From Planctomycetota bacterium (GTDB lineage Bacteria > Planctomycetota > Phycisphaerae > UBA1845): a DNA stretch of 64,000 nucleotides. This document shows positions 1 through 64,000 of this stretch, piece after piece; the stretch's first letter is position 1; each line of letters opens with the position of its first letter. The notes under the pieces were generated by a model that was not told the DNA's origin, ran no database searches, and was given only the letters and a program-made list of their open reading frames with translations. Made by a program: the position numbers and the translations under genes. The stretch lies in the NCBI GenBank assembly GCA_024276605.1, contig JAJRWX010000031.1, positions 1 through 64,000 on the forward strand, given 5' to 3'.

Positions 1-248
1 CCCTACCCTCGCCTGGTAAAGTTCGGTCGCCAGGTTGCCCCATGATCCGGGCCAACCAAACGGAACACCAGCCGGGTTTGAAGAGGCGCAAGCCATCCAG
101 CGTACGCAAGGTATTTAGACAGCTTGTCACGGGCGCGGTTCGGGTTGGTGTAATTGGTACTCACGGAAAGACTTTAATGATGTGGAAATGTACTGTCCAA
201 TATACCCTTTGTATTCTAGCAACTCCTTCTTAATCGAACCACGCTGTA

Positions 249-288
249 AGAAAGCGGCCAAAATTAATCGGCCACCCTACCGCTTTCT
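249..288. repeat. Inverted repeat after tRNA-Glu
   Basis: Nine-base arms AGAAAGCGG (249-257) and CCGCTTTCT (280-288) form a perfect stem, with GGCC/GGCC able to pair inside. It lies just past the 3' end of the minus-strand tRNA-Glu gene and could serve as its terminator, but no T tract follows. The remaining 1-248 bases show no supported gene. Confidence 0.4.
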
Positions 289-305
289 CATCGGTGCCAT
301 CCAAA

Positions 306-378
306 CACCCCCAAGGGGACTCGAACCCCTGTCGCCGGCATGAAAAGCCGGTATCCTAGGCCACTAGACGATGGGGGC
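306..378 (-). tRNA. tRNA-Glu (TTC)
   Basis: Read on the minus strand, this 73-nt segment folds as a tRNA. Acceptor arms GCCCCCA and TGGGGGT pair with one G-U. The anticodon stem CCGGC/GCCGG encloses the loop TTTTCAT with anticodon TTC. The T arm is AGGGG-TTCGAGT-CCCCT and the discriminator base is G. CCA is not encoded. Confidence 0.95.
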
Positions 379-545
379 AAAAACACAAAAAAACCAGCCC
401 TCGCTGCCAGGCTGGCCGGAAGAATATATCCCCCCAGCCCATCTCGGTCAATGCTCACGCCGTAAGCGTCGAAAAGCGGAAAAAGTAACCCATTGGGCAG
501 CTTCCCTACCGTCGTCATCCACGCCAGGCCCGCTACAATGCCACC

Positions 546-1328
546 ATGAAGCTAACGCGCGAAGTGCGATGTTTTCCCTACGCCGAGCGGAAGGTCAACG
601 AACGAAACACCTGGTCAGGATTGCCCTCCGAAACAGGCTCAGCCATGTTCTGGGTTGTCAGTGCAGAGGTAGATGGACCCGTCAATCCAAAAACGGGCTA
701 TGTCTACGATCTGACCTGCATCGACGACATACTCCGTGGTCAGGTCATCCCCTCACTAACCCACAAAACCCATGAGGGCATCCCCCTCGCACAGTCGCTA
801 TGCCAATCGTTCACCAACATCCAATCAGCCATCACACCACCTGCCACCTTGAGCGCCTTGACGTTAGCTCTATCCCCGTACCTTCGTTACGCTGTTCTAG
901 CAGGAGACACACTCGTGGTGGAAGTAACCCAATCCTTTGAATTTTCAGCCGGCCATCAGTTATGGTGTGATGAATTTAGCGAAGCGCAAAACCGTCGCCT
1001 ATTCGGTAAATGCAGTAATCCCAACGGTCATGGCCATAACTATGTTGTAGAGGTTACCCTAGGCGGATCTCCGGATAAAACGACTGGTTCTGTGATCAAT
1101 CTGGAAGAACTATCGCACATCGTCAACGAACGCGTCATTGGACCGTTCGACCACAAATTCCTGAACCGAGAATGTGCCGACTTCGCGTCACTAAACCCCA
1201 GCGTGGAAAACATAGCCCGCGTCATCTGGCAACGACTGGTTGACCACTTCGACCAGGCAAAACTGACCAAAGTCCGCGTCTGGGAAACCCCAAAAACCAG
1301 CGCCACCTACCGCGGCGAATCAACCTAG
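546..1328 (+). CDS. queD: 6-carboxy/6-pyruvoyl-tetrahydropterin synthase family protein, two-domain
   Basis: This is a member of the QueD/PTPS family, whose enzymes act on dihydroneopterin triphosphate in queuosine or pterin synthesis. The C-terminal half (about 125-260) carries the active-site signatures. SAGH gives His137, and NPNGHGHNY gives His162 and His164, the three zinc ligands. Cys156 lies just before them, and FDHKFLN gives the catalytic Asp/His pair near 202. The protein is 260 aa, about twice the usual 120-150. Residues 1-120 contain a PTPS-like stretch (GPVNPKTGYVYDLTCIDDIL) without zinc histidines, so the protein looks like a fused pair of T-fold domains with one active half. 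No other queuosine gene is adjacent. The family call is firm; the choice between QueD and PTPS is not settled by sequence alone. Confidence 0.85.
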   Translation: MKLTREVRCFPYAERKVNERNTWSGLPSETGSAMFWVVSAEVDGPVNPKTGYVYDLTCIDDILRGQVIPSLTHKTHEGIPLAQSLCQSFTNIQSAITPPATLSALTLALSPYLRYAVLAGDTLVVEVTQSFEFSAGHQLWCDEFSEAQNRRLFGKCSNPNGHGHNYVVEVTLGGSPDKTTGSVINLEELSHIVNERVIGPFDHKFLNRECADFASLNPSVENIARVIWQRLVDHFDQAKLTKVRVWETPKTSATYRGEST

Positions 1329-1410
1329 GTAGGGATGGATTTAACCAGCCTCAATGCTGACAAAGGTCGTGTGGCATGCCCAAGCTGAAAGCGCGGGCAT
1401 GTCGGCGAGT

Positions 1411-1524
1411 GTCCCATCTCGTTTTCGAGGTAGGGGAGTCGATGATGGCGGGTGAATCTCGTCAGGAAAGAAAGAGAAACGCCGTCATCGACTCCCCACG
1501 TCCAAAAAACAGGACATGGGACAC
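1411..1524. repeat. Nested palindromic element
   Basis: An outer pair GTGTCCCA (1411) and TGGGACAC (to 1524) encloses an 18-bp perfect inverted repeat, GGGGAGTCGATGATGGCG at 1433-1450 and its complement at 1480-1497. A smaller ACGTCC/GGACAT hairpin is nested on the right. Pieces of the same sequence recur near 1927-2035, 6241-6264 and 47435-47458, which suggests a non-autonomous mobile palindrome. Confidence 0.6.
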
Positions 1525-1572
1525 CCAGTTGTGTGGCATGCCTTAGCGAAGCGCAGGCATGTCAGCGCGTAG

Positions 1573-1614
1573 GGCAGGTCGTTCTTTCGCCTTCAAGCGA
1601 AAGGTTGACCTGCC
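1573..1614. repeat. Hairpin repeat, GGCAGGTCGTTCTTTCGC family (copy 1)
   Basis: Near-complementary arms GGCAGGTCGTTCTTTCGC and GCGAAAGGTTGACCTGCC are separated by a short loop. The same unit appears inverted at 1805-1853 and more diverged at 48118-48160. Confidence 0.6.
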
Positions 1615-1673
1615 TGTAACTGTCACACTTCGGTTTGTCTATGGGATGCGATGTCTGATCGTGCGACGGGCAT

Positions 1674-1703
1674 GGTCAGAGCACCTGGCGCAAGCCTGGT
1701 GAC
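1674..1703. repeat. GGTCAGAG-hairpin repeat (copy 1)
   Basis: The GGTCAGAG lead is followed by a small stem CACC/GGTG around the core TGGCGCAAGCC. Related units with the same lead and core but different, compensating stem bases lie at 1738-1765 (inverted) and 5238-5269, with a looser match near 34455. Confidence 0.5.
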
Positions 1704-1737
1704 ACGATAGCGCCGGAGGCTTGGTTGACGTGCGGAG

Positions 1738-1765
1738 GCCCACAGGCTGGCGCCGTGCGGCTCTG
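1738..1765. repeat. GGTCAGAG-hairpin repeat (copy 2, inverted)
   Basis: On the minus strand this reads CAGAGCCGCA, then CGGCGCCAGCC, then TGTGG. It is the inverted relative of the unit at 1674-1703. The stem bases differ, as expected for a repeat selected for structure. Confidence 0.45.
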
Positions 1766-1804
1766 ATTCGGTATTCCCGGTGGTTGCGCGTACCGATGAC
1801 TTCA

Positions 1805-1853
1805 GGCAGGTCAACCTTTCGCCAATTGCAAATTGGCGAAAGAACGACCTGCC
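1805..1853. repeat. Hairpin repeat, GGCAGGTC family (copy 2)
   Basis: This is a 49-bp imperfect palindrome with arms GGCAGGTCAACCTTTCGCCAATT and AATTGGCGAAAGAACGACCTGCC. It is the inverted form of the unit at 1573-1614 with a longer stem. Confidence 0.6.
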
Positions 1854-1926
1854 CTACCGGTCTTGCCGTATATCATCGCATGCAGGGGGAAGGCTATGCT
1901 GTGCAATGACCATGACACCTTCGCTG

Positions 1927-2035
1927 CCTTTCGACACAAGATCCGTCCCCCACCCTTCGGGAGTACCCGAAGAATGGGGCACCCAGTCGTCATCGACTCC
2001 CCCATGTCCAAAAGGAAGGACATGAGACACCCATG
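1927..2035. repeat. Composite palindromic repeat
   Basis: A CTTCGGGAGTACCCGAAG palindrome is followed by GTCATCGACTCCCCCATGTCC and GGACATG, then GACACCC. The right part matches the right half of the element at 1411-1524. No gene is supported between 1329 and 2086, which is filled by these repeats. Confidence 0.5.
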
Positions 2036-2086
2036 CTTGGCCATGCCACCCAACATGCCATGCGTGTTGGAACATGAGTTGTGTCA

Positions 2087-2914
2087 CTATGTCATCAATA
2101 TGTCAACACGTTTGCGTTGTTCAAAAGTCGCCAGCGACGGCACCTTGGCTTTACGCAATATGTCGATAGCCTTGTCGAAATTTGCCCCTATATCATCCGC
2201 CCGGTGTGCATCCGAGCCAAGGGACACCGACATACCACCTAGTTCGACGTATCGCTGGATGGTAGCTAGCGCAGGCATCGGTTCATCGAGGCCTTGCCGA
2301 AGCGTGGAAGTGTTCATTTCCGGTGTTAAGTCTGCTTCCAAACACACTTGGAGAATCTCGGTGATAAGATCATCACATGGGTCCACATCAACCCGATTGA
2401 AAAACCGATGCGTGTATCGTTTCACGAGATCCAAATGACCCAACACATCGAACACACGACCATGTTGATCTCTTATATGAGCGCACCACCGAACAGCCTC
2501 TACCACAGTTTGCAGATAACGGCGCGTGCCGTGTGACACATCCCAGTTCTGCCAATTATTTTTATGGTGAATCGGATCATGGCCGAAACGATGTACGCTA
2601 AGCATTACAAGATCGAACTTGTGCGTTTCGAGAAATCGCAAAATGAAATCCTCGCGCCCCGGCGCGTAATCCACTTCAATACCCTTCCCGATAAAAATAT
2701 CCGTTCCATACGTTTCTCGGAGTTCATCGAGTGCCTGCGAATAAGACGCATCGTCGTACACGCACGCAGGCCATTCCGCCGGATCAGTGTCGAAATGCTC
2801 AGTGAACGTAAGACCGGCTAACCCACGATCGATAGCCCGCAGTACATTGTCTTCAGGGTTCGTACGCGAATCAAACGAATACTTGGAATGCAAATGCTGG
2901 TCGTATAGCTTCAT
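2087..2914 (-). CDS. hisJ: PHP-domain histidinol-phosphatase
   Basis: This is a HisJ/HisK-type phosphatase of the PHP metallo-hydrolase superfamily, which dephosphorylates histidinol phosphate in histidine synthesis. The metal-binding motifs come in family order: DQHLHSKYSFDS (HxH, about 5-16), TEHFD (about 38-42), the Glu of KGIEVDY, SVHRFGHD, EMNTS and GSDAHRADDIG near the C-terminus. The 275-aa length is normal for the family. It lies 44 bp downstream of the fumarylacetoacetase gene on the same strand, so the two may be cotranscribed, though the pathways are unrelated. No clear ribosome-binding site precedes the ATG. Other PHP phosphoesterases, such as nucleotide phosphatases, share these motifs, so the substrate is inferred. 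Confidence 0.8.
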   Translation of the reverse strand: MKLYDQHLHSKYSFDSRTNPEDNVLRAIDRGLAGLTFTEHFDTDPAEWPACVYDDASYSQALDELRETYGTDIFIGKGIEVDYAPGREDFILRFLETHKFDLVMLSVHRFGHDPIHHKNNWQNWDVSHGTRRYLQTVVEAVRWCAHIRDQHGRVFDVLGHLDLVKRYTHRFFNRVDVDPCDDLITEILQVCLEADLTPEMNTSTLRQGLDEPMPALATIQRYVELGGMSVSLGSDAHRADDIGANFDKAIDILRKAKVPSLATFEQRKRVDILMT

Positions 2915-2958
2915 ACGTTGTTTTATAGCTTTATCATTTAAGTGGAGCGTGGAAGTCT

Positions 2959-4233
2959 CTATGATGCTGGTAGAATTTTAGCTTTCACTTCGCCAAATCC
3001 AATGCGATACCCCTTACCTACGCACCAGCCCCTGATGATAACCGTATCACCATCAGCGAAAAACTTTCGCTGCGACCCGTCGGGCAGGGTGATAGGCTTA
3101 GTACCTTTCCAGCAGATTTCCAACATGCTACCGCGTGAATCTTCCGTGGGGCCGGAAATAGTACCCGAACCGCACAAGTCGCCGTCGCGCATTGCCGTGC
3201 CATTGACCGTATGGTGGGCGAGTTGTTGAAACATATTCCAATACAAATGCTTGAAGTTCGTAGCTGTGAGGCGCATCGGCTCGCTCATCTTTTCGCTCTG
3301 AATATACGCCTCAAGTTGAATATCGAACGCGCCGTTACCATCAAAACCCAGATAGGGTAAGGGCTGCGGGTCTTGCTTAGGTCCATCGACGCGGAACGGC
3401 TCCAGCGCATCCAGCGTTACCACCCAAGGACTAATCGATGTTGCAAAACTTTTTCCCAGGAATGGGCCGAGCGGAACGTATTCCCACTTTTGAATATCGC
3501 GTGCGCTCCAGTCATTGAGCAACACCATGCCGAAAATGTGATCCTTGGCTTGGTCGATCGAAATCGGCTCACCCGGTTTGTTACCCGTCCCGAGAAAAAA
3601 GCCCATCTCCAATTCAAAATCGAGGAGTCGAGAGGCTCCAAAACTCGGCGCGTCCGCTTCGTCAGCTTTGGTTTGGCCCTTAGGGCGATGGATGTCTACA
3701 CCCGAAATGAACACTGTCGAAGCTCGGCCATGATAACCCACCGGCAGGTGAAGCCAGTTAGGCATGAGCGCGTTGTCCTTACCACGAAACATCGTACCTA
3801 CATTGGTGGCGTGTTCTTTGGAGGAATAGAAATCCGTGAAGTCACCTATAGCCACCGGCAGATGTACATTAACCTTCGATTGCAGCCACATGACCTTATT
3901 GCGCAGATCAGTGTCATCACGCAACACGGGATTATCCGCTACTAGTAATTCGCTGATACGCTGACGAGCCTGCGTCCAAGCCTGCCGCCCTTTACTCATC
4001 AACGCATTCAGGTTGGGCGCTGCGAACACATTGTCGTCAGCTAGAAGCGTATTTGAAAACAAACCGGCTTCATGGATGGCTGCTAAGTCCAGCACGTATG
4101 GACCGATAGCTACCCCCACCCGCAATCGGCTATCATGGGCATCGAATATACCATAAGGCAGATTTTGAATTGGAAAATCACCGTCCGAAGAATCCTCCAC
4201 CCACGAGCTTGCTGCGCCATCAATCGTATACAC
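2959..4233 (-). CDS. fahA: Fumarylacetoacetase
   Basis: This enzyme hydrolyses fumarylacetoacetate to fumarate and acetoacetate, the last step of tyrosine and homogentisate breakdown. At 424 aa it has the full two-domain FAH layout, with a small N-terminal domain followed by the catalytic fold. Hallmarks are DFTDFYSSKEHATNVGTMFR, ELEMGFFLGTGN (metal-binding glutamates), NDWSARDIQKWEYVPLGPF, and GSGTISGPTEDSRGSMLE near the end. Translation starts at GTG (4233) with AAAGGTGA 6 nt upstream. Homogentisate dioxygenase and maleylacetoacetate isomerase are not in the window. The substrate call is well supported because the central motifs are those of true fumarylacetoacetases, not of the broader FAH-fold hydrolases. 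Confidence 0.92.
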   Translation of the reverse strand: MYTIDGAASSWVEDSSDGDFPIQNLPYGIFDAHDSRLRVGVAIGPYVLDLAAIHEAGLFSNTLLADDNVFAAPNLNALMSKGRQAWTQARQRISELLVADNPVLRDDTDLRNKVMWLQSKVNVHLPVAIGDFTDFYSSKEHATNVGTMFRGKDNALMPNWLHLPVGYHGRASTVFISGVDIHRPKGQTKADEADAPSFGASRLLDFELEMGFFLGTGNKPGEPISIDQAKDHIFGMVLLNDWSARDIQKWEYVPLGPFLGKSFATSISPWVVTLDALEPFRVDGPKQDPQPLPYLGFDGNGAFDIQLEAYIQSEKMSEPMRLTATNFKHLYWNMFQQLAHHTVNGTAMRDGDLCGSGTISGPTEDSRGSMLEICWKGTKPITLPDGSQRKFFADGDTVIIRGWCVGKGYRIGFGEVKAKILPAS

Positions 4234-4641
4234 GTCGAATCACCTTTCTCAATCAGCTAAAGCATTTTCTGTTTCTGCGTTCCGAGCACGGATGATACCC
4301 GCACACCGGGCTATACGCACGTAGTGCAAATCGCCGCGGCTGTCCCCGGCGCACAGCATCCTACGTTATGGTGCATCCCTTTGTTACACCCATCTTTCGG
4401 CGAACGCTTTATTTTGACTGCCATAGAATAGCGCTTGCTCTAGTCTCTTGGCGATCTGTTATCGGAGTTCCGAGAAAATGATGGTTCGTATCGTATGGTT
4501 GGTTCGGGATATTGGCCGTGATTGGCCTACTTCAAATTTTTGAGTGGTGGCGCCTGTACAAATAACGTCGCAACCCTCCGAGTCGTTAGCTTAACAAGAG
4601 AGTTTATTCTAGATACTTAAGACGCCGGAAACGTTCCAACG
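4234..4641. other. Intergenic region without a visible gene
   Basis: About 400 bp lie between the divergent fumarylacetoacetase and DUF4190-like genes. No ORF, tRNA or strong hairpin was recognised. It presumably holds the promoters of both genes. Confidence 0.5.
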
Positions 4642-5136
4642 ATGCCACAGACAGAAGTCATCCCCGTCGCCCGACCAGCACCACCAAGTGCCACCCAACT
4701 GCAGTCTGTTCCCGATACTACACAACCAGTTATTCCTACAGCCATGCCTGTCGCGCATGCATCCGATGGCATGGTCGCCCTACCACCGAATTCATCTATG
4801 GTCCCATTGGGGCCGGAGCGAGATTTGCTCGTTGTCAAAACGCGCCGCGCGGAGTCAATGGCTGTCGCTTCAGCCGTCATTGGCGTTACAGGTTTCATAC
4901 CCATCATCTCTCAAGTGGCTTCGATATGGCTGGGTATGCTTGCAATCCTCCGCATCCGTAAGGCTCGACAAAACGGTCTCGACGCCCGATTCAAAGGGTG
5001 GGCTGTGTTAGGGCTTATTAGCAGTGTCATAGGGCTTCTCGGATGGATCGGGATGGCTGTTGGTGCGATGTTTCTCCAATCGACGCTGGGCAATTCTACA
5101 GACATGATGCAAGGAATACTGACCGGCCTGCCATAG
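4642..5136 (+). CDS. DUF4190-like membrane protein
   Basis: This is a 164-aa protein. It begins with a proline- and threonine-rich, low-complexity segment of about 70 residues, followed by two hydrophobic segments at roughly 75-100 and 118-145. They are separated by a basic loop containing IRKARQNGLDARFKGWAVLGL. That loop and the paired helices match the DUF4190 pattern, small two-helix membrane proteins of unknown function. The tail ends soon after the second helix. It is a single gene with no operon partner, and the function is unknown. Confidence 0.65.
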   Translation: MPQTEVIPVARPAPPSATQLQSVPDTTQPVIPTAMPVAHASDGMVALPPNSSMVPLGPERDLLVVKTRRAESMAVASAVIGVTGFIPIISQVASIWLGMLAILRIRKARQNGLDARFKGWAVLGLISSVIGLLGWIGMAVGAMFLQSTLGNSTDMMQGILTGLP

Positions 5137-5470
5137 ACGTTCGCTAGATACCCTATTTATCAAGTGTACGCGCGTTTTACGATCAATCCTCCTGCTCCGT
5201 TTCCGTTACACAGGAAGTAACGGGTACGTCGAGCCAGGGTCAGAGCCGCATGGCGCTAGCCTGCGGACCAAATGAGTCAACATAGCCACCTGCGTTCACA
5301 TGCTGGTATGTCACCAAGCTCGTTCCGATGTACCCCGATCTAGCTTCGAGGCACATCGGGAGTGCACTGACATGGCTTGCCGCCGATGCCGTTGCAGCCC
5401 ATCCACGCCGCTTATGTTTGCCAGTCCTTGACGAAACCGCCGGTGAGTTTTACTCTGCCCATCCCCACTG
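5137..5470. other. Intergenic region before tRNA-Phe
   Basis: No gene is seen. It contains one GGTCAGAG-hairpin repeat (5238-5269) and a short CGATGTACCCCGAT/CACATCGGG imperfect hairpin near 5324-5361. Confidence 0.5.
5238..5269. repeat. GGTCAGAG-hairpin repeat (copy 3)
   Basis: The sequence reads GGTCAGAG, then stem CCGCA, core TGGCGCTAGCC, then TGCGG and ACC. It shares the lead and core with the unit at 1674-1703, while the stem has changed on both sides. Confidence 0.5.
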
Positions 5471-5543
<73 letters not shown>

Positions 5544-5636
5544 GTACTCGAAGTTGTTTTAGGAGCGACGGTTACGACCGAATAAGACACCACGCGCTGA
5601 TCAGTCTAGAACCGAGCTACCCGTTCGCTAGTTGAT

Positions 5637-6191
5637 CTACCTTCCGCCTGTTTTGTTATACCCCACGCCAAGCTCACCGAGTTTTTCACAGCAACATGCC
5701 TCGCACGATGCGTAGCCAGTACAGTGCCACGCGCCTCTGAGTGTGGCATACACGTCAGCCCATGAGAATACGCCATAATGAATGGTGTCACGAATCTCCT
5801 TCAGTATGGCTAAAATCGAAGCAGAGAAAGACCCCAAGGGGCACCAAGTCGCGATACTGCAACCGACATAACAATGTTGCCATTTATCTATTTTCGGAGG
5901 ATGGCACGTAGTGGGATATGGACGTTCGTTGTCGTAGTATATGGCCAAAGCTGCCGCACCCGCTACGCCCAACCAATCAGGTACGAACAGTAAGACAAAA
6001 TCCCTGTACCTTTTATGAGGGCTTGCCTCCCATGCTAATGATGGCGACGTGGTTGAAACGTTTGATACCGCACGGTGTTGATCTTTGCCACTCGATGGGG
6101 TGTTCGACTGCGCTGGTGAAACCAGGATCAAACAACCAAACCATACGAGGTAGTAGGATCTGATAGGATTACGATGAGCAAGCCATTTCAT
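5637..6191 (-). CDS. Exported protein of unknown function, cysteine-rich C-terminus
   Basis: The likely start at 6191 gives 184 aa and begins with a basic, then hydrophobic, signal-like segment (MKWLAHRN then YYLVWFGCLILVSPAQS). A second hydrophobic stretch contains WLGVAGAAALAIYY. The C-terminal third holds KIDKWQHCYVGCSIATWC, then LKEIRDTIHYGVFSWADVYATLRGAWHC and a CEACCCEK cluster. The organised cysteines and DKWQHCYVGC pattern look conserved rather than random, which argues for a real gene, but I cannot assign a family. A longer reading to 6329 overlaps repeat sequence and is less likely. ATG codons at 6197 and 6191 are both possible starts. Confidence 0.55.
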   Translation of the reverse strand: MKWLAHRNPIRSYYLVWFGCLILVSPAQSNTPSSGKDQHRAVSNVSTTSPSLAWEASPHKRYRDFVLLFVPDWLGVAGAAALAIYYDNERPYPTTCHPPKIDKWQHCYVGCSIATWCPLGSFSASILAILKEIRDTIHYGVFSWADVYATLRGAWHCTGYASCEACCCEKLGELGVGYNKTGGR

Positions 6192-6240
6192 GAGCATTCC
6201 GATCCATGATCTGCATTGACGTTTTACAGCGTGGAGCGGA

Positions 6241-6264
6241 CCGTGTCCTCCTGATTGGACATGG
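6241..6264. repeat. CATGTCC/GGACATG hairpin (copy)
   Basis: CCGTGTCC and GGACATGG flank a short loop. On the minus strand it is preceded by CATCGGCTCCCC, as in the copies at 2000-2024 and 47435-47458. It lies upstream of the 5637-6191 gene. Confidence 0.45.
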
Positions 6265-6445
6265 GGAGCCGATGATACACGTCTAGTGACAATACTTAGA
6301 CACTGATCGGATTTTGTGTCGAAAAGCATCGCACGAAAAATCCTTCTCCCACCCGCTACACAATAAAAGAGCTGGCTCTAATGGCACGCTACTGGCGATG
6401 AAAAGTCAATTCACGGGTGCAAGACAGTTTAGGCGCGCTTGAGTT

Positions 6446-6608
6446 GGGTGGCATGGACAAGCGTTGCGTTGAAGGGATCGGATGATAAATGCGTAGGGGC
6501 GACGCTTGCCCGTGCTTTTCCTCGGTTGCGCCTGCACGGGCAAACGCCGCGTGTAGCATCCATTGGGCATTCGACAACCCGATTCTGCGGCGTTTGTCCA
6601 TGCCACCC
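6446..6608. mobile_element. MITE-like element, GGGTGGCATGG termini (copy A)
   Basis: This 163-bp segment is bounded by perfect 15-bp terminal inverted repeats GGGTGGCATGGACAA and TTGTCCATGCCACCC. Imperfect complementarity extends about 8 bp further inward. Inside is a second inverted pair, TTGCCCGTGC/GCACGGGCAA. It encodes nothing. A second element with nearly the same ends is at 63315-63426, 57 kb away, so this looks like a non-autonomous mobile palindrome. No clear target-site duplication was seen. Confidence 0.6.
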
Positions 6609-6659
6609 ACCCGCCAATTTTGTCTTGCAACCTCAATTCACTGGGCATACTCATCACTA

Positions 6660-7556
6660 TTAAGGCTGATAATGCGTTAGTGCTATAAACCACGTTAGCC
6701 CAAGAAAAGCGACAGCTCCGAATCCGAACAGGCGTTGACTTCGTTTTCCCATATTTATCCTGTCACCCAACGTGCCATATAATGCACCGAGCAGCAATCC
6801 AGCAAGAAACCCTGCGATATGGGCGAACACGTCCGTCCGTTCGCCACTCGTGCCAAGGTATCCCAATAAGATCACGGCACCAATGATGGGCGTATATCGA
6901 GTGAACTTTGATACTTGTAAATGGCGCCGACGAATTGATGCAAAGGCGGCTATCATGCCAAAGGTCGCAAAGACGGCAGTCGAAGCGCCAATGGAAGTGT
7001 GACCGGAATCACGAACCCACGCGTTGAGCAGATTGCCAGCAGCTCCGGCAAATAAAATACTAAACCATGCAAATCCTGAACCCAGCAGTTGGCCGGCAAA
7101 CAATCCAATCAGACTGCCGGTGCCGATATTGGCTACAAGATGTAACGAGTCGCTGTGCAGGGTTAATGCCGTGACCGAACGCCACCATTCACCCTGACGG
7201 ATTAGACCTGCGTGCGTCTTACCGGCACCAAGCCAATTCTCGCCAAAGATGTCATAGTGCTGAAATAGGAACATGATCAGTAAGACGATGGCGTACCCGA
7301 TAACTCCAGGCCAACCGCTTCCTTGTTCAAGAATCGCTAGGTGATCGGCTGGTGGAGCCGGATTCTCCAATGAATATGCATCAATCTCTGCGCGGGCCTT
7401 CGCTGCAAAAGAAGTGGGCACAACGATCATGGATGCGCCGGCTTTTTGGTGGATCTGGTAGGGAATACCTACGGCTTCGAGTACCAGGACGCGGTGCAGA
7501 CAGTCCTTACGATTGGAACAGTAGACCGCCTCCACAGTGGTTGGTTTTTCGACCAT
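6660..7556 (-). CDS. Rhomboid-family intramembrane serine protease with N-terminal DUF2007-like domain
   Basis: This protein has 298 aa. Residues 1-65 (VYCSNRKDCLHRVLVLEAVGIPY and a following beta-rich stretch) resemble the soluble DUF2007/putative signal-transducing domain. The rest is a six-helix rhomboid core. The catalytic serine lies in GHTSIGASTAVFATFG (GxS motif), and the partner histidine in AHIAGFLAGLLLGALYG. The family cleaves transmembrane proteins within the membrane. Its substrate is not evident here. The methyltransferase gene upstream is about 50 bp away on the same strand, giving a possible two-gene unit. Both catalytic residues are present, so activity is expected. Confidence 0.88.
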   Translation of the reverse strand: MVEKPTTVEAVYCSNRKDCLHRVLVLEAVGIPYQIHQKAGASMIVVPTSFAAKARAEIDAYSLENPAPPADHLAILEQGSGWPGVIGYAIVLLIMFLFQHYDIFGENWLGAGKTHAGLIRQGEWWRSVTALTLHSDSLHLVANIGTGSLIGLFAGQLLGSGFAWFSILFAGAAGNLLNAWVRDSGHTSIGASTAVFATFGMIAAFASIRRRHLQVSKFTRYTPIIGAVILLGYLGTSGERTDVFAHIAGFLAGLLLGALYGTLGDRINMGKRSQRLFGFGAVAFLGLTWFIALTHYQP

Positions 7557-7608
7557 GACAGTTCATCGTACATTTTTTGTTTCTGATGCATCCAACAGGG
7601 CCTACTGG

Positions 7609-8415
7609 CTATTCCTTCACGGCGTAGAGTACGATGGCTTGCATGTGGTTGGCATGTTTACGAATGGCGTGCCGCATGGAGAGGACACGCTTTCGTGCCG
7701 CGCTATGACGGAGCACATTCCATGCTATCCGCATCGCGCCTCGAAGACCCTCGTCCTGAACGAGACGCATTGGTTCGAGCAACTGAAAATCGTTGGTGAA
7801 TTCCTCTTTAGGGGCAAAACCCGCTGATTCGAGTACCTCATTCCATTCGCTTTTTCGAAGTGGGCGGACGCCGGCTCGGATGGACTGCGCGAGATCATGC
7901 TCGATTGATTCCACCACATCCGTAGATATATCTTCCGGGATCAGGCATATCTCGTGGATGGCATAGTGACCGCCCGGTTTCAAAAGCCGGGCGGCTTCGC
8001 TGAGAATGCGCCGCTTGTGGTGAAGCGGTTGCATGGTGAGCATAGCCTCGCCATAGACGACAGTGGCACAGCCGTCGTCCAGTCCTGTTTCTTCAGCTGT
8101 TCCGATGACGCACCGTTGATGAGAGCCGGACAAGTAACTTGATACCACCGCTGCGGCTGTCTTGTCGCGTTCGACAGCCGTGTACGATGCGGGATGGGCC
8201 GCCAACGTGATTTTGGCTGTGACCCCCAGCCCCGGCGCGAACTCAACGACATGGTCACTAGGCCCAATCGATAGGGCATCGAGCATGTGACGGGTCAGTT
8301 CGAGTCCCCCAGGTCGCAGCACCCGCTTGCCCATCTGTGCCAATACCCAGTGTCCGGGCATCTTGTCCATGTTGAGATTGTCACCGGGCAATTCTGTTGG
8401 CATGATGATGAACAT
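7609..8415 (-). CDS. Class I SAM-dependent methyltransferase
   Basis: This is a 268-aa protein with the Rossmann methyltransferase motifs. Motif I is VVEFAPGLGVTAKITL, where VEFAPGLG binds AdoMet. The acidic end of beta 2 is YTAVERD, and later motifs include GTAEETGLDDGCATVVYGEAMLTM and LLKPGGHYAIHEI. The overall pattern resembles UbiE/Erg6-type small-molecule methyltransferases, but nothing fixes the substrate. ATG codons at 8415 and 8403 are both possible starts. It lies upstream of, and in the same direction as, the rhomboid gene. Confidence 0.82.
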   Translation of the reverse strand: MFIIMPTELPGDNLNMDKMPGHWVLAQMGKRVLRPGGLELTRHMLDALSIGPSDHVVEFAPGLGVTAKITLAAHPASYTAVERDKTAAAVVSSYLSGSHQRCVIGTAEETGLDDGCATVVYGEAMLTMQPLHHKRRILSEAARLLKPGGHYAIHEICLIPEDISTDVVESIEHDLAQSIRAGVRPLRKSEWNEVLESAGFAPKEEFTNDFQLLEPMRLVQDEGLRGAMRIAWNVLRHSAARKRVLSMRHAIRKHANHMQAIVLYAVKE

Positions 8416-8612
8416 CTTCCAAATGGTTTAGCTTGACCAACCGTCCACAATAACGATCAACGGCCTCGCTTCAAAGCGTTTAGGTTCTTATGATGTTACT
8501 AACGCTAACCATAAGGTCGCTCGTTGATCGCAAAGAACAAGAGTCACAATTCATTGTATGGGTTGGGGGGGGTAAGGAATCCCTGGAGTGAGGTAAAATC
8601 GACAAATAAAAA

Positions 8613-8640
8613 CGGTCAGCACCGTTAACGATGCTGACCG
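8613..8640 (-). terminator. Rho-independent terminator of the cold shock gene
   Basis: A nine-base perfect stem CGGTCAGCA (8613-8621)/TGCTGACCG (8632-8640) is followed, in the minus direction, by TTTTTATTTG. It sits 33 bp past the cold shock stop codon. Confidence 0.85.
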
Positions 8641-8672
8641 TAACTTACCCATCGTTCAAACTCAAGCTAAGC

Positions 8673-8876
8673 CTATTCCGCCAAGCGAACGTTGGCCGCT
8701 TTTAGTCCCTTATCGCCCTGAACAGTTTCGAATTCAACTTTGTCGTTCTCCTTAAGCTCCTTATAGCCATCGCCTTGGATCGACGTGTGGTGGACGAAGA
8801 CATCCTCACTCCCGTCGTCTGGGCTAATGAATCCAAACCCCTTCGTCCCGTTGAACCACTTTACGACTCCTTGCAT
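8673..8876 (-). CDS. csp: Cold shock protein (CspA family)
   Basis: This 67-aa single cold-shock domain protein binds single-stranded RNA and DNA and acts as an RNA chaperone. RNP1 is KGFGFI and RNP2 is VFVHH, within the canonical order [41 protein letters not shown]. The start is set at the ATG at 8876 because it gives the standard family N-terminus (MQGVVKWF). An in-frame ATG at 8894 would add six residues. A strong terminator follows, and a 300-bp non-coding stretch lies upstream, so it is monocistronic. Confidence 0.95.
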
Positions 8877-9163
8877 AATTACAGCATCTTTCAATTCTGC
8901 ACATCGGATTCACATCGGGTTTGGAAACTAACGGCGTTACCAGCGGAAGACTCGATGTGTTTACCGCATATGCTTCTATTTAGCATTATCTGTGACAGGA
9001 CTTGACAAGTCAACCCGGGAAGACAGCGGTGTACCTTGACAATATCGGTGGAATGGGCACGCCGAGCGGCGAGAAACCGTTCTCGATTGGATCAAACGGT
9101 CTATCATGCTATGCTAGAGACGCGAAGCCTGACAATCGGCATATCCCCCACAGGTGAATAACC

Positions 9164-9256
9164 ATGAGTAAGACCGGCTGGAAACTCGCCAAGGGCAAAA
9201 CCTGGCGGATGAAGCTGGAACAACAGCACCCCCATCACGGTAAGACCATGCCCAAG
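9164..9256 (+). pseudogene. Possible remnant of an alkyltransferase-like (MGMT-domain) protein gene
   Basis: The reading frame begins MSKTGWKLAKGKTWRMKLEQ and continues QHPHHGKTMPK. I recall this as the N-terminus of small proteins carrying an MGMT-type DNA-binding domain. After about 30 residues the expected conserved body cannot be read in any frame. Palindrome-rich sequence (AGGCATGGCGG, CCATGCCC) follows instead. The ORF formally runs on to 9553 but ends inside a perfect palindrome. The likeliest reading is a gene start left after repeat insertion or decay, though the family match rests on memory of a short segment. Confidence 0.35.
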
Positions 9257-9480
9257 CCAATCTCAGGCATGGCGGAGGGGGCATGGGAATCGATATGCAT
9301 CAAACATGCCCGCGCCTATGGCTTGGGTATGCGACCCGTCCTAGCTAGTGTTGCGGTGGGGGAGACGACGATTGTCTGCAAAATGCCACAACGAACCATA
9401 GGTCAACTTTCACCAGCCTCAACCTCGTACTTCGTATTCAGTTCGTCATGTCGTAAACTTGGCACGACGGATATCATGGA

Positions 9481-9514
9481 CTGGCCCAGGTCCGAAAAGA
9501 AGGACCTGGGCCAG
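9481..9514. repeat. Perfect hairpin CTGGCCCAGGTCC/GGACCTGGGCCAG
   Basis: A 13-bp perfect stem encloses the loop GAAAAGAA. Its loop and GGTCC/GGACC layout resemble the CATGTCC/GGACATG family. It lies in non-coding DNA downstream of the glycine-rich lipoprotein gene and might act as its terminator, although no T tract is present. Confidence 0.5.
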
Positions 9515-9565
9515 CCGGCCTCTGTACAATTTGCTAACGGCTTACGATCATAGTGCCCTTTATCA

Positions 9566-11038
9566 TCACTCTTCGAGCTTAACATATCTATCTTGTAGGC
9601 CGTCTTCGCCATCATTACCGCTTTGTCCTTGGCCACCACGTCCAGCAACGCCGAGAGTAAATTGATTATTTGAGCGTGCGGAGTTGCTCGTTACATCTTC
9701 TAATATGCCGATCGATGGCCCACCAGCGCCGCCGCCGCCGTTTCCGCCTACGCCGCCAGTGCCACCTGCGCCGCCAGAGCCACCTGCGCCTTGACCACCA
9801 AACCTTGAACCACCGCCACCACCGTTTCCGCCGGTCCCGCCGGGTCCACCTAGACCGCCGTCGCCACCGTTTCCGCCGTTACCTGCTGTAATGGAATTAC
9901 CATCAATGCGTATATCAACAGAATTAAAAAGTATGATCGCAAATGATCCACCCCCGCCTAGACCGCCGTTACCACCAGTGCCGCCTGCAGCCCCGGCTCC
10001 GCCACCGCCACCGCCACCGCCACACGCAAACACCAGAGCACCACCAGCGCCTCCTCCACCGCCACCGCCTGATCCTGATGATCCTGATGCGCCGGCGAAA
10101 CCAGCAAAAGGTACAAAGTCACCATTATCTATTATCAATTCGCTACTGCCGCCCAGCCCGTCAATACCATCCGTACCGTCTGCACCGTCTTGACCGTCTT
10201 GACCTCGCGCACCGATGGAGGCACCTGCCCCACCAAAACCACCGCCCATACCCTCGCCACTACCGGCATCAAAACCACCTGCAGCGCCGCCTCGACCGCC
10301 ACGTCCACCTTCAACACTCAAAGATGAACTGCCGCCGGCACCACCAACATTATTTGGTGGGCAGGCCGATGCATTGTCGCCCCGTCCTCCATTATTTCCG
10401 TTACCCCCCTGAATACCATCATTGCCTGGGGCACCTTGGTCGCCATTGCTGGCGATAATGTTATTACCTGTAATATTCACGGAAGCGCAATCGATGAGCC
10501 TGATGCCCGTTGAGTTTTTTCCTGCCACGCCATCACCGGCGATGATAGTAAATCCATCTATTGTTACGGAAGTTACGCCATTACCGGTTATGGCTGTGGG
10601 ACCACCGACGATCGTCGTCTGAAAAGTTTGCGGACACTTCATCCAAGATTGGCTATCAAAACCACCTTGCAAATCTACGTTACTCCGTAAAGAAACTGTT
10701 TCGCTATACACACCCGCCGCGACATACACAATGCCACCGCCAAATGTATCCGCCTGATCAATGGCTTCCTTAATGGTTGCCAGGGGATTGTTTTTGTCAC
10801 CTTGGTTACCATCATTCCCGGTGGCGCTATCAACAAAAAAGGCGTCCTCAGCGTCGGGTACGGGTGCCGAAGCACATGCCCCGCGTCCAACACTACCGAC
10901 CGGCATATTGGTGCCACCATCTATCGCAGGCATAACCCCGCAAGAAGTGAATACTAACGGTAATGCCATCATTAAAATGATGCGTTGTGCCATCGTTCGT
11001 ACTGCTGTTTGGTGTAATGGTCTGCATTTCATCGTCAT
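9566..11038 (-). CDS. Glycine-rich lipoprotein with parallel beta-helix-like N-terminal region
   Basis: The start is placed at the ATG at 11038 because AGGAG lies 6 nt upstream, giving 490 aa. A lipoprotein signal (IILMMALPLVFTSC, lipobox ending in Cys followed by Gly) predicts outer-surface anchoring. Next is a region typical of DUF1565/right-handed beta-helix proteins: DAFFVDSATGNDGNQGDKNNPLATIKEAI, then GGGIVYVAAGVYSETVSL. From about residue 200 the chain turns into long glycine-rich runs with Asn, Asp and Ala, recalling PE_PGRS or collagen-like low complexity, broken by short VTIDGFTI-type beta strands. The gene diverges from the ECF sigma factor gene 200 bp away, so it is a possible target of that regulator. 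The function is unknown; surface structure or adhesion is a guess. Confidence 0.75.
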   Translation of the reverse strand: MTMKCRPLHQTAVRTMAQRIILMMALPLVFTSCGVMPAIDGGTNMPVGSVGRGACASAPVPDAEDAFFVDSATGNDGNQGDKNNPLATIKEAIDQADTFGGGIVYVAAGVYSETVSLRSNVDLQGGFDSQSWMKCPQTFQTTIVGGPTAITGNGVTSVTIDGFTIIAGDGVAGKNSTGIRLIDCASVNITGNNIIASNGDQGAPGNDGIQGGNGNNGGRGDNASACPPNNVGGAGGSSSLSVEGGRGGRGGAAGGFDAGSGEGMGGGFGGAGASIGARGQDGQDGADGTDGIDGLGGSSELIIDNGDFVPFAGFAGASGSSGSGGGGGGGAGGALVFACGGGGGGGGAGAAGGTGGNGGLGGGGSFAIILFNSVDIRIDGNSITAGNGGNGGDGGLGGPGGTGGNGGGGGSRFGGQGAGGSGGAGGTGGVGGNGGGGAGGPSIGILEDVTSNSARSNNQFTLGVAGRGGQGQSGNDGEDGLQDRYVKLEE

Positions 11039-11246
11039 GTTTTTCTCCTGATTTTTGCGTCTGACCCGTCGTTGTATGGCTTTATTTACGGTAGTCAGTC
11101 TTTCCATGCGGGGTCTTATAGGACATTGTTACGAAGTACGTTCTTCGCATAGAATGACGCGCCCGGTTTCGCCATTCGTTGCTTCTGGTAATGGCGAGAA
11201 AAACCCATGTAACTCCTATGTTTTTTTGGATTTTTTCGAGGCAAGT

Positions 11247-11822
11247 GTGTCAGACAGTCAAAAAAGTGAATTTACGCAAATTCTCCAGCGGATTCAGCAA
11301 GAAGGGGATACCGGCTATGAGATGCTATTACCACTTCTATATGAAGAACTAAAGGGCATGGCCGGGGCATATTTGCGACACGAACGCCAAAATCATACGC
11401 TCCAGCCGACGGCGCTCGTACACGAAGCCTATATGAAACTCGTGCATCAACCGAATCAGAAATTGGAAAACCGACGACATTTTCTCGCCATCGCTGCGCG
11501 GGCTATGCGACAAATTTTAGTGGATTATGCGCGTAGTCAGAAAACAGCTAAGCGTGGTGGACAGGCACTCAAATTAACGTTGGATGAACATATGGCACTG
11601 ACCACTGACTCCACCATTGATCTCATCTGTCTCAGTGACTCCATCGCTGAGTTAGAAAAATTTGATGCGCGAAAAGCTAAGGTGGTAGAGCTAAGGTTTT
11701 TGGGGGGGCTAACACACCAGGAAATTGCCCTGGAGCTAGGCATATCCCCAAAGACAGTCGAAGCCGATTGGTATTTTGCCCGTGCCTGGCTACGTCGCGC
11801 GTTAGGTGGAGAATCGGTTTGA
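11247..11822 (+). CDS. ECF-type RNA polymerase sigma factor
   Basis: This is a 191-aa ECF sigma factor of the kind found with Ser/Thr kinases in Planctomycetota (ECF sub-family / Sig-70_X6 type). Region 2 includes LLPLLYEELKGMAGAYLRHE and HTLQPTALVHEAYMKLV, followed by FLAIAARAMRQILVDYAR. Region 4 ends with VVELRFLGGLTHQEIALELG and PKTVEADWYFARAWLRR, a helix-turn-helix for the -35 element. GTG 11247 is chosen as the start because GAGG precedes it by 5 nt and it gives normal family length. An upstream extension to 11055 has no family character. The stop overlaps the TTG start of the next kinase gene (TTGA), so the two are translationally coupled. Confidence 0.9.
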   Translation: MSDSQKSEFTQILQRIQQEGDTGYEMLLPLLYEELKGMAGAYLRHERQNHTLQPTALVHEAYMKLVHQPNQKLENRRHFLAIAARAMRQILVDYARSQKTAKRGGQALKLTLDEHMALTTDSTIDLICLSDSIAELEKFDARKAKVVELRFLGGLTHQEIALELGISPKTVEADWYFARAWLRRALGGESV

Positions 11823-14596
11823 AGCAAGAAGATTTTAAGCTTGTAGCCCAACTGTTTGAGCAAGCCCGTGAGCAGTCACATGCGTCGCGCGTGAAATTTC
11901 TGGACTCGGCTTGTGCGAATAGGCCTCAAGTCCGATCAGAAGTCGAGTCATTACTGGCCCACCATGATGACGAATCTAGGGGGTTAACCGGTTCAGATGC
12001 CGCTAAATTTGTGCAACATGTAGCTGATCAGATGCTTGAACCATCGGGTTCAGCATATGCATCGAGCACAGGCACCATGTCTGGGGATGATACATCCTCG
12101 TACCCTGATAAGATTGGACCGTATGCCATCCTTGGTAGAATCGGTGGGGGCGGGATGGGTGTAGTGTATAAGGCCCTTCAAGATAATCCCCGTCGCACGG
12201 TGGCGCTCAAGGTGATTCATGCGAATATCACTTCGCCCAAACTCGCGCGACGTTTTGAATTAGAAGCCAATCTGCTTGGTCAACTTCAGCATGTCGGCAT
12301 CGCACAGATTTACGAGGCGGGTTCAGCTACGTCCGAAGTGGCTGGCGTGGCAGGCCAGCCCTATCTGGTCATGGAGTATATTGATGGTTTACCACTGACG
12401 CATTATGTAAAGAAGAAAAAGCTGACCATACAACAACGGCTAGAATTATTTGCTCATATCTGTGATGCGGTTCAACACGCGCACGATCACAGCATTATTC
12501 ACCGGGATTTGAAACCTGCGAACATTCTTGTAAATCAACAAGGCCAACCGAAAGTTTTGGATTTTGGTGTTGCGCGGTTAGCGCATACTGAAAATCCGGT
12601 AACTACCCTGCACACCAATATGGGACAGCTCATTGGCACCTTACCCTATATGAGTCCTGAGCAGGTCTCATGCGATCCACACGATTTGGATATACGTTCC
12701 GATGTGTATTCGCTTGGTGTACTGCTGTATGAACTGCTCGCAGATTGTCTTCCGTATACGCTGGATCATCGTTCCATTCCCGCAGCCATTCGCACCATAC
12801 AAATCGTCGAACCCACACGACTGGGGACGCACAAGACCATGTTTCGTGGAGACGTGGAGACGATGGTTGCTAAAGCCTTGGAAAAAGACAAAACCAGACG
12901 TTATCAATCTGCCGCCGAGTTAGGTAACGATATTCGCAGGAGTTTACAGCATCTACCCATCGTAGCCCGTCCGAACAGTGCACTATATCAGTTTCGAAAG
13001 TTTGCCCGGCGTAACAAATCGTTAGTATGCAGTGTGATCGCGATTATGGTTGTTTTGATAGCAGGTATCACCATAAGTGTTTCCCAAGCCATTCGCGCCA
13101 CACAGGCTGAACGCTTGGCGAAAGAGCGATTATCCACGGCCCTCGAAGCGACAGACCTAGCCCAGCGCAAGCAGCTAGAATCTGAAAGACAAACAGCCAT
13201 CGCGCAGGCCATCAATTCCTTTTTGAATAATGATCTTCTCGCAGCGGTTGATCCGGATAACACTTCTCAGCGCGAGATTACCATGAGAGAAGTCCTCGAT
13301 AAGGCAGCCTCACGTATTGATGGGTCTTTCGACGATCAACCCGTTGTCGAGGCCGCCATTCGTATGACCATTGGGACAACACTGAGCAGTCTCGGCGACT
13401 ATAAAGCATCTCAACCACACCTGCTGCGAGCCGTCGCACTGCAAAAATCATCTTTGGGTGAAAATCATAAAGACACCCTAATCGCTATGGGGTTACTGGC
13501 TAGATTGTATAACCAAATGGGGCAACATGAAGATGCCGAAAAACTGTATCTCGAAATCATCGATAAACAAAACTTAGGTAAGCATGAAGATCTGCGAACT
13601 AAATTAACTACCTTTAACAATTTGGCATCTCTGTATTTGTCTCAAAGTCGTTATGAAGAAGCTGAAAATATATATGTAGAAACGCTTCAGGATAGTTTGC
13701 GGGAATTCGGATCGGAAGATGTAGGTGCATTACAGGCCATGCAAAACTTAGGCGCCATGTATATTGCTAAGGGAGATTATGACAGAGGTGCTACACTATT
13801 GCAGAAAGTGTTGAAGTCAGTGCGATTGGTTCTTGGAGAAAACCATCCGCAAACGCTATCCGTGTTACACAACTATGCCAGCCTTCTCGTGAGTAAGGGG
13901 GAATATGAGAAAGCCATTCCACTCATGAAGGAATTGCTGACACGAAAAGAACAAGTGCTCGGCCCAGATCACGCTGATACACTACGCGTGATCAATGGAT
14001 TAGCCACCTGTTATGCAAATCTAGGCATGGGAGACAAAGCTCATCCACTAATGGCCCGAGCGCTAGAGGTTCAACGAAGAACCCTTGGCGATAATCACCC
14101 CGACACACTGCGCTCCATGAACACGTTAGCCGGCATTTATTTGGTTAACAAAAAATACGATAAAGCAGAGCCGTTATACCTGGCCTCTCTACAAGCACGG
14201 CGGGATACGTTAGGTGAAGACCACATTGAAACCGCGATTTCTTACGCAACGCTTGGTGCCTTGCAAAACAAGCAGGGTCGGTTTAAGGAGGCGCTAAAAA
14301 ACACGTCAATCGCATTGAAAACGGTAAAAGGAAAATTACCCCATAGCCATTTTTATGTTGGCGCTTTTCTTCGCTATCAAGGTCATAGCTTGTCAGGATT
14401 ACAGCAGTATGAAAAGGCAGAAACGGCACTGATGGAATCCTATCAAATACTATCTTCAAGCTTGGGGCCAACCCATAAGCAAACCATAGGTACAATTAAG
14501 CTCCTTGTAGATGTGTATGACGCGTGGCAGAAAAATCAGGAAGCTTCGAAATGGCGAGCCAAATTGCCTAAAGAACAAAATTCTCCTAGCGACTGA
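11819..14596 (+). CDS. Membrane Ser/Thr protein kinase with TPR domain
   Basis: This 925-aa kinase starts at TTG 11819, inside the sigma-factor stop (TTGA), with GGAG 7 nt upstream. The N-terminal 100 residues lead into a Hanks-type kinase domain: IGGGGMGVVYKAL (P loop), VALKVI (catalytic Lys), HRDLKPANIL (catalytic loop), DFGVARL, and LPYMSPEQ. One transmembrane helix follows (SLVCSVIAIMVVLIAGITI, about 400-420) and a short coiled coil. About ten tetratricopeptide repeats then resemble the TPR_10/TPR_12 kinesin-light-chain type, with motifs such as LGENHPQTL and LGPDHADTL. The kinase and sigma factor are probably one signalling unit, with the kinase sensing or scaffolding through the TPRs and the sigma factor as output. 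This is inference from coupling and from known planctomycete pairs. Confidence 0.92.
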   Translation: MKQEDFKLVAQLFEQAREQSHASRVKFLDSACANRPQVRSEVESLLAHHDDESRGLTGSDAAKFVQHVADQMLEPSGSAYASSTGTMSGDDTSSYPDKIGPYAILGRIGGGGMGVVYKALQDNPRRTVALKVIHANITSPKLARRFELEANLLGQLQHVGIAQIYEAGSATSEVAGVAGQPYLVMEYIDGLPLTHYVKKKKLTIQQRLELFAHICDAVQHAHDHSIIHRDLKPANILVNQQGQPKVLDFGVARLAHTENPVTTLHTNMGQLIGTLPYMSPEQVSCDPHDLDIRSDVYSLGVLLYELLADCLPYTLDHRSIPAAIRTIQIVEPTRLGTHKTMFRGDVETMVAKALEKDKTRRYQSAAELGNDIRRSLQHLPIVARPNSALYQFRKFARRNKSLVCSVIAIMVVLIAGITISVSQAIRATQAERLAKERLSTALEATDLAQRKQLESERQTAIAQAINSFLNNDLLAAVDPDNTSQREITMREVLDKAASRIDGSFDDQPVVEAAIRMTIGTTLSSLGDYKASQPHLLRAVALQKSSLGENHKDTLIAMGLLARLYNQMGQHEDAEKLYLEIIDKQNLGKHEDLRTKLTTFNNLASLYLSQSRYEEAENIYVETLQDSLREFGSEDVGALQAMQNLGAMYIAKGDYDRGATLLQKVLKSVRLVLGENHPQTLSVLHNYASLLVSKGEYEKAIPLMKELLTRKEQVLGPDHADTLRVINGLATCYANLGMGDKAHPLMARALEVQRRTLGDNHPDTLRSMNTLAGIYLVNKKYDKAEPLYLASLQARRDTLGEDHIETAISYATLGALQNKQGRFKEALKNTSIALKTVKGKLPHSHFYVGAFLRYQGHSLSGLQQYEKAETALMESYQILSSSLGPTHKQTIGTIKLLVDVYDAWQKNQEASKWRAKLPKEQNSPSD

Positions 14597-14809
14597 CCTT
14601 GCCACATGCGGTCCACACAGGCAGATGTACAGGTTTAGATCACTCGTCGCTCGGCTTTGAGCCATAACAACCCCATCGTCCAGCGTGAACATGACATCCG
14701 ACCGGTGGGCGGCATGAGCGAATCTTGCGATATGGGTAGTTGGCCACGTTCGCATCTTACCGCATAATAGGTGCCGGTTGGGCCAACTGATCATAGAAGA
14801 GACACATTC

Positions 14810-17518
14810 ATGACTTTGGAAACAGGAACCAAGCTCGGTCCCTACGAAATCCTCTCTCCCCTTGGTTCGGGAGGCATGGGTGAAGTTTACCTTGCCAACG
14901 ATACCAAGTTGGATCGAAAAGTCGCAATCAAAGTGTTGCCGGAGTTGATGACGCGAGACCCTGAACGGGTTGCCCGCTTTGAGCGGGAAGCGAAACTGCT
15001 GGCATCACTGAATCATCCCAACATTGCCGCGATTCATGGGTTCGACGATTCAGACGGAACCCGATTTCTTATCATGGAATACGTCGAGGGGCAGACACTT
15101 AGTATCCATCTCAAAAACGGTCCAGTGGCTGTTAAGGATGCGCTCGACATTACCAAGCAAATCGCTGAGGCACTTGAAGCTGCTCATGAGCAAGGCGTCA
15201 TCCATCGCGACCTAAAGCCAGCCAATGTGATGATTCGTGAGGATGGCACGGTGAAAGTGCTCGATTTTGGTCTAGCCAAGGCGATGGCGGAGGAATCATC
15301 AGGTCCGGTTCCGGCAGATTCTCCGACCATCACCGCTAACTACACACGACCCGGTGTTGTCCTGGGAACGGCAGCTTATATGAGTCCGGAACAAGCTCGT
15401 GGTCGTCCGCTTGATAAGCGTACCGACATCTGGTCGTTTGGCATCATGCTATATGAGTGCTTAACCGGTGCCCCCTTGTTCCAAGGCGAGACGGCCAACG
15501 ACTCCATCGGAGCCATTCTTCACAAGGAGCCGGAGTGGTCTTTGCTTCCGCCCGGAACACCACCAACTATTCAGCTACTGCTCCGTCGATGCCTGACCAA
15601 AGATCGAAAGCGTCGCCTTCATGACATAGCCGATGCTCGAATCGAACTTGAGAACGCTATCGTAGACCCCACGAGCACTTCTCTCGGGTTAGCCCAGACA
15701 GCCCTCAATGTTAAGCGACAATGGCTATTGTCCTGGCCGGTGACTTTGGTGATCGCGATAGTGGTGGCACTAGCAGCAGTAGGCGGGTGGTTCGCTAAAC
15801 CGCATGCCAAAGAATCATCTCTGGTCGTTCGTCTTTCAGCGATCATTCCCGAAAAACTTGAATTCACGACTACGCGTCTCCCGCTCATTGCCATATCGCC
15901 GGACGCCTCGCTGATGGCGTACTCAGCCAAGGGCAAAACTGAGCAGCAGTTGTTTTTGCGCCATATGAACCAACAAGATGCGATAGCTTTGCCCAACACG
16001 ATGGACGCAAACTCTCCCACCTTTTCGCCTGATAGTCAGTGGATCGCTTTCGCTCAGCTGGGAAAACTGAAGAAAATATCTGTTCAGGGTGGTCCCGCGC
16101 AAACCATATGTGCAGCCTCACAACTCCGTGGTGCGCACTGGGGTGCAAATGACACCATCGCGTATGCCCCAACCCGTCGATCCGGTATATGGATAGTCTC
16201 CACCAAAGGCGGACAACCAGAGAAGATCACGGACTTGGGACCAGACCCGGGTCCAGCGTCGCACCGCTGGCCGCATCTCCTACCGGACGGGCGAACGATC
16301 TTATTTACCCAGACGGACAACGAGGATGACTACACTTCGGCGAGAATCGAAGCAGTTTCAATAGAGACGCGTGGACGTAAAGTTATCGTAGCAGGTGCAA
16401 TGTACGCACGTTACTTACCGACCGGTCACCTTGTCTTTGTACGAGGCGGTGTGCTCATGGCCGTCGAGTTTGACCCGGTGCGCGTTGAGATTATTGGTTC
16501 GGAGATTCCCGTCTTAGAGGGTCTCACAGTGGACCAATCCATGGGGACCGGGCAGTTTTCGTTTTCGGACAACGGCGTGCTTGTTTACATCTCGGGCGAG
16601 AACATTTCCAGCCCTTTTTCTGAATTGGTGTGGGTGGACCGTACGGGCAAGACTACGCCCGTGTCGCACCATTCTCGGGACGGAATAGATCACTCCCTAT
16701 CACCGGACGGATCGCGGGTTGCCTGGGTCATGCGTGGTGGTGGTGCATTCATCCCGGATATCTGGGTGTTAGAGATCGAGCGTGATATGTTAACCCGTCT
16801 TACGTTCGATGACGGTGTCGAAAATTTTCCGATTTGGTCACCCGATGGCTCGTGGATCTACTTCAGTTCTGACCGCACACGTGGTGTTGCTGAAATATTC
16901 CGCAGGAAGGCCGATGGGAGTGGTGACGCGGAGCGGATGACCATGGCAGAAAATCCACAGTTACCGCAGTCGATTTCTCCGGATGGTCGCACGCTTGTGA
17001 TCAGGGAGTCTCTTCAATCCGGTGGAGAGATTTTGTTGCTCCATTTGGATGAGAAGCGGACTGTCGAAACGTTTCTTAAGACGCCATTCTCCGAAAAGTT
17101 CCCGTCCGTATCGCCGGATGGAAAGTTCATTTCATATACATCCGATGAGACTGGCATTGATGAGGTGTACGTCCGGCGTTTTCCCTCAGGTGCTGGACGA
17201 ATCAAAATCTCTCCTGGTCGTGGGCAATTCCCACAATGGTCACCCAAAGGAACTGAACTCTTCTATACGAACGGCGGGAGTGAGTATTACTCGGTCGCCA
17301 TTGAAGTGAAAGGCGATGTGCTGATTCCAAGCACACCCAAACTCATGTTCAAGCTAGATGACATGTACTCAGAATTTTTCGATGTGGCTCCGGACGCCCA
17401 GCGGTTCCTGTTTCAAAGATTGCCGGCAATTGAGGGAGATGGGCGAAACAACCCGATCGTCGTGGTTAACTGGTTCACGGAACTAAAAGAAAAAATGGCC
17501 ACGGTGAAAGGACGCTAA
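14810..17518 (+). CDS. Ser/Thr protein kinase with C-terminal PD40/TolB-like beta-propeller
   Basis: This is a 902-aa protein. The ATG at 14810 is preferred over an upstream in-frame codon at 14771 because the kinase begins at once (MTLETGTKLGPYEIL). The kinase motifs are LGSGGMGEVYLAND, VAIKVL, HRDLKPANVM, DFGLAKAM, GTAAYMSPEQARG, and DIWSFGIMLYE. A transmembrane helix (LSWPVTLVIAIVVALAAVGGWF, about 300-320) divides it from a large extracytoplasmic beta-propeller. Its PD40/TolB-type blades are marked by repeats such as ISPDASLMAYSAKG, FSPDSQWIAF, LSPDGSRVAWV, WSPDGSWIYFSSD, and VSPDGKFISYTSDE. The same architecture is common in Acidobacteria and Planctomycetota. The ligand is unknown. The stop codon overlaps the ATG of a truncated kinase copy (TAATG). 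Confidence 0.93.
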   Translation: MTLETGTKLGPYEILSPLGSGGMGEVYLANDTKLDRKVAIKVLPELMTRDPERVARFEREAKLLASLNHPNIAAIHGFDDSDGTRFLIMEYVEGQTLSIHLKNGPVAVKDALDITKQIAEALEAAHEQGVIHRDLKPANVMIREDGTVKVLDFGLAKAMAEESSGPVPADSPTITANYTRPGVVLGTAAYMSPEQARGRPLDKRTDIWSFGIMLYECLTGAPLFQGETANDSIGAILHKEPEWSLLPPGTPPTIQLLLRRCLTKDRKRRLHDIADARIELENAIVDPTSTSLGLAQTALNVKRQWLLSWPVTLVIAIVVALAAVGGWFAKPHAKESSLVVRLSAIIPEKLEFTTTRLPLIAISPDASLMAYSAKGKTEQQLFLRHMNQQDAIALPNTMDANSPTFSPDSQWIAFAQLGKLKKISVQGGPAQTICAASQLRGAHWGANDTIAYAPTRRSGIWIVSTKGGQPEKITDLGPDPGPASHRWPHLLPDGRTILFTQTDNEDDYTSARIEAVSIETRGRKVIVAGAMYARYLPTGHLVFVRGGVLMAVEFDPVRVEIIGSEIPVLEGLTVDQSMGTGQFSFSDNGVLVYISGENISSPFSELVWVDRTGKTTPVSHHSRDGIDHSLSPDGSRVAWVMRGGGAFIPDIWVLEIERDMLTRLTFDDGVENFPIWSPDGSWIYFSSDRTRGVAEIFRRKADGSGDAERMTMAENPQLPQSISPDGRTLVIRESLQSGGEILLLHLDEKRTVETFLKTPFSEKFPSVSPDGKFISYTSDETGIDEVYVRRFPSGAGRIKISPGRGQFPQWSPKGTELFYTNGGSEYYSVAIEVKGDVLIPSTPKLMFKLDDMYSEFFDVAPDAQRFLFQRLPAIEGDGRNNPIVVVNWFTELKEKMATVKGR

Positions 17519-17622
17519 TGCTCGATGCAGGAACAAAACTTGACCCCTACGAAATCCTCTCACCTCTTGGCGCCAGAGACATGGGCAAGCGTAGCACGGT
17601 CAGGCCCATGCCTTCGGCTTGA
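17518..17622 (+). pseudogene. Truncated Ser/Thr kinase gene (N-terminal remnant)
   Basis: The ATG overlaps the stop of the preceding kinase (TAATG). The frame reads MLDAGTKLDPYEILSPLG and continues to ARDMGKRS, closely paralleling the start of the kinase at 14810 (GTKLGPYEILSPLGSGGMGE). The glycine loop is already altered (ARD for SGG), and the frame stops at TGA 17622 within a 59-bp repeat. It appears to be the 5' end of a third kinase in the operon whose body was lost or replaced at the repeat. Confidence 0.7.
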
Positions 17623-17662
17623 AAACCATACGATCATACGCTTATGTCATCGTCCAATAGTC
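17604..17662. repeat. 59-bp direct repeat, left copy
   Basis: This matches 20285-20343 over 59 positions without gaps, with about 8 differences. The common core is TGAAAACCATACGATCAT. The two copies are in the same orientation and flank the Asp-box lipoprotein gene. The truncated kinase frame ends within this copy. Confidence 0.75.
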
Positions 17663-17773
17663 TGCCTCCTCATTCTGTGAAAGAAGAAACACTCGGCGAA
17701 CATACCAGGGACTTCGGAAGTGCTACTCAGACAGGCACTAACTCATAAGAACTTATGAAGCTTGCGTGAGTTG

Positions 17774-20062
17774 TCATCGAATTTTCCGGCGGAAGACATT
17801 GGCGCCTTCAATACCGGCATAAAGATAGCCATTGGCATACTCCAGTGTGTTCACCCTTTTGTGGACAAGATCATCAGTGATGTCCTTCCAAGTAGCACCA
17901 CCGTTGGTCGTATGCCAAACGCTGCCGTTAAGGCTATAGACCGGATGAATCTGAGTTGATGCAGCAAACACTTCGTTGGGATCAGCAGGGTTGACTGCCA
18001 TGGCTACAAAGTATTCGAATTCAGCTAGAGTGATATCGGCTCCAAGTGATTGTGTATAATTCTCGCCGTGATCGATACTTTTGTATGCACCATCCTGGGC
18101 AGCCACCCATACAACTCCATCGGGTAACGCGACAATGTCACCGATCAGCGCATCTTCTGCGGCAGCACCATTCACGTTGGCGAGCGTCCACGAGTTGCCA
18201 CCATTTGCTGAGTACCACAGTCCGTCCGAGAACGTCCCCGCGTACAATCGGTTACCATCATCAGGATCGATGGCGAGCGATTCAAACAATGCGAGTTCCG
18301 AGCTATTACCGGATACGGGCTGCGATGAAAGTTTTGTCCACGAATCACCACCATCGGTTGAGCGGTAGATTCCCTCGGACGCAAGACGGTTCACCGCGTA
18401 GACGGTTTCGGGGTCCGTCGGATCCACGGTTATGGTGACTTTGGTCTGGGAGTCTACGAAGAGATTACCTGAGCTACTGAACGGAGGTGAACGGTCTACC
18501 CATGTTGTGCCCCCGTTCTTAGAACGATACACGCGCGGCGCGCCGGTCTCGGTGGACACGCCGACAAACAGCATGTTACTGCTTGTCTGTGCGATACTCC
18601 AACCGTGCGCCAAGTCGTTTGGACTACCGGCAAGCGGCAACGCTTCACGCCATGATTGGGTCGGATCCGTCGTACGCTGCACAACCATATCCCAGTGCGT
18701 TGCGAAAAATTCGGTGCCGGTAAACAAGAGGTCAGTGCACACGGTATTCTGTGTGCCGCGTATTTTTTCCTGCCAAGTTGCTCCTCGATCGGTGCTTCGC
18801 CAAATGCCCACCCAAGACGTAGCGAACAAGCGGTTAGGGTCGGTGGGGTCGATCGTAAGATTAATGAAATCTTCGAATGGATCGCGCGTGTTATGAAATG
18901 GGGCGGCTAGGGTATCGAAAAAATAGGTGCCGTCCTTTTCGATACTTGCACCTTGCCATGTAATCCCGCCATCGTTGGACTGATAGAACAGCGAAGGGAA
19001 ACCGGCATACGCCAGGCTGATGTTGTTGTCATTCTCTGGTGAGACCCGAACAACAACGGCATTTTGTTGCACACTTGTGGAATCCGCTGACGGAAGGTCG
19101 CCGGCGATGGACGCCCAATCCGCTATCGACGAGTTGCTCCGGTATACAAGAGGTGCGCCAGCTGGGACGGGTGCAAGTTGCGTCGCGGCAGCATAGATTG
19201 ACGTTGGGCGAAAACTCAGCGATCGCCACGCCAAGTCACTCCGATCGTTAGGGAGACCAGCAGAAAAGTCCGTCCAAGTCAGACCGCCATCGGTGGACCG
19301 TAGTATACCGCGCCCCGACACAGTCAGAAACGCGACGCCGTCGTGAAACGGATCGAATTGGATTACCGGGAAACGTGTACCAGAAGGATAAGGTGTGGGA
19401 AAATCGGAAATCTCGATCCAGTCTGCCCCCCCATTTGTGCTACGGAGCAAACCTCCGGTCAAGATAGCCGCACGATAATCGTTCTGAAAAACCTCATCGC
19501 CTTCAACACGGTGAGTCGTAGCCAAAATCGTTTGGCCATCATTGCTGATAGCTATGCTCTGAAAACTGACAAGGATATAAGCAGCGGCTTCGGCGTTAAT
19601 CAATGTCCAGCTTTCTGCGCGATCGTTGCTTCGAAAGAGACCAAGCGCGGTGGCGGCCCAGATGCGTTCGTTATCAGAGGGGTCAATCACGAGGTCGGCG
19701 ATAGCGTGGCTAAGTAAGCCCGTGCTTTTGGCAAACCAAGTCTCACCGCTGTCATCACTACGATAAACGCCTGACACATCCGCTGCGGCATAGACCGTGG
19801 TAGGTTGTTTCGGATCAACTACCACGTCGGTAAACAAGCCACCGCCGGCGAACCCGGCAGGCTCCCATGTCTTGTTCGCACTATCCATACTGTTGTTGTT
19901 ACCGGTCTCTCCGCTATCGCCGCCACTGTTCAAATGAGGGTCTTGATTCGTCGTATCAGATGGCGACACCGTTTCGGAACCGGAACAGGCGTGAAGCACA
20001 AACAACAACAGAATCGACAGACCGAACTGTAAAGATCGATGACTAAACCGGCGTACATTCAT
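17774..20062 (-). CDS. Asp-box (BNR/sortilin-type) beta-propeller lipoprotein
   Basis: This protein has 762 aa. A lipoprotein signal at the N-terminus (LSILLLFVLHACSG, lipobox Cys) is followed by a Ser/Asp/Asn/Gly-rich linker of about 40 residues. The rest is a multi-bladed propeller built on Asp-box motifs: SDDSGETWF, STNGGADWIE, STDGGLTWTD, SNDGGITWQG, STDRGATWQE, SKNGGTTWVD, STDGGDSWTK, SANGGNSWTL and TTNGGATWKD. Between them are strands of the form VDPTDPETVYA. The fold resembles sortilin/Vps10 and BNR glycosidases, but no sialidase or glucanase catalytic residues are evident, so a binding role is likelier. It lies opposite to its neighbours and between two copies of a 59-bp direct repeat, which suggests acquisition or rearrangement as a unit. 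Confidence 0.85.
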   Translation of the reverse strand: MNVRRFSHRSLQFGLSILLLFVLHACSGSETVSPSDTTNQDPHLNSGGDSGETGNNNSMDSANKTWEPAGFAGGGLFTDVVVDPKQPTTVYAAADVSGVYRSDDSGETWFAKSTGLLSHAIADLVIDPSDNERIWAATALGLFRSNDRAESWTLINAEAAAYILVSFQSIAISNDGQTILATTHRVEGDEVFQNDYRAAILTGGLLRSTNGGADWIEISDFPTPYPSGTRFPVIQFDPFHDGVAFLTVSGRGILRSTDGGLTWTDFSAGLPNDRSDLAWRSLSFRPTSIYAAATQLAPVPAGAPLVYRSNSSIADWASIAGDLPSADSTSVQQNAVVVRVSPENDNNISLAYAGFPSLFYQSNDGGITWQGASIEKDGTYFFDTLAAPFHNTRDPFEDFINLTIDPTDPNRLFATSWVGIWRSTDRGATWQEKIRGTQNTVCTDLLFTGTEFFATHWDMVVQRTTDPTQSWREALPLAGSPNDLAHGWSIAQTSSNMLFVGVSTETGAPRVYRSKNGGTTWVDRSPPFSSSGNLFVDSQTKVTITVDPTDPETVYAVNRLASEGIYRSTDGGDSWTKLSSQPVSGNSSELALFESLAIDPDDGNRLYAGTFSDGLWYSANGGNSWTLANVNGAAAEDALIGDIVALPDGVVWVAAQDGAYKSIDHGENYTQSLGADITLAEFEYFVAMAVNPADPNEVFAASTQIHPVYSLNGSVWHTTNGGATWKDITDDLVHKRVNTLEYANGYLYAGIEGANVFRRKIR

Positions 20063-20469
20063 GACGGGAGAACCCTTCGGATTAAACCACTAAAGAAGTC
20101 AAACCGCGAACACCCGTTCATCGGCTATAATACCGTGCCAGTTGGCTCGACAAACAGCCACTGATGATAGCGGGAACAAGTGTCTGAGAGCCGATAACAC
20201 TGTGTCAAGACCGTTAGCAATAGACGTTTGCATCGAGCGAAGCGCGATCATGTCCAAAGTCCTTTGCGAGAATAAATAATACATGCCCGTACCTTCGGCA
20301 TGAAAACCATACGATCATCCGCTTTGGTCATCGCCCTATAGTCCATGACTTCATTCCGGTAATCAGGCCATCACACGATGCGTAGCCCGCGCTTCATCTC
20401 ATATGAAAGTCTCCTAGATAACCAACCGACTCACTGTTTAGAACTGATCTAAAGTGGAGTATCCATACG
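20063..20469. other. Intergenic region with right copy of the 59-bp repeat
   Basis: No gene is supported in these 407 bp. They contain the repeat at 20285-20343. The promoters for the divergent lipoprotein and coiled-coil genes should be here. Confidence 0.5.
20285..20343. repeat. 59-bp direct repeat, right copy
   Basis: This is the partner of 17604-17662, about 86% identical by eye and in the same orientation. It begins GCCCGTACCTTCGGCATGAA and ends CTATAGTC. Confidence 0.75.
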
Positions 20470-21411
20470 ATGTTAGAAGAAATCACTGCGCAACTACTTG
20501 AAGCCAAAGAGCGAAGAGACCGTGGATTATCGTTGCGCGACCAACTCCCTCTCATGCGCGAAGAACTCGCTCGTGAGGTGTACCAACTACATGCGCTAGA
20601 GGCTAGCATGGATGCCTGTCAGGCTAAGGTAGATAAACTGCAATCCATATCCGTCAGTGCCATCATGGCATCATTGACAGGTCGAAAAGAGTCTCAACTA
20701 ACTGCATGCCTGGAAGAAATTGAACATTATCAAAAAGAATTCGACGCCTGTGTAACCGAGGTTGCCAAACTCGAAACGCAATTGAACCAGTCTGAATCTG
20801 ACTTGGCGAACATGGATCAACTCAACCAGGTATTCGAACAACTGCTCGAACAAAAGAAAACGCTGATCTGCCAATCCCATAGTGAACAGGCTGACCAACT
20901 CAAGAACCTGACAAGTCAAATCACCCTATCTAAGCGCAATCGGCAGGATTTTAACAAAGCCATACAAATCGGCGAGGATGCCATTGAAAGAATGTTCAGT
21001 CTGATTCGATCCAAGGGTCGCGCGCGCAACAGAGGTATCAATAGCCGAGCAGGCGGCGTTCTGATCGCGGCGGCGGTCAATCAAGTCATGCAAGGCAACC
21101 CCGCCAAGCCCGCCATCCGTCGCGTATCCGAAGGCTTGGAAAAGTTTCATCAATCGATCTTGCAATTGGGTTACCATAGCGATCACCCACGCGACAAGCA
21201 CATCATGGAACTGGCTGCGGTCGTAGCTTCATCCTCCACCAACCTGTCCAAAAGCGGTGCCAGCCAGATCGTTTGGGATGCCAGTCAGGAAAATCCCATC
21301 ATGGATGCGGTGCAGGAAATCGTGGGACTGCTCAAAGAGGATCTTAAAGATATCCTCAAACAGATCAAAACAGTTGAAACCGAAATCCAAACCCTGATAG
21401 AAAATGCCTAG
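20470..21411 (+). CDS. Coiled-coil protein of unknown function
   Basis: This is a 313-aa soluble protein with no signal peptide or membrane helix. Residues 1-175 are nearly continuous heptad-like helix rich in Glu, Gln, Lys and Leu (for example AQLLEAKERRDRGLSLRDQL and KLETQLNQSESDLANMDQL). A central basic, glycine-containing segment (SKGRARNRGINSRAGGVLIA) precedes a second helical region that ends in another coiled coil (LKEDLKDILKQIKTVETEIQ). I do not recognise the family. It stands alone between intergenic spaces, so context gives no function. Confidence 0.7.
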   Translation: MLEEITAQLLEAKERRDRGLSLRDQLPLMREELAREVYQLHALEASMDACQAKVDKLQSISVSAIMASLTGRKESQLTACLEEIEHYQKEFDACVTEVAKLETQLNQSESDLANMDQLNQVFEQLLEQKKTLICQSHSEQADQLKNLTSQITLSKRNRQDFNKAIQIGEDAIERMFSLIRSKGRARNRGINSRAGGVLIAAAVNQVMQGNPAKPAIRRVSEGLEKFHQSILQLGYHSDHPRDKHIMELAAVVASSSTNLSKSGASQIVWDASQENPIMDAVQEIVGLLKEDLKDILKQIKTVETEIQTLIENA

Positions 21412-21631
21412 CATAAGCCTTACTCCGCGGCAGTGTCTGTGGGTGAGTAACTTTTTGTGTTAGACAAAGCACTTCTGTTTGAGATAACAAGCGGTCATTT
21501 GCACATACCCAAGGTGCGCTAGATACTATCAAGCATGCCGCTAGGCAGGATATGATGATGTCCAGGCAAGTTGTACGCCACGATTAGCACCATCGAAACC
21601 TATGCAAACATCATGAAGGAGTACGGGGCTT

Positions 21632-22873
21632 ATGTTCAACCAAATGAAAGATGATTTACAAAAAGAGTTATCCGCCATCCGCGATGCAGGTTTATACAAA
21701 GAGGAGCGGCAAATTACCTCACCGCAATCAGCGGATATCCGGGTGGTGTATCCGGCTGATTCTTCCGCCAAAAAGGTCGTCAATTTCTGCGCGAATAACT
21801 ACCTTGGCTTATCGTCGCATCCGAAGGTGATGCAAGCGGCACGCGACGCCCTCGACACCCATGGCTATGGTCTATCGAGTGTCCGCTTTATCTGTGGCAC
21901 CCAGGATATTCACAGGCAATTGGAACGCCGCATCGCTGAATTTCTCGGCACGGACGATACCATCCTCTACGCGGCTTGTTTTGATGCCAACGGGGGATTG
22001 TTTGAACCGCTGCTCAGTGCAGAAGATGCCATCATTACCGACCAACTCAACCACGCCTCCATTATCGACGGCATTCGGTTATGTAAAGCCAAGCGCTACA
22101 TCTACAAAAATAACGACATGGCTGATCTCGAAGCCAGGCTTAGAGAATCGAGTAAGGCTAGGTATAGAATGATCGCCACCGACGGTGCATTCAGTATGGA
22201 CGGTACGGTGGCTCAGGTCGATAAAATCTGTGACCTGGCGGACAAATACGATGCGCTGGTCATGGTGGATGATTGTCATTGCACCGGCTTTATGGGAAAA
22301 ACCGGACGAGGATCAGCCGAGCACTGCGGTGCGCTGGGTCGTGTGGATGTCATTACCTCGACACTTGGTAAAGCATTAGGCGGTGCGTCCGGCGGATTCA
22401 CGTCCGGCAGGCAGGAAATCATCGACTTATTACGACAGCGCTCTCGGCCTTATCTGTTTAGTAACTCCGTGCCGCCTATGATTGTGAAATCGTCGCTGGC
22501 GGTGATCGAATTATTGTCCAAGACGACTGAGCTTCGCGATAAGCTTGAGGCCAATGCGCAACGTTTTCGTCAAGGCATGACCCGAGCCGGCTTTGACATC
22601 AAACCCGGCGATCACCCTATCATCCCCATCATGCTGTACAACGCGAAACTTTCACAGGACATAGCTCGTGATTTGTTCGACGAGGGCATCTACGTCATCG
22701 GCTTTTATTATCCCGTCGTAGGCAAAGGCCTAGCCCGTATCCGCGTACAACTATCCGCCGGCCATGAGTTCTCCCATATCGACAAAGCCATCGAAGCCTT
22801 CACCAAGGTAGGCCGAAAGTACAATATCCTGGGTAAAACGCGGGAGCAGATTATAGCGGAGTACGGTGAATGA
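21632..22873 (+). CDS. kbl: Glycine C-acetyltransferase (2-amino-3-ketobutyrate CoA ligase)
   Basis: This PLP enzyme of the alpha-oxoamine synthase family interconverts 2-amino-3-ketobutyrate plus CoA with glycine plus acetyl-CoA in threonine breakdown. At 413 aa it is slightly longer than the E. coli enzyme. Kbl-type signatures run throughout: [74 protein letters not shown], and the PLP lysine in [13 protein letters not shown]. The tail contains [25 protein letters not shown] and GGGG lie upstream of the ATG. Threonine dehydrogenase is not adjacent in this window. Related synthases (BioF, HemA) are less likely given the RFICGTQ and [12 protein letters not shown] patterns. Confidence 0.93.
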
Positions 22874-23059
22874 CAGACCGCAAATAACATGCATCCAAGA
22901 GTAGCTTTACGCGACCATTCCAGACCGTTAAGATTTCGGTCATAGTCTGTTCGAGGCAAGCCGTAGCTGCATGCAGACCGATCGCGTATCCAAGTTGCAT
23001 GTACCAGGGTACGGTATAGCGTTTAGGGCGCAATGCCTTGAAATAGACGTTTACGAACA

Positions 23060-23143
23060 GCCGGAGTGGCGGAATTGGCAGACGCGCGGGATTCAAAATC
23101 CCGTTCTGGCAACAGAGTGAGGGTTCGAGTCCCTCCTCCGGCA
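23060..23143 (+). tRNA. tRNA-Leu (CAA)
   Basis: This is an 84-nt class II tRNA. Acceptor arms are GCCGGAG/CTCCGGC, and anticodon stem CGGGA/TCCCG encloses TTCAAAA (anticodon CAA). A long variable arm (TTCTGGCAACAGA) is followed by T arm GAGGG-TTCGAGT-CCCTC and discriminator A. Confidence 0.95.
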
Positions 23144-23197
23144 GTGATGTAAAGGCCTTTCCAGTAAGCACTTAGAACAATCCTTCGACAAACAAGA

Positions 23198-23219
23198 GGA
23201 GCCTCAATCGAGAGGCTCC
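23198..23219 (+). terminator. Probable terminator after tRNA-Leu
   Basis: An eight-base perfect stem GGAGCCTC/GAGGCTCC with loop AATCGA is followed by CGCCGTTTTG. The T run is short, so confidence is moderate. Confidence 0.5.
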
Positions 23220-23330
23220 CGCCGTTTTGAAGCGTGAGACGCTGGCACACTGGCTCGGCTGAGAGCAAGCGAGTTCGCCACAACTCGAAACGGCGTGTCC
23301 CGCGCAGCAAGACATGGCAGTATCTCGCGT

Positions 23331-23597
23331 AACTATACACCGACGAGTATAAGGAATCGACGATTGCACACGAGATCAACGAAGCGGATGCCGTCCGCCG
23401 ATTCAAGCACATACGCGACATAGATTCCTGCCAAGATCGCTTCCTGCCCGACATCAAAGCCAAAGAGTGGGATGAATACTTCGATGGCCTCATACGCGAC
23501 CGACAGGGCGCACTGAACCGCGTGCAATCAAACACAAGCCCCAGGAGCATTCCCTACTCACAAAGCCACGCAATCAAGCGCGCGTCGAACAACTAAA
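23331..23597 (+). pseudogene. Startless reading frame, possible gene fragment
   Basis: Between a TAA near 23331 and a TAA at about 23597 an open frame encodes about 88 residues, including DEYKESTIAHEINEADAVRR and LPDIKAKEWDEYFDGLIRDR. The charged, helical composition looks protein-like, but no start codon precedes it. It may be the 3' relic of a gene lost next to tRNA-Leu. No family is recognised. Confidence 0.3.
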
Positions 23598-23837
23598 GGA
23601 TAAACGATGTAAGTCCTTACTACGTAAGCGGCAGTGCCATTCGGGACGAGCGCCGCTGAATGACGCTCACATGGGTGACGGTTCACCATGATCTTCTTTT
23701 CGTCGAGTGAGACATTTACCTCCATCTTCCCACCACGCCTCGTGATGCAGCCGTAGCTATTGTGGCTAGCGTTTGAGTTCATCGATGTCCGCAGAAGATT
23801 TTTCATGCCATAAGCAAAACGCGAAAGTCCTGCGCAC

Positions 23838-23868
23838 AAAAAAAACGGAGCCGCCCAAAGACGACCCC
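23838..23868 (-). terminator. Rho-independent terminator of the prepilin gene
   Basis: In minus orientation GGGGTCGTC, loop TTTG and GGCGGCTCC form a nine-pair stem (with G-U pairs), followed by GTTTTTTTTG. It lies 35 bp past the prepilin stop. Confidence 0.85.
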
Positions 23869-23902
23869 GTCGGAAAATTTAGTAAGATGGACTGATAATC
23901 AA

Positions 23903-24850
23903 TTACGGATAAATCAACGTGTCCGTAGATGAGTAGTCCGTTAGAGTCGTACCATAAACTTCCTGACCTGGATAAGGCTCTGGATCAATCTCACCAGGAA
24001 TTTGCCCGTGAATAAGCAGTTTCCGCTCTGCGTCGTTCCAACCACCAATTGGACCGATGACGGTGTAAATGTTATCCTTGTCAATGCCAACAATGGGCTT
24101 ACGCTCAAAAGTTGCGTGTCCGTCAGCATACAGGCAGTTCTGTCCTTCACCATTACCCTGGCCACCATGATTACCCGAGTTGTATCTTTTCCACTCGGTT
24201 GGTGATGCATCGGATAGAATATCTTGCCCCTGGGAATCTTTCCACGTCGGTGCATTTGTTCGCTGATAGAACGGACCCTTATCAGCAATAACAATCATGC
24301 GGGCATCCATACCCTCACGAGGTCTGGTATCGCGCGGACCGAATGGCACCTGATACCCATAACTAACGTTTTCATAAGTTTCAAAGTCGTAGTACAGCTC
24401 CAGGTTTTCAGTAGGATCAACCGAATCCGAACTACTGGGACAGATAAACTGTTGTACAGTGACATCACCGGTCCGAACAAGCATCCAAAATGACCGAGTT
24501 ACCGATAGCTGAGAACTCTCACCAGGATTGATTGAGAAGCTCTCTTCCCAGCGACGGAATCCAACACCATTACCACCGGTATCGATATCGCCAAAGTACC
24601 GCACATTGGTCGTGATATCCGGCAACTTTCTGTCAAACGGCGGTATAGGCCAACGCTCTTGATTGTCGTTGGCATATATCTTACATGATGTGCCGACGCC
24701 CTTGATATTGGACTGACACACCAACCTCTTACTCAACTCCCGAGCACGCGATAAGCTCGGTAGCAAAATTGATATGAGCAGCGCGATGATGGCAATCACC
24801 ACCAGCAACTCAATCAACGTAAAAGCACGTATCTTAAATCTTTGCTTCAC
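23903..24850 (-). CDS. Type II secretion/pilin-like protein with prepilin leader and H-X9-DG motif
   Basis: This 315-aa pseudopilin-like protein has a short basic leader ending in a type IV prepilin cleavage and N-methylation site (FTLIELLVVIAIIALLISIL). A variable periplasmic domain follows. Near the C-terminus NHGGQGNGEGQNCLYADGHA supplies the H-X9-DG signature of the DUF1559-like family that is greatly expanded in Planctomycetota. The start is put at GTG 24850, because AAGGGAG lies 8 nt upstream and the leader then has normal length. An in-frame GTG at 24886 is less likely. Cleavage would need a PilD peptidase, not found here. A clear terminator follows. Its role is structural or unknown. 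Confidence 0.88.
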   Translation of the reverse strand: MKQRFKIRAFTLIELLVVIAIIALLISILLPSLSRARELSKRLVCQSNIKGVGTSCKIYANDNQERWPIPPFDRKLPDITTNVRYFGDIDTGGNGVGFRRWEESFSINPGESSQLSVTRSFWMLVRTGDVTVQQFICPSSSDSVDPTENLELYYDFETYENVSYGYQVPFGPRDTRPREGMDARMIVIADKGPFYQRTNAPTWKDSQGQDILSDASPTEWKRYNSGNHGGQGNGEGQNCLYADGHATFERKPIVGIDKDNIYTVIGPIGGWNDAERKLLIHGQIPGEIDPEPYPGQEVYGTTLTDYSSTDTLIYP

Positions 24851-25557
24851 GGTTTTGTCTCCCTTATATGTCTCTTTCAATCTCACACTTCAACCATTTC
24901 GAGCCGAATACTTCAACAAATCTACAACCATCGTACCCATCGGAATGCGTGCCCCCCATATCATAAGCACATCTCCAACCGCTTAAGTACTGCATGGAAA
25001 CTGTTGCACGGCTCCCAAAACTCCAACTCCCAAGGCCCAAACCGATCGTACGATCACGCCACTAAAAATCCCAGCCGAGATCGATACGATCACGTAGTAA
25101 CCAAAACGTCATATAAAACTATAAAAACGGACACTTCTACCACACAAAAAACCGTATGTGTTATTCAGCCGAGCCGTCGTAGCCAGCCAGCGCGCATTTT
25201 GTTAACAAGCACCAGCTACGAGAAACCCAAACCAAATAACGGTGATCTTGCGCAGACACGAACCGTTCGGTCACTAGTTTCGTCTATTAGGTTGTCAGTG
25301 TCGTGGAATGAGGTTGAAAGAGGCGAGGATAACTAATGCGGTAGATAGATAATAAATTCGGCTACTGCCAGTTTGGATATATTATGATAACGGTATCAAA
25401 ATCAGATGATACAAGTCCTCTTACGCCCAGTCGTACAAACTACACACCATGTGCAGCATCATACAAACCTCCACAATCACCAACTACACTCTACTTCGTC
25501 TTTTATCACATGTCAATAGTTATCGTACTAAAAAATGACAACGCCTTCACGTAGCCT
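24851..25557. other. Intergenic region without a recognised gene
   Basis: About 700 AT-richer bases lie between the prepilin gene and the upstream DUF362 gene. Plus-strand frames at 24842-25336 overlap the prepilin leader on the opposite strand, lack family character, and were not accepted. Confidence 0.5.
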
Positions 25558-26550
25558 TCATCCCATCCTCATCCGGTCAAAATCGATGTCAAATAGCTTA
25601 GCTACACCAAGTCCCAGAGCTTGAGCTTGGGCAAGATAGGGCACTTTCTCCGGGGCGACAGCTAACGATGTTAACCGTTCCCGAGATCGGATATCGTTCA
25701 GAATAGAGACACCCACAGCGTCCATGGCTACCGGATCAGTCGAAACCAAAATAGAACCATGGTCTACTATGGAGTCATTACTTGCACTAGGTCCCCCCTT
25801 GTACACCACACGCAATGCGTCAACGATGTTGATCCTCAATTTGTCCCTAATAGCCGGAAGGGCAACGATATCTGCTATATACGGCGAACAGCCCTGGCCA
25901 TGGAAACGAGCAGGATGCTGAATTAACCCGTGAGAAAGATTTTTCAAGCAACACGTTAACAAGGCGATATTGTGCGTTTTGAGAAATGGCACGTTGATAA
26001 TGGCCGTTATCTGGTCCAACACACGAGCTAGATGGTCCGAGCCGCTACCAAAATTGGCGGTCGTAGCCTGAAACCCCGGCGAAACCGGTCGTGTTTGGTA
26101 CCGTGTGATGACCTCTTTCGGTGCTTCAATGCAAACAATACGATCCAACGGCCAACCCGCTTCCATTAACGATTCAATCAACACACCGGCCAGCGTCGAC
26201 GATGTACCGATGATTTGCTGTGCTGAGGCATTAAATTTCAAGCCAACGATATCACGATCGCGTAATAGGGTACGCCACGCGGCCTGGGTCGTATCTTTTT
26301 TGGTGGTAGCTTGCAATGCCGCATCGATCATTTCTCCCAACAGTACTTTGTGAACGGTCGGGCCAATCACCACATAATCAGAGTTGACTTCCACCACACG
26401 GGCGGAGCTTCGACGCAATGGCTTAGGCAATACATCTTGGCTGTATGCGCTGAGGGCGGGAATCGCCGCTGCGCTCGAAGCGATCCCCAGGAATGTACGA
26501 CGCGAGACCTTACGCGCTGAGTTTTGTTTGTCCGGATTGGGCATGTACAA
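25558..26550 (-). CDS. Tat-exported DUF362 protein
   Basis: This 330-aa protein has a twin-arginine signal peptide (KVSRRTFLGIASSAAAIPALSAYS), predicting folded export. The mature part is of the DUF362 type. The characteristic stretch runs from IVGLKFNASAQQIIGT, through FLKTHNIALLTCCLKNLSHGLIQHP, to VDALRVVYKGGPSAS and ILVSTDPVAMDAVGVSIL. No Cys-rich ferredoxin tail is present, unlike some DUF362 members. The Tat signal suggests a cofactor, which is not identified. ATG codons at 26550 and 26544 are both possible. It is a single gene with no partners. Confidence 0.85.
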   Translation of the reverse strand: MYMPNPDKQNSARKVSRRTFLGIASSAAAIPALSAYSQDVLPKPLRRSSARVVEVNSDYVVIGPTVHKVLLGEMIDAALQATTKKDTTQAAWRTLLRDRDIVGLKFNASAQQIIGTSSTLAGVLIESLMEAGWPLDRIVCIEAPKEVITRYQTRPVSPGFQATTANFGSGSDHLARVLDQITAIINVPFLKTHNIALLTCCLKNLSHGLIQHPARFHGQGCSPYIADIVALPAIRDKLRINIVDALRVVYKGGPSASNDSIVDHGSILVSTDPVAMDAVGVSILNDIRSRERLTSLAVAPEKVPYLAQAQALGLGVAKLFDIDFDRMRMG

Positions 26551-26676
26551 GGCAATCGCGCAACCTATTGTTATCCAAGGAGGTTATCGGCACATCGAGC
26601 GCCACGGATAAACAGGCCGTGTAAACGTGATAGCCGAAACTCCTGCCACGTTGTACGGAATGATCCCTTGTATGCA

Positions 26677-26713
26677 ACAAAGCATGCCCCATCGCCGATG
26701 GGGCATGCTTTGT
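26677..26713. repeat. 17-bp perfect inverted repeat, possible terminator
   Basis: Arms ACAAAGCATGCCCCATC (26677-26693) and GATGGGGCATGCTTTGT (26697-26713) are separated by GCC. It lies 22 bp past the DUF2617 stop and upstream of the DUF362 start. The stem is very strong and the distal arm ends in CTTTGT, so it probably terminates the DUF2617 transcript. A run of A follows on the plus strand. Confidence 0.65.
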
Positions 26714-26734
26714 AAAAAGTCTATGTTGGATTAT

Positions 26735-27328
26735 TTACCAAGCGGCAATTTTACGCTGGCCGACTTCGAAAATCGATTGCGTCTTCAGCAATGTCAGCTC
26801 TTCCGGAAAAGCATGAAACGAGTGAATAAGCAATTCATGATCTCTCGCATCGAAATCGATGAAAGAGAATGGTGCGAGTCCTTCATGTTCCCAATCCGGG
26901 AAGACCTCGAATAGATCGCTATTCTCGGCGTAGTGTATGTAATCTCGATAGGTAGCTGGAAACAGCTGAGGCGTCAATCGTTCCACCTGAGTAGAGAGAA
27001 GATACTTTACGTCATGCTGAAAAGATTGCGCATGATCGCGTTCACCCCTGAAACGGAAGGACGTAGCCAGTCCCGCTTTAGGAAGAAGATCGAGATCGTC
27101 CGCAATCACTTCCGTTAAAATCTGGTCACCAATCTGCGCCGTAATCACATGAGAAAGACCCACGACCCAAATCTCTGCTTGGTAGCGATCCCGCTCAATA
27201 CGTGCGATACGTTGGATATTGAAAAGTTCCGGGTGTAGCGCCCTCTGGTAAAGGCAAAAATGCATATCGTCTACCCGTTGTCTCGTCTGTGCCGGTTCTA
27301 GCTGTCCTCGTTCCACTGTTGATCCCAA
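26735..27328 (-). CDS. DUF2617 family protein
   Basis: This is a 197-aa soluble protein matching DUF2617, a family of unknown function. The family start reads MHFCLYQRALHPELFNI (from residue 22), followed by IERDRYQAEIWVVGLSHVIT and LTPQLFPATYRDYIHYAENSDLFEVFPDWE. The last part (FSFIDFDARDHELLIHSFHAFPEELTLLKTQSIFE) suggests a compact beta domain. The extreme N-terminus is uncertain. TTG 27328, GTG 27316 and ATG 27265 are in frame, and family members that I recall begin near the last of these. It is monocistronic, ending before a strong hairpin. Confidence 0.75.
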   Translation of the reverse strand: MGSTVERGQLEPAQTRQRVDDMHFCLYQRALHPELFNIQRIARIERDRYQAEIWVVGLSHVITAQIGDQILTEVIADDLDLLPKAGLATSFRFRGERDHAQSFQHDVKYLLSTQVERLTPQLFPATYRDYIHYAENSDLFEVFPDWEHEGLAPFSFIDFDARDHELLIHSFHAFPEELTLLKTQSIFEVGQRKIAAW

Positions 27329-27611
27329 TCTTGAAAAATAAGGTTCTTAAAACACCACGTCGTCTAGGATTATAAGGCCAATACGTGGCAATTCCATGAT
27401 TTTCTTTGTAAGAACGATAATTATATGAAAATGCACATGTTCTTACATAACGTCATGTATTATGGGACGATACGTCAAGATTCAGCAGTTATTGCGCCCC
27501 TGTTTACAATGTCGTTACGCTAGAGGGCTCGGTTTGGTTCATCCTGTTATGAATTCTTGGTCATTTTTGCTGTTGCTCATGGTTTTAGCGACTCTATAAT
27601 ACGCCACTGAC
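27329..27611. other. Intergenic region between divergent genes
   Basis: These 283 AT-rich bases contain several TATAAT-like hexamers. No gene or structured RNA was recognised. Confidence 0.4.
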
Positions 27612-28088
27612 ATGATAAAAGTGGTGTCTATATGGCTGGCGTTTTCTGTGCTCGCCACCCAATTGGGTTGGCGATCGGATTCCGTTCACACTGACGTTAT
27701 TGCTGCAGAATCGAAATCGCAGATTGACGACTTGGTCGTACAACAGGCGCAGTCATCCGACCATCAGGATCAGCCTATCGAGGAAGATGCGTCAGATGAT
27801 GGTGATGCTGTTGACGATAATACGGACAGCGAAACCGGCACTCCGGAAGATAAACCCCTCAATCCTATTTTAGCTCGTGCTGCTTTGCCGGATATGAGTG
27901 GACGTCTTACTCGACCCGCTAGTATGAGTCGGGAATTGGCCTTGTCGATTCGGGGCCAGGCAATCGTGCGTCAGCGAGATCCGCGCGGCGAACACCCTGA
28001 GCGTGTGGCAGCGGCGGCGCGTTGTCGAACCTCTCATCTATTGGTTATCGCTCGCGCAACCCGGCCTCATGCCCCACCTTTGACTTAA
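27612..28088 (+). CDS. Small exported acidic protein upstream of secDF, possible frameshift
   Basis: This 158-aa frame begins with a signal-like segment (MIKVVSIWLAFSVLATQLGW). A very acidic middle (SDDGDAVDDNTDSETGTPED) is followed by a helical basic part (LALSIRGQAIVRQRDPRGEH). After PERVAAAAR the frame becomes Arg/His/Pro-rich and loses coding character. A single-base shift at the GCGGCGGCGCG run near 28012-28020 would continue as VVEPLIYWLSLAQPGLMPHL and stop at 28083, which reads more like protein. The family is unknown. It lies where yajC often precedes secDF but does not look like YajC. Confidence 0.45.
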   Translation: MIKVVSIWLAFSVLATQLGWRSDSVHTDVIAAESKSQIDDLVVQQAQSSDHQDQPIEEDASDDGDAVDDNTDSETGTPEDKPLNPILARAALPDMSGRLTRPASMSRELALSIRGQAIVRQRDPRGEHPERVAAAARCRTSHLLVIARATRPHAPPLT

Positions 28089-28387
28089 CGGCTAGCCGCG
28101 CATCCTCAAGTGATGCCATAGCATGGGTAAGCGTTCACTTACCTGTGTCTTTCGAAGCGCTAGGCACACGGGCGAATAAGTTTGCCCTTGCCACCCATCG
28201 TTGTGTATCGGAGCACCAACTTTTATTCGAGAAGATTGTCTCGAAACAACCGTACGCAATAAACGAGCAGGCCATCACGCAGGCTCTTTTTATTCGCGGT
28301 ATTATGTTTACTAAAGTGAATCAATTGAAACGTCGTTTACGCGATTGTGCTGTTACGACGTCATGTCACATGTGGAGATAAAATGAT
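28089..28387 (+). other. Leader region of secDF
   Basis: A 119-codon frame (28022-28381) spans this stretch but starts inside the preceding gene and has no recognisable features, so it is not called. The secDF ATG at 28388 is preceded by GGAG about 14 nt upstream. Confidence 0.4.
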
Positions 28388-31300
28388 ATGAATGATCCAA
28401 ATCGGCTAATGAAATGGTTACTCATCATTGGTCTTGTGGTGTTGTCCTTAGTGATTCTGTACCCGCCTGGAGAAAAACTTAAAGGTGGTATCGACCTCGT
28501 CGGCGGAACGAGCATGTTGTTCGAGATCGACACGACAGGTTTAGAGCCTAATCAGATGCGAGATTTATCAACCAAGGTGATGGAAGTGTTGAAAGATCGC
28601 GTCGATCCCAACGGTCAGCGCAACTTAGAGTGGCGTCCTGTGGGCAATACGCGGCTGGAAATTCGCATGCCGCGTCCGCCGAAAAAAGCCATCGAACGGC
28701 GCGATCACTACAACAAAGCGATTGAGCTACTCGCCGAGATGCACCTGTCGCGGTTTGAAGTGGAGTCTGCGCTCAATGCCAGCCAAGACAGCCGCGAGGC
28801 CGCACTGGCTAAACTCGTGAAAGGCATAGATGAGCGTGTACCGTTGATTGAGAAACTTCAAGAGGCGTATAGCACGTTTTCTGCGATGAACCGAGAGGAA
28901 GACCTGGCGGCGACCGAGTCAGCTAAGGCGGCGTACGAAGAAGCCATGAGTGCGCTATTGGCCACGTCGATGCCGGTGAATCGGTTGACGGATGTATTGT
29001 CACTTAAGATCGGCCCGAGTCGCGATAAAGAATTGGAGAAGTTGCGTGAAGAATACCCATCCTATGACGCACCGGGTAGCAAGCGCTTAACGACCGTCGT
29101 GCAGGCGTATGCTCTGTGGGCAAAAGACAAGGCGGATCTCGAGGATCCATCCGACTTGAAGCGATTGTTACGTGGTGCGGGCGTGTTGGAGTTTCGCATC
29201 CTAGCTGATCGCGACCCAGCTTCTCCGGGTAATACGACGGAACCGTCACAACCCATTTCCCGTTTTACCACGCAATTATCCAAGTATGGTCCGCGTCCCC
29301 AAGCGGGTGACCGTTTTATCTGGTTGCCCATCGATGACATTTTACGGTTTACGCGGGCGGACAATATCGAAGATTTCGAATCTCGTAAGGATCTACCAGG
29401 TCAGCCTATCATCGAAGAGTACGCAGGACGGTATTACGTGTTGTTCCATAACGACGCAAACATGTCGATGTTGCAGGCGAAGGGGACTGGTAAGCGCTGG
29501 AAACTACAGCACGCTTTTCCGGATCGTGATCCCATGACCGGCGAAAATGTCGTTTCGTTTGGTCTTGACCCGCAAGGTGGCCAACAGTTTGGCGAGTTAA
29601 CAGGTAGCAATAAAGGTCGTCAGCTTTGTATCGTTCTCGATGACACAGCTATGTCACGTGCTACGATCCGGGAACGCATCACGACGCGTTGTCAGATTAG
29701 CGGTGGTTTCACACAAGAGCGCGCCCAGGATTTGGTACGCATCCTTGACGCCGGATCGTTACCGGCACGTTTACGCGAAACACCCTTGCAAGAACAGACA
29801 GTCGGTCCGACCCTTGGCGAAAGTAATCGCGTAAAAGGTTTACGGGCGGCGGCCATCGGTGGTATTTCCGTGGCGGTTTTCATTCTGGCGTATTACGGTT
29901 TTGTCGCCGGCGGCATGGCCAATGTGGCTCTGGCGATGAACCTGCTCATGGTGCTGGCTGTCATGGCATTGGTACAAGCGACGTTTACGTTGCCGGGTAT
30001 CGCCGGCTTGCTCTTGACGGTAGGTATGGCCGTGGATGCCAATGTGCTTATTTTTGAGCGATTTAGAGAAGAGCGCGATCGCGGTGTGATTTTTAAGAAG
30101 GCGCTCAATGCCGGATATGACAAAGCGTTTTCCACCATTATAGATGCCAATGTAACGACACTACTCACCTGCGTTATTCTTGGTTTTGTAGGTAGTGAAG
30201 AAGTCAAAGGTTTCGCGATTGTGTTGGGCATCGGTATTGTCACTAGTATGTTTACCTCCTTGTTTGTGACACGTCTTGTGTTTAATACGCTCATCGCCAA
30301 GGGCATGTTGAAAGATCTGTCGATGCGTCGTCTCATCGGTCAGTTGTCGATTGATTGGCTGGGCATGTATCGCATGTTTGTCCCCATATCGATTGTAGCC
30401 GTTGGATTGGGGCTTACCATCTTTTTCGGGCTAAGCGCAGTAAACAAAGAGGCTGTCTATGATATCGAGTTTCTTGGCGGTACCAGCATCCAGATAGATT
30501 TCAAGGACGGCATCGCCATGAAAGATCAAGAAGTAACCGATGCGATTACGTCGACGGACCCCACCAGTGCCGCCGGTTGGCTTCGCACCGCAGCGGATGC
30601 TTTAGACTCTGCTACGGCATCCCCAGGTGAACAACCTGGTCAATTCACGTTGACTTCCGCCAAGCTCACGGGGGCACAGTTAGGGGCACTCATGCGGGAG
30701 GCGATGGGTAGCGACATGGACCGAGACGGCATCCAAGTCGCGGGACACACGGCTACTTTTATCACCAAGTCAGGTCAAATGGTGATGGAACAATTTGAAA
30801 AAGCAAAGGTCCATGCCGCAGAGGCTGCACGGCGAGCGGCGGATCGACTGGGTAGCGCTCGGGTTCAAAGTGTTACTGATCTCGAGGGAGAGGGTGTCAA
30901 AGGCGCGTCGTACGAACTTTCCACCATTGAGACCAATCGCGGTTTAGTACAAGCGGCTGTATTGGCCGTGTTGGGAGATAAGCTAGCCATACAACGGGCT
31001 ATCAACTTCACGACGGTTGAGGATGAGGAACTCACGCGTGCGCCGTTTTTCGTGGTTGAATCCGACGACCATTTTCTTTCAGACGTCATCGGTGGAGATT
31101 CAACGTTTGATGTGAGACGATTTCGTGGTGGTTCGGCGATTCAGGTCGTCATCGGTGAGAGTGAAGAGGCTATCACAAGCCAGGAGCTAGAGCGGCGCTT
31201 GCGTGAGGTAAGTCTTCAACCTGAATTCGATCAGTTGCGTACGTTGGATTCGGTCGTCTTTCCGTTGGGAAGCTCTACCACAATCGCAGATGGCCAGAAC

Positions 31301-32185
31301 GTCTACCGAGCCTTTGCCGTGCTCGCGGTAGATGAGGCGCTGATGTATGACGCTGATCCCGTCCAATGGGAACAATCATTAGCCCAGATCAAGTTAGCCC
31401 AGGTGCGAGCGGCGCTGGGTAGCGAAAAATCGTTCTCCAAGGTGATCGCTTTTGCACCACAAATTGCCAAACAGACCAAAAATCGCGCCATTTTCGCTGC
31501 CGTGTTGGCATTTTGTACTATTGTAGCTTATTTGTGGTTGCGATTTGGCTCCAAGGACTACGGATTGGCTGCCATCGTTTGTTTAGTACATGATATCTCC
31601 ATCACGCTGGGATTGGTGGCTGTTTCACACTATGTATTCAATACGTTCATCGGTAAGGCGTTGCTCATCAGCGATTTCAAGATTGATTTGCCGATGATTG
31701 CCGCACTGCTAACGGTTGTGGGTTATAGCCTCAATGATACGATCGTGGTGTTCGACCGAATCCGGGAAAACAAGGGAAAAGTCGGCAAGTTGAATCGTAG
31801 CCTGATCAACAACAGCATCAATCAGACGCTGGCCAGGACGTTGCTCACCTCGATTACCACCGCTTTGGTCGTTTTTATACTCTATGTGTTTGGAGGACAG
31901 GGCGTGCATGGATTCAGCTTTGCCATGCTCATTGGTGTGATCGTGGGGACGTACAGTTCGGTCGCCGTGGCTGCACCGTTGTTGCACCGCCCGGTTCTTT
32001 TGCGTCGCGTGGTTATGATTATTGCCGGCCTTGGCGTCGTGGGTATTATCTTTGCTGAAGTGCCCAACACAACTGCCCAAATCATTTGTTCGGGTATCAC
32101 GGGCGCCATCGTGTTGTATTTGTTGACTCGTGGTGGCCAAGATCAGAGTTTTAGATCTTCGACCGCTGCCGGGGCGAGTGCTTAA
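28388..32185 (+). CDS. secDF: Protein translocase subunit SecDF (fused, enlarged)
   Basis: This is a single 1,265-aa fusion of SecD and SecF, which use the proton motive force to drive protein export through SecYEG. The SecD half has the first helix (LMKWLLIIGLVVLSLVIL), KGGIDLVGGTSMLFEI, a periplasmic region, the GLDPQGGQQFGELT segment, then LPARL and the helix bundle (GLLLTVGMAVDANVLIFERFREE). The SecF half starts near 660 (YRMFVPISIVAVGLGL), with FLGGTSIQIDF and later VVGYSLNDTIVVFDRIRENK. It is much longer than usual 750-850-aa fusions. A coiled-coil insertion lies in the first periplasmic region (about 95-240) and another large insertion in the SecF periplasmic part, a pattern familiar in Planctomycetota. 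A hairpin follows at 32229. Confidence 0.96.
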   Translation: MNDPNRLMKWLLIIGLVVLSLVILYPPGEKLKGGIDLVGGTSMLFEIDTTGLEPNQMRDLSTKVMEVLKDRVDPNGQRNLEWRPVGNTRLEIRMPRPPKKAIERRDHYNKAIELLAEMHLSRFEVESALNASQDSREAALAKLVKGIDERVPLIEKLQEAYSTFSAMNREEDLAATESAKAAYEEAMSALLATSMPVNRLTDVLSLKIGPSRDKELEKLREEYPSYDAPGSKRLTTVVQAYALWAKDKADLEDPSDLKRLLRGAGVLEFRILADRDPASPGNTTEPSQPISRFTTQLSKYGPRPQAGDRFIWLPIDDILRFTRADNIEDFESRKDLPGQPIIEEYAGRYYVLFHNDANMSMLQAKGTGKRWKLQHAFPDRDPMTGENVVSFGLDPQGGQQFGELTGSNKGRQLCIVLDDTAMSRATIRERITTRCQISGGFTQERAQDLVRILDAGSLPARLRETPLQEQTVGPTLGESNRVKGLRAAAIGGISVAVFILAYYGFVAGGMANVALAMNLLMVLAVMALVQATFTLPGIAGLLLTVGMAVDANVLIFERFREERDRGVIFKKALNAGYDKAFSTIIDANVTTLLTCVILGFVGSEEVKGFAIVLGIGIVTSMFTSLFVTRLVFNTLIAKGMLKDLSMRRLIGQLSIDWLGMYRMFVPISIVAVGLGLTIFFGLSAVNKEAVYDIEFLGGTSIQIDFKDGIAMKDQEVTDAITSTDPTSAAGWLRTAADALDSATASPGEQPGQFTLTSAKLTGAQLGALMREAMGSDMDRDGIQVAGHTATFITKSGQMVMEQFEKAKVHAAEAARRAADRLGSARVQSVTDLEGEGVKGASYELSTIETNRGLVQAAVLAVLGDKLAIQRAINFTTVEDEELTRAPFFVVESDDHFLSDVIGGDSTFDVRRFRGGSAIQVVIGESEEAITSQELERRLREVSLQPEFDQLRTLDSVVFPLGSSTTIADGQNVYRAFAVLAVDEALMYDADPVQWEQSLAQIKLAQVRAALGSEKSFSKVIAFAPQIAKQTKNRAIFAAVLAFCTIVAYLWLRFGSKDYGLAAIVCLVHDISITLGLVAVSHYVFNTFIGKALLISDFKIDLPMIAALLTVVGYSLNDTIVVFDRIRENKGKVGKLNRSLINNSINQTLARTLLTSITTALVVFILYVFGGQGVHGFSFAMLIGVIVGTYSSVAVAAPLLHRPVLLRRVVMIIAGLGVVGIIFAEVPNTTAQIICSGITGAIVLYLLTRGGQDQSFRSSTAAGASA

Positions 32186-32228
32186 TTTACATTAAGCTGA
32201 TCGCTTTTTATCCATTTGTCGCTTTGCG

Positions 32229-32260
32229 AAGGCCCATGAGAGGCAACTCTCATGGGCCTT
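32229..32260 (+). terminator. Strong hairpin after secDF
   Basis: A 14-bp perfect stem AAGGCCCATGAGAG/CTCTCATGGGCCTT with loop GCAA lies 44 bp past the secDF stop. It is followed by GCTTGTG rather than a T tract. A terminator or transcript-stabilising end is likely. Confidence 0.65.
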
Positions 32261-32430
32261 GCTTGTGAATTGTTGAGCAGCGAGAAGGCTGATTCGCTTG
32301 ACAAACTACAGCGCTGATTTAGAGTTTAGCATACGTTCTAGATTCAGTTGTATCGATCGAGAGTATGTTTCTTTCTGAAACGATTGAGGAATTTACGTTA
32401 CACTTGGATTGAGCGTACAATAGCGTAGAT

Positions 32431-32470
32431 CGTTCGCAAAATTGTCCACAAAAATGTGAGATTGCGAACG
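32431..32470. promoter_or_regulatory. Inverted repeat upstream of the LysM gene
   Basis: Nine-base arms CGTTCGCAA (32431-32439) and TTGCGAACG (32462-32470) are separated by 22 bp. It is possibly an operator or 5'-leader structure for the LysM gene 130 bp downstream. No regulator can be assigned. Confidence 0.35.
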
Positions 32471-32602
32471 CCTCACGGATGGGTGTGATGAGTCAAGACG
32501 GCGGGCGACGTGTAAGGTGCCTGTGCCAAACGCAGGGACGCATCGTTTTCAAGCCTCATGTCCCAACCGAGATTGAAGGGTCGAGTCGAAAGGGAGTTTG
32601 CC

Positions 32603-33580
32603 ATGCGCCCGGATGTTAAGCTTGGAATAATCAGTTCGATGATCGTCGTCTTGGTCGCGGGGGGGTACTATTTCTATCGCGATGGTGGAGATACAGCGAT
32701 TCCCGTCTCCTCGGATACTATCGCGACGGGCAAAAAAGTAGCTCCCAACAAGCGTGTAGCCAACAAAACGACTCGGCCTATATCCGGCGACAAGCGCTCA
32801 ACTTCAAACCGAAGACGACCGTCCACGACAACGGGTACAGCTACGAAGTCCAACCGTCCTGCGAGCAACACCAGAGTGAAGAACCCCACTGCTCGTCAAC
32901 GCATGGCACACAAGGATACGCGCCGCAAACCCCTAGCAGGTAAACGTGGGGCGGGTAAAGTAACTGTGCCTGGCAGAAAATCAGTTGCGCGACCCTCCAA
33001 GCCAATAACCAGTAAGTCCAAGGCTGTGGCGGCCAAGAAAACATCGACGGCGAATCGTGTAGCCTCGAATCCATCCAGCAAGAAAAATAGGCGCAGCACG
33101 AGCGCTGGCGAAACATTAAATCGACGGACTACAAGCGTGCCTTCCGGCGGACCATCCCATGATGCGGTGGAGCGTCACCGCGTGCAACCGGGTGACACCA
33201 TGGCGTCGCTAGCAGTTAATTATTATGGTGACGAAAAGTACACGAAATTTCTTATCAACAGCAACCCGCAGCTTACCAATCCTACTCGGTTACGCGTGGG
33301 CACGACGGTATTGATCCCATCGAGACCTGCTGATCGTACGCTACTAGCCGCTACGCACCAACCGAAATCGCCGACGCCAAAAAAACGAACGCCGACGGTG
33401 AAAAAGCCTTCGACTCGATCTTATACAGTCAAAAGCGGCGACAGTTTTTATTCGATTGCACGCGATGTGTTGGGCGATGCCTCTCAATGGCAGAAGTTGT
33501 TCGAGCTTAATAAAGCCGTTGTGAAAGGTGATGCCAGAAAGCTGCAAATTGGTCAGGTGATTCAACTACCGGCTTCGTAA
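32603..33580 (+). CDS. Membrane-anchored basic LysM protein
   Basis: This protein has 325 aa from ATG 32603, which has AAGGGAG 7 nt upstream; an in-frame ATG at 32558 is less likely. A single N-terminal membrane anchor (LGIISSMIVVLVAGGYYFY) leads into about 150 residues of extremely basic, Lys/Arg/Ser/Thr-rich low complexity. Two LysM domains follow. The first is HRVQPGDTMASLAVNYYGDE to VGTTVLIP; the second is YTVKSGDSFYSIARDVLGD to IGQVIQLP at the end. LysM binds N-acetylglucosamine polymers such as peptidoglycan. No hydrolase domain is present. The basic linker could bind anionic envelope polymers. Function is inferred from domains only. Confidence 0.88.
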   Translation: MRPDVKLGIISSMIVVLVAGGYYFYRDGGDTAIPVSSDTIATGKKVAPNKRVANKTTRPISGDKRSTSNRRRPSTTTGTATKSNRPASNTRVKNPTARQRMAHKDTRRKPLAGKRGAGKVTVPGRKSVARPSKPITSKSKAVAAKKTSTANRVASNPSSKKNRRSTSAGETLNRRTTSVPSGGPSHDAVERHRVQPGDTMASLAVNYYGDEKYTKFLINSNPQLTNPTRLRVGTTVLIPSRPADRTLLAATHQPKSPTPKKRTPTVKKPSTRSYTVKSGDSFYSIARDVLGDASQWQKLFELNKAVVKGDARKLQIGQVIQLPAS

Positions 33581-33843
33581 CCTATATTGAGCTTGTGCCG
33601 GTATACCATTTCATTCCCTTATTATCAGACTTGATAGTTGCTGCGCGTTTGCATGGCGCTAGCCGCGTACGGGCGGCGTCTATCGGTCGTGATCCCTGCG
33701 CGCCTCGTACCCTGTAATAAGCAAGCTAACCGGTCACAGTCCCGGATGTAACGTGCCGAGAATCGTGATAGGGGCGTTGGGCCTTGGCGGTGAATACAAG
33801 GGAGTCGATAGAGACGACGAATGTGTCGGGGGTATGTACACAC

Positions 33844-34431
33844 ATGCATGTTCATAAACAGGTATTGACAACCGGCGATGTAGCCAAGATTTGTAGCGTG
33901 GCACCGCGTACCGTATCCAAATGGTTTGACTCCGGTCAATTGCGCGGTTATCGCATTCCCGGCAGCAAAGATCGACGCATTCCGGTGGATCAGTTGATCC
34001 GATTCATGCAGTCGCATGGTATTCCCCTCGATAGTCTGGATGCGGGCCTGACGCGCGTGTTGATGGTGGATGCTGATTCATCACTAGCCCATAGCATCCG
34101 AGAGGCACTCACCGAAACTAAGAACTTCGATGTAACTATCGCGGATTCCGCTTTTGAAGGCGGGGCGATGATGATGGAGCATCGTCCACATGTGATCGTG
34201 GTTGATATCACGCTGCCCGACGTATCACCACGGGCTATTGCCCGTTTTATCCAATCCAACGCAGCCGTATCGAATACCGCATTGATCGGCACCGGTGAAC
34301 ATCTATCGCAGGCACAAGGTCAAGCGCTACTACAGGATGGATTCACCCATTTCCTGTCAAAGCCGTTTCGAACCACCGATTTGTTGACGACCATCGATAC
34401 AATCGTAGGCGCGGAAGTGACCACTTCATAG
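33844..34431 (+). CDS. Response regulator with N-terminal MerR/excisionase-type HTH and C-terminal receiver
   Basis: This 195-aa protein has the order DNA-binding domain then receiver, the reverse of most response regulators. Residues 5-60 (VLTTGDVAKICSVAPRTVSK, WFDSGQLRGYRIPGSKDRRI) form an excisionase-like helix-turn-helix. From about 70 the receiver reads VLMVDADSS (acidic pocket), HVIVVDITLPD (phosphoacceptor Asp), ALIGTGE and FLSKPFR (conserved Lys). The ATG at 33844 has GGGGGT about 12 nt upstream. An in-frame ATG at 33784 would add 20 unconserved residues. No histidine kinase is adjacent, so the partner is unknown. This architecture recurs in Planctomycetota. Confidence 0.88.
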   Translation: MHVHKQVLTTGDVAKICSVAPRTVSKWFDSGQLRGYRIPGSKDRRIPVDQLIRFMQSHGIPLDSLDAGLTRVLMVDADSSLAHSIREALTETKNFDVTIADSAFEGGAMMMEHRPHVIVVDITLPDVSPRAIARFIQSNAAVSNTALIGTGEHLSQAQGQALLQDGFTHFLSKPFRTTDLLTTIDTIVGAEVTTS

Positions 34432-34448
34432 GTTTGTTTGCTTACACC

Positions 34449-34542
34449 AAATCCGAGCGGCGAGCGCCAGCCTGTAGGTCGGGCATCGCCCGACGGAACA
34501 TCATCCCGTCCGCCAGAAATTGTCGGGCAGAGCCCGACCTAC
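34449..34542. repeat. GTAGGTCGGGC palindrome with adjoining hairpin unit
   Basis: Perfect arms GTAGGTCGGGC (34474-34484) and GCCCGACCTAC (34532-34542) enclose further GGGC/GCCC complementarity. The left edge (GAGCGGCGAGCGCCAGCCTG) resembles the GGTCAGAG-hairpin core. A related palindrome is at 47315-47386. It fills much of the gap between the regulator and cmk. Confidence 0.55.
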
Positions 34543-34630
34543 TTGTCGAGTCATGTAGGACGGACACCGCCTGACGAAACGTTTTGCCCAACATTTCTCG
34601 TTTAATCGTTTTTCGGTATGATCCGTCATT

Positions 34631-35293
34631 ATGATTATCACCATCGATGGACCCGCCGGTTCAGGTAAATCCACTGCGGCGAGAAAACTCGCAGCCCGGT
34701 TGGCGTTGCCCTATCTTGATACGGGGGCTATGTATCGCGCTATTGCCTATGCTGCGCTATCGGTCCACGTCGATTTTGAAGACCAGGCCGCCCTATTACG
34801 CATCGCGCAGCAGGTGGATTTACAACTGGACTGCGGACCGACGTTTACCCGTGTACGTGTGGATGGCCAGGATGTCAGTGAAGCCATTCGTTCAATGGAT
34901 GTCAGCACCGTGACACCATACGTCGCACGATGTCAGGCGATACGCGATTTACTGGTCCAGCGTCAACGGCAGCTTGGCCAGGCATTGGGTTCGTTCGTCA
35001 CGGAAGGTCGAGATCAGGGTAGCATTGTTTTTCCCAAAGCGGATAAACGGTTCGTACTCGAAGCCGGATTAGAGGCCCGTGCGCAGCGGCGCCATCAAGA
35101 ACTTTCCGCAGATGGGGAAGATGTCACGCTAGATGAAGTTCGTACAAATTTGTGTGCCAGGGACAGGGTCGACTCGAAACAATGGGAGCCGCTGCTTCAA
35201 TCGAAAAATGCTCACCTCCTCGACACAACCCATATGACCATCCATGACGTCATAGATCACCTCGCTGCAGAAGTTAGCAATACCCCAAGATGA
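34631..35293 (+). CDS. cmk: Cytidylate kinase
   Basis: This 220-aa enzyme phosphorylates CMP and dCMP with ATP. The P loop is IDGPAGSGKSTAARKLA at the N-terminus, followed by YLDTGAMYRAIAYAAL, the CMP-binding insert region, and VTEGRDQGSIVFPKADKRFV, where the family usually reads GRDIGTVVFP. The tail holds the lid-type motif RAQRRHQEL and ends with DTTHMTIHDVIDHL. Length and motif order are normal. The gene is convergent with the seven-gene operon that follows. Confidence 0.94.
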   Translation: MIITIDGPAGSGKSTAARKLAARLALPYLDTGAMYRAIAYAALSVHVDFEDQAALLRIAQQVDLQLDCGPTFTRVRVDGQDVSEAIRSMDVSTVTPYVARCQAIRDLLVQRQRQLGQALGSFVTEGRDQGSIVFPKADKRFVLEAGLEARAQRRHQELSADGEDVTLDEVRTNLCARDRVDSKQWEPLLQSKNAHLLDTTHMTIHDVIDHLAAEVSNTPR

Positions 35294-35336
35294 TTCGTCG
35301 ATGACGTACCAGCGTGGAATTGGTAACATCACAACG

Positions 35337-36389
35337 CTACGCGGTGCGCTTTTGGATCGTATTCGGATCGCGGGCGGCTGTTAGCGCCGTGTCGTAGGTG
35401 ATTTCGCCACGTTGGTAAAGATCAAGCAACGTGTGGTCCATCGTCGTCATGCCATACTTGCGACCGGCTTGCATCTCCGTGTAAAGCTGGTGGATCGTGT
35501 TCTCGCGAATATGGTGCCTCACCCCCTGCGTTCCTACTAGCACTTCACAACAAAGTACCCGTTTATTTCCCTGCGCATTCAAATGAAGCTGCTGGGCGAT
35601 CACCGCCTGAAAGGTGTTGGCTAACATAAAACGTATCTCGCTTTGCTGTCCATCAGGAAAAGCCGACACAATCCGCTGGATGGACTGCACAGCATCCGGC
35701 GTATGTAATGTAGCAATGACCAGGTGACCGGTTTCTGCCGCCATCAGTGCCGTGTACATCGTATCACGGTCGCGCATCTCGCCGATACAGATGACATCGG
35801 GATCTTGCCGAAGCACGTGCACCAGCGCCTGTTGAAACGAACGAACATCAGTCATGACCTCTTGTTGAATGACTAACGCCCGTTGGGAATGATGTACATA
35901 CTCGATCGGATCCTCGATGGTAATAATCTTCTTACGACTCTCATGGTTGATAAGGTCGATGGCATAGTGAAGGGTTGTCGTTTTTCCGACGCCGGTTGGT
36001 CCTGTGATGAGCATCAGCCCGTTTGGACGGCGCACTATATCGTCAATCATAGCTGGCAGTCCCAGCGCCTCTCTTGACCTGACCTCACTCTCACTAAGAC
36101 GGATGGAAAGCTCCGGTGAACTGTTGCGGTAGTAGATCGTCACCCTGGCACGGTCATGATCGCCAAAGGCTAACGAGAAACATAACTGCCAATCGGATTC
36201 TAATCGTCTTCTCTTTTCCTCGTTAAGACACTCAACGGCCAGTGCATGAGCCACGTCAGCCGTGATGGCCTCGCCCTTAGCCGACACTATCTCTCCATCG
36301 ATACGAAACATCGGTGGAAGCCCCACGACGACATGGATGTCGCTGGCATGATGTTTGCGTCCGGCATGAATCAGCGCAAGTAACTTCAT
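35337..36389 (-). CDS. pilT: PilT-type retraction ATPase
   Basis: This is a 350-aa secretion-superfamily ATPase. The start is put at ATG 36389, which overlaps the TPR gene stop (ATGA) and has GGAGAAAGGG directly upstream. Motifs follow PilT order: ASDIHVVVGLPPMFRIDGEI, GPTGVGKTTTL (Walker A), ITIEDPIEYVH (Asp box), DVICIGEMRD (Walker B) and TGHLVIATLHT (His box). It ends with GVRHHIRENTIHQL (the family's AIRNLIRE region) and GMTTMDHTLLDLY. PilT powers type IV pilus retraction, but no pilus genes are near. It is the last gene of a seven-gene operon, so its target may be something else, including the membrane protein or TPR protein encoded upstream. Confidence 0.9.
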   Translation of the reverse strand: MKLLALIHAGRKHHASDIHVVVGLPPMFRIDGEIVSAKGEAITADVAHALAVECLNEEKRRRLESDWQLCFSLAFGDHDRARVTIYYRNSSPELSIRLSESEVRSREALGLPAMIDDIVRRPNGLMLITGPTGVGKTTTLHYAIDLINHESRKKIITIEDPIEYVHHSQRALVIQQEVMTDVRSFQQALVHVLRQDPDVICIGEMRDRDTMYTALMAAETGHLVIATLHTPDAVQSIQRIVSAFPDGQQSEIRFMLANTFQAVIAQQLHLNAQGNKRVLCCEVLVGTQGVRHHIRENTIHQLYTEMQAGRKYGMTTMDHTLLDLYQRGEITYDTALTAARDPNTIQKRTA

Positions 36390-37189
36390 CCCTTTCTCCA
36401 TCTACGCCACATACCGCTAAGACGCGTTAGTATCGGCGGGTTATCGGATAAAGCATCCATAGCAGATTGCGCCTCCATGTAATCCGGTCGCAAATCCAAA
36501 CATCGCTGGTAGCTGGTTTGCGCCGCAGAAACCAAGGCCAATGCCTGCTGACATTCGCCCAACGCAAACCAGGTGTAACCGTGCCCGGGTTCGAGTTCGA
36601 TAGCCTGCTTGAGATAGCCGAATGCGTTTGTCATGCGCTGATGGAAAGCATAAACACGCGCGATGATGACGTGGTCAAACCACTCAAAGGCTGGGTCGGC
36701 CATCGCCCTTTGAAAGCATTCCTCAAAATGTTTATCACCCTTGGCCAGCAGCGTTTCACCACGAACGATCCAGCGCCAAGGCGATGTTCCAGCCGCTTGT
36801 AGCGAAGCATCACTACAAGCCAATCCGGTTTTGTAGTCATGCAGACGTGTACAGGCCTGCGCTTTAGCGGCAAGTAGTTCACCCTGGTTTCGAAATAACT
36901 CGAGCGCTTTATCGCTCCAGACACGGGCCTCGTGGCATTCGTCTAGCTGTACAAGCATCTGCACCTGACCTACCCACGCCGTGATAGCCGTACGATCTTC
37001 CTTTAGCGCACGGGTGTACAATCGAAGAGCCGCATCGAATTTACCCCAGCGATATTCGGCGCGAGCTTGAGCCAGAAAGTCACTCGAGTCCTTTGCTTGG
37101 GATTGCAGTTCTGCACGCGACTCTTGCGACTCGCGCCGCTCCTCTTCGAATTCAAGATTGGAGAATCTTCCTGGCATGACAATAATCAC
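36386..37189 (-). CDS. TPR-repeat protein
   Basis: This is a 267-aa soluble protein made of about five or six tetratricopeptide repeats. Typical helices include AEYRWGKFDAALRLYTRAL, DECHEARVWSDKALELF, TNAFGYLKQAIELEPGHGYT and AAQTSYQRCLDLRPDYMEAQ. The charged N-terminus (EFEEERRESQESRAEL) precedes the repeats. The gene overlaps its upstream neighbour by an ATGA and its downstream neighbour in the same way, so all three proteins should be made together. As a TPR protein it most likely serves as an adaptor between the membrane protein and the PilT-type ATPase, which is inference from coupling. ATG 37177 is an alternative start. Confidence 0.8.
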   Translation of the reverse strand: MIIVMPGRFSNLEFEEERRESQESRAELQSQAKDSSDFLAQARAEYRWGKFDAALRLYTRALKEDRTAITAWVGQVQMLVQLDECHEARVWSDKALELFRNQGELLAAKAQACTRLHDYKTGLACSDASLQAAGTSPWRWIVRGETLLAKGDKHFEECFQRAMADPAFEWFDHVIIARVYAFHQRMTNAFGYLKQAIELEPGHGYTWFALGECQQALALVSAAQTSYQRCLDLRPDYMEAQSAMDALSDNPPILTRLSGMWRRWRKG

Positions 37190-38217
37190 TCGAGAGACCC
37201 AATACGAGATAATGGGCGTATGCGCAGTATGACGCGGCCAAGAATATCGTCGAGTGACACGATGCTCAATTCCCGAGCTAAAGCCCTAGGCACGTACCGG
37301 TTTTCGGGTTGATAAAAATTCCATTGTGCCACAGTTCTGAACACTGCATACTCTGTCTTACCGAGTGTAACGTCGTAGTCGCCGATCGGTAGTATACGCC
37401 CTAATGGCGCGTATCGTTCTTCCGGCTCCACGTCATTAACACTCAATACACCTTTCTTTAGCATAATATGATCACCCGGTACACCAACGACGCGGTTCAC
37501 ACCATACCCAGCCTCAATAATAATCCCGCCTACTATCAGCGTGTCAATCTGATACAGGACAATGTCTCCAGGTACATAAGTGGTGGGTCGAATCCATGCA
37601 CCTTCACACAAAAGGCCATCACCGTCCTGAATCACATCGCCTCCCGGACTATGCCTGATAGGCACGACCACTAGGAACCGGGAGCAAAACCAAACACCGG
37701 GTTGGTAGATGAAAAAGTTAAAGGATAGGAACACGATTAAGCCAAAGGCAGCGCGCATGAACAGCGTTTCAAAGGCGAGATTTGCTGCAAACAAAGTGAC
37801 TATGGCTAACGTGTGTACGGCGACCATACCCGACAGCATGAACCATGACCAATGCGTACCAATGCCCACAATCATAAGCATAAAGAACAAGAGCCATACA
37901 GACAGGAGCACGCGGCCCCACTGGCGGCGCCCTGTCTTGAGATGACCGAGGCCGGGAATAAACGACCAGCGTAGCGCACGATTGTCAATCGGTTCGGGAT
38001 TGATAACGCCCATGGAACGCCAGAGCTTACCGAAGTCCGGGCATAACAACCGCAGACGGTTTCCAGTGCGGCGAACAGTTGTGGCGGTGTTACGAGGTGA
38101 AGCACGCGGCGGTTCGATCACGACATCATCTAAGTCGAGCCGGCTGCCACAGCGCGCACAAAGCGATGCGCCCGGGAAATTCTCAAATGTACAACTCAAG
38201 CATTGCATGGCAGTCAC
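37186..38217 (-). CDS. Zinc-ribbon membrane protein with degenerate S26 signal-peptidase fold
   Basis: This protein has 343 aa. An N-terminal zinc ribbon (Cys6, Cys9, Cys20, Cys23; CLSC and CARCG) is followed by three or four hydrophobic segments (about 101-120, 124-146, 155-175). A C-terminal region has the S26 beta fold: VPGDIVLYQ (215-223) and NRVVGVPGDHI (241-251), matching the signal peptidase I boxes. The canonical SM catalytic pair is not found in IRHSPGGDVIQDGDGLL, and the usual Lys of KRVVGLPGD is Asn241. It therefore looks like an S26-derived protein that has lost, or changed, its active site. It is coupled by overlap to the TPR gene. Confidence 0.75.
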   Translation of the reverse strand: MTAMQCLSCTFENFPGASLCARCGSRLDLDDVVIEPPRASPRNTATTVRRTGNRLRLLCPDFGKLWRSMGVINPEPIDNRALRWSFIPGLGHLKTGRRQWGRVLLSVWLLFFMLMIVGIGTHWSWFMLSGMVAVHTLAIVTLFAANLAFETLFMRAAFGLIVFLSFNFFIYQPGVWFCSRFLVVVPIRHSPGGDVIQDGDGLLCEGAWIRPTTYVPGDIVLYQIDTLIVGGIIIEAGYGVNRVVGVPGDHIMLKKGVLSVNDVEPEERYAPLGRILPIGDYDVTLGKTEYAVFRTVAQWNFYQPENRYVPRALARELSIVSLDDILGRVILRIRPLSRIGSLE

Positions 38218-38235
38218 CCACCTTCAGAGCTATCG

Positions 38236-38445
38236 TCAGCTGGTCGTACCCTTTGTATGGGTATCAATACGTACTTCGCCCTCCGGCGCATAATAGTCCC
38301 CCGTGAGGTGACGTTCCTCCTCATGGCCAACTATCTTTTTAATGAGTTCTGCATATTCGATACATTGGGGGCCTTTCACGCCCTTCACCTCAACGGTCAC
38401 TTTTCCGGTCTTGCTGATAACGATTTCGAATTCCGGTTTGCTCAT
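38236..38445 (-). CDS. DUF2997 protein
   Basis: This is a 69-aa protein that fits DUF2997: EFEIVISKTGKVTVEVKGVK (two beta strands), GPQCIEYAELIKKIVG (helix with conserved Cys) and ERHLTGDYYAPEGEVRI. DUF2997 genes are often found beside DUF1257 and Ycf46-type AAA genes, as here. The gene has GGGAG 8 nt before the ATG and is separated by 17-18 bp from genes on both sides. The biochemical role is unknown. The short length and conserved Cys suggest a small partner or substrate of the neighbouring enzymes. Confidence 0.8.
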   Translation of the reverse strand: MSKPEFEIVISKTGKVTVEVKGVKGPQCIEYAELIKKIVGHEEERHLTGDYYAPEGEVRIDTHTKGTTS

Positions 38446-38462
38446 AGTTGTACTCCCGGTTG

Positions 38463-38915
38463 TTACAGGCGAACCCGCAGACGAACTGATTGATCAGCGA
38501 GCACTTCTTCATCTACGACATTGTAATTACGATGCTTCAGCTCAGTAACGAGTTTATGGTAGGCGAACTGCTGTATGATTCTGCCGGACACTTCCTCACC
38601 AATCTGTTTGAGTTGTTTTTTCGACTGCCCTTGTCCTGAAACACACACGGTACATCTACCACGATCATCTTGCCCAACCTCGATCGTGACACCCGCTTTT
38701 TGCACCACGATCTTCTCTGTTGGTGTCATGCTATCAGCTACGATTTCGCTGTTGGCGATCTCAGTTTCCACTTTTTCGCGGCTCGACTGTTTCTCTTCGT
38801 GCAATGTCGATCCCTGAACCGCGAATCCCATGCCTGTAACGGCACCCATGACTGCGGCTGATATGACCGGCCACGATGATACAACAATTGGGGTTAATAC
38901 GATGACTGCGCTCAT
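38463..38915 (-). CDS. DUF1257/Ycf35-like protein with hydrophobic N-terminus
   Basis: This is a 150-aa protein. The C-terminal part (QQFAYHKLVTELKHRNYNVV then DEEVLADQSVRLRVRL) has the form of the DUF1257 (Ycf35) C-terminus, and its place between DUF2997 and AAA genes supports that. The N-terminal 35 residues (VIVLTPIVVSSWPVISAAVM) are hydrophobic, which is not typical of cyanobacterial Ycf35 and suggests membrane association. The centre has VTIEVGQDDRGRCTVCVSGQ with a Cys-x2-Cys. It lies 32 bp after the AAA gene. The family assignment is moderate because it rests on the C-terminus and context. Confidence 0.65.
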   Translation of the reverse strand: MSAVIVLTPIVVSSWPVISAAVMGAVTGMGFAVQGSTLHEEKQSSREKVETEIANSEIVADSMTPTEKIVVQKAGVTIEVGQDDRGRCTVCVSGQGQSKKQLKQIGEEVSGRIIQQFAYHKLVTELKHRNYNVVDEEVLADQSVRLRVRL

Positions 38916-38947
38916 GGTATGGCTCCGTTTTTCCTCTGTTTGGGCGT

Positions 38948-40540
38948 CTAAATCTCCAGCTTCCGTCGTATTTGCGTATCTACTTCCTCATCCCTTCGCG
39001 CAGCAAGTCGAGCACGCCCATCCGACCAGGCACGGAGCGAAGAAATTTCCTCCGCCATGGTCCGTGACAACGGCACACTCGTTTTGATACTCTTCAGGAC
39101 ATCCTCCGAGTCCAACTCTTTTTCAAGATAAAAGGCATCGTACAACGAACTGATAACGGCTTCCTCGATTTCGGCGCCACTGAAGCCGTCGGCAGCATCG
39201 GCGAGCGCGGTTAAATCGAAGTTTGATGACTCGCGACCGCGCTTGCGTAAATGGATATTGAAAATCTCTCGTCGCTCTTCTTTATTGGGAAGATCAACGA
39301 AGAAAATTTCGTCCAATCGCCCCTTGCGCAGCAGCTCCGGTGGAAGCTGAGAAATGTTGTTAGCCGTCGCCATGACAAAGACAGGTTTGCTCTTCTCGCT
39401 TAGCCAAGTCAAAAAGGTGCTCATTACGCGGGCTGTCGTACCGCCATCCGTATTGGCCGACCCCTGCGAGCCGGAGAAAGCTTTATCAATTTCATCTACC
39501 CAGAGTACGACCGGGGCTATGCTTTCAGCCACCGATATGGCGCGACGAACGTTACTCTCTGAAGAACCAACGAGGCTCGAAAACATTCGACCCACGTCGA
39601 ACCGCAGCAGTGGCATGTTCCACATTCGGCTGACGGCTTTTGCACATAAGCTTTTACCACAACCCTGTACACCGATCAGAAGCACACCCTTGGGCGCAGG
39701 AAGCCCAAATTGCCTGGCCCGATCTGTGAATGCCAATGATCGACGGGTGAGCCAATCTTTGAGCCATTCCAACCCACCAACATCACCAACATCAGTACTC
39801 GATTCGTAATATTCAAGAAGCCCGCTCTTACGAATAATCTGCTGTTTCTCGGAAAAAACAACGGAAACGTCATCTAAGTTGAGCGTTCCATCATTGACGA
39901 TGGTTTTCGCAAAAACATTCTCTGCTTCCTGTAGTGTGAGTCCCAGCGCTGCTTGTATGAGTTGCTCCCGAGACTTGTCGTCAAGATTAATCGTCACGTG
40001 GGAACTGTCGGCTACATCTTGGCAAATACGCGTGAGAAGCTCGTCGAATTCTTCAACGCCCGGCAGGGGATAATCGATCACGCAAACGTCTTTCTCGAGT
40101 TCGGGAGCAATTTCCATGACTGGCGACGAAATCACAAGTGTCTTGTAGCTGTCGCTTAACGCATTGGCCACTTCACGCAATTTGCGAATCACCGCAATGT
40201 TACAATCTCGTTCGCGCATGAAGCTGTGAAAGTCCTTGAACAGATAGATAGCCGGCTCCTTGTGCTCGATCACGGCATCAAGCGCCTCGACGGGATCGGC
40301 GATCTTCTTGGCTTTGGGAGCCAATGAATCTGCGCCGGATTTACTAAGCCCGGCTGTCACCGACCAGCAAAAAAGCTGTTTTTTTCGACTGGTCGCGATA
40401 CCCCTAAGCTGCTGCTCAACACGACGCTCCTCCCAGGAAACAATATAAATAATGGGGTAGCGGGCGCGAATAAGGAGTTCAATCTCGTTCATCGAGGATG
40501 CGGGCGGTGAGGATTTTTCAGTTGTTACCTTCGACGTCAC
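38948..40540 (-). CDS. AAA ATPase, Ycf46 type
   Basis: This is a 530-aa AAA ATPase. The N-terminal 240 residues form the Ycf46-type degenerate module ([20 protein letters not shown] and [14 protein letters not shown]). The catalytic module has Walker A GVQGCGKS (290-297), Walker [10 protein letters not shown] (343-351), sensor-type MATANN, and the arginine-finger region [17 protein letters not shown]. It lacks an FtsH-like protease domain. Ycf46 is conserved in cyanobacteria and some plastids, with a proposed role in photosynthesis or inorganic carbon use that cannot apply simply here. The gene lies 27 bp after the radical SAM gene and 32 bp before the DUF1257-like gene. Remodelling of a partner protein is the expected activity. 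Confidence 0.9.
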
Positions 40541-40567
40541 CTCTCACTCCTCTCATGTCTGATTAGC

Positions 40568-41608
40568 TCAACCAAGTTTCGTACCTAGGGTAGCATCATC
40601 TTCGTGGCAGCACACGTCACCTACGATCGAAGCAAGTTCGGGAGTCAGATCGTGGCAGTAGATCCGTCCATCGGCCCCTATCGTGATCGATACATCCGCC
40701 GAACTTCGCAGATCCTTCGGTGCCTCATCCCATCGATGACCATCCATCACCACCGCATCTGCGAGTTTCATGTTCATGTATTCGATCGCTTGTTGTGCTT
40801 CGAGCTGCGTATTGAGCCGACTGATGGTCCGGTCAGTAGACGCCCGCGAACAAGGAATGTAACCGGTATACAACTGAAAAGGCACGGCAGGTAAATGTTC
40901 CAACATCCAATCGACCACTTTGCGGAAGCAACAATCAAAATGCCCGGGGATGAGCAGATGCCGTACAACAACGCTGGTCGATTGAGCAGCGTGCTCAATA
41001 TTGCGGCATACCATTTCCATGTATCGGGGAACGCCGGCTAGTTGCTTGGCACAACTGTTATGGCCAAACTTGAAGTCGGCTAGATACAATGTAACCACAC
41101 CATCAAGTAAATCAATAACCTCGGGTGTCATATACATATTACTGTTGATGACAAACGGTAAGGGTCGATGGGCAGCAGAGGCTATCGCGAGTATCGTGTG
41201 TAGGTGAAGGGTTGGTTCACCGCCGATCAAACTGATGGATTTCGCACCCGCATCTAAGGTTGCTTCGAGTTCTTCAGCTAACCGAGTCGGATCTATCCGC
41301 TCACCATATTCCGATCGGAAGCAATCGGGGCCTTCGTCACAAAACCGACAACGGAAGTTGCAGCCGCCTAAAAATACACGCAGGGCAGGCGCCAAAGTCG
41401 ACGCTTCATGAAGGCTGATATAACGCTTATAAAAGTACGAGTCAGCCCCGAGATGACATGGGCAAGAATCGTTTCGTGTACGATCCACACCGCACCGAAG
41501 CTCACAAAAATGGCAGCATTTTAGCATGGCCAAGGCTGCACTAGCGCGATCGTGGAGCGAATCGTTTCGTGGCTTGCAGGGATCGGAATTTGGATACGTC
41601 GCCGTCAT
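40568..41608 (-). CDS. Radical SAM protein (PflX/COG1313-like)
   Basis: This is a 346-aa radical SAM enzyme. The cluster motif is CNFRCRFC (Cys83, Cys87, Cys90), followed by ISLIGGEPTLHLHTI (the GGEP SAM-binding motif). A cysteine-rich N-terminal segment (CCHFCELRCGVDR, CPC; Cys31 to Cys51) precedes it, as in PflX-type putative pyruvate-formate-lyase-activating enzymes. The C-terminal region has two nearby Cys-rich points (GRIYCHDL and DVCCHED). The family generates glycyl radicals or modifies proteins. No glycyl radical enzyme is in the window. As the first gene of the seven-gene operon it may modify one of the encoded proteins. An ATG at 41527 (residue 28) is an alternative start. Confidence 0.87.
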   Translation of the reverse strand: MTATYPNSDPCKPRNDSLHDRASAALAMLKCCHFCELRCGVDRTRNDSCPCHLGADSYFYKRYISLHEASTLAPALRVFLGGCNFRCRFCDEGPDCFRSEYGERIDPTRLAEELEATLDAGAKSISLIGGEPTLHLHTILAIASAAHRPLPFVINSNMYMTPEVIDLLDGVVTLYLADFKFGHNSCAKQLAGVPRYMEMVCRNIEHAAQSTSVVVRHLLIPGHFDCCFRKVVDWMLEHLPAVPFQLYTGYIPCSRASTDRTISRLNTQLEAQQAIEYMNMKLADAVVMDGHRWDEAPKDLRSSADVSITIGADGRIYCHDLTPELASIVGDVCCHEDDATLGTKLG

Positions 41609-42058
41609 AACGCGTCAATCCATCGACAAACTCCAATCAAAGGTCTCAGACTCGGCGTAATACAGCACCGCAGACAACGCTTATGGTCGGCGCAAAACCG
41701 CTACGCCGTATCACCCTACAACTGGCGATACGACAAACCGAGCACATGCACGCGCCGGACTGTTACAACCAAGATTCTCTAATGGCACCCCTCTAGCTAC
41801 GATTCTAACGAATGAATATACGAAATTCAAGAAAAAACCGACATTTGTCCCAGAGTGCCATCTATTCAACATATATTTCGGGGATTTACGCCGGTTTCCG
41901 TGCAACCACACGATTCCGGAGCCTATATGTAGGCTTAATAGGAATCTGCCCAAGACTACGATGGGGCAGGGGCACCTCGGTTGATTGGTTGATGCTGCCA
42001 ATCGTCCCAAAGTCTGAAATCCACGGCTACATGCGTATCTCATACCCTTCACACACAA
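41609..42058. other. Intergenic region upstream of the seven-gene operon
   Basis: These 450 bp have no supported gene. Short frames on both strands lack family features. The operon promoter is expected here, but no convincing -35/-10 pair was found by eye. Confidence 0.4.
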
Positions 42059-42619
42059 TCAGGTCTCATGGGTTTCACCCAAGGAAACATCACCCTCCCG
42101 TAGTTTCGAAATCTGCACGCTGGCGCACTGAACAAACATCTCAGCTTCAGCCCGCTTTGAAAAAACGCCCAGTATATCTTTTACTTCGCGCTCCTTCTTT
42201 AGAAAGATGACCGCCCCCAGCGGTGAAGGCTTTACGGCTACGCGCGTAATATTACCCCATGGGATGCTGATGGATTCTTTCTTGTCCAATCGCAACATGA
42301 GTTCGTCGGGTAGAACGGCAGCGAAGCGGCCATGACGAATCAAAATCAGATAATTGTAAACGATATATAGTGCCCAACCCGCACTACAAAGAAGAATCAG
42401 AATAGTGATGTATCGAGGCGTTGTTTGAAACACACCGAATGAGGTTGAGAAAATATAGACGTAGATGAACGCCGGCCAAAATAATTCACGCCAACGTGGA
42501 TGGCGACGCCAAATCCTTGAATGTTCATCATACCCTAGCCCACATTCGGGGCACCGATGCTTCGCAGGCAAACCACGGAGTGTATAACTACACCGAGGGC
42601 ATGACGTCAGTTGGGACAT
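42059..42619 (-). CDS. Zinc-ribbon membrane protein
   Basis: This 186-aa protein begins with a zinc ribbon (CPRCSYTLRGLPAKHRCPEC, Cys-x2-Cys at both ends), the form typical of many short planctomycete membrane proteins. Two hydrophobic segments (about 47-65 and 72-95) follow, and then a soluble C-terminal domain with IPWGNITRVAVKPSPLGAVI and KREVK-type strands that resembles a PH-like fold. The last 40 residues are charged. The gene lies 40 bp after the VOC gene on the same strand. Its function is unknown. Confidence 0.75.
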   Translation of the reverse strand: MSQLTSCPRCSYTLRGLPAKHRCPECGLGYDEHSRIWRRHPRWRELFWPAFIYVYIFSTSFGVFQTTPRYITILILLCSAGWALYIVYNYLILIRHGRFAAVLPDELMLRLDKKESISIPWGNITRVAVKPSPLGAVIFLKKEREVKDILGVFSKRAEAEMFVQCASVQISKLREGDVSLGETHET

Positions 42620-42658
42620 CTACACACTATACCGCTGACCATAATCGTTGCGTAATAG

Positions 42659-43030
42659 CTACGAGTCATACTCAACCAACTCGATCTCAATTCCGTCGGG
42701 ATCCAAGAAGTAGAGGTGCTTACCGGGATCGTACGTTTGCTCCGAATGCGGCTCAACGCCCATTTCTTTCAGCCGGTGTTTGATCGCATCAATATCATCA
42801 ACAACGAATCCATAATGATTCAGACCAACAACATCCATCCGCTGCTCAGCCCGACCAGGCACCTCAGCCTCCATGAGTGCGATGTACTGACGATCATCCC
42901 CGATATGCGCACCTTCAGCCCCGGATGCGAACTTTCCACGCCAGCGTACCTGAAAACCGAATATCTGCTGATAAAATGCCACTGACCGCTCCACATTCGA
43001 TACCGTGAGGTTCACATGCTCAAGAAACAT
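42659..43030 (-). CDS. VOC family protein (glyoxalase-like)
   Basis: This 123-aa single vicinal-oxygen-chelate domain has the glyoxalase/dioxygenase fold. It begins MFLEHVNLTVSNVERSVAFY, with the first metal histidine in HVNLTV. A second half, GLNHYGFVVDDIDAIKHRL, contains another His. The last strand LYFLDPDGIEIELVEY carries the C-terminal Glu typical of the metal site. ATG 43030 is chosen because AAGGAGATAGAG directly precedes it; the longer frame to 43099 has no domain character. The gene is divergent from the SufR-like regulator 130 bp away. The substrate is unknown. Confidence 0.88.
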   Translation of the reverse strand: MFLEHVNLTVSNVERSVAFYQQIFGFQVRWRGKFASGAEGAHIGDDRQYIALMEAEVPGRAEQRMDVVGLNHYGFVVDDIDAIKHRLKEMGVEPHSEQTYDPGKHLYFLDPDGIEIELVEYDS

Positions 43031-43160
43031 CTCTATCTCCTTATCATTAGGGCACTTACAATTGTATAAGCTACTACTTATTTTATTATATGTGGTCAAA
43101 TCATTTTGTCAAGCAAACTATTTCATAAATATACAGATTGCGTATATGATAGACTTCAAG

Positions 43161-43805
43161 ATGAGTGACATACCCCTATCAGATGCGAAAAAGCGACTGG
43201 TCGAAGTTCTTAAGCGAACTGGCGCCCATACAGCCTTGGAAATGGCAGATCGTTTGAACTTGACGGATGTAGCCATTCGTCAGCATCTACTTGCGCTCGA
43301 AGAACGTGGGTTGGTGCAGCAACAACGCACTCAACCGGAAGGTCGTGGCCGACCGGCTGTGCTTTGGAGCCTCAGCGATCTCGCACGGGGACTTTTTCCG
43401 GATCGACATGCAGAACTGACGGTGGGACTTATTCAGGCTACGCGACAGGCGGTCGGCGAGGATGGGCTGTCTCGAATCATAAGCGTTAGGACAGCCCAAC
43501 AGATAAAAGCATATCGGGAGGTCATCCCCGGACCAACGACACCACTTGGTGAACGATTACAGGCTCTAGCCGACCAACGCACGTTGGAAGGATACATGGC
43601 TGAGGTCGTGCCTCGTGGGTACGAAGGGTATCTACTTATCGAACATCACTGCCCCATCTGCGATGCTGCCCAAAGTTGCATGGGGTTATGCGAGGCTGAA
43701 CTGGAGGTGTTCCGTGCCGTCTTGGGTACGGATGTCGTTGTCGAGCGAATCGAGCATTTACTCAAAGAAGACCGTCGCTGCGTGTATCGAATAGCCCTGG
43801 CATGA
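43161..43805 (+). CDS. SufR-like helix-turn-helix transcriptional regulator
   Basis: This 214-aa protein has an N-terminal winged helix (LVEVLKRTGAHTALEMADRL and IRQHLLALEERGLVQQQ) and a C-terminal cysteine-bearing domain (HHCPICDAAQSCMGLCEAEL), ending with a further Cys in DRRCVYRIALA. This layout is that of SufR, the Fe-S cluster-dependent repressor of sulfur-mobilisation genes, and of related DeoR/ArsR-like proteins. No suf genes lie in the window. The divergent VOC gene is the nearest possible target. ATG 43161 is taken as the start; ATG 43146 is also in frame. Confidence 0.8.
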   Translation: MSDIPLSDAKKRLVEVLKRTGAHTALEMADRLNLTDVAIRQHLLALEERGLVQQQRTQPEGRGRPAVLWSLSDLARGLFPDRHAELTVGLIQATRQAVGEDGLSRIISVRTAQQIKAYREVIPGPTTPLGERLQALADQRTLEGYMAEVVPRGYEGYLLIEHHCPICDAAQSCMGLCEAELEVFRAVLGTDVVVERIEHLLKEDRRCVYRIALA

Positions 43806-43954
43806 TTAAACACTCCTTATTCAAACAGCTCCTCAAAACTTCCGACCGCCCGATTAATTGGTTGAATAACGCTTGGGGATAGGCTAAAATCGAGTAAACC
43901 TGTCTTAGGATTTGATTTTTTATTTTCGCTTCTCGGGTGGAGAGGAATTAGGCT

Positions 43955-45004
43955 ATGAAGCCATCGAACTTTTCAATAAATGTGTATCCTTGGCTATTGG
44001 CTGTTCTAGGATTAGGGATTCAACCTTCATGGGCACAAGGCAACGACCTGGCTTCCCTCAGTGATGAATTCGACGCTCCTTCCAGCATGACTAACTGGTC
44101 TCGCGTTCATGAAAGCGAACAGTGGTTTTCAGATCAAGTTGAACAGTGGGATATAGACACTTCTGAGCCAAGCCGCATGGTTTTGATGCCTTACACGGTT
44201 GTGTGGTTCAATGATTGGCGCGGACCGCTCATCTACAAGCAGGTCACAGGTGATTTTGTGGTCACTACTGATGTGCGAGCCACTGGGCGGGATGGCTCGT
44301 CCGTACCGCAAACACAATTTTCGTTAGCGGGTTTAATGATACGCGCGCCGCGAAATATCACGCCTGCTACGTGGACTACCGGAGGCGAAAATTACATTTT
44401 CTTATCTATGGGCCATGGCAACAACGGCGGTACTGGTTTTCAATTCGAAGTCAAGAACACCATCAACAGTAACTCCACCTTGATCCTATCTAACAACGTA
44501 GCTGATAACGCACTATTACAAATTGCCCGCTTGGGTGATTACGTGATCGTGTTAAGAAAAGAGTCGGGCCAGCCTTGGGCTATTCACAATCGATATAATC
44601 GAAGTGACATGCCAGCAACGCTTCAGGTCGGCGCAGTGGCGTATACCAATTGGGAGAAGGCGCAAGATTTTACGCCCATCGTACATAATGCCAACGTGCT
44701 CAACCCACCGCTGCCAGGAGGTGTGACGGATCCCACACCGGCAGAACCATTCAATCCCGACGTACTCGGTAGTTTTGATTACATTCGATTCTTTCGACCC
44801 ACACTTCCCGCCAACCTGGTAGGCGTCGATCTAACCAACGAGGGTTTGGTCAGCGATGCACAACTACTAGCCTTTTTGGCAGACAGTGCCAACGTTCCGG
44901 CAGCCGGTATCCCTGTCATCCCCACAGTATCTACATGGGGGATAACGATCACAGGTTTGCTATTGATGCTGATGGGGACGATGGTGTATCGGAAACTGTC
45001 ATAG
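43955..45004 (+). CDS. Exported lectin-like protein with IPTL-CTERM sorting signal
   Basis: This is a 349-aa protein with a signal peptide (YPWLLAVLGLGIQPSWAQG). The central region (DEFDAPSSMTNWSRVHES, then VTGDFVVTTDVRATGR and SLAGLMIRAPRNI) has the pattern of the concanavalin A-like/DUF1349 fold, found in carbohydrate-binding domains. The C-terminus is a sorting tail: a proline-rich linker, IPTVSTWGITITG, one hydrophobic helix and a short basic end (YRKLS). It matches the IPTL-CTERM type recognised by exosortase-like systems. GAGAGGA precedes the ATG. The protein is probably surface-anchored or released after processing. The ligand is unknown. Confidence 0.82.
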   Translation: MKPSNFSINVYPWLLAVLGLGIQPSWAQGNDLASLSDEFDAPSSMTNWSRVHESEQWFSDQVEQWDIDTSEPSRMVLMPYTVVWFNDWRGPLIYKQVTGDFVVTTDVRATGRDGSSVPQTQFSLAGLMIRAPRNITPATWTTGGENYIFLSMGHGNNGGTGFQFEVKNTINSNSTLILSNNVADNALLQIARLGDYVIVLRKESGQPWAIHNRYNRSDMPATLQVGAVAYTNWEKAQDFTPIVHNANVLNPPLPGGVTDPTPAEPFNPDVLGSFDYIRFFRPTLPANLVGVDLTNEGLVSDAQLLAFLADSANVPAAGIPVIPTVSTWGITITGLLLMLMGTMVYRKLS

Positions 45005-45272
45005 CAATCGCATCTAAATTATAATCATGGTTTCCAATCAATGAACGTCGATGATCGGGCGACATCCGAATGTTTTTGTCGTGGTCCGTCCGCGTTTCCA
45101 AGTAATCAGGCCACTGTCCACGATTTAGGTGCGATTGCCCTGGGTCAACGATGCGACGTAGGGTGGTAGGGTTCCAATTCTCCAGTGTTCGAGTAGCATG
45201 AGGATCGTTGGGCTCGGCTGATCGTGTTGCAGGGATGACACACGTTGGTATCTGGGTCTGGAGGACTACCCA

Positions 45273-46265
45273 GTGATTTCGTTAGAGAAACCGAAAGCCG
45301 ATCTTCCTTGGCTGGCAGACCTCGGGCTGGCCAAAACGAAGCCATTCTACCACACAAAGCTGGGGGCAGCGTTTCTTGGCGATTCTCTTGCCGGGATGAA
45401 GAAGATTCCCTCGGAGTCAGTAGACTTGGTCTTTACAAGCCCACCGTTCGCGTTGACGCGAAAAAAAGAATACGGCAACCAGCCCATAGAGCGTTATCTT
45501 CAGTGGTTCATACCATTCTGCGAAGAGATCAAGCGCATCCTCACACCGGACGGTTCGTTTGTTTTGGACATCGGCGGATCATGGATTCCTGGGGCACCTG
45601 TCCGAAGCATGTACCACTTTGAGGTAGCTATCCATCTATCGCGAATGTTACACCTGGCACAGGACTTCTATTGGTACAATCCTGCGCGCCTGCCAACGCC
45701 AGCGGAATGGGTGACAGTTCGCCGTGTTCGCGTGAAAGATGCAGTCAATACTGTGTGGTGGTTCAGCAAAACCGAGAACCCCGATGCTGACAATCGCCGT
45801 GTTCTTCAACCTTATAGTGCCTCTATGAAGTCACTCATAAAGAACGGGTACAAAGCAAAAAAAAGGCCAAGTGGCCACGACATTTCCACGAAATTCGCCA
45901 AGGACAACGGTGGTTCGATACCGCCCAATTTGCTCACGATCGCAAATACCGAGTCCAACTCCTCGTACCTTCGGCTGTGTAGAGAAATGAATATCAAGCC
46001 GCATCCTGCGCGGTTTCCCGCAAAACTCGTTGAATTCTTTGTCGATTTCCTATTGGACCCGAATTACGATTCCGTGATCTTAGACCCTTTTGGCGGTAGC
46101 AACGTGACCGGTTCCGTTGCTGAGGACAAGGGATACTCCTGGATCATCTTTGAAGAAGAAGACCAGTACATGCGTGGTTCAATGCTTCGGTTTCTGGAAG
46201 GCCCGTTGTTCACCGATCCCAAAATCCGATCGGTCATAACTGGAGAGGCGGCACCACGAGGTTGA
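45273..46265 (+). CDS. Type II DNA methyltransferase, N4-cytosine type (PvuII-like)
   Basis: This is a 330-aa methyltransferase of the beta arrangement. Catalytic motif IV (VFTSPPFAL, 53-61; SPPF indicates N4-cytosine or N6-adenine methylation) is near the N-terminus. The target-recognition region is central. AdoMet motif I (VILDPFGGSNVTG, 268-280) is near the C-terminus. The RKKEYGNQ segment following motif IV resembles M.PvuII, so a related target such as CAGCTG is possible but not shown. It starts at GTG with GGAGG 9 nt upstream. Four bases separate its stop from the HNH gene, forming a compact restriction-modification pair. Confidence 0.9.
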   Translation: MISLEKPKADLPWLADLGLAKTKPFYHTKLGAAFLGDSLAGMKKIPSESVDLVFTSPPFALTRKKEYGNQPIERYLQWFIPFCEEIKRILTPDGSFVLDIGGSWIPGAPVRSMYHFEVAIHLSRMLHLAQDFYWYNPARLPTPAEWVTVRRVRVKDAVNTVWWFSKTENPDADNRRVLQPYSASMKSLIKNGYKAKKRPSGHDISTKFAKDNGGSIPPNLLTIANTESNSSYLRLCREMNIKPHPARFPAKLVEFFVDFLLDPNYDSVILDPFGGSNVTGSVAEDKGYSWIIFEEEDQYMRGSMLRFLEGPLFTDPKIRSVITGEAAPRG

Positions 46266-46269
46266 AAAC

Positions 46270-47310
46270 ATGCCTGGCATCAGATTCCTACAACTGGCTG
46301 AAAGGTTCATTGCAGCACTCGAAATGGCTGGTGCAACCGTCCTCGTAATTTCAGGAAAATCCTCACGTCCCCTTGTCCTTAGTGTCGTGGTTGGCGAGTC
46401 AACCTATCGACTGGAAGTCTATCTTTGGACCATTACGCAAGGCGGAAAAGGGCGGGGACGCCCACGTGAATACCGAATCCAGCGGACAGCGACCGGTCCG
46501 TTTGTTCTTAAAGCCGGGGTTCGTACGATTATGGGCGGTTGGCATGAAGACACCGCTACTTTCGCCTTCTGGGATGTTCGTCGGCACCTGACCTCGGCCA
46601 AATCGCCGAGTTCGCAAATCTCACTCGATACCCTAGAAAAGGCGTATGCTGTAGGCATGACGACTGAGATGCGTACTCTCACCGAAGGCCAGGAAATCGC
46701 GATCGCCGTCCAACCGGATTACCTTCTCTGGTACATACAGGAGTACGAACGTATTTACGATGTTGCGCCTGAGGCGGTTGACGCGGGATCGCTCATCGAT
46801 GCGAAACCAGAAGATGAGCGAGCGTTCATCGATTCCGGTGAAAACGTGGCGTCAATCACTCGTCGGCATACCCTTGTGGATGTTGTTCGTCATTTTCGCG
46901 ATGCTCGCTTTCGCCCGCTTGTGCTTCGGGCTTATAGCTATCGTTGTTGCCTTACGGGTGTTGCCCTCCGACTAGTTGATGCGGCCCACATCGTTCCCGT
47001 ATCAGAACCGACAAGTACGGATGAACCCAAGAACGGTATCGCTTTGAATCCGCTACTGCATCGTGCCTACGACAATGGTTTGCTTGGCCTACTTCCAAGA
47101 GGTCGTACGGCATTGAACGAACGTCTTATCAAGGATTTGTCTGAGAAGAAACTTGCTGCCGGTCTTGATCTGGTTCGTGGTTTGATTCCGCCCAAAATGA
47201 CCATGCCAACATCCGCCGAGTTTGCGCCGCCCGATTCCTATTTACTGAAAGGCTTGTCCGTACGTGGCTGGACAAACGAAGAAATCACCAAAGCCGGTCG
47301 AAACTTTTAG
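46270..47310 (+). CDS. HNH restriction endonuclease
   Basis: This is a 346-aa protein. The C-terminal half holds an HNH nuclease core: YSYRCCLTGVAL (Cys pair), VDAAHIVPVSE (first His), and NGIALNPLLHRAYDNGLLGL (Asn and second His). This is the form seen in HNH-type restriction enzymes. The N-terminal 150 residues are unassigned and presumably recognise DNA. The gene directly follows the methyltransferase gene and should be its cognate nuclease. The stop is followed by a 72-bp palindromic repeat. The specificity is unknown. Confidence 0.85.
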   Translation: MPGIRFLQLAERFIAALEMAGATVLVISGKSSRPLVLSVVVGESTYRLEVYLWTITQGGKGRGRPREYRIQRTATGPFVLKAGVRTIMGGWHEDTATFAFWDVRRHLTSAKSPSSQISLDTLEKAYAVGMTTEMRTLTEGQEIAIAVQPDYLLWYIQEYERIYDVAPEAVDAGSLIDAKPEDERAFIDSGENVASITRRHTLVDVVRHFRDARFRPLVLRAYSYRCCLTGVALRLVDAAHIVPVSEPTSTDEPKNGIALNPLLHRAYDNGLLGLLPRGRTALNERLIKDLSEKKLAAGLDLVRGLIPPKMTMPTSAEFAPPDSYLLKGLSVRGWTNEEITKAGRNF

Positions 47311-47314
47311 TTCC

Positions 47315-47386
47315 GTAGGTTGGGTCATCGACCTAACGTTTTCGTGACTTGCTCAACCAAATACCGGGTCGATGACCCGACCTACC
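47315..47386. repeat. GTAGGTTGGGTCATCGAC palindrome
   Basis: Arms GTAGGTTGGGTCATCGAC (47315-47332) and GTCGATGACCCGACCTAC (47369-47386) match at 17 of 18 positions. The ends resemble the repeat at 34474-34542. It lies just after the HNH gene. Confidence 0.6.
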
Positions 47387-47434
47387 ATTCTTATCGGTGC
47401 CGTTGTTATGGCATTATGCGAATCATCGGCTCCG

Positions 47435-47458
47435 CCATGTCCAGAAAGAAGGACATGG
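47435..47458. repeat. CATGTCC/GGACATG hairpin (copy)
   Basis: CCATGTCC and GGACATGG flank the loop AGAAAGAA. It is preceded by CATCGGCTCCG as in the units at 2000-2024 and (inverted) 6241-6264. Confidence 0.5.
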
Positions 47459-47581
47459 GCCACCGGGCCTACCGAATTTTTTTGGATAGTTCGCAAGGTT
47501 TGGCAAAACCGCCCCAGCCTGTATAATTCCAGTCCATATCGTAAATTGTCATGCGAAATGGACACGAACCTGGAGATACCG

Positions 47582-48070
47582 ATGACCCGAAGGGCCCTAT
47601 GCGTAATTCTATGCTTTCTCGGTGGCACTGCGTCGATGTATGCCGTGAAGGCCGGTGCCAGTGATAAAAAAGGAGATGCACACTTGAGTTTAGGAAAATT
47701 TTCCGTCAGCCTGACCGTCAAGGACATTGCTGCCTCCCGCGCGTTTTACGAGAAGCTCGGGTTCAAGGTGTCTGGCGGCGACCAGGCTCAGAAATGGTTG
47801 GTCCTCCAGAACGAGACCGCCACCATCGGCCTCTTCCAGGGGATGTTTGAGAAGAACATGCTGACCTTCAACCCCGGCTGGGATCGCTCCAATAATACGC
47901 TCCCCGACTTCGAAGACGTGCGCGACATTCAGCGAACGCTGGTGAGCAAGGGGCTTTCGCTCGCGACCAAAGCCGATGAGTCGAGCACTGGGCCTACGAG
48001 TCTGATGCTGCTCGATCCCGACGGGAACCCGATCCTCATCGATCAGCATGTGCCTGCCCCGAAGAAGTAA
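47582..48070 (+). CDS. Exported VOC-family protein
   Basis: This protein has 162 aa. GGAGATACCG precedes ATG 47582, giving a normal signal peptide (MTRRALCVILCFLGGTASMY then AVKAGA). The mature part is a single VOC domain (FSVSLTVKDIAASRAFYEKL, then NETATIGLFQGMFEKNML, ending LLDPDGNPILIDQH). It lacks the first metal His in SVSLTV, so metal binding is doubtful. Codon use from about 47690 onward is noticeably GC-richer (CTC, GTC, AAG, GAG) than in neighbouring genes, suggesting recent acquisition. Secreted VOC proteins of this sort have no defined substrate. Confidence 0.83.
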   Translation: MTRRALCVILCFLGGTASMYAVKAGASDKKGDAHLSLGKFSVSLTVKDIAASRAFYEKLGFKVSGGDQAQKWLVLQNETATIGLFQGMFEKNMLTFNPGWDRSNNTLPDFEDVRDIQRTLVSKGLSLATKADESSTGPTSLMLLDPDGNPILIDQHVPAPKK

Positions 48071-48117
48071 GGGGGCGTCGAATGAACAGCCCGACAGCCC
48101 TCAGTCCAAACCACGTA

Positions 48118-48160
48118 GGGCATATCGTTCTTTCGCCTAAAGACGGAAGGTTGACATGCC
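48118..48160. repeat. Hairpin repeat, GGCAGGTC family (diverged copy 3)
   Basis: GGGCATATCGTTCTTTCGCC and GGAAGGTTGACATGCC lie about a short centre. It is a diverged member of the family at 1573 and 1805, 46 kb away. Confidence 0.45.
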
Positions 48161-48326
48161 TAAACCATCGGAACACGCGTTGCTGGCGCGTACAAAACAT
48201 AACGGGCTATGTGATTGCTTAGTACTGCATATGATGATGAAGTCGAACAGTGATGGTAGAGGCCGTTCCACGACCTGCCTTACCTGAGTAAAACTCGCAG
48301 CTCACTATCTAATGAATGCCCCAATT

Positions 48327-49790
48327 CTAGGGTAGATCGCCAAACCCAGAACCTATTTGCGAAAAATTTGACGCCATATCAATACCATTAGCTACGGCGC
48401 GAATAGTGCGATTGGTACCAAGCAGTGGATCATCCGCCATGGTAAAATCAAACGAGCCTGTTATTCTACCACCTGAGAAATTCAAACTAAGCGTCCCGGA
48501 AGGTATTCCCGTAGCCACCGTTCCACCGCCTACTATATTGCTTGAGCCGAATTGCCCACCGATCGTTTCATCATTAATAGTCTTAAATAGTTGAACAAGC
48601 CCCGGAAAGTCCGCCAAGGCAAACGTACTTCCATTCAGAACGGAAATATCGTCTACAAAAATCGATAATTGTGTAAAATCCGTCGATGGCACCGTCGGAT
48701 CAAAAGTCGCTTCAACTTTCTTTATGACAAGTTGATAGAATTCCGTGTTAGCTGAGAGTGTATTTGGAGTTACGATTGAGCTAATAAAAGATACGCTATC
48801 GCCTACAGCCAGAACTGTATTTTCGACGCCATCCACAAGCAATTGAACCTGCAACTTGTTATCGCCGGAACCTGTCACATCAGACACAATTGGATCCGTC
48901 CCTACGACAAAAACCTCCATAAAATCAGGGGTACCGTCGCCGTCACTATCCTCATCGACTGGATCGGTATTGAGCACAAAGACCTCAATGGAATCCGGAA
49001 TGCCATCGCCATCCGTATCCGGATCAATCGTACTATCGAAGTTAGCAGGCTCTTTGAAATCTGCGGGAGCGGGTGTTTCAAGGGGTGTCACGCTTCCGTC
49101 AGCACTGCCATAGAGCTTTTGAATCGAGTCGATGTCGTCCATAGCGAGAGCGTCAATACTACTCTTATAGCTAGGCCCCATGACCGCTTCTTCGCTCAAA
49201 CTATGCTCAACACCCAGCGCATGACCAATTTCGTGTACCAAGACGGTGAACAAATCAATCTCATCTTCTTGTGCCTCGCCAATCACCCAATTTTCAGTCG
49301 CGCAAAGATGAACCTCGCCCGGCATACCCGACCCCGGAAAGAAGGCATGACCAAGATTTGATCCCACACCGTCAAAAGGAAAAGCATCTCCATGATCTCC
49401 TTCTTCAAATGATATGGTAACATCCGCCCCGGCTTCGACCGATGTAAACGACAATTGCGACGCCTCAGCCCATAGCGCAAACGCTTGTGCAACAGCGTCG
49501 CGCTGCATCTGCTCATCAAGACCGGGCAGCACGTTAGCCAGCCGATAAGTCAGGCCGGTCGTAGACCAGCGGCTCGTCGGACGAAAACAAATCAACTGCA
49601 AAGGCTGACGAGCCAGCTCATCAAAACAAGCAATAGCCACCGAAGCACAAGGTGAACCAACGGGCTTGAGCACAGTCGCTGGAGGCGACGCAGCCGGTGT
49701 ACATGAAGCGACCATAAAGGACACACCCAATATAATAACAAGAGGACACGCAGCAAAACGATTTGTGATGTTGCGCAAATGGCACCTCAT
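48327..49790 (-). CDS. Matrixin-like (M10) metalloprotease lipoprotein with calcium-binding repeats
   Basis: This protein has 487 aa. A lipoprotein signal (LVIILGVSFMVASC, lipobox Cys) leads to a matrixin domain. The zinc site is VHEIGHALGVEHS (HExxHxxGxxH), and the Met-turn region is EEAVMGPSY. The strand AFALWAEASQLSFTSVEAGA precedes it, as in astacin/matrixin folds. After about residue 255, two thrombospondin-3-type calcium motifs (DPDTDGDGIPDSIEV and DEDSDGDGTPDFMEV) link to a beta-rich C-terminal domain of about 200 residues with no family match. The protease probably acts outside the cell. No ribosome-binding site is evident before the ATG. Confidence 0.87.
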   Translation of the reverse strand: MRCHLRNITNRFAACPLVIILGVSFMVASCTPAASPPATVLKPVGSPCASVAIACFDELARQPLQLICFRPTSRWSTTGLTYRLANVLPGLDEQMQRDAVAQAFALWAEASQLSFTSVEAGADVTISFEEGDHGDAFPFDGVGSNLGHAFFPGSGMPGEVHLCATENWVIGEAQEDEIDLFTVLVHEIGHALGVEHSLSEEAVMGPSYKSSIDALAMDDIDSIQKLYGSADGSVTPLETPAPADFKEPANFDSTIDPDTDGDGIPDSIEVFVLNTDPVDEDSDGDGTPDFMEVFVVGTDPIVSDVTGSGDNKLQVQLLVDGVENTVLAVGDSVSFISSIVTPNTLSANTEFYQLVIKKVEATFDPTVPSTDFTQLSIFVDDISVLNGSTFALADFPGLVQLFKTINDETIGGQFGSSNIVGGGTVATGIPSGTLSLNFSGGRITGSFDFTMADDPLLGTNRTIRAVANGIDMASNFSQIGSGFGDLP

Positions 49791-50161
49791 TTCTACACGT
49801 CAAAATGTCATTTCAACCAGCCCGATCCAACACCCGCTTACCGTGTGCGAACGTGTTGAGGGAACTGTAGTTGGAGTCTGTCATGCACGCAATCTTTTGC
49901 ATGGATGGACGAAAACCTAACCGTATTAATAAAAACATAGCAAAATAAGTCATTTCGGCGAATTGAAATGGATGATTCATCAACGAATTTTTCGTTCACC
50001 AATCAACAACGTAGTTCTGGGCATTTATTAGGTGGGAAGAAAAATTGTATCCGCCATACTGATTCCACGATTGCCCACCTAACCTCGTTGGTGATGGAAC
50101 ATATATCATGCTGACTCTCTTCTCCATACAACTTCGTTGTTACTGCCTATGTCTTAGCTTG
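49791..50161. other. Intergenic region without a gene
   Basis: These 371 bp hold the likely promoter of the metalloprotease gene and the region after the DUF1028 gene. No structure was recognised. A plus-strand frame starting at 50108 is antisense to DUF1028 and rejected. Confidence 0.4.
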
Positions 50162-50995
50162 TTACTCCTTCTCATTTGCGGGCGTGTAATACAACCGAGC
50201 AGTTTTGAAATTCAGGTCCGCTGGAAACATCGTATTAAAAAGGGTCACCAGATGCTCAACGGCTGGATCACTACCCTTCTTCAAACCGTACACGACCAAG
50301 TGAAAATAAGGTGTAGACGTCGGGTTATCTTTCTTGAACACGGTTACAAATGCCGAACGCGCGCACTGTGCTCCACACCGCTTGTCACCTCCCGCCTTTG
50401 CTCCGGCTTCCAATGCCCGAACCAGCCGATCTGTCAGGCTCCCTGTGGAGGCTTAGAAGACGGCGAATGTATTCATCACAACAGCTTCACTTACCAGGGA
50501 GTTTCCCTGAACGGATACGCCTCTCCCGGTGACTGCACCATGCCAAGTGTCAGTCTCTTTACCGGTATACGTAGCCGGTGCCTGATCGGCCTTGACTGAA
50601 ACAACTGCGTACTGTTGATTCTCCGGTTCGAAGCGTTTCGCGCGCATGGCCTCAACGATCGTCGCTGGTGATTTACCATCCATGAGAAGTTTCAAGCCAA
50701 GCTCGCGCGCTTCATCGCTGCTCATTCCTTGAACAACGACAATGCCAACACCCGGAATGATCTCTCCGATACCTTGCACATTGTTTGTGCAGGATGCACC
50801 GACGATGCCAATTTCACCTGTATGAAAGTCGATAGCCGCCATCGACCACGTGCCGGGTTCTTCAGTTTCAAGCTCAACTGGTGCGATACCCACGGATAAA
50901 GCGCTGGATGCCACCACCTCGGCAGGTAGATCACAAGCTAACAGGAAATCTCCGAACAACAGCGCACTAATCGTAACACTAATAGCTAACAACAT
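50162..50995 (-). pseudogene. DUF1028 protein gene with one in-frame stop
   Basis: An uninterrupted DUF1028-like sequence spans 50162-50995 in one frame, except for TAA at 50453-50455. The first part begins with a signal peptide (MLLAISVTISALLFGDFLLA) after GGGGAGA. It has WSMAAIDFHTGEIGIVGASC, VVVQGMSSDEARELGLKLL and GVSVQGNSLVSEAVVMNTFA. After the stop the same frame continues ASTGSLTDRLVRALEAGAKA, GGDKR, and SAFVTVFKKDNP, the expected family sequence. Only a point change (for example GAA or CAA to TAA) is needed to explain it. Either the gene is inactivated, the stop is read through, or a sequencing error is present. A truncated 180-aa product would lack the conserved GGDKRG region. Confidence 0.8.
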
Positions 50996-51183
50996 TTTTC
51001 TCTCCCCTGATTCGTTCAATGAAACACGGAGGCATGACCTCTATCTTTATTCCTACAACAACTCTGACAGTATCGTAACAGCTTAAAAAATACACCACGA
51101 GATTATACAATCCGCACACGTGCATTTTTATTGAACGGGAAAATGTAAGGTATAGGCTGATGGTACAACCACAGCAAAAGCTC

Positions 51184-52338
51184 TCAATCCAGCCACTGCT
51201 TCTTGTCTTTGAGTTTCATCGGAACGTATTCTTCGGTGAGGTAGGAAAGATTTTTGGAGATCATGGCTTCGACTTCCATCTTAAAGCCGTTGGAAATCAT
51301 CTTCTTAATTTCTTTTTGCCACGGCCTTTTGTTGGCGAACCAGGCATAGTTGGCTATTTGCTTGGCGCGCTTGACATCGTTGGCGTCGAGTTCGATCTTC
51401 ACATCGTCGCTCATGCCACAGCGGTCGTAATCAAAACTCGACACACCAATGAACTTCGCATCAGGGACAGCCATGCGCCGCGATTCGTAGGCTAGGTTGA
51501 TCGAGCCGTGCTTTATGACGGAGTAGATGTAATATCCCCACGGATCGTTATCGAGCAATACAAAAACCGGCAGCTTCAATTCCTCGTGCATACGCCTGAG
51601 CAATCGCCGCATACCACGCGCCGGCTGACCACCGCCGTGAGAGATAATGCAATCGTGCGTCTGCCAGAAACGATCTTCATGAAAACGCCGCCAGACCGTA
51701 TCTTTTTCAACGTGTAAAATAAACTTCGCTTTACATTTTTTGAACTGGATCATATCCGGCTCGCAGATACTAGGCACAGCGTACCCGGCACTACCCATCG
51801 CTGAGCAGTCCAACGTATTACCATCGTCAACCAGCGTAATCGGACCGGCGAGATTACCTCGGTTACTGGCGAAGACGTGTAACTCTTCCCGTAGTGTATC
51901 GATAGCGACTTCCAGGTCTTCGATAATCGGATCGGATTCGCTCTGATCGTCAAAGGTTTTTTCCTTGGTACCTTTGATGGTGTGTTTGCTCATGTAATAA
52001 ATCTGACGAATGCTAGCCGTCTTACCCATCTCGATCAGATCTTTACACTTCGAGCCGACCAGCATGGTCTGCATGAACCGCTTAGCCTGGCCATAGTTAA
52101 AAAAGTTGCGTGACTGTTTATTGTCACCCATCTCAACGTGGCGGGTTTTTTCGTTATAAGAAACATTGCTCAGCGAGCGCGTAGGAATAGCAATAGCCGG
52201 ATCCTGCTCCCGCTCAGCCATCTTGACAATGCTCAACGCAAGCTTCTCAAGCTGCGCTTTGGTATGAGCACCGCTTCGCTTGTTGTCACGCTTGGTTTTC
52301 TTTGATGATTGGGTTGTTTTGGAGGCCGAGCGTGCCAT
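51184..52338 (-). CDS. top6A: DNA topoisomerase VI subunit A
   Basis: This is the 384-aa DNA-cleaving subunit of topoisomerase VI, homologous to Spo11. The catalytic tyrosine is in ASIRQIYYMSKHT (Tyr115, the second Tyr). The Toprim metal ligands are Glu211 in HVEKDTVW and the Asp pair in LLDNDPWGYYIYS (Asp263, Asp265). A Lys/Ser-rich N-terminal tail precedes the winged-helix domain. Topoisomerase VI relaxes and decatenates DNA and is standard in archaea but rare in bacteria. Its start directly follows the stop of a small orphan gene. The B subunit is encoded 1.9 kb upstream on the same strand. Confidence 0.95.
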   Translation of the reverse strand: MARSASKTTQSSKKTKRDNKRSGAHTKAQLEKLALSIVKMAEREQDPAIAIPTRSLSNVSYNEKTRHVEMGDNKQSRNFFNYGQAKRFMQTMLVGSKCKDLIEMGKTASIRQIYYMSKHTIKGTKEKTFDDQSESDPIIEDLEVAIDTLREELHVFASNRGNLAGPITLVDDGNTLDCSAMGSAGYAVPSICEPDMIQFKKCKAKFILHVEKDTVWRRFHEDRFWQTHDCIISHGGGQPARGMRRLLRRMHEELKLPVFVLLDNDPWGYYIYSVIKHGSINLAYESRRMAVPDAKFIGVSSFDYDRCGMSDDVKIELDANDVKRAKQIANYAWFANKRPWQKEIKKMISNGFKMEVEAMISKNLSYLTEEYVPMKLKDKKQWLD

Positions 52339-52749
52339 CTATCCCATCTCCTTGATATTGTCAGGCGGAGGTACTGCCCATGCCGCTTGCTTAGCCATTT
52401 TTTTTCGAACGCTCTTCGTTTTCTCTCCGAATACCAGTGCATGCGCAGGGTTGTCAGGGAGAGGATCTCTGAAAACTCCCTGATTAAGGCTTCTTACCAC
52501 TCCTGCACAGAGGGAAGCTAGAGCAAATCCTTCAAATCCCTGCAATGTCGAGTCGGCATTTTTACCCCATCGCAGCATTTCTTTTTCAAGATCAACCGAC
52601 ATTGGGCTACCATCTCTACTATCATCAAATGCCGCAGAACTTATTCGAATACCTCCGGTTGATCCATCGGGTACTAAATGCATAGGAGGTATCCTGCGCC
52701 ATAGATTATCTGAATCGAGTATGGATTTGTCGTCTGAAAAATCACGCAT
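52339..52749 (-). CDS. Orphan protein between topoisomerase VI genes
   Basis: This 136-aa protein is acidic in its first half (MRDFSDDKSILDSDNLWRRI) and basic near its end (GEKTKSVRKKMAKQAAWAVP). It shows no signal peptide, membrane segment or known motif. Its stop abuts the ATG of the topoisomerase VI A gene, so they share a transcript. I do not recognise the family. The position suggests it entered with the two preceding genes. Confidence 0.55.
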   Translation of the reverse strand: MRDFSDDKSILDSDNLWRRIPPMHLVPDGSTGGIRISSAAFDDSRDGSPMSVDLEKEMLRWGKNADSTLQGFEGFALASLCAGVVRSLNQGVFRDPLPDNPAHALVFGEKTKSVRKKMAKQAAWAVPPPDNIKEMG

Positions 52750-52767
52750 GTTTCTATTCTAGGTAAA

Positions 52768-53292
52768 TCACGACGATCGTTCTGCTAAAAGAGTGATTGC
52801 TTGCATTAGCTTTGAATAATCATAGTCCAATTCTTGTTCCCACTCCTCATCAGTAACATCATCTTCAAATGATACCAGAAATCGATGGGATGATAGAGTC
52901 TCCACTTCTAAATCAATGCCATCCATGCGCCACTCCAGTTGAACGCCTCCGCGTGATGTTGGAACTATCGCCGGCAGAGGGGTGTTGCATTGCATAACGC
53001 ACTGAAGAAGATTGATCGCAGATTCTACATGCGATACACCTATTGGTGCGGCCCCATATGAATCCCAATTCTCCTTCAAATCAAGAAGCTCAGTTAGTAG
53101 CTTTATATATTCTGGTCGTTGCCTGGGCAGATCAGATATGATCCTACAACGATATGGAGCCACACTACCCGCATATCCAATAGTACGATCTTTATGCACA
53201 AGATATGTATCATCGTCATGGGTTACGATTGACCCTATAGGTGCAATTAATCTATCAACAATAAAACTTGGATCTGACACGGCTGTTGTCAT
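52768..53292 (-). CDS. WDSYGA-motif protein
   Basis: This 174-aa soluble protein starts at ATG 53292, which overlaps the stop of the TIGR04255-type gene (ATGA). Its central motif KENWDSYGAAPIG, followed by a helix (VESAINLLQC) and a beta strand with RGGVQLEWRMDGIDLEVE, is a pattern I recall in small proteins encoded beside TIGR04255 genes. The end is acidic (DDVTDEEWEQELDYDY). The function is unknown. The tight coupling indicates a two-protein module. Confidence 0.65.
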   Translation of the reverse strand: MTTAVSDPSFIVDRLIAPIGSIVTHDDDTYLVHKDRTIGYAGSVAPYRCRIISDLPRQRPEYIKLLTELLDLKENWDSYGAAPIGVSHVESAINLLQCVMQCNTPLPAIVPTSRGGVQLEWRMDGIDLEVETLSSHRFLVSFEDDVTDEEWEQELDYDYSKLMQAITLLAERSS

Positions 53293-54116
53293 TGTTGGCG
53301 CCCCCAATTGCTTTGCAACTCATGTTCTGTCAACGCAGCGAAGCCACGAACAATCCATTCGCGACCAATATCCAAAAAACCTAACACTCCCGCCATACCA
53401 TCGGCTACTGGCCTGCCGCGAGCGATGAGCTTAAACTGAAAAATAGCTTGATTATCTAAAGCTCGGACCCCGGGTTCAACTGAAAAATGTAGCCGCCCCA
53501 ACGGATTTCCCTCTAATGTGGGTATAATGTAGCTTCCGTTGCAACATAATCTTTCGCATTTGGGCAAGAATTTATCGGTATAGCGTTCGTCTATAACCGT
53601 CAACACTTTGTGTAGTTCACTGTGATCCTTCCAATGACTATCGGCTACAATATGATTGACGTATGTCACCTCGCATTGAATCGGATTAAACACACCTAGC
53701 TCTTCACGTTCGAGAAATTTAGCAAATCTATCTAAATCTGATGAAAAGTTTTCACGGATATGTTCATACCGAGGGTATTCGTCTCCTTCGCCGATTTTGC
53801 GCCAATTATGAATAAACCGGTCTTGCTGAATCTGTATGAGTTCCGAACCTGACTCATTCAAAAACCAGCATCGCGGAATGGGTGGCTTATCGATCATTTC
53901 AATCTGCACCTGTGGGCGCCCACCGGCTGGAATGCCAAAACGTTCTAATTGTGACTCAATTGGCGCGTGCTCTTCTATTTGTGGGTACTGCGCCTTGAAT
54001 TCATTCCACAATAGACCCACATGGGGCGTTCGAAAATCAGGCAGCTTCTCGAACTCAACGGCCAGAGCAACCTCGACCAAAGGGGGGGTTTCAAATTCGG
54101 GCAATGGTTTAGTCAT
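53289..54116 (-). CDS. TIGR04255-family protein
   Basis: This 275-aa protein fits the TIGR04255 family, sporadically distributed proteins of unknown function. Typical parts are the start LPEFETPPLVEVALAVEFE, QVQIEMIDKPPIPRCWFLNE, ELIQIQQDRFIHNWRKIGEG and CEVTYVNHIV. The chain ends with VLGFLDIGREWIVRGFAALT. Family genes occur in accessory positions in unrelated bacteria, often followed by a small gene like the one here. It lies 116 bp after topoisomerase VI B and overlaps the WDSYGA-motif gene. A role in defence or another conflict system is possible but unproven. Confidence 0.75.
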   Translation of the reverse strand: MTKPLPEFETPPLVEVALAVEFEKLPDFRTPHVGLLWNEFKAQYPQIEEHAPIESQLERFGIPAGGRPQVQIEMIDKPPIPRCWFLNESGSELIQIQQDRFIHNWRKIGEGDEYPRYEHIRENFSSDLDRFAKFLEREELGVFNPIQCEVTYVNHIVADSHWKDHSELHKVLTVIDERYTDKFLPKCERLCCNGSYIIPTLEGNPLGRLHFSVEPGVRALDNQAIFQFKLIARGRPVADGMAGVLGFLDIGREWIVRGFAALTEHELQSNWGRQQ

Positions 54117-54232
54117 GACAGTTCACCAACATATGTCCACCCAGGTTTATTATTACTAAAGACAGCTCAATGATCAAACTATTGTACATAGATCGACAAT
54201 TGGCGTACGAAAACACTAGCTATGTGGGCGCA

Positions 54233-56185
54233 TCACGACGTCCGCTTTCGCTTCCTTTTCTTAGCCTTGGTGGTCTTACTCTTCACTTTTTTATTCGGCG
54301 CATCATCTTCAAACAGCGCTTGCGACGGAGGAGTTTCTTCGTCCCGGTTTACTACGACGGTGTTCTCTAGCCCCAGGTCGTTACCTGGCTTGGCTTTTTT
54401 AACTACCCGGCCATGTTCATCGAATTCCATATCCGCCGCAGCTGTGTAGTTTTGCGATAGTACGATTAGCGATTTTCGAAAATCTTCTTTATTGAACGTT
54501 GTGATAGAACGCGTAGCTTCGACGACTTCATCAATGTATCTTGTGAACACGTCGCGGCGCTTGGTGAAGTCCGATTTTTTTTTCTTGCGTTTAAGCAGTG
54601 TACCGAGTCGTCGCGCGCACTCTGAGATGCCCAGTTTAATTTCCTTGCGAATCTCGTCGTAGTCAGCGATCGCTTCTTTACCCTCGGAAATAAACGGCAC
54701 CCACACACTCGCCATGTGAACTAAAATCACTAAAGGCCCACGCGGCAGCGCACCGGACGACTGCGGAATGGTGTAATTCGTCCACCGCGTTTCCAATACA
54801 CTCTTAAACGTACAACATGAACTTTGCTGATACAGAAGCGGCACACGGTTAGCGAAACGAATCACGCGGGCCTGGGCGGGTTCGTGTTTGCCGTTTTGTT
54901 CGTTATGATCCTCGTCGTGTTTATCGCGGCCTAAATCACCGCCATAAGCCAAACCTACCTCGATCTGAAACGGATTACCCCGATAGACGCTCGGCGGTCT
55001 GGTGCTCGCGGTGTAAAACTCCGCTTTGATCCCTTTTAGCAGACCTGTCAGAATGGCTTCCGCACCCATGGGCGAAAGACAATTCGTGGACGGTGCACGT
55101 AGTTTTGTTTCTTGCAAAACTTTGTAAAGTTTTTCAACAACCGGCGGCGTTAAGCCGTTGACCCAAGTCGCGGAAGTTACACCAGCCTTATGACACACAC
55201 TTTTCGCCACTGTCAGGCTAACCTGAGAAAACTCACTGGTCAAAAACGCGCCGAGCTTTTTTGCCGACGTCTCTTTGACCATTTTCATCATGGTGCCCAG
55301 TTCGATACCGTAAGGGTGGGGTTTAATCTCTTTGGTTTCTTCCGGAAGTTCTTCGATCCCGCGCGGCAAATTCAGCGTTGATCCAACCGGTGGGTGAAAA
55401 ACAAACGTCGCATGTGGATTGGCGATTGCGGTCAGTTCAATGTATTCGTCTACGCTTTGACGACCCTTGTTGTAACTAGCCACAAGCTCGATCGTGACTT
55501 CCGTGCCGTGGGCAAAATCCACCTCGATCGTTTCGTCTTTGATAATATCCGGGCGATTCTTTTTTGTATCGATAGCTAGCTTGTACAAGTGAGCCGCCGC
55601 TCGACTGGACGTGCGCGAGACAATGCGAATCGGTTTGCCGGTCGTAATTAATCCATACATCCCGGCTGCACTGATACCGATACCTTGTTGCCCGCGCGAC
55701 ATTTTTAGGCGATGAAACTTCGATCCGTACAACAACTTACCGAACACATTAGGAATCTGATTCTTTACAATACCCGGACCATTGTCGCGGATACGAACGG
55801 AAAAGCGGTCGCTATCCGTTTGCTTAACCCAGATTTCGATTTCCGGCAGGATGCCCGCCTCCTCACAAGCATCCAAACTATTGTCGACGGCCTCCTTGAC
55901 CGTAGTCAGCAATGCCTTACGTTTGTTGTCGAAGCCCAGCAAATGTCGATTCTTGGCAAAAAACTCTGAGACGGAGATTTCTCGTTGTTGCTTCGCCATC
56001 GACTCCGCCGTCGCACGGGTACGCATCTTCTTGCCGTTACCCTCGACAGGCTTACTCTTCGTTGACGCTATTTTTTTACCCACAGATGAGTTACTCCCGA
56101 TAGCTGGCGCTGAAAGCCCTTGGTTAAATCCCAAGGATAGTTGTGATGCCGTACCCGATTTCTCGACGAGGTTCTGTTCGGTCAT
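54233..56185 (-). CDS. top6B: DNA topoisomerase VI subunit B
   Basis: This is the 650-aa ATPase subunit of topoisomerase VI, a GHKL-fold protein. After a basic N-terminal tail the ATP site reads VKEAVDNSLDACEEAGI (Asn102), RDNGPGIVKNQIPNV (134 on) and SRGQQGIGISAAGMYG. The transducer domain includes RVIRFANRVPLLYQQSSC. The C-terminus is Lys/Arg-rich (KKVKSKTTKAKKRKRKRT). The gene diverges from dnaA, with about 420 bp between the two. Gyrase B is encoded 3.6 kb further on, so the organism has two unrelated ATP-driven type II topoisomerases. Confidence 0.95.
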   Translation of the reverse strand: MTEQNLVEKSGTASQLSLGFNQGLSAPAIGSNSSVGKKIASTKSKPVEGNGKKMRTRATAESMAKQQREISVSEFFAKNRHLLGFDNKRKALLTTVKEAVDNSLDACEEAGILPEIEIWVKQTDSDRFSVRIRDNGPGIVKNQIPNVFGKLLYGSKFHRLKMSRGQQGIGISAAGMYGLITTGKPIRIVSRTSSRAAAHLYKLAIDTKKNRPDIIKDETIEVDFAHGTEVTIELVASYNKGRQSVDEYIELTAIANPHATFVFHPPVGSTLNLPRGIEELPEETKEIKPHPYGIELGTMMKMVKETSAKKLGAFLTSEFSQVSLTVAKSVCHKAGVTSATWVNGLTPPVVEKLYKVLQETKLRAPSTNCLSPMGAEAILTGLLKGIKAEFYTASTRPPSVYRGNPFQIEVGLAYGGDLGRDKHDEDHNEQNGKHEPAQARVIRFANRVPLLYQQSSCCTFKSVLETRWTNYTIPQSSGALPRGPLVILVHMASVWVPFISEGKEAIADYDEIRKEIKLGISECARRLGTLLKRKKKKSDFTKRRDVFTRYIDEVVEATRSITTFNKEDFRKSLIVLSQNYTAAADMEFDEHGRVVKKAKPGNDLGLENTVVVNRDEETPPSQALFEDDAPNKKVKSKTTKAKKRKRKRTS

Positions 56186-56609
56186 CCTTGACCCTCCCCC
56201 TATTGTTCCATTTCACCCATGCATCGCGATAATATCGCATTCTCTCTTTTTGTGTAACGTCGTATCCACTAAAAACGTAGAGGTCATCCGAGTTGCACCC
56301 GCTACATCAAAAAAAGTGCTGATCCAGCATCCCTACCGCCTAACAACTACCGAGACGATCATCGGCCCTTTCCTCCACTAGGCGCCAATAAGGCATCCTG
56401 ACGCCATAACTCAGCCTGTGAATTCCTGTTGCCAGCCGGCTTTATACCCTGTCGCAACCCTCATGAATTTGTTATAATCATGCCGTCTCGTACGACGCTA
56501 TTGACGAGGCAATTTTTTGTTGCAAGGTAATAAACCACAGTAACAGCTAAACGGCTGACCTGCGCTACCGGCGACGAGGTATAAACCCAGCCTCGATGGC
56601 GATGGATGA
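56186..56609. other. dnaA upstream region, possible replication origin
   Basis: These 424 bp lie between divergent topoisomerase VI B and dnaA genes. A TATAAT lies at 56473-56478, but its -35 partner is weak. Runs such as AAAAAAAGTG, AATTTTTTGTTG and GCGATAATATCGC are present. No exact TTATCCACA DnaA box was found by eye on either strand. The location beside dnaA makes it the first place to test for oriC. Confidence 0.35.
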
Positions 56610-57944
56610 TTGTATCAACGACTCATGGCTAAGTGTTCATCTGCTTTTCGTGATGACGTGTTCGGACACGTCGGTCTTAATCACCCGGACCTCGTCCGCG
56701 CGTGGTTCAATCACCTCAAGCTTATCGATTTAAGCACCGGCGTACTTACCGTTTGTGCAAATAACGGGGCGCAACTGAAATATCTTCATGAGCACTGTCA
56801 GCCGGCTTTTGCCGAAGCCGCCCAGGCCGCCACTGGAAGATTGGTTTCCGTCGCGTTTGAAGCAGACGAGAATCCGGATGACCCCTATCTTGACGCTGAG
56901 TCCAGCAGTGACTCAACCTCCGATGAACTTCAACTTCGAAGCGAAAACACTTTTGAACACTTCGTCACCGGACCGTGTAACCGACTCGCTCACGCCGCCG
57001 CCACAGCCGTCTCGACGGCACCGGGAAAAGCCTATAACCCGTTTTTTGTTCATGGCGGCGTCGGCCTGGGCAAATCACACTTATTGCAAGCCATCTGCCA
57101 CCATATTCGTGGGATCGACAAACATGCGAAATTCCTCTACATATCCTGTGAAACGTTCATCAATCACTTTATCGAAGCCGTGGAACGCGGCGCTATACAC
57201 CAGTTCCGTTATCGCTACCGCCATGTCGATGGCCTAGTAATTGACGACGTCCAGTTCCTTGCTGAACGGGAGCGTAGCCAGGAAGAATTTTTCCACACAT
57301 TTAACGCGCTCCATCAATCTCAACGGCAGATTATCCTATCCGCAGATTGCTCTCCGAGTGAAATTCCCAGTCTGGAAGAAAGACTAATTAGTCGTTTTAA
57401 TTCCGGTCTCGTTGCCTTGGTGGATCGACCATGCTTGGAAACGCGTATGGCTATCCTTCGTAAAAAAGCCAAAATTCGCTGTATTGAGGTTCCAGAGGAT
57501 GCCATTCGTCTCATCGCCGGTCGACTCGATACCAACATCCGCGATCTAGAAGGGGCCTTATTAAAACTAGACGCGCTCAGTCATGCCCAGAAAAGCCCCG
57601 TCACTTTGGAGCTAGCCCGGTCTTCTCTAGGCCCACTGCCCGGCAGGTCCGTTTCTATTCCGGTCATTATTGATGTCGTGGCACGCCGGTTCAATGTCAA
57701 GGTGACGGAACTGCGTGGAAAAAAGCGATATAAAGCTGTTACCTATCCAAGACACATTTGTATGTACCTCGCCCGACAGCTCACCGACCAAAGTTTGGAG
57801 CAAATCGGCGGATACTTCGGTGGGCGCGACCATTCCACCGTTCTACATGGTAGCCGTACGATCGCCAAGCGAGCCAAGGCAGACCCAAGCATGCAGCGGG
57901 TACTCGACCAGCTTCATACGGAGGTGCAACATGCCGCCTATTGA
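56610..57944 (+). CDS. dnaA: Chromosomal replication initiator DnaA
   Basis: This 444-aa initiator binds and opens the origin. The N-terminal domain (about 1-85) includes VRAWFNHLKLIDLSTGVLTV. The AAA+ domain has Walker A GGVGLGKS (149-156), Walker B LVIDDVQF (209-216), and LISRFNSGLVA. The C-terminal helix-turn-helix ends with YLARQLTDQSLEQIGGYFGG and RDHSTVLHG, the DnaA-box recognition signature. It starts at TTG 56610 or ATG 56625; neither has a clear ribosome-binding site. dnaN follows 290 bp on. Confidence 0.96.
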   Translation: MYQRLMAKCSSAFRDDVFGHVGLNHPDLVRAWFNHLKLIDLSTGVLTVCANNGAQLKYLHEHCQPAFAEAAQAATGRLVSVAFEADENPDDPYLDAESSSDSTSDELQLRSENTFEHFVTGPCNRLAHAAATAVSTAPGKAYNPFFVHGGVGLGKSHLLQAICHHIRGIDKHAKFLYISCETFINHFIEAVERGAIHQFRYRYRHVDGLVIDDVQFLAERERSQEEFFHTFNALHQSQRQIILSADCSPSEIPSLEERLISRFNSGLVALVDRPCLETRMAILRKKAKIRCIEVPEDAIRLIAGRLDTNIRDLEGALLKLDALSHAQKSPVTLELARSSLGPLPGRSVSIPVIIDVVARRFNVKVTELRGKKRYKAVTYPRHICMYLARQLTDQSLEQIGGYFGGRDHSTVLHGSRTIAKRAKADPSMQRVLDQLHTEVQHAAY

Positions 57945-58233
57945 GATGCCGCGCAGCCGACGATTGCCTGTTAACTACCTGTTATCATCTTGCCGGATAG
58001 GCATGAGGCTTGGGGGCCTGTTACTATGTCGTCTTCCACGCACAGCTTTGCTCACAGACGATCACATGTGCATTGGGGTGGCAATTTCGCGCTATAATCT
58101 TAAACTAAAGAACTTACGTCGGACAAGGTCGAACTTGCCGTCGTTGCCATCTGTCATACTACGACTAGGAATTATATAACCTTAAAAGTATAATAGAGTA
58201 TCAAGAACATAACCTGCAAAAAGAGACCGACAC
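57945..58233. other. dnaA-dnaN intergenic region
   Basis: These 289 bp have no gene. A TATAAT lies at 58093-58098 and could be the dnaN promoter, with a weak -35. No DnaA box with the exact consensus was seen. Confidence 0.35.
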
Positions 58234-59340
58234 ATGAAGCTACGATTCAACCGAGAAGAAATGGCTGAAGCCTTGCACTCAATTTGTGCCATCGCCGCCT
58301 CGCGCACTCCTAAGCCCATTTTGCGATGCGTACACATCCATGCCAAGAGTGATGTCTTGCTGCTCAGTGCGACAGACTTGGAAGTATCCGTTCGTTGTGC
58401 AGTAACCCAGGTGGAAGTGGACGAAACCGGCGAGGCGGTCGTTATAGCTGATACCTTCTCGCGCATTGTGAGTGAATGTAACGATGAGCTGCTAAGTGTC
58501 GAATTGTCCGATAGTCAGCTACATCTTCGAGGAACGGGTAGTCATTTCCAGGTGGTCACGATGGACACTACGGAATTTCCGGCTGTCCCGGCAATGACCG
58601 AATCACCGGACATTGCCATTCCTAGCCATATTCTCAAACGCATGATCGAGTGGACCCTCTTTGCTGCAGCCAAAGAGAGTACACGATACGCCATCAACGG
58701 TGTGCTTTGGGAACTTAACGACAAGCAACTGATTCTCGCGGCCACCGATGGGCGACGTCTTTCCTTATCGCGTGGTGAGTTGGAGACAAATGGTGACAAT
58801 ACCTCTTTCAATATGATTGTGCCCAGCAAAGCGATGAACCTTTTGATGCGTTTGCCAACCGAGGACGATCAGGCCGTGGGCGTGAAAATGGCAAGCAACC
58901 AGTTGTTAATAAGTGTGGGGCGTGCTACCATCAGTACTTCGCTGGTTGAAGGGCATTTCCCAAAATACGAGGATGTCATCCCCAAAGATTGCGATCGTGT
59001 GATGGAATTGAATACCAGCGAATTTCTTGGGGCGCTCCGCCGGGCAGCCTTGCTGACTAATGAAGAATCAAAAGGTGTAAGACTTTCACTCTCCGACGAT
59101 AATCTCACTCTTTCCAGCCGCGCACCGGAACAGGGCGAAGCTACGGTATCGCTGTCCGTAAAATACAAGGGGGAACCGCTGGAGATTGGGTTTAATCCCG
59201 TTTTCCTTACGGATGTACTGCGTGTGGCCGACGCCGAAAGCCTGACCATGGCTTTCAAAGATTCGAATCGACCCGGTTTAATTAAACAGGGGGAGGCATT
59301 CACCTATGTTGTCATGCCGGTGACGCTGACCTCGGCATAA
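58234..59340 (+). CDS. dnaN: DNA polymerase III beta subunit (sliding clamp)
   Basis: This 368-aa protein forms the ring-shaped processivity clamp. All three clamp domains are present. They are marked by MKLRFNREEMAEALHSICAI, ILRCVHIHAKSDVLLLSATD, YAINGVLWELNDKQLILAATDGRRLSLSR, and GFNPVFLTDVLR near the end. The C-terminus FTYVVMPVTLTSA matches the usual YVVMPMRL ending that forms the peptide-binding pocket. It is followed after 15 bp by the DUF721 gene, so they are cotranscribed. Confidence 0.97.
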   Translation: MKLRFNREEMAEALHSICAIAASRTPKPILRCVHIHAKSDVLLLSATDLEVSVRCAVTQVEVDETGEAVVIADTFSRIVSECNDELLSVELSDSQLHLRGTGSHFQVVTMDTTEFPAVPAMTESPDIAIPSHILKRMIEWTLFAAAKESTRYAINGVLWELNDKQLILAATDGRRLSLSRGELETNGDNTSFNMIVPSKAMNLLMRLPTEDDQAVGVKMASNQLLISVGRATISTSLVEGHFPKYEDVIPKDCDRVMELNTSEFLGALRRAALLTNEESKGVRLSLSDDNLTLSSRAPEQGEATVSLSVKYKGEPLEIGFNPVFLTDVLRVADAESLTMAFKDSNRPGLIKQGEAFTYVVMPVTLTSA

Positions 59341-59355
59341 TAGTAGTGCGAGCCT

Positions 59356-59709
59356 ATGGCGATGAATAAGCGTCAACTTCATTGGGTGAGTAGAAATCGA
59401 TCAAGGTCAACGCGATCCCGAGAAGTGGGAGATTTGGTTGGCCAACTTGTGGAAGGACTGGAAGATAGTTGGCATGACAATCGCCAGGCGCTGTGTGAAG
59501 TTGTTTCGTCAATCACAGACGAGATTTTTTCAGCGCATTGCAAGCTTGGTTGGATCAACCGGGGCGTGATTACGATTTTGGTGGATGAACCTGCCTTGGT
59601 GTTTGACATGCAGCGGCGATGGCAACGAGCTTTGGAAGATCGCTTGAAACGGCGACTAAAGAGAGGCCAACATTATCGAGTCATGTTTGACTACGATAGA
59701 CATGGATGA
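59356..59709 (+). CDS. dciA: DciA-like protein (DUF721)
   Basis: This 117-aa protein belongs to the DUF721/DciA family, helicase-loading factors found in bacteria without DnaC. The domain reads VGDLVGQLVEGLEDSW and then the family strand-helix pattern GWINRGVITILVDEPALVFD, ending with RRLKRGQHYRVMFDYD. It lies between dnaN and gyrB, where recF sits in many other bacteria. It should act with the replicative helicase at the origin. The short basic N-terminus is unstructured. Confidence 0.8.
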   Translation: MAMNKRQLHWVSRNRSRSTRSREVGDLVGQLVEGLEDSWHDNRQALCEVVSSITDEIFSAHCKLGWINRGVITILVDEPALVFDMQRRWQRALEDRLKRRLKRGQHYRVMFDYDRHG

Positions 59710-59773
59710 CATTAACACGAGGACGAAGAAACGCGATTAAGCGACACGGCAGCAGAGCCGGTGATTAGGATAG

Positions 59774-62362
<2,589 letters not shown>

Positions 62363-62402
62363 GTCCACGCCAAAAAGCAAGCTCAATCCAAGCATAGCGT
62401 CG

Positions 62403-62477
62403 TTCCCGCGCATGCGGTGACCCAGTGCCGGGCAGTACGCGCACTACGTCATTACTGGATTCCCGCATGCGCGGGAA
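62403..62477. repeat. Palindromic repeat TTCCCGCGCATGCGG
   Basis: Perfect 15-bp arms TTCCCGCGCATGCGG (62403-62417) and CCGCATGCGCGGGAA (62463-62477) are separated by 45 bp. The right end TGGATTCCCGC(N)CGCGGGAATGAC is a repeat seen in many unrelated bacteria. It lies just past gyrB. Confidence 0.65.
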
Positions 62478-62590
62478 TGACCGCGTGGCGCTACTGGAGG
62501 GTTAGCCGGGGATTGGCATGACCACGTATACAAAACCTCCGATGATGGGGAGGTGGATGTTAACCGTTTTGTGCGTAGCTATGATGCGTC

Positions 62591-62983
62591 TCATTCCTCT
62601 TGACTGGTGTATGTATATATATCGTTGGTGAGGTTTTGGATCCAGCTGTTGTAGTGACGATGGATATACTCAGTGCCGTCGGGTTTCTTTTTGTACTTGA
62701 GATTGTGGCTATTGACGTACTGAATGTCGAAGGATTTATCGTCATAATCGATCTTAATTTCGGCCATGTGCGACCGAACGAGCAGCTTTGCGTAGATCGT
62801 GCCGGGTTCTTCTTTCGATATGATCCATCGCCGACTGCGTAGCGCCTGTTTAATGGAGGAAGCCATCTGGTCCGGGTTCTTCATCACCACGGTCATGCGT
62901 CCTGGTTTGACGAGCATCGCCGTTTTACACGAGGTTAATGTGAGCATCATCAATGCCAAAGAAATTTTCACGCCGGTTTTCAT
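62591..62983 (-). CDS. Small lipoprotein of unknown function
   Basis: This 130-aa protein starts at ATG 62983 with GGAG 9 nt upstream. A lipoprotein signal (VKISLALMMLTLTSCKTAML; lipobox LTSC then Lys) is followed by VVMKNPDQMASSIKQALRSR and KIDYDDKSFDIQYVNSHNLK. The last part is rich in Tyr and charged residues (TEYIHRHYNSWIQNLTNDIY). No family is recognised with certainty. The lysine after the lipid cysteine carries no clear sorting meaning outside Proteobacteria. Confidence 0.75.
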   Translation of the reverse strand: MKTGVKISLALMMLTLTSCKTAMLVKPGRMTVVMKNPDQMASSIKQALRSRRWIISKEEPGTIYAKLLVRSHMAEIKIDYDDKSFDIQYVNSHNLKYKKKPDGTEYIHRHYNSWIQNLTNDIYTYTSQEE

Positions 62984-63314
62984 AACAGTTGTCTCCGCAA
63001 TGGTTTTCGTTACGGTATTTCCACTCAACGGAATCATATAGTAAGTGAACCATGTACACTACTACCAGAGTCCGATTTTTTTCATCATCAACCCGCTTGA
63101 TGTAAGCGAAAACGACTTCTAACACCGAGGATAAGGGGTGGTCGGGGATTTTAGTTTCAGATTGATAAGACCGCTGTTCTCGCACATTCATAGGCCATTC
63201 CCGCCAAAGCGGGGCGACTTGGATAGCCCATAGTCGGCGACGCCGTCGTTGGCACTGAAGAAGAGCATTCCGTTCACATTCGTCAGGCTAGTGTTTTGTC
63301 ACAGCTAAGAATTC

Positions 63315-63426
63315 GGGTGGCATGGGTAAGTCCCGATGTATCCCGACGTAAAGTCGGGATACATCGGGACTTACCCGTGTAGTTCCGGAGGCCGACACGG
63401 GCAAAAAAACGTTGCCCATGCCACCC
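63315..63426. mobile_element. MITE-like element, GGGTGGCATGG termini (copy B)
   Basis: This 112-bp segment has terminal inverted repeats GGGTGGCATGGGTAA and TTGCCCATGCCACCC (14 of 15 match). It contains an internal 21-bp perfect inverted repeat (63327-63347 and 63353-63373; TAAGTCCCGATGTATCCCGA plus C, loop GTAAA). The termini match the element at 6446-6608. Confidence 0.65.
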
Positions 63427-63515
63427 TGGATGAACCCGAAAAATAAGCTGTGACACAGCACTAGTTGCGTTGTGAAGTCCCAGGTCCGAGATTGATGTCG
63501 GCTACCATGACCGTG

Positions 63516-64000
63516 CTAATCGCCGAATGACGCCTCGTATTCTTGAAACGCGAACCGCGCTCTGACGTCGTCTCGGTGTCGCGTATAAGCCTCTGATAAC
63601 AAATACCAGCCTTGGCTATCTTCTATGGCGAACTCTGGAATGACCACATACTTGCGTCGTAGGAGATCAGTATTCGTCGCATCGGTCGAGTCGTAAAGAT
63701 GTAAGGGCGCCGAATATTCAATGCGCATATTGTCGTCCGTATTAAAGCCTACATCACCGGCGAGCTTGAGAATAATGTTTTTACTCATCAGAAACGTAGC
63801 GAGCACATCTTCCGCATGTGGCAATAATACCGCATCGAGGTGCGCGTCTAACGCCGCATTGTCTTCTAACGCCTGCCTGATGCTCGACAAACTTGCCTGC
63901 ATGTGAGCGTCACTACCCAACAGGATGACATCTGCTCCATCGCCACCAAACAACATGACATAACGAAACGTAGATGCAAAGGTTTTAAGAAGACAACGTA
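63516..64000 (-). CDS. Spermidine-synthase-like protein, C-terminal part (runs off the window)
   Basis: The frame is open to the right edge of the window, so the 5' part is missing. The visible 161 codons include FASTFRYVMLFGGDGADVILLGSD, the end of the aminopropyltransferase fold typical of the long spermidine-synthase-like membrane proteins. A helical tail follows, with LPHAEDVLATFLMSKNI, the strand MRIEYSAPLHLYD and a C-terminal basic helix. Function and length cannot be stated from the fragment. Confidence 0.6.
   Translation of the reverse strand, partial: RCLLKTFASTFRYVMLFGGDGADVILLGSDAHMQASLSSIRQALEDNAALDAHLDAVLLPHAEDVLATFLMSKNIILKLAGDVGFNTDDNMRIEYSAPLHLYDSTDATNTDLLRRKYVVIPEFAIEDSQGWYLLSEAYTRHRDDVRARFAFQEYEASFGD

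Follow-up and report, generated by a model that had tools for sequence, protein, structure and literature searches.

A conserved seven-gene cassette linking a Ycf46-type AAA ATPase, DUF1257 and DUF2997 to a radical SAM enzyme, an S26-like membrane protein, a TPR protein and a PilT-family ATPase

The window, i.e., the whole stretch of 64,000 nucleotides that was analysed, contained seven open reading frames between positions 35337 and 41608, all on the minus strand, which is where the original prediction had placed a seven-gene operon. These are given below from the first gene to the last, together with two short terminal motifs.

40568..41608, minus strand: radical SAM enzyme, 346 aa, activating-enzyme/PflX-like
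38948..40540, minus strand: Ycf46-type AAA ATPase, 530 aa
38951..38968, minus strand: RRKLEI-COOH, the C-terminal tail of the AAA protein
38463..38915, minus strand: DUF1257 (Ycf35-like) protein, 150 aa, with a hydrophobic N-terminal stretch
38236..38445, minus strand: DUF2997 protein, 69 aa
37186..38208, minus strand: S26-like membrane pseudo-peptidase, 340 aa from ATG (a GTG start at 38217 is possible)
36386..37177, minus strand: TPR protein, 263 aa
37148..37168, minus strand: RFSNLEF, the N-terminal RFxxLE motif of the TPR protein
35337..36389, minus strand: PilT-family ATPase, 350 aa from the inner ATG (outer ATG at 36401)

The first three intergenic gaps measured 27 bp (radical SAM/AAA), 32 bp (AAA/DUF1257) and 17 bp (DUF1257/DUF2997), while the gap between DUF2997 and the S26-like gene was 18 bp with the GTG start, or 27 bp with the ATG at 38208. 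ATGA overlaps had been described at both of the last two junctions. The TPR/PilT junction was indeed of this kind, with PilT starting at the inner ATG (36389); the S26/TPR junction was not, being GTGA only when the TPR gene starts at GTG, and otherwise an 8-bp gap before the ATG at 37177. The latter start was favoured because of the conserved N-terminus MPGRFSNLEF. Promoter and terminator scans gave results close to shuffle expectation, and carry no evidential weight.

Gene order was counted as radical SAM, Ycf46-type AAA, DUF1257, DUF2997, S26-like, TPR and PilT. The complete set occurred in this identical order at 24 loci, comprising the window and 23 others from Planctomycetota and Verrucomicrobiota, and ten more loci of the cassette were interrupted by contig ends. 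Six of the genes, all but radical SAM, also occurred together in shuffled order, in a Chloroflexi MAG, a Riflebacteria MAG and two further bacteria. Pairwise distances correlated between cassette genes (AAA-TPR, 0.90; AAA-PilT, 0.88). The original prediction that the seven genes belong together was thereby borne out; it was to fail if the S26-like, TPR and PilT genes were seldom near the AAA-DUF1257-DUF2997 trio in related genomes, and this was not the case. The system is also wider than had been stated, extending to Verrucomicrobiota and other phyla, with the core on plasmids. The Verrucomicrobiota loci come after an ECF sigma gene. The S26/TM proteins of genomes G052, G020, G108 and G212 were rejected as cassette members, as the cassette genes were not adjacent.

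Two nested modules emerge from these distributions: a core of radical SAM, AAA, DUF1257 and DUF2997 genes, and an add-on of S26-like, TPR and dedicated PilT genes. The core was present alone in many genomes, and relatives of both AAA and DUF2997 were found on plasmids and phages. Eleven Planctomycetota genomes combined the core trio, including a close AAA, with absence of the S26, TPR and PilT genes; the add-on is therefore dispensable for core function. The solitary occurrence of the core might suggest that two unrelated operons lie side by side by chance. However, this is contradicted by the 24 colinear loci, by the add-on genes being reshuffled yet linked in other phyla and by a common motif (see below), and is scarcely credible.

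The AAA protein matched PF00004 (4e-30), and consisted of an N-terminal region without Walker motifs and a C-terminal module resembling CDC48-D2. Walker A (GVQGCGKS), Walker B (DEID) and the Arg-finger region were intact, and the Walker A, Walker B, sensor and Arg-finger motifs were invariant in A1; on these motifs, the protein would be an active AAA unfoldase. It showed 43.7–44.5% identity over 94% to the AAA proteins of Pseudanabaena and Geminocystis plasmids, a comparison that covered plasmid relatives encoded beside DUF1257 and DUF2997. Only AAA proteins with a link to DUF2997 or radical SAM had the RRKLEI-type tail; among them, a tail related to RFxxLE was found in 48 of 70, against 0 of 44 others (kinship ignored). 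An anti-phage role was considered, since the AAA protein scored against IetA models and the radical SAM enzyme weakly against pVip, and since relatives of AAA and DUF2997 reside on mobile elements. However, membership of the AAA superfamily is what is common to the cassette and the IetAS/SgiAT AAA-protease pairs. The IetA match was limited to the ATPase core (residues 272-506), the radical SAM match was likewise generic, and neither a subtilisin-like protease gene nor another effector gene was present, so that the locus does not qualify as IetAS. With a cassette that is ordered, widely conserved and chromosomal, a defence function is very unlikely.

The adjoining genes complete the trio, although the DUF1257 match only just exceeded its cut-off (PF06868, 22.3 bits against 22.2). 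The DUF2997 match was clear (PF11211, 1.6e-13), with G14, G22, G25 and C28 invariant across 29 sequences and C28 at the N-terminal end of a predicted helix (26-39). Neither protein had sequence relatives in the PDB, nor resembled a known fold at E ≤ 0.001, the structure models being only moderately confident, and homology between the two was unsupported (hhalign probability 9.5%). A tblastn search of plasmids with the DUF2997 of the window returned nothing, despite annotated DUF2997 genes being there; hence, a single query sequence does not give enough sensitivity with this family. One cyanobacterial plasmid carried the order GrpE-Hsp70-DUF1257-DUF2997-AAA.

The radical SAM enzyme matched PF04055 (2e-17) and held the core CxxxCxxC (C83, C87, C90) within that domain, which places it in the superfamily. 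Four N-terminal cysteines (C32, C35, C39, C51) were invariant, as were C186, C226 and C227. It shares an activase-like character and an N-terminal cysteine cluster with the AmmeMemoRadiSam/PflX type, but scored only 22.8 bits against the TIGR04337 cut-off of 220, and Memo and AMMECR1 genes were absent beside it. Among 294 genomes, its orthologues (scoring 243 bits or more, where other radical SAM proteins reached no more than 163) occurred in 21, of which 19 also possessed DUF2997 (Fisher p = 7e-16), in eight of them with the radical SAM gene on another contig. This shows the enzyme to be a genuine partner, also where its gene lies apart from the others. A small radical SAM gene of another kind adjoined AAA, DUF1257 and DUF2997 in other phyla and on plasmids.

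Being the partner tied most tightly to DUF2997, in trans also, the enzyme might be the centre of the system, modifying DUF2997 (at its invariant GxxGxxC) or the AAA tail, with the AAA protein as activase or chaperone and S26, TPR and PilT localising or exporting the product. The adjacency of two unrelated radical SAM subfamilies to DUF2997, the invariant Gly and Cys of the latter and the restricted distribution of the AAA tail are all consistent with this. However, radical SAM was undetected near several trio loci, DUF1257 and DUF2997 pair with the ferredoxin Fed7 in cyanobacteria (PMC4284462), a precursor-peptide or export signature was not seen and the PilT motor would be superfluous; such a system is possible, if doubtful.

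The cyanobacterial and plastid set of Ycf46 (Slr0374), Ycf35 (DUF1257), DUF2997 and Fed7 is made up of these three families too, some of them in adjacent genes, and likewise includes an Fe-S partner (PMC4284462, PMC7496141). It differs in being without S26-like, TPR and PilT proteins, in the chromosomal ycf46 (slr0374) lying outside the fed7 operon, and in its Fe-S partner, which is a ferredoxin there and radical SAM here; no Fed7-type ferredoxin was found in the gene cluster of the window. Fed7 binds a DnaJ protein, and its loss makes cells sensitive to oxidative, metal and iron stress (PMC4284462); the slr0374 operon is induced by stress (PMC7496141). Together with the chaperone genes on the cyanobacterial plasmid and the sigma gene ahead of the Verrucomicrobiota loci, this would suit a stress-response system of Fe-S or redox maintenance that guards Fe-S membrane complexes. 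Yet the cassette contains neither a ferredoxin nor an Fe-S assembly gene, and PilT and S26 would be left unexplained, making this explanation improbable.

The S26-like protein possessed an N-terminal zinc ribbon (C3, C6, C17, C20), a PPRA motif, TM helices and a C-terminal domain that aligned with SpsB structures and narrowly matched Peptidase_S26 (PF10502, 23.2 bits against a cut-off of 22.9). This domain resembles type I signal peptidase, but both the catalytic Ser (SMxPT box) and Lys (KRVxGxPGD box) were missing, which excludes an active signal peptidase, and the domain was gone altogether in three lineages. From both of these observations, the protein was interpreted as a membrane scaffold. 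The membrane link and the degenerate S26 protein of the original prediction were thus upheld.

The RFxxLE motif near the start of the TPR protein recurred in 16 of 31 protein starts downstream of Ycf46-type AAA genes, compared with 8 of 13,627 background starts (0.06%; kinship ignored). In other phyla, the motif was borne by unrelated proteins encoded directly after such genes; in Myxococcota and Omnitrophota, a single protein right after the AAA gene combined the motif with a zinc ribbon and a TM segment, features that the cassette divides between the TPR and S26-like proteins. An RFxxLE tag on the partners of Ycf46-type AAA proteins is a new finding. Its use as a genome-wide tag of host clients was rejected, as a DNA pattern search with two spacings yielded no second convincing open frame.

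The PilT protein was a full-length homologue (TIGR01420, 390.9 bits against a cut-off of 319.1), and its ATPase motifs and AIRNLIRE-like IRE motif place it among the PilT/PilU retraction ATPases. Unlike the PilT of type IV pili, however, it belonged to a separate, monophyletic clade tied to the cassette (support 0.974; score gap from 519 to 438 bits) and lay outside any pil operon, the T2SS/T4P ATPase and platform genes of the hosts being elsewhere. The cassette PilT could serve the ordinary type IV pili or type II secretion of its hosts, and homologues of PilB/GspE and PilC/GspF were present in all cassette genomes searched. The cassette might then be an accessory of these systems, the special PilT disassembling or retracting a dedicated pseudopilus, AAA recycling its parts and the S26-like protein being a peptidase-derived scaffold. 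The retained retraction motifs favour this, as do the gspF-like gene and pseudopilin-like genes after the cassette in Verrucomicrobiota loci L082 and L088; but this arrangement was limited to those two among the loci read, PilT paralogues occur in nearly all sampled Planctomycetota where few have the cassette, and S26 resembles signal peptidase I rather than prepilin peptidase. On balance, an accessory role is rather unlikely.

The conserved order, the reordering in other phyla, the trans co-occurrence of radical SAM, the dedicated PilT clade, the correlated divergence and the common RFxxLE motif support the view that the seven genes form one system. The best model, offered tentatively, is a remodelling machine built on the AAA protein and tethered to the membrane, with a dedicated motor of the PilT type and radical SAM as its partner. 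It is backed by the gene set and order, the co-occurrence in trans, the lost catalytic residues, the PilT clade and the common motifs; its docking, direction of force, client and chemistry are what we infer. The eleven genomes with the core trio alone and the possible service of PilT in ordinary pili or secretion speak against it. DUF1257 and DUF2997 would serve the AAA hexamer as cofactors or adaptors, and the radical SAM enzyme would cooperate with it. The N-terminal RFxxLE peptide of the TPR protein may dock either on the AAA ring itself or on an adaptor of the ring, so that the TPR protein and the S26-like scaffold would tether the ring to the membrane, where it might unfold or extract clients from the envelope or membrane complexes. 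The PilT motor, at the inner membrane, would act on the membrane part directly or on a pilus or secretion platform. As had been suggested, radical SAM and AAA may act on DUF2997 and DUF1257 while PilT supplies force; the radical SAM enzyme would modify or activate a component, the likeliest targets being DUF2997, with its invariant Gly/Cys motif, and the AAA tail. For decades, Ycf46 and Ycf35 have had names but no agreed biochemical role; they are now placed in a larger recurrent machine, and the occurrence of RFxxLE on partners and of an LE-type tail on AAA means that what the AAA protein binds can be asked in a simple peptide-binding test. Should the machine indeed remodel membrane complexes, it would add to FtsH and Derlin-Cdc48 another design, one equipped with PilT.

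A bolder and unlikely extension would make this a widespread prokaryotic system for dislocating membrane proteins, analogous in design to that of Derlin, a rhomboid pseudoprotease, with Cdc48/p97. In both, an AAA of the Cdc48 kind is accompanied by membrane proteases that have lost catalysis and by short recruitment motifs; Dfm1, with its short Shp tail, recruits Cdc48 (PMC8641752). However, ubiquitin is absent here, and the likeness is an analogy of function only. Interchangeable partners, namely TPR, zinc-ribbon/TM and NHL proteins, would draw the AAA ring to the membrane through short peptides of the RFxxLE type, dead S26-like and rhomboid-like proteases would recognise membrane segments, and the dedicated PilT motor and radical SAM enzyme would supply force and control. 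No rhomboid gene adjoined the cassette in the window; in 11 other loci one lay immediately ahead of radical SAM, and in 10 of these it was catalytically dead.

The seven open reading frames of the cassette were confirmed base by base, all on the minus strand and where they had been predicted:

41608-40568, minus, radical SAM protein
40540-38948, minus, Ycf46-type AAA protein
38915-38463, minus, DUF1257 (Ycf35-like) protein
38445-38236, minus, DUF2997 protein
38208-37186, minus, S26-like protein
37177-36386, minus, TPR protein
36389-35337, minus, PilT protein

Four intergenic gaps measured 17–32 bp, as expected. Of the two ATGA overlaps proposed for the last junctions, that between TPR and PilT stood, given an inner ATG as the PilT start, while that between S26 and TPR did not: this junction reads GTGA only with a GTG start, and the ATG at 37177, which was favoured because the N-terminus is conserved, leaves a gap of 8 bp. 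The domain names were backed by Pfam and NCBIfam, the DUF1257 and S26 matches barely exceeding the cut-offs.

Comparative loci were collected by neighbourhood reading and through an AAA-profile scan of named genomes. The original prediction had linked the S26-like, TPR and PilT genes to the AAA/DUF1257/DUF2997 trio, and would have these genes seldom near the trio in relatives if wrong; instead, the linkage was upheld by 24 loci (the window included) in which all seven genes share one strand and an identical order, and by re-ordered loci. The 24 belonged to Planctomycetota of several families and to Verrucomicrobiota, and ten more cassette loci, interrupted at contig ends, were counted outside them. 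The re-ordered form, AAA-DUF1257-TPR-DUF2997-S26-PilT without radical SAM, occurred in a Chloroflexi MAG (L103), a Riflebacteria MAG (L111) and loci L124 and L132. Across 22 loci, pairwise divergences of the seven proteins were correlated (AAA-TPR 0.90, AAA-PilT 0.88, radical SAM-AAA 0.77), as would be expected for co-inheritance. Since some other Planctomycetota loci held the trio without S26-like, TPR or PilT genes, the cassette was divided into a core (radical SAM plus trio) and an add-on (S26-like, TPR and dedicated PilT). A second Planctomycetota layout (L035, L037, L047, L048, L050, L059, L061) had DUF1257-DUF2997-AAA and then genes for two proteins, one of 310 aa and coiled-coil-like, the other of 80 aa, neither with a Pfam match. 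A single genome, G238, contained seven DUF2997 loci.

The radical SAM protein of the window carried CxxxCxxC and four more invariant N-terminal cysteines, a pattern known in PflX/COG1313-type proteins. Members of its orthologue group scored at least 243 bits and other radical SAM proteins at most 163 bits. Among 294 sampled genomes of the host's phylum, 44 had DUF2997: 19 of the 21 with this radical SAM and 25 of the 273 without it (Fisher p = 7e-16, relatedness ignored). One exception, G145, had no DUF2997 scored, its locus (L252) reading rhomboid-radical SAM-AAA-DUF1257 before breaking off at a contig end; the other, G214, is a genome 67% complete. In eight genomes the radical SAM gene lay on a separate contig with no cassette neighbours, and its link to DUF2997 is therefore independent of adjacency. 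An unrelated, NrdG-like radical SAM protein of ~200 aa (PF13353) adjoined the trio or the AAA gene in other lineages, namely at six Planctomycetota loci and in one Elusimicrobia and one Anaeromyxobacter MAG, and on plasmids of Treponema, Paenarthrobacter, Paenibacillus, Rhodococcus and Bacillus. In cyanobacteria, the ferredoxin gene fed7 adjoins DUF1257 and DUF2997 (PMC4284462). Through this co-occurrence, the NrdG-like neighbours and fed7, an Fe-S/radical partner is seen to recur as a component of the core. On the Treponema succinifaciens plasmid pTRESU01 (L211), an AAA gene whose product is 51% identical to the window's is flanked on one side by an NrdG-like radical SAM gene and on the other by contractile-injection-system genes (VgrG/baseplate).

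Cassette PilTs, including those of re-ordered loci, grouped into a single clade with a local support of 0.974, which excluded 18 further PilT paralogues encoded by these hosts; in the phylum sample the cassette PilTs scored at least 519 bits against at most 438 for all other PilTs. Thirteen of 15 genomes with a cassette-type PilT were cassette genomes, the cassette of G145 being spread over contigs; of the remaining two, G115 has it in a variant arrangement, AAA-TM-TPR-PilT (L271, the same as L097), and G160 is cut and 61% complete. Core-only genomes lacked it. The motifs of the AAA protein are intact, and cassette PilT retains its ATP-hydrolysis motifs and the IRE retraction motif. In two Verrucomicrobiota loci (L082, L088), the cassette was followed by gspF-like and pseudopilin-like genes, as read by eye.

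Two short motifs recurred. The first, RFxxLE (RFSNLEF in the window), opened the TPR protein in 33 of 34 loci, re-ordered ones included. It also opened Armatimonadota NHL-propeller proteins and Omnitrophota and Myxococcota zinc-ribbon/TM proteins, all encoded beside an AAA gene, as well as Hydrogenedentota TPR proteins. The test set was the 50 lowest-ranked loci of the AAA-profile scan; an eligible downstream start lay -25 to +60 bp from the AAA stop and opened at least 90 aa, with the motif sought within 22 residues. Such a start existed in 31 of 50 loci, and RFxxLE in 16 of these, against 8 of 13,627 background starts (p = 1e-39, kinship ignored), although its carriers span at least three unrelated kinds of protein. 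The second motif is the AAA tail (RRKLEI-COOH in the window): an arginine or lysine, two residues of any kind, then hydrophobic, acidic (E/D) and hydrophobic residues ended 48 of 70 AAAs linked to DUF2997 or radical SAM and 0 of 44 others, the pattern having been derived from the same sequences on which it was counted. Myxococcota have RFxxLE, zinc ribbon and TM segment in a single protein, while the cassette divides them between the TPR and S26-like proteins; this ties both halves of the operon together and suggests that the AAA ring is tethered to the membrane through the motif. In the Myxococcota-type unit (L118, L119, L122, L123, L125, L130, L143, L146), the product of the gene after the AAA gene has RF..LE motifs at its N-terminus, a zinc ribbon, and TM helices at its C-terminus; this is probably the system in its simplest form.

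In most loci the S26-like protein carried a zinc ribbon; a nearly invariant PPRA motif and a PGxG-type TM region were further features. Its C-terminal domain aligned with Staphylococcus SpsB structures, other residues standing at the catalytic Ser and Lys positions; the peptidase is dead, as predicted. The peptidase-like domain was shortened or absent in L040, L043 and L124. Judged from these sequences, the protein is a putative scaffold and not a protease. A rhomboid-family gene lay immediately upstream of radical SAM in L051, L052, L081, L084, L085, L088, L089, L093, L095, L096 and L252; catalytic Ser and/or His was missing in ten, both being kept only in L252. Several of these rhomboids end R..RLEL-COOH, resembling the AAA tail. 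In Verrucomicrobiota, genes for an ECF sigma factor and a 75-aa protein directly preceded the radical SAM/AAA operon (L078, L080-L082, L084, L085, L087, L088, L091, L092, L094, L098-L101, L109, L131), and because the sigma gene heads the operon, these cassettes are probably under ECF control.

Among the small core proteins, DUF2997 had G14, G22, G25 and C28 invariant in 29 of 29 aligned sequences and was predicted as a hairpin plus a helix whose N-terminal end holds C28 (mean pLDDT 70); DUF1257 was predicted as an alpha-beta protein (mean pLDDT 70). No likeness to a solved fold was found for either model.

A machine may be envisaged in which the TPR protein docks on the AAA protein, or on its adaptor, through RFxxLE; the S26-like protein would hold the complex at the inner membrane, AAA and PilT would exert force on a client, and the radical SAM enzyme would modify or activate some component. 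This mechanism is testable, and would resemble Derlin-Cdc48 (PMC8641752) in design, not descent. The trio is already known as a cyanobacterial neighbourhood, and phenotypes in stress or carbon use are on record for mutants of ycf46 and fed7 (PMC4284462, PMC7496141). No description of the radical SAM/S26/TPR/PilT extension or of RFxxLE was found in the literature searched, most subscription papers being outside its scope. In plasmid and phage collections, AAA relatives at 80% coverage or more numbered 645 plasmid records, mostly conjugative enterobacterial, and 41 phage records (PHROG 8638).

Elsewhere in the window, a zinc-ribbon protein with two TM segments and no Pfam or NCBIfam family match is encoded just upstream of the cassette (42059-42619, minus). 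A winged-helix regulator with a Cys-rich C-terminus lies 1.4 kb upstream (43005-43805, plus); it resembles SufR-type Fe-S regulators by eye only, Pfam giving only weak HTH matches. Topo VI is chiefly an enzyme of archaea and plants; in this bacterial genome, genes for both type IIB topoisomerase subunits, Topo VI A (51184-52338, minus; PF21180/PF04406) and B (54233-56185, minus; PF09239), adjoin apparent dnaA, dnaN and gyrB.
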